A program made the translations under genes and the position numbers. Below the pieces are notes generated by a model that was not told the origin of the DNA, made no database searches, and saw only the letters and a list, made by a program, of their open reading frames with translations. Of a DNA stretch of 10,968 bases, positions 1 through 10,968 are shown in pieces (position 1 is the first letter of the stretch; each line of letters begins with the position of its first letter). The stretch comes from Spirochaetaceae bacterium (lineage in GTDB: Bacteria; Spirochaetota; Spirochaetia; B11-G9): assembly GCA_030633365.1 (NCBI GenBank), contig DAOVSY010000067.1, forward strand, positions 1 to 10,968, given 5' to 3'.

Positions 1-964
1 CACCTGGTAACCCATAAATTAAATCCAGTCCAAAAACAGCTCCATATTTATTTAGTAAGTTAATTTTTTCTGAAAACTGTTTGGTATTTAAACTTCTGTT
101 TACATTTTTAAGAACATCTACCTGAGAACTCTGCAATCCAATTTGCAAGGAGCAATGTAGTTCTGCAAAGGATTCTGCAAGTTCTTCATCCAGCAGTTCT
201 GCTCTAATTTCAAATGTAAAATGAATATTGGGTGCATATTTTTTTATTAGTTTAATTATATTCAGGGCACGTGTTTTATTAATATTAAATGTAGGATCAA
301 GTACAAATACCTGGTCAACTTTTTTCTCTTCGAATAAAATAAGTTCCTTACGAATTCTTTCTTCACTGTAGTATCTAACACCCTTTACACCCCGGGATTC
401 TGAACAAAAAGAACAGTTATAAGGGCATCCCCGTGAAAGTTCCCATAGCAGACCTTCCCATTCTCCAGGATCCAGATTGGAATTTAGAAAAGGTGAAGGA
501 ATAAGTTCCAAATCATTTAAGTAAGACATTTTTAATAATTTTTCCGGTTTTAAATTATCTTTTTCCAGTAGATAATCAAGTAATTGAACAAAGGGGATCT
601 CTCCTTCCCCTCTAACAAGATAATCAAAATTATCATTATCCATTAAACTTAAAGCTGATGCTGTTATCTCTGCACCACCTGCAAAAATTGTAATATCCTT
701 ATTGGAATCTTTAATTAATGCAGCAGTTTTTACAAGAAAATCTCTGTTCCAAATATACATTGAGAAACCAACACTATCAGGATTATTATCCATTATGGTT
801 TTGGCTGCTCTTAAAGGAGTATCATCTAAGTAAAAATCTTTTAAAATTACTTCAACTTCTTCTTTATAAGGTTGATATGTTTTTAAAATGGCTGCAGCCA
901 GAGGTATGGCCTGGGGAGAATCAATAATATGACAGGAGACTAAAACAGTTTTATGTAAAGACAT
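1..964 (-). CDS. B12-binding-type radical SAM protein (partial, 3' end outside window)
   Basis: Open on the minus strand from an ATG at 964 to the window edge (321 codons, no stop), so the C-terminus is missing. Residues 1-130 look like a cobalamin-binding Rossmann domain, with a G-F-S-M-Y-I-W stretch near 66-72 and a R-G-E-G-E motif near 118-122 typical of B12-dependent radical SAM proteins. The radical SAM core follows: R-G-C-P-Y-N-C-S-F-C puts the 4Fe-4S cysteines at C180, C184 and C187 (CxxxCxxC). The canonical DxHxxG cobalamin-ligand motif is not evident, so cobalamin binding may be base-off or lost. No Shine-Dalgarno precedes the ATG. Codon use is more AT-rich (TTA, AAA, AAT) than in the neighbouring nqr genes. 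It lies beyond the nqr terminator and is probably a separate unit. The substrate cannot be predicted; the family includes methylases, cyclases and many uncharacterised members. Confidence 0.85.
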   Translation of the reverse strand, partial: MSLHKTVLVSCHIIDSPQAIPLAAAILKTYQPYKEEVEVILKDFYLDDTPLRAAKTIMDNNPDSVGFSMYIWNRDFLVKTAALIKDSNKDITIFAGGAEITASALSLMDNDNFDYLVRGEGEIPFVQLLDYLLEKDNLKPEKLLKMSYLNDLELIPSPFLNSNLDPGEWEGLLWELSRGCPYNCSFCSESRGVKGVRYYSEERIRKELILFEEKKVDQVFVLDPTFNINKTRALNIIKLIKKYAPNIHFTFEIRAELLDEELAESFAELHCSLQIGLQSSQVDVLKNVNRSLNTKQFSEKINLLNKYGAVFGLDLIYGLPG

Positions 965-1032
965 GCTAATATTGTATATTTAAATTTTAATTTTTAAAAG
1001 ACAGCAAACCATTTTCTATAAATAACCTTGCT

Positions 1033-1073
1033 AAAAAAAACGGTGCCTTCCAGAATATTAGGCAGACACCGTT
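1033..1073 (-). terminator. Rho-independent terminator of the nqr operon
   Basis: Read on the minus strand, a 7-bp stem (AACGGTG at 1067-1073 with CACCGTT at 1039-1045) closes a loop that can be shortened by a CCT/AGG inner pairing. A run of T follows at once (1033-1038 plus the two paired T). It lies about 40 nt beyond the nqrF stop codon, the expected place for the end of the operon transcript. Confidence 0.85.
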
Positions 1074-1112
1074 ACTATCGTTTTGATATAACTATAATTA
1101 ATTTTAGTTCAA

Positions 1113-2207
1113 CTAAAACTTATCGTAAAAAATTTCCTCTGGTTTTAAACCCTTTTCACCCAGAACTTCTGTTACTGCATCAATCATAGGTGGAGGTCCA
1201 CATAAAAAGGCCTGGCTCTTTTTATTTGATTCCAGAACTTTATCCACAGCTAGATGTACAAAACCATACTCACCATCCCACTCTTCGTCTTCTCCAACAG
1301 GATCAGAGAGTGCATAAATTATCTTAAGGTTTGGATATTTCTTAGCATATTCCTTAAAATAATCAAGATAGAATACATCTTGTAATGAACGGCATCCAAA
1401 AAACAGATAACATGTTCTGTTTTCCCATTTTGAATATATATAGTGAACGATATTGGTTATTGGAGCCATACCGGCACCTCCACCAACACAAACTATATCT
1501 GTTTCTTCATCCTGTGAAAGTTCAAACTCTCCATAAGGTCCTGTAAACATTATACTATCCCCGACCTCAAGACCATGGATATATGTTGATGCAATACCTC
1601 CAGGAATAAGACGTACAACTACCTGGGCTATATTTTTTTCATATGCCGGAGAACTTATAGAATATGCCCTAAAAACAGGTCCATCAGGGCCAGGTGCCTG
1701 AATCTGAATATACTGCCCAGGTTCCTGTTCAATTTCTACAGGTTCAATAAGGTTGAAAGTTACCTCTTTAATATCATGAGTAAGGGATATTGTTGAAGCA
1801 ACAGTTGCGTTATATTCTTTAACACTAAGTAATGCTTCAGGAATTTCTATATTAACATCTTCCTTTACTTTTACCTGACAGGCAAGACGTGTACCTGATT
1901 TTATCTCTGCTCTGGTCATAAATCCGGTTTCTGTTGGAAGTACCGGACCACCGCCGGAAACTACTTCTACCTTACAAAACCCGCATGTTCCTTTTCCTCC
2001 ACATGCTGAAGGAATAAAAACCTTATTATCTATCAAGGCAGAAAGGAGAGAAACTCCTCCCTTCTGTTCCAAAACTGATGCACCATTGTTTATGGTAATT
2101 ACACAATCACCATAATCTGCCAAATACTTTTCCGCTACCAGCAAAATTGCTGAAAGGAGGATAAAGATTGATGTTGTTACTCCGACGGCTAATAAACCTG
2201 ATACCAT
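1113..2207 (-). CDS. nqrF: Na+-translocating NADH:quinone reductase subunit F (compact form)
   Basis: NADH-oxidising entry subunit of Na+-NQR; it passes electrons from NADH through FAD and a 2Fe-2S cluster to the membrane subunits. An N-terminal membrane helix (about 5-25) is followed by a 2Fe-2S domain with C69, C75, C78 and C110, the Cx5CxxC...C spacing of the family. Next come an FAD-binding R-A-Y-S motif (180-183), an NADH-binding G-G-G-A-G-M-A-P (242-249) and C-G-P-P (336-339). At 364 aa it is about 40 residues shorter than Vibrio NqrF (about 408). The missing part is the insert between Y-I-Q-I and R-A-Y-S in the FAD domain, here only about 10 residues. The ATG at 2207 has an AAGGAG Shine-Dalgarno 5 nt upstream. 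It is the last gene of the operon, separated from nqrE by a 56-nt gap that holds a structured repeat. Confidence 0.95.
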   Translation of the reverse strand: MVSGLLAVGVTTSIFILLSAILLVAEKYLADYGDCVITINNGASVLEQKGGVSLLSALIDNKVFIPSACGGKGTCGFCKVEVVSGGGPVLPTETGFMTRAEIKSGTRLACQVKVKEDVNIEIPEALLSVKEYNATVASTISLTHDIKEVTFNLIEPVEIEQEPGQYIQIQAPGPDGPVFRAYSISSPAYEKNIAQVVVRLIPGGIASTYIHGLEVGDSIMFTGPYGEFELSQDEETDIVCVGGGAGMAPITNIVHYIYSKWENRTCYLFFGCRSLQDVFYLDYFKEYAKKYPNLKIIYALSDPVGEDEEWDGEYGFVHLAVDKVLESNKKSQAFLCGPPPMIDAVTEVLGEKGLKPEEIFYDKF

Positions 2208-2223
2208 AATTTCTCCTTAGGAC

Positions 2224-2257
2224 GCATTGCCGAGCAGGGACGAAGTCCCGACCAGGC
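2224..2257 (-). repeat. Structured intergenic repeat, copy 1 (nqrE-nqrF gap)
   Basis: A 34-nt element matching the one at 8759-8793. The flanks are identical (GCATTGCCGAGCAGG and CCGACCAGGC on the plus strand), while the stem-loop between them differs but still pairs: GGGAC (2237-2241) with GTCCC (2245-2249). The outer GCC (2229-2231) pairs with GGC (2255-2257). In the mRNA (minus-strand) sense the side segments UGGUC and UGCUC can add G-U, G-C and U-G pairs, which the plus-strand sense cannot. It sits between the nqrE stop codon and the nqrF Shine-Dalgarno. It may be a regulatory or stabilising mRNA hairpin, or a dispersed REP-like repeat. Confidence 0.8.
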
Positions 2258-2263
2258 CCTTAA

Positions 2264-2851
2264 CTACATGCTGATCATGCCGGAAAATCCCATGAAGGAC
2301 ATGGCAAGAACTCCAGTCACAAGCATGAGAACAGCTGTTCCCTTTAACGGCTTAGGAACATTCGAATAACCCATTTTTTCTCTGAGTCCGGCCATTAGCA
2401 CAATTGCCAGTGTCCACCCCAATCCGCCGCCAAGGCCAAAAGCTGTTGACTGTAAAAAATTGTAGTTTCTTAGAACCATAAAAAGGCTTACACCCAGAAT
2501 TGCACAATTTACAGTTATTAGCGGTAAAAAAATACCAAGAGCATAGTAGAGACCGGGACTAAACCGTTCAACAAACATCTCAACAAACTGTACAAAAGCA
2601 GCAATTATAGCAATGAATATAATATAGGATAGAAACTCAAGACCCATAGGTATCAGAATATAATGATAAATTAGGTAATTAATAGCGGTTGTTGATACCA
2701 TAACAAAGGTTACAGCAACACCAAGGCCTAGTGCAGTATCAATTTTATTTGATATAACCAAAAATGAACACATTCCCAAAAAACTGGCAAAGATCATATT
2801 ATTTGTAAAAATTGATCCTATAAAAATAACTAAAAGGGAAGTACTACTCAT
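2264..2851 (-). CDS. nqrE: Na+-translocating NADH:quinone reductase subunit E
   Basis: Integral membrane subunit of Na+-NQR, homologous to NqrD and to RnfA. It has six likely membrane helices, with NqrE signatures such as L-G-M-C-S-F-L near the N-terminus, A-L-G-I-F-L-P-L-I-T-V-N-C-A-I in the middle and G-L-R-E-K-M-G-Y-S near the C-terminus. The two conserved cysteines (C28 and C116 from this start) are the residues that, with NqrD, hold the intramembrane Fe-S cluster in the characterised enzyme. Three successive ATG codons end at 2857, 2854 and 2851. The third is chosen because the AAGGAG Shine-Dalgarno lies 7 nt upstream of it but only 1 and 4 nt from the others. This gives 195 aa, the normal family length, and an 8-nt overlap with nqrD. 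Confidence 0.95.
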   Translation of the reverse strand: MSSTSLLVIFIGSIFTNNMIFASFLGMCSFLVISNKIDTALGLGVAVTFVMVSTTAINYLIYHYILIPMGLEFLSYIIFIAIIAAFVQFVEMFVERFSPGLYYALGIFLPLITVNCAILGVSLFMVLRNYNFLQSTAFGLGGGLGWTLAIVLMAGLREKMGYSNVPKPLKGTAVLMLVTGVLAMSFMGFSGMISM

Positions 2852-3494
2852 CATCATTCTCCTTAGTCTTAATTAACGAATTCAGAAACCACATAAGAAA
2901 ACCTGCTGCAAAAAAAGCTCCAGGAGCAAGTACAAACAGAAGGTTTTTAGTATAGCCCAATTTCATAAGGTCTAATATCTGAACCCCAAAAATTACGAGT
3001 GCTCCGGATCCAATAGTTTCACGAATAAGAGCAATAAGAACAAGAATTATGGTGTATCCTACTCCGTTTGCGATTCCATCAAATATAGATACCAGAGGCG
3101 GATTCTGAATAGCAAAAGCTTCGGCTCTACCCATAACAATACAGTTGGTAATTATAAGACCAACATAGGGGCCAAGCTGTTTTGACATATCCCAGTAGTA
3201 CGCTTTTAGAAACTGATCAAAAACAATAACAAATGTTGCAATTATAGCAACCTCAGCAACCATCCTGATTCGCCTTGGGATTGTCTTTCTTAATACAGAA
3301 ACTATCAGGTTCGTAAGTGTAATTACAAATATTAATGCTACACCCATTACAATGGCGTTATCTACCTTATTAGTAACTGCAAGAGCAGAACAAATTCCCA
3401 AAACCTGTGCAGTAACTGGATTTATTCTGTATATACCATCTTTGAAAATTTCACCATACTTTGGTTTTTGTCCAGGTATTGAAATATTACTCAT
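2844..3494 (-). CDS. nqrD: Na+-translocating NADH:quinone reductase subunit D
   Basis: Membrane subunit of Na+-NQR, paired with NqrE in an inverted-topology arrangement in the known complex and related to RnfE. Family signatures are I-N-P-V-T-A-Q-V-L-G-I-C-S-A-L-A-V and L-I-I-T-N-C-I-V-M-G-R-A-E-A-F-A, carrying the conserved Fe-S-ligand cysteines (C35 and C118 from this start). About six hydrophobic helices are visible. The frame can also start at a GTG two codons upstream (3500), but an AAGGAG lies 5 nt before the ATG at 3494 while the GTG overlaps that Shine-Dalgarno, so the ATG is preferred (216 aa). It overlaps the end of nqrC by 8 nt, suggesting translational coupling. The C-terminus ends in a short acidic tail. 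Confidence 0.95.
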   Translation of the reverse strand: MSNISIPGQKPKYGEIFKDGIYRINPVTAQVLGICSALAVTNKVDNAIVMGVALIFVITLTNLIVSVLRKTIPRRIRMVAEVAIIATFVIVFDQFLKAYYWDMSKQLGPYVGLIITNCIVMGRAEAFAIQNPPLVSIFDGIANGVGYTIILVLIALIRETIGSGALVIFGVQILDLMKLGYTKNLLFVLAPGAFFAAGFLMWFLNSLIKTKENDDE

Positions 3495-4122
3495 ATTCAC
3501 TCCTTGCCTTCCAGACCATAATCATAAGCTCTTCAAGGATAATCTGTACCTTATCTGAGGTCATAGTGGCTCCACTAATTCCATCAATTGAGTTATCGTC
3601 TCTGGGTTCTCCTGGTTTACCAATTATAAAACCTGGTTCTCCGGAAGAAGAAAGGATTGATTTCCCAACAAACTGTGATTGGAACCACTCTGCTCCTATT
3701 TCTCCACCCAGGCCAGGTGTCTCTGTCTGTTTAAAGAATCTTACAGCCTTAATTGTTTTAAGATCCGGTTCCAATGCAAGAACTCCGTCTATCCTGCCCC
3801 ATAATCCCGGGCCACTGAGGGGAATTGCAATTGCTGTTGGTAATTCAGAGGATCTTTCTTCATCATAATATTCATAAAAAGTAAGTGATCCAACTTCTTT
3901 AGTTCTTATCAACCTGTCAAATATTTCAAGCAGTTCTGTAGATCCTGCATCAGGGGATACGGGAACTTCCAGGGCAACAAGATAATTTCTAAGTTCTTCA
4001 GCTCTTTCATTTGCCAAACTTAGAGGTTTTGTCTGCATATTCACTAGTACAAGAGAAATTGAACAGACTAAGCCCAGTACGGTGGCAAAAACAATTGTTT
4101 TTAGATTAGTGTCTTTTTGCAT
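3487..4122 (-). CDS. nqrC: Na+-translocating NADH:quinone reductase subunit C (covalent FMN, short form)
   Basis: Periplasm-facing flavoprotein subunit of Na+-NQR. One N-terminal membrane helix (about 8-28) is followed by a soluble FMN-binding domain. The covalent FMN attachment motif is D-G-I-S-G-A-T-M-T-S, with T186 the predicted phosphoester-linked residue. G-P-G-L-W-G and E-T-P-G-L-G-G are further NqrC/RnfG signatures. At 211 aa it is shorter than Vibrio NqrC (about 257) and close to RnfG in size, but the operon context and the flanking nqrB and nqrD support NqrC. The ATG at 4122 overlaps the nqrB end by 17 nt. FMN attachment needs an ApbE flavin transferase, which is not encoded in this window. 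Confidence 0.93.
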   Translation of the reverse strand: MQKDTNLKTIVFATVLGLVCSISLVLVNMQTKPLSLANERAEELRNYLVALEVPVSPDAGSTELLEIFDRLIRTKEVGSLTFYEYYDEERSSELPTAIAIPLSGPGLWGRIDGVLALEPDLKTIKAVRFFKQTETPGLGGEIGAEWFQSQFVGKSILSSSGEPGFIIGKPGEPRDDNSIDGISGATMTSDKVQIILEELMIMVWKARSEYE

Positions 4123-5185
4123 ATCGTTTCATCCGTGCGCGTATTACTAATTCATCAAAGATAGGTGCAAATATATTACCAAGAAGGATCGCAAACATCA
4201 TTCCTTCTACAAACCCTGAAAAAGTTCTGATCAATAATGCCAGAAAACCAATCAGGATTCCATATGCCCATTTTGCTGAAATAGTTAGTGGAGAAGTAAC
4301 CGGATCGGTTGCCATAAAAAATGCACCGAAAAGGAACCCTCCGGATAGTAAGTTAAAAAGTACCGGATTTGCAGTTCCGGGTGAGAAAATATTGAAAAGC
4401 AGGTTGAATCCTACAAAAGAGAGAATTATAGCGAGAACAGTTCTCCAGTTAGATATCCCTGCAACAATAACAATAATTCCACCGAGTACAACCAGAATAG
4501 CAGAGGTTTCACCTGCACTTCCCAGAACATTTCCAATTAACAGATCATTTAAAGGAGCAAAAATTCCTCCTTTTGCCGCTACAAGAGGTGTTGCAGAACT
4601 TATAGCTTCAGGAGCTGATAACTGATAGTTGGTTAGTAAGTTCCCAAGAGTTCCAGTACCTGGGCTGAGCCATGAGCCAGCCATATCTGCCGGATAGCCA
4701 AGTGCAAGAAAAACACGTCCTACAAGGGCAGGGTTAAAAAGGTTTCTTCCTGTTCCTCCAAAAACTTCTTTTCCTACGATAACACCAAATGCCATACCAA
4801 CGGCTACAAGCCAGAGAGGAATCCCCGGAGGAAGAATAAGAGGAAAGATAAATCCTGTAACCAGAAAACCCTCATTTACTTCTTCCTTACGAACCACTGC
4901 AAATGCAATCTCAACTACAGCACCTGCGGCATAGGATACAATAAGCATCCATAGAACACGGATACCGTAGAAATACAAGGCTCCCAGAAAAGCGGGTGAC
5001 AGTCCTATGATTACAATGAACATATATCTCTTGATGTCGATAGGATCCCTTCCAAAGGGTGCATGGAGAGTCTTTTCATTACTTAGGAACATCATGTTAT
5101 CAAACATAGAATAAACTGGATGAAAGAGAGCTAAGGGCTTACCTTTGTCAAAAAGGGGCTCTACTTTATCAAAAAATTTTCTCAA
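4106..5185 (-). CDS. nqrB: Na+-translocating NADH:quinone reductase subunit B (covalent FMN, TTG start)
   Basis: Large membrane subunit of Na+-NQR, carrying covalent FMN and, in the known enzyme, riboflavin and the quinone site. NqrB signatures include H-A-P-F-G-R-D-P-I-D-I-K-R-Y-M, a L-P-P-G-I-P-L-W segment and G-K-E-V-F-G-G-T-G-R-N near 138-148. The flavin site reads E-A-I-S-S-A-T-P-L with T199 as the attachment residue; the usual S-G-A-T is S-S-A-T here. At 359 aa it is about 55 residues shorter than Vibrio NqrB (about 415), near RnfD length. The start is TTG: its T-T-G-A overlaps the nqrA stop by 4 nt, and the residues from this codon (R-K-F-F-D-K-V-E-P-L-F) align with the NqrB N-terminus, while the next Met is at residue 27. 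Confidence 0.94.
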   Translation of the reverse strand: MRKFFDKVEPLFDKGKPLALFHPVYSMFDNMMFLSNEKTLHAPFGRDPIDIKRYMFIVIIGLSPAFLGALYFYGIRVLWMLIVSYAAGAVVEIAFAVVRKEEVNEGFLVTGFIFPLILPPGIPLWLVAVGMAFGVIVGKEVFGGTGRNLFNPALVGRVFLALGYPADMAGSWLSPGTGTLGNLLTNYQLSAPEAISSATPLVAAKGGIFAPLNDLLIGNVLGSAGETSAILVVLGGIIVIVAGISNWRTVLAIILSFVGFNLLFNIFSPGTANPVLFNLLSGGFLFGAFFMATDPVTSPLTISAKWAYGILIGFLALLIRTFSGFVEGMMFAILLGNIFAPIFDELVIRARMKRYAKRH

Positions 5186-6588
5186 CAGCTGCCTGAATTC
5201 CCTTCCTGTTCTTTACGGAGAGTTTCTCTGGCTTCGGCGAATTCTACTCCCAGTTCAATTTTTGATGGACATACAAATGTGCATAGATTACAGTCAATAC
5301 AAATATCGAGTCCCATCTTTTGTGCATTGTCAATATTATCAGCATAGAGATACCTATGGATAATCTGAGGGATAAGATCTACTGGACAGATTTCCTGACA
5401 TTTTCCACAGGCAATACATGGTCGTAATTCCCCACGAAGTTGATTGGATAAACCCCTGTCTATTCTTCCTGTAAAATTCGGAAATATTGATCTCTTATCC
5501 ATACCAGGTCTAACAAAAGAAACAAAATCTCTGTGTTCTTTAATAGGAAGAAAGAAAAAAGCATCATCATCAAACCCAACAGAATCAGTTTCAGGATCCA
5601 CCGGTGTACCTATAAACAGGCCTCCCCGAAGGACAAGGGTTGAAGAAAGATCTACTTCCTTTGGAATAATATCTTTTAATGGAGTTCCAATTCTAACATC
5701 AATATGTGTTGGGTCAGGTAAGGCCGGGCCGCTCATAGCAACAATCCTTCTACTAAGAGGTAAACCCTTTCCAAGACATGCCCCTACCGCTTCAATGGCC
5801 TGGATATTTACTATCCACATATCATCTTCATTGGTGAAATTTTGTTTTTCATCTTTTACAAGTTTGTTCAGGATGAGAGGGTTTTCCACAGGATATTTTA
5901 AATCCACAAAATGGAACTTAACCCAGGCCTTCCCATGAAGTTCCTTTAGCATTGCCTGTACAATAGGATCATTTTTCTGAGTAAGTATAAATTCTATCGT
6001 CCCGTAATCAGCAAGAAGTAGGGGAAGGTAGCTCATTCCATTTATTATACTGTGCCAGAAATTTTTAAGAATCACACTACCACGGGTTCTGAATGGTTCA
6101 GCAACTACGGTATTAATTATAATTGCCTTTGGTTTTCCTTCAGTTTCCGGAATTCCACCTGTCTTTGAACTCCAAAAATATTCCCAGATACCATTCTTAA
6201 TAAGTATTTCCCTGGCTTCAGGAGATGCCAGTCTGGTAGGATCTTTTACTGTCATTGGATTTGCATCACCTGACGTTCCAATATCTGTCAGCTTTATTGA
6301 TACAATTTCCCCTGTCTCAGGATGGGCAGTTAAATGAACTGTTCCATCTGCAGGAGAAGGCATGATAAGTGTCTGTTTATGTACCTGTCCTTCCTGATCA
6401 GATGCTTCAATACCGGCTTCAGCAAGTGCATCACCTATTTTTACCTTTTGCCCTTCTTTAACTATTGGACTATATCGGCTTCCCTGCCTTTTTAGATCAA
6501 TTATTAAAAAAGAAGCCAGGGGAACCTTTTTTAGGGTACTACCAGGTCTTCCCGAAATCTTCGGCGCATATCCGCCCTGCATTCTCAC
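5182..6588 (-). CDS. nqrA: Na+-translocating NADH:quinone reductase subunit A with two 4Fe-4S motifs
   Basis: Cytoplasmic-side subunit of Na+-NQR and homologue of RnfC; first gene of the operon. The N-terminus has the barrel-sandwich fold region (G-Q-K-V-K-I-G-D-A-L near 42-51, P-S-P-A-D-G-T-V near 77-84). The C-terminal part carries C-I-A-C-G-K-C-Q-E-I-C-P (C391, C394, C397, C401) and C-I-D-C-N-L-C-T-F-V-C-P (C430, C433, C436, C440), two complete 4Fe-4S motifs. As I recall the Vibrio sequence, only the L-C-T-F-V-C-P remnant survives there and no cluster is bound. The rest aligns better with NqrA than with RnfC, and nqrB-F follow, so the NqrA call stands. The GTG at 6588 has TGGAGG 6 nt upstream; an ATG two codons later (6582) is 12 nt from it and less likely. 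Length 468 aa against about 446. Confidence 0.92.
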   Translation of the reverse strand: MRMQGGYAPKISGRPGSTLKKVPLASFLIIDLKRQGSRYSPIVKEGQKVKIGDALAEAGIEASDQEGQVHKQTLIMPSPADGTVHLTAHPETGEIVSIKLTDIGTSGDANPMTVKDPTRLASPEAREILIKNGIWEYFWSSKTGGIPETEGKPKAIIINTVVAEPFRTRGSVILKNFWHSIINGMSYLPLLLADYGTIEFILTQKNDPIVQAMLKELHGKAWVKFHFVDLKYPVENPLILNKLVKDEKQNFTNEDDMWIVNIQAIEAVGACLGKGLPLSRRIVAMSGPALPDPTHIDVRIGTPLKDIIPKEVDLSSTLVLRGGLFIGTPVDPETDSVGFDDDAFFFLPIKEHRDFVSFVRPGMDKRSIFPNFTGRIDRGLSNQLRGELRPCIACGKCQEICPVDLIPQIIHRYLYADNIDNAQKMGLDICIDCNLCTFVCPSKIELGVEFAEARETLRKEQEGNSGSC

Positions 6589-6720
6589 ATTCCGCCTCCA
6601 CTAAAAAAAGTGATTTTAAAAGTATATACTTAAAACTTATACCAATGTAATTCCATATATCCATTTACAAAAATGAACAAAATATACAATTACTCTAAAC
6701 AACTTTTTTATATTTTAACC

Positions 6721-6749
6721 ATTATTAAGTAGATAGGCTTATCTGTCAA
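6721..6749 (-). promoter_or_regulatory. Sigma70-type promoter of the nqr operon
   Basis: On the minus strand, TTGACA (6744-6749) is a perfect -35 and AATAAT (6721-6726) a 5/6 match to the -10, with an ideal 17-bp spacer. An imperfect palindrome, AGATAGGCTTATCT (6731-6744), fills most of the spacer and touches the -35, a position where a repressor could block polymerase. The start of transcription would be near 6714. Confidence 0.75.
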
Positions 6750-6803
6750 CATTTTTATTCATTTTTTAATTAAATTAAAATATTCATTCTCTATCAGAGG
6801 ATA

Positions 6804-6832
6804 TTGACTGATAAATGTACCGGATGTACACT
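6804..6832 (+). promoter_or_regulatory. Sigma70-type promoter of the polyprenyl synthase gene
   Basis: TTGACT (6804-6809) and TACACT (6827-6832) are separated by 17 bp. The spacer holds an inverted repeat, TGTAC-5 nt-GTACA (6816-6820 and 6826-6830), overlapping the -10, and ATGTAC also occurs twice as a direct repeat. A regulator site is possible. The leader to the ATG at 6891 would be about 50 nt. Confidence 0.6.
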
Positions 6833-6890
6833 GTTCGTCTAAGATTACCCTGTAAATAAGTACACAAATTAAAGGAATAAGTAGCCAGGT

Positions 6891-7754
6891 ATGAAATTAA
6901 AGTCAATATTCGGACCTATATCCAGTGAACACAAACTGGTCGAACATGAGATTGGACAGCAGATTGCCGGAATTTTATCCAGGCATACAGGTGAATCATG
7001 GAGTGAAGGTTATGTAACAAAAGTCCTTCAGCATATTTTTCACATTCCTGGGAAAATGCTCCGACCTGCTCTTTTTTTATTAACTGCCAAATCAGTATCT
7101 TCTTCAGAGAAAGAATATCAGAATCAAAAAGATGCTCTCATTCAATTGGCAGCAGGTATTGAGCTCCTGCATACAGCTTCCCTTATTCATGATGATATTA
7201 TTGATGAAGCAGATAATCGAAGATCCCAGCATTCTGTAAATGCAGAGTATGGATCAAAGATTGCTGTTCTTGTAGGAGATATACTGTTTGCTCAGTTTTT
7301 TTCAATTGTTCTTAATCTTCCAATTAAGAATTGGGAAATGAAGACCCATTTGCTATCGATATTTAGTGAACTAACCCAGGCCATGTGTTTTGGGGAAGTA
7401 TTCCAGCAAAAATTATTATCTGCAAATAAAGATGCCGGTTTTGATGATTATTTGATAATTTTGGAAAAGAAAACAGCCCTTCTTATGGAAGCGAGCTGTA
7501 AAAGCGGTGCAATTTTAGCAGGTGGTTCAGATCAGGCAATATCTGCTTTTGCGAAATTTGGACTTAATTTTGGTTATGCATTTCAATTGGCAGATGATAT
7601 TGAAGATGAAGATGGCGTTTATTTAAAAATGGATGACCTGGCAGCAGAAGGACGTTCAAGAATACATTCTGCCAAAGAGATTTTAAGCGGCTTTTCAGAA
7701 AATACTTCAATAAAAAGTTTGTATAATCTTTGCGATTATCTGAAGCTTGAATAA
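6891..7754 (+). CDS. Long-chain polyprenyl diphosphate synthase (short C-terminus)
   Basis: Trans-prenyltransferase that condenses isopentenyl diphosphate onto an allylic diphosphate, most likely for a quinone side chain. Motifs in order: G-K-M-L-R-P near the N-terminus, first Asp-rich motif H-T-A-S-L-I-H-D-D-I-I-D, then N-A-E-Y-G-S-K-I-A-V-L-V-G-D, and second Asp-rich motif F-Q-L-A-D-D-I-E-D. Small residues (A, S) at the fifth and fourth positions before the first D-D, where short-chain enzymes have aromatics, point to a long product of hepta- to nonaprenyl class. At 287 aa it is about 30-40 residues shorter than usual: the G-K-P-x-G-x-D-L...G-K-x-T-x-P segment that normally follows the second Asp-rich motif is missing, while the terminal helix resembles the family end. 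The start is weakly supported (AGG 4 nt upstream, AAAGGA about 14 nt upstream). It is divergent from nqr. Confidence 0.85.
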   Translation: MKLKSIFGPISSEHKLVEHEIGQQIAGILSRHTGESWSEGYVTKVLQHIFHIPGKMLRPALFLLTAKSVSSSEKEYQNQKDALIQLAAGIELLHTASLIHDDIIDEADNRRSQHSVNAEYGSKIAVLVGDILFAQFFSIVLNLPIKNWEMKTHLLSIFSELTQAMCFGEVFQQKLLSANKDAGFDDYLIILEKKTALLMEASCKSGAILAGGSDQAISAFAKFGLNFGYAFQLADDIEDEDGVYLKMDDLAAEGRSRIHSAKEILSGFSENTSIKSLYNLCDYLKLE

Positions 7755-7779
7755 ACCTGATTAGTTATCTACACCAACA

Positions 7780-8109
7780 TTAGTCCTCAATATCTGTATA
7801 TTGTCCCTGTAGAAACTCTACAATTTCTCTGATTCGTTCATCCTCAAGTCTATAAAAAACTCTTTTTTCAACTCTATACCTGGAAATTATGTTTGACATA
7901 GACAAAATTTTAAGCTGTTGGGAAATATTGGATATCTTCCCCTCTTCAACAATTTCTGCTATATCACTTACACAAAAATCCTGTTCTCTTAGAACACATA
8001 ATATTCGGAACCGTATTTTACTGGAAAACAGATCCAGAACCTTCATTAATTTTCCACAGGCAGCGTCATTTGCTGTGAAATTGGCCTTTAAAGTTTCTTT
8101 GGTTATCAT
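7780..8109 (-). CDS. ArsR-family winged-helix regulator, candidate sulfide/persulfide sensor
   Basis: Small DNA-binding repressor of the ArsR/SmtB type. Its helix-turn-helix is I-S-N-I-S-Q-Q-L-K-I-L, followed by a wing ending in R-V-F-Y-R-L. Numbered from the upstream TTG at 8118, cysteines are at C21, C41 and C49 (C18, C38 and C46 from this ATG). R-F-R-I-L-C aligns with the R-L-M-I-V-C region of the persulfide sensors BigR/SqrR, but their second, C-terminal cysteine is absent. The classical metal motif E-L-C-V-C-D is also incomplete. The ATG at 8109 is preferred over the TTG, giving 109 aa. No Shine-Dalgarno is visible, and the likely promoter places transcription start almost at the ATG, so the message may be leaderless. 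It lies downstream of, and separate from, the SQR operon and is convergent with the polyprenyl synthase gene. Confidence 0.85.
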   Translation of the reverse strand: MITKETLKANFTANDAACGKLMKVLDLFSSKIRFRILCVLREQDFCVSDIAEIVEEGKISNISQQLKILSMSNIISRYRVEKRVFYRLEDERIREIVEFLQGQYTDIED

Positions 8110-8117
8110 TTTAATCA

Positions 8118-8147
8118 ACTTTAAACTTTTAAATTAAATAAATCAAG
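8118..8147 (-). promoter_or_regulatory. arsR promoter / candidate operator shared with the SQR operon
   Basis: On the minus strand, TTGATT (8141-8146) and TAAAGT (8118-8123) are 17 bp apart. Positions 8121-8147 match 10434-10460, upstream of the SQR gene, at 24 of 27 bases in the same orientation, with differences only at positions 8, 14 and 15. The likely start of transcription is within a few bases of the arsR ATG at 8109. A further palindrome, AGTATATATACT (8168-8179), lies just upstream and could belong to a second promoter or operator. Confidence 0.5.
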
Positions 8148-8204
8148 TCATTTTAAGCTTTTTAAATAGTATATATACTTAACATTTCAAATTTTCGCTG
8201 CAGG

Positions 8205-8242
8205 CAGGAACCCAGTGTGCAATTAAGTATACTGGGTTCCTG
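8205..8242 (-). terminator. 12-bp perfect hairpin after the SQR-dsrC-dsrE operon
   Basis: CAGGAACCCAGT (8205-8216) pairs perfectly with ACTGGGTTCCTG (8231-8242) around a 14-nt loop, starting 22 nt after the stop codon of the DsrE-like gene. Neither strand shows a T-run after it, so it is not a textbook intrinsic terminator. It could act as a 3' stabiliser, a weak terminator, or a boundary before arsR. Confidence 0.55.
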
Positions 8243-8264
8243 GGAATATAGAACCAATCTTTGT

Positions 8265-8741
8265 TTAAGTGAAGATAATCTCTGCACCTGCTGAAAGTTC
8301 ATAAAATTCACCTACAGTAAGCACCTTTTCAACCTGAGGACAAAAATCATCCATAGTTAAGCCAAACATATCTACAGTAGCTTTACATGCATATAATTTA
8401 CCACCTGCATCATGAATCATTTCTATGAATTCTGGAATAGGTGGAATATCAAGCTTGTCCATAGTTTTCATCATCATCGATGTGGCCATTGCAGACATTC
8501 CTGGAATCGCTCCAAGCCATGTAGGCATCCCCATACCGGGGTTTCCAACAGTAGCAATTTTTATTTTGCCCATTTTTTTCTTTGTAATTGCATCCATTCC
8601 AAAGAATGTAAAGAAAATAGATACTTCTATTCCTTCCATCCTGGCCCCGTTGGCCATTATAAGAGAAGGATAAATCCCGTCTAATGATCCCTTTGAACAT
8701 ACCAGGGATATTTTTTTAATAGAATCTTTTGTTTCTGCCAT
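8265..8741 (-). CDS. DsrE/DsrF-like (DsrE2-type) sulfurtransferase
   Basis: Small sulfur-relay protein of the DsrE superfamily, 158 aa, expected to carry a persulfide on a conserved cysteine and hand it to a DsrC/TusE or TusA partner. The family pattern is visible: an N-terminal strand I-S-L-V-C-S-K-G-S-L-D, then F-F-T-F-F-G-M-D-A-I, a Gly/Met-rich middle (about 66-95, many methionines), and G-G-K-L-Y-A-C-K-A-T-V-D-M-F-G-L, with C119 the likely active residue. C15 and C134 are further cysteines. The Met-rich hydrophobic middle is typical of DsrE2 proteins, some of which are membrane associated. The ATG at 8741 has an AGGAG Shine-Dalgarno 6 nt upstream. Last gene of the operon, preceded by a structured repeat in the gap from the dsrC-like gene. 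Exact partner and direction of sulfur flow are inferred. Confidence 0.85.
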   Translation of the reverse strand: MAETKDSIKKISLVCSKGSLDGIYPSLIMANGARMEGIEVSIFFTFFGMDAITKKKMGKIKIATVGNPGMGMPTWLGAIPGMSAMATSMMMKTMDKLDIPPIPEFIEMIHDAGGKLYACKATVDMFGLTMDDFCPQVEKVLTVGEFYELSAGAEIIFT

Positions 8742-8758
8742 AATTAACTCCTATGGTT

Positions 8759-8793
8759 GCATTGCCGAGCAGGAAGCTTGCTTCCGACCAGGC
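8759..8793 (-). repeat. Structured intergenic repeat, copy 2 (dsrC-dsrE gap)
   Basis: Second copy of the element at 2224-2257, in the same orientation relative to the operon. Its stem is GGAAG (8772-8776) with CTTCC (8781-8785), so two of five base pairs differ from copy 1 while pairing is kept; outer GCC (8764-8766) pairs with GGC (8791-8793). In both copies the mRNA continues into a similar tail: GGCAATGC, two variable bases, CC, two A/T bases, then AGGAG, the ribosome binding site of the next gene. It separates the dsrC-like stop codon from the DsrE-like start. Confidence 0.8.
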
Positions 8794-8804
8794 TTAGATT
8801 GCTG

Positions 8805-9122
8805 TTATACACAGCTTGCAGGTTTTTTGAGCCCTGCTATTTTTGATGATTTCTTAAGAGGTCCTCCTGGATAAAGAGCATAGAGTTCCTTTGTAGGCAC
8901 ACCACCTGCTTTCGTCATACGTCTAAGTGAGGGCATAGTTCCTTTTTCCTCATAATCTTTCTGTAAAAAATCAATAACCTTCCAGTGCCCATCCATAAGT
9001 TCTCCGATTCCTTCCTCCACAGCAATAGCAGAGGCAATCTCCCTGTTCCATTCAGAAGGATCAGTCATATATCCTTCATCGTTTACCTGTACCGTTTTAC
9101 CGGCAATTTCTTTTTGTGCCAT
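8805..9122 (-). CDS. DsrC/TusE-family sulfur carrier lacking the second cysteine
   Basis: Small cytoplasmic sulfur-carrier protein of the DsrC/TusE/RspA family, 105 aa. Family features: D-E-G-Y-M-T-D-P-S-E-W-N near the N-terminus, an acidic helical middle, then P-S-L-R-R-M-T-K-A-G-G and the flexible C-terminal arm S-K-I-A-G-L-K-K-P-A-S-C-V. The penultimate C104 is the sulfur-binding cysteine. Canonical DsrC has a second cysteine 11 residues earlier (G-A-C-K-I-A-G); here that position is S93. It therefore cannot form the intramolecular disulfide or bridge a DsrC trisulfide, and more likely works as a TusE-like single-cysteine carrier. No dsrAB or tusBCD genes are in the window. The ATG at 9122 has GAGGAG 8 nt upstream, 19 nt after the SQR gene. 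Confidence 0.88.
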   Translation of the reverse strand: MAQKEIAGKTVQVNDEGYMTDPSEWNREIASAIAVEEGIGELMDGHWKVIDFLQKDYEEKGTMPSLRRMTKAGGVPTKELYALYPGGPLKKSSKIAGLKKPASCV

Positions 9123-9141
9123 AAATTTATCTCCTCTTAAA

Positions 9142-10374
9142 CTAAAGTTTTTTCCCTTTTATACTCATTTGAGATGTCATAAACGGGATCTTTATCCCTT
9201 TTAAAATAAGATTCCAATAGGTCCATTTCATAACCAGTTTTCCTAAATGGTTTAATCTGGTTTCTTTAAGCAGAGAAAATGGTCCCAGGCCGGGAATAGG
9301 AAAAGTCCCTTCCACCGGTTCCACATCGTAATTAAAATCTATCAGAAAGGCTTTTCCGAATCCGGATTCAATAAAACAGTTTGCATGACCATCAAAACCC
9401 TCAAGAAGCTCTTTGCCCTCAATATGCAAAAGTATATTCTCTGTAAGAACCTCAGCCTGAGCATGGGCAACTGAGCCTGCTTTGGAGGATGGCAGATCAG
9501 TAGCGTCACCAATTACAAAAATATTATTATAATTTTTCGCTTTAAGGGTGTGCTTCTCTGTTGGTATGTAATTTAATTCATCACCCATTCCTGATTTTTT
9601 ATACAGTTCATCACCCATATTGGTTGGGATTGTAACAAGTAGATCATATGAGACCTCAACCCCGTCGAAGGAATGTATTTTTTTTGCAGCCGCATCAACT
9701 TTTTCGACTGCAAAATCGGGAATAAGTTCAATATTTTTTTCTGATAACATGTACCCGAGAACATCTGAACAATTCTGTTTTGTAAAAGCCCCGGAAAGAG
9801 GAGTAACATATGTAAGTTTAGTATTTTCCCTTATTCCTCTTTTGGAAAGAAACCAATCTGCAAGTAATGTAAATTCCAGAGGTGCAACAGGACACTTAAT
9901 GGGCATTTCTGCAAGGTGTACTACCATGTTTCCACCTTCCCATTCATTCAGTTTTTCAGCCAGAGCATTAGCTCCATCTATGGTATAGTAATCAAAAATA
10001 TCCCTTCTCCATCCTTCTCCTTCAAGACCTTCAATTTCAGACGGTACTATCCTGCAGCCTGTTGCGGCAATCAGAATGTCATATTCAAGTTCTTTCCCGT
10101 CTGAAAGTACCAGTTTATTCTCCTTGGGCTTAATAAGATCTACACGGATAGTTAGTAGTTCAATTCCTTTAGGAAGAAAGTCTGTTGTCTTTTTCGTTAC
10201 CTTTTTTGTATTGTAGATACCGAATGGAATAAACAAAAAACCTGCCTGGTAATAATGTTTAGTTTCCCGGTCAATTACAGTAATTGCCCATTCTTTTTTA
10301 TTAATTTTTTTTACCAGATGGTTAGCCATCATAGTGCCGCTGCTGCCGGCCCCAAGAATTACAATTTTCTTCAT
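9142..10374 (-). CDS. sqr: Sulfide:quinone oxidoreductase-like flavoprotein
   Basis: Peripheral membrane FAD enzyme expected to oxidise sulfide to persulfide or polysulfide and reduce quinone. The dinucleotide-binding G-A-G-S-S-G lies at 8-13, A-T-G near 104-106 and the second FAD motif G-D-A-T near 289-292. SQR hallmarks: C161 in P-I-K-C-P-V-A-P-L-E and C333 in D-G-H-A-N-C-F-I-E-S-G-F-G-K match the two redox cysteines of the family, and C107 may be the third. The C-terminal part (T-R-L-N-H-L-G-K-L-V-M-K-W-T-Y-W-N) is the amphipathic membrane-anchoring region typical of SQR. At 410 aa it has normal length. First gene of a three-gene operon; its Shine-Dalgarno AGGAGGTGA is 6 nt before the ATG and fully complementary to 16S rRNA. 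A flavocytochrome-like or other persulfide-active oxidoreductase cannot be excluded. Confidence 0.85.
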   Translation of the reverse strand: MKKIVILGAGSSGTMMANHLVKKINKKEWAITVIDRETKHYYQAGFLFIPFGIYNTKKVTKKTTDFLPKGIELLTIRVDLIKPKENKLVLSDGKELEYDILIAATGCRIVPSEIEGLEGEGWRRDIFDYYTIDGANALAEKLNEWEGGNMVVHLAEMPIKCPVAPLEFTLLADWFLSKRGIRENTKLTYVTPLSGAFTKQNCSDVLGYMLSEKNIELIPDFAVEKVDAAAKKIHSFDGVEVSYDLLVTIPTNMGDELYKKSGMGDELNYIPTEKHTLKAKNYNNIFVIGDATDLPSSKAGSVAHAQAEVLTENILLHIEGKELLEGFDGHANCFIESGFGKAFLIDFNYDVEPVEGTFPIPGLGPFSLLKETRLNHLGKLVMKWTYWNLILKGIKIPFMTSQMSIKGKKL

Positions 10375-10430
10375 TCTTCATCACCTCCTGAATTTTTCTG
10401 TTAAAAATTCCTAAGTTAACACTTTATTAA

Positions 10431-10460
10431 ATATTAAACTGTTAAAACAAATAAATCAAG
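10431..10460 (-). promoter_or_regulatory. SQR-operon promoter / candidate ArsR operator
   Basis: On the minus strand, TTGATT (10454-10459) and TAATAT (10431-10436) lie 17 bp apart, about 57 nt upstream of the SQR ATG. Positions 10434-10460 repeat the arsR upstream element 8121-8147 at 24 of 27 bases, with the -35 hexamer at the same place in both. This fits a common operator bound by the neighbouring ArsR protein. Confidence 0.5.
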
Positions 10461-10678
10461 ATATATCTGATAAAATAACTAAAGTATTTTTAAAAGTTAT
10501 TTAAATATCAATAAAATAATAATTGCAGTTAATAAAAGTATTAAAATTTAAAACAATGCAACAAAGAGCAGTTATATAGTAGAATTGCTTTTTGAAAAAA
10601 ATCATTTGCATTTATCTATCTGCCAACTCCTGTGATTTCCCCCTCCAATTCTCATATGCTTTATAGTGTTAGATATGC

Positions 10679-10708
10679 TTGACAGGTGTACAATTTGTAG
10701 GATAAAAA
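10679..10708 (+). promoter_or_regulatory. Possible promoter of the ABC binding-protein gene
   Basis: A perfect TTGACA (10679-10684) is followed after 18 bp by TAAAAA (10703-10708), a modest -10 match. The leader to the ATG at 10757 would be about 42 nt and includes the AAGGAA ribosome binding site at 10744-10749. Confidence 0.45.
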
Positions 10709-10756
10709 TGCGGTATTGTTTTTGATTTTTTATATTTTCTTACAAGGAATTAAATA

Positions 10757-10968
10757 ATGAAAAAATTAGTGCTGACAATATTAACACTTTGTTTCTCATT
10801 TCAAATATTTGCTGCAGGCAGCTCAGAGTCCAAATCAGATAGAACTCAGCTTACAGTTGCATTTCTACCTATAATAGATGCTCTTCCTCTTTATATTGCT
10901 GAATCTCAGGGATATTTTGCGGATGAGGGACTCCAGATTAAAGCTCTTTCTGTAGATAATCCCATTGA
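10757..10968 (+). CDS. ABC transporter substrate-binding protein, SsuA/NMT1-like (partial)
   Basis: Only the first 70 codons lie in the window; the frame is open to the right edge. An N-terminal signal peptide (two lysines, then a hydrophobic core to about residue 18) ends in I-F-A-A-G-S-S-E-S, a cleavage region typical of spirochaete periplasmic binding proteins. The mature part begins T-V-A-F-L-P-I-I-D-A-L-P-L-Y-I-A-E-S-Q-G-Y-F-A-D-E-G-L, the characteristic start of the NMT1/THI5/SsuA-like fold used for sulfonates, nitrate, thiamine precursors and similar small solutes. C12 lies in a lipobox-like L-T-L-C but so close to the N-terminus that lipoprotein processing there is doubtful. An AAGGAA ribosome binding site precedes the ATG by 7 nt. 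The ligand cannot be named; a sulfur compound would fit the neighbourhood, but that is a guess. Confidence 0.85.
   Translation, partial: MKKLVLTILTLCFSFQIFAAGSSESKSDRTQLTVAFLPIIDALPLYIAESQGYFADEGLQIKALSVDNPI

Follow-up and report, generated by a model that had tools for sequence, protein, structure and literature searches.

What are two small hairpins with common arms doing at two gene junctions of one stretch of DNA, each standing between a stop codon and the Shine-Dalgarno (SD) site of the next gene? The stretch analysed here (the window, 10,968 nt) holds two copies of the repeat element under study, which we label E. Both lie on the minus strand, one at the nqrE-nqrF junction and the other at the dsrC-dsrE junction, among the following features.

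1113..2207, minus strand: nqrF (Fer2, FAD_binding_6, NAD_binding_1), downstream gene of copy 1
2213..2217, minus strand: AGGAG of nqrF, after the copy 1 tail and TA
2220..2228, minus strand: conserved 3' tail of copy 1, AATGCGTCC
2229..2257, minus strand: copy 1 hairpin, GCC-type arms, inner stem GGGAC/GTCCC, between the nqrE stop and the nqrF SD
2258..2262, minus strand: TAAGG left of copy 1, matching the TAAGG right of the tail (2215-2219)
2264..2857, minus strand: nqrE, Rnf-Nqr subunit (PF02508), upstream gene of copy 1, stop at 2264-2266
8265..8741, minus strand: dsrE-like gene (PF13686), downstream gene of copy 2
8748..8752, minus strand: AGGAG of dsrE, after the copy 2 tail and AT
8755..8763, minus strand: conserved 3' tail of copy 2, AATGCAACC
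8764..8793, minus strand: copy 2 hairpin, GCC-type arms, inner stem GGAAG/CTTCC, between the dsrC stop and the dsrE SD
8794..8805, minus strand: ACAGCAATCTAA, extra 12 nt that are not in the empty site of genome G001
8805..9122, minus strand: dsrC-like gene (PF04358), upstream of copy 2, C-terminal SCV and stop kept, stop at 8805-8807

Structure of the window copies

The arms of the window copies (GCCTGGTCG and CTGCTCGGC) have the 7-mer CTGSTCG in common; downstream of the hairpin come the tail AATGCRWCC, two further bases and then the next gene's AGGAG. The first-pass annotation had described two hairpins with common arms and differing inner stems that both pair, in the same orientation, close behind an upstream stop and with a tail that runs to the next gene's AGGAG. 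Indeed, both are exact matches on the minus strand, both fold (-16.4 kcal/mol for copy 1 and -14.8 kcal/mol for copy 2; z -3.1 and -2.0), and the coordinates agree, with upstream stops at 2264-2266 and 8805-8807. It was also correct that the mRNA-sense strand pairs better, the plus strand of the same hairpins being weaker at -12.7 kcal/mol (copy 1) and -11.1 kcal/mol (copy 2). That the two are unrelated terminator-like hairpins, alike by chance, has next to no probability: all that speaks for it is that both are intergenic hairpins, whereas the arm pattern GSCTGGTCG/CTGCTCGSC has two exact matches in the window and none in 200 shuffles, hundreds of copies with the same arms were found in other genomes, and no T-run follows the window hairpins.

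The TAAGG pair around copy 1 is a possible target duplication, and ACAGCAATCTAA beside copy 2 resembles a leftover E tail (GCAACCTAA). A regulatory effect of E on nqrF or dsrE is possible. The nqrE-nqrF junction had been taken for the sole gapped junction of the nqr genes; this stands by ORF coordinates, the others overlapping, but G001, which has no hairpin there, is also short-gapped at this point. Among the database matches of the window DsrE protein, metagenomic sequences come closest, and the top one assigned to a named organism is from a Spirochaetaceae bacterium (88%). Rfam gave no family above the gathering score for the whole window, and for 2150-2350 only a weak match (E-value 0.92) at 2151-2203, outside the hairpin.

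Copies in near and distant genomes

A search for further copies, as the first-pass annotation had proposed, found hundreds of them. The six uncultured spirochaete genomes G001-G006 (the near genomes) hold 107, 94, 44, 42, 47 and 60 copies with both arm variants counted (394 in total), against no match in any of the six for a reversed-pattern control; copies were found by arm patterns. Among 394 genomes (G001 and its relatives), at least one match was present in 69 and at least five in 20. Single matches per genome may be due to chance, because the reversed control gave four matches altogether across the same 394 genomes. Distant genomes can be rich in copies (110 in G116, 29 in G054), and G018 and G043, the nearest by NqrE match after G001-G003, have none.

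In a scan of a species-genome collection 74 stretches matched, 29 of them with spirochaete titles. Six of the 45 stretches without such titles were inspected; four had no evident stem and two, both from Dethiosulfatibacter, had one. Two pattern matches were found in viral contigs; by eye, the inner stem is paired in neither of them. An nqrF scan confirmed nothing.

Covariation and the conserved core

The first-pass annotation held that structure is kept while sequence changes. For the inner stem this is borne out by many stems, although not at every pair. In the near genomes (38 distinct inner stems), Watson-Crick pairing was found 32 times at pair 1, 26 times at pair 2 and 37 times at pair 4 (shuffle means 10.4, 12.9 and 14.6), but pair 3 shows no excess (25/38, shuffle mean 25.6). 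Among 25 distinct stems of the distant genomes, pairs 1-4 are Watson-Crick in 24, 24, 22 and 23 (shuffle means 7.5, 12.9, 11.7 and 6.6). The outer pairs vary as well. In 192 copies, the first is G-C in 178, C-G in eight and T-A in three, and the second is G-C in 94 and C-G in 88; the third is A-T, G-C or T-A in 123 of 202 copies (about 60%). DNA loop types such as GNA and CTTG may hint at single-stranded DNA.

The core CTGGTC...TGCTCG is another matter. It is almost invariant, including two mismatches and two G.T wobbles: at least 189 of the 192 copies share the consensus base at each of the 12 positions L3-L8 and R2-R7, with a search that by design detects only copies with up to two changes per arm and so no strongly decayed ones. 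The constancy of the core, mismatches included, looks like recognition of a given hairpin rather than pairing alone. Dead mobile DNA would need a recent spread to leave the core intact in nearly all copies, and purifying selection on single copies is possible.

Food for thought are also the inner stems at like junctions. One junction has a compensatory pair, AAAGC..GCTTT in G001 (L201) and GAAGC..GCTTC in G003 and G006 (L341, L082). In 23 of 29 comparisons between species in which both sites are filled, the two inner stems are not the same, and the loops often differ in length too; self-matches were removed from this set, and some of its pairs are not strictly at the same position. Either such sites have been refilled or the stem has been exchanged, and simple insertion followed by decay leaves these differences at apparently the same junction unexplained.

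Position relative to Shine-Dalgarno sites

Context was scored in regions of G001 and G003 chosen by arm pattern alone, which cover 88 of the 107 exact-arm copies of G001 (without its last contigs) and 42 of the 44 of G003; two and three edge arrays, respectively, were left out. The shares in G002 (27/44) and G004 (4/5) were set aside, their regions having been picked partly via SD-located queries. Of 104 testable arrays, 48 stand in sense before an SD and a start codon (37/72 in G001, 11/32 in G003), seven of them with a second palindrome, hairpin B, between E and the SD. Only two arrays stand antisense before an SD, one in each genome, and control offsets gave 3/281 (G001) and 1/120 (G003). 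The spacing is tight: with a search range of 22 nt, the right arm lies 9-11 nt from the SD core in all 33 direct arrays of G001, and 10 nt from it in 26.

In G001, 25 of the 31 AGGAG motifs borne by E belong to a start codon, compared with 92 of 283 other intergenic AGGAG motifs (ORFs of at least 100 aa, crude gene calls), and sense SD sites are therefore over-represented beyond the motif itself. Any intergenic AGG is at a called start in 349 of 3483 cases. A native extended SD motif without a hairpin was rejected as the general cause, because GCANCC before an SD mostly comes after E (31 after E, three after hairpin B, seven otherwise). Hairpin-less tails occur singly (L155; L362 of G002).

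Placement thus follows gene orientation only in part. The sense bias (48 against two antisense) is far from random and agrees with the link to operon translation drawn by the first-pass annotation, but the remaining arrays (35/72 in G001 and 21/32 in G003) lie elsewhere. By crude gene calling, 34 of 88 G001 copies fall inside ORFs of at least 60 aa and 23 of 88 inside ORFs of at least 100 aa; the 23 include copies at the 3' terminus of the preceding gene and copies in doubtful ORFs. In the distant genomes, where at most four loci per genome were taken, some overlapping (29 distinct copies), the tendency is weak: 3 of 26 non-edge arrays stand before an SD, and two of these are one array seen twice.

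E could alternatively be a cis-acting RNA element 5' of the ribosome binding site, serving mRNA stability, translation or an RNA-binding protein, that selection has maintained and spread, with mobility being secondary. The sense orientation, the fixed SD spacing, the excess of E-borne AGGAG at start codons, the almost invariant core and the compensatory pair at one junction all suit such a role. On the other hand, large parts of the arrays are not in sense before an SD (the G001 and G003 shares above, and 23/26 in distant genomes), RNA folding of the SD with and without E gave inconsistent accessibility, no Rfam family matches, and related species lack E at the same genes. Copies also lie in palindromes, in other E copies, before a tRNA gene and inside a gene (see below). 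We consider this explanation unlikely.

Empty, filled and nested sites

The dsrC-dsrE junction of G001, whose dsrE is 96% identical to that of the window, is intact without the hairpin (GTATAGGAG / AGCTGTGTATAGGAG / AGCTGTGTATAGGAGTTAATTATGG), and its stop TAG lies inside the SD. In the window the junction reads AGCTGTGTATA-[12 nt]-E-ATAGGAG with flanks as in G001; the stop of dsrC is now TAA, so that the C-terminal SCV of DsrC and the SD both survive. Further sites are just as cleanly filled in one genome and empty in another: L185 7201 against G002; L167 4851 against G002, G003 and G006; L172 and L191 against G003; and L404 against G002. Some of the 31 comparisons scored as empty concern sites that hold other insertions or remnants, and at some sites only the tail is present. 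At nqrE-nqrF, G002 likewise carries a copy, with the window's inner stem; there is none in G001, G018, G043 or G047, and the G003 contig breaks off just after the nqrE stop.

Copies are also found in places other than SD sites. E lies inside other palindromes, such as GTAGGGACA[E]AGGTCGCGACCTGTCCCTAC, inside hairpin B and inside other E copies; the E copy that stands alone in G001 (L172) contains a second E in G004 (L097). In six palindrome contexts examined by eye, GG targets go with GGC-type copies and GC targets with GCC-type copies, whereas SD sites have both types. This match of target and arm type hints at pairing between arm and target, but it is only a lead. The direct repeats that bound E are irregular and span just 0-5 nt. 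In G001 (L202 5574-5647) and in the distant G114 (L241 1416-1489), the E tail directly abuts the start of a tRNA gene; by eye we had read this gene as tRNA-Ile, but ARAGORN calls it tRNA-Met with anticodon CAT. Finally, a small gene for a glycine-rich protein carries E as an in-frame stretch of 14 codons in G001 (L166, minus strand from 185) and G003 (L352, plus strand from 1931); the insertion is absent from G002.

Because relatives have empty sites, and because copies lie in palindromes, in each other, before a tRNA gene and within a gene, we infer that E is probably a non-coding mobile palindromic repeat, inserted 5' of GG, in the near genomes mostly that of an SD. The element, of about 40 nt, consists of two covarying outer pairs, a near-invariant core, a free inner stem and the tail NATGCRWCC followed by 1-3 nt. 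The insertion point of a new copy would be directly 5' of GG, which in the near genomes is usually part of the GGAG of an SD, following the rule ..A|GGAG -> ..A[E]NNAGGAG; the hairpin would then lie upstream and the tail next to the SD, with both the SD and the stop of the preceding gene kept. Points that speak against this reading are the lack of a linked mover in the regions searched (see below), the irregular end repeats, the intact core, the differing inner stems at like junctions and the weak SD habit in distant genomes. A trans-acting enzyme might recognise the core of the sense-strand hairpin, since only the sense strand can form the G.T pairs. Insertions at SD sites might persist because they are harmless or mildly useful.

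More tentatively, and with greater odds of being wrong than right, E might be a mobile hairpin aimed at the ribosome binding site, facing downstream before GGAG and parting stop codon from SD with harm to neither, at sites that are entered again to form arrays, and with an inner stem that is exchanged under a constant mismatched core, using machinery other than Y1. If so, E would be an exchangeable cassette of translation-initiation regions in one spirochaete group.

Search for a mover

What could move E? The classical answer would be a RAYT (Y1) transposase, with E as a REP or REPIN. E resembles the REPs described in PMC3733652 in its size, its imperfect hairpin, its many copies and its tendency to lie between genes, and Y1 genes are present in G001-G006. 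Against this, E has no GTAG or CGTC end tag, and the E pair was found at none of 34 Y1 loci, searched about 1.5 kb to each side where the contig allowed. Moreover, among the 12 near genomes searched, Y1 genes are also present in G018 and G043, which have no copies, and five of eight distant copy-bearing genomes (G116, G054, G084, G114 and G223), which may be incomplete, have no Y1 match. With copies lacking at Y1 loci, Y1 occurring without copies and copies without Y1, we rejected Y1/RAYT as the mover, and a classical REP/REPIN is very improbable. The first-pass annotation had named a mobile REP-like repeat as one option: mobility is supported by copy number, filled and empty sites and tandem or nested copies, but membership of the named REP families is contradicted by the missing tag and the Y1 tests.

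A long version with the arms set apart was not found in 612 kb of G001. The ORFs neighbouring E (1380 ORFs in 133 regions of three genomes) form 111 families of at least two members; three of the 111 recur at least three times in one genome, and none of these is transposase-like by eye.

Comparison with known repeats

GTAG-tagged REPs and REPINs are similar to E in being imperfect hairpins of 20-40 bp with many dispersed copies, mostly intergenic and presumed mobile. They differ in their tag, as no GTAG is found in the flanks of 88 G001 copies, and in their link to Y1 transposases, which E lacks. In the two genomes that PMC3733652 diagrams, the REPs are close to the 3' end of the preceding ORF, with a varying distance to the downstream ORF, and REPs are described there as mainly downstream of coding regions; in the near genomes E is instead often set against the SD of the downstream gene. 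The same source presents CGTC-tagged REPs (including dRS3, RPE-4 and RPE-6) as having no dedicated transposase and as reported also from Spirochaetes (PMC3733652). E is likewise a small palindrome without a dedicated transposase, but the flank table shows neither a CGTC tag nor a CCA tail, and E has fixed stem mismatches and a free inner stem.

Rickettsia palindromic elements, of about 150 bp and frequent in genes according to PMC10969869, are palindromic too and can be in frame within a protein gene; E has only about 40 nt, and one in-frame case was checked (G001 L166/G003 L352). E shares with MITEs its short, non-autonomous nature and its presence or absence between related genomes, but no parent element was found in the 612 kb of G001 or among the recurrent ORFs of the 133 regions, and the end repeats are irregular, with 0-5 nt. 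The hairpins of integron attC sites and of IS200-type elements have conserved mismatched arms and a free terminal stem, and one strand folds better. E is like them in its mismatched arms, free stem and strand bias, but neither GTT/AAC boxes nor gene cassettes were noticed, and E does not need a Y1 gene.

No description of E was found in the literature searched. E is an untagged and probably mobile palindrome of spirochaetes, with a strong habit of standing before the SD in one group of genomes. A repeat that settles before start signals without breaking them would give selfish DNA a direct route to rewrite many 5' untranslated regions at once, and a hairpin repeat with neither tag nor RAYT would point to a mover not yet described. 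Both questions can be tested, given that some spirochaete genomes carry copies and others do not.

Minor observations

Hairpin B forms a palindrome family of its own (GAGTCGTACC, a variable stem and GAACGATCTC / GAGGAACGATCTC; for example L159 5939-5977 and L313). It often follows E, and the GCAACC tail is common to both. There are 5-21 copies in each near genome, two in the distant G084 and none in the other 10 of 17 genomes searched.

At three loci of G054 (L236, L244 and L252) the E copies are identical and their flanks nearly so, and a possible frame started by GTG follows; this is perhaps an insertion sequence with E in its leader. The E-like hairpins of Dethiosulfatibacter, which is no spirochaete (L025 1310-1346 and L063 1134-1170), have a paired inner stem and flanks that are alike. 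In the window itself, 8183-8207 and 10797-10821 form a 25-nt direct repeat of 92% identity (CATTTCAAATTTTCGCTGCAGGCAG), with one copy intergenic and the other near the start of the ORF at 10757. Downstream of dsrE, a palindrome seen by eye at 8204-8243 (AGGAACCCAGT..ACTGGGTTCCT) is perhaps a terminator.
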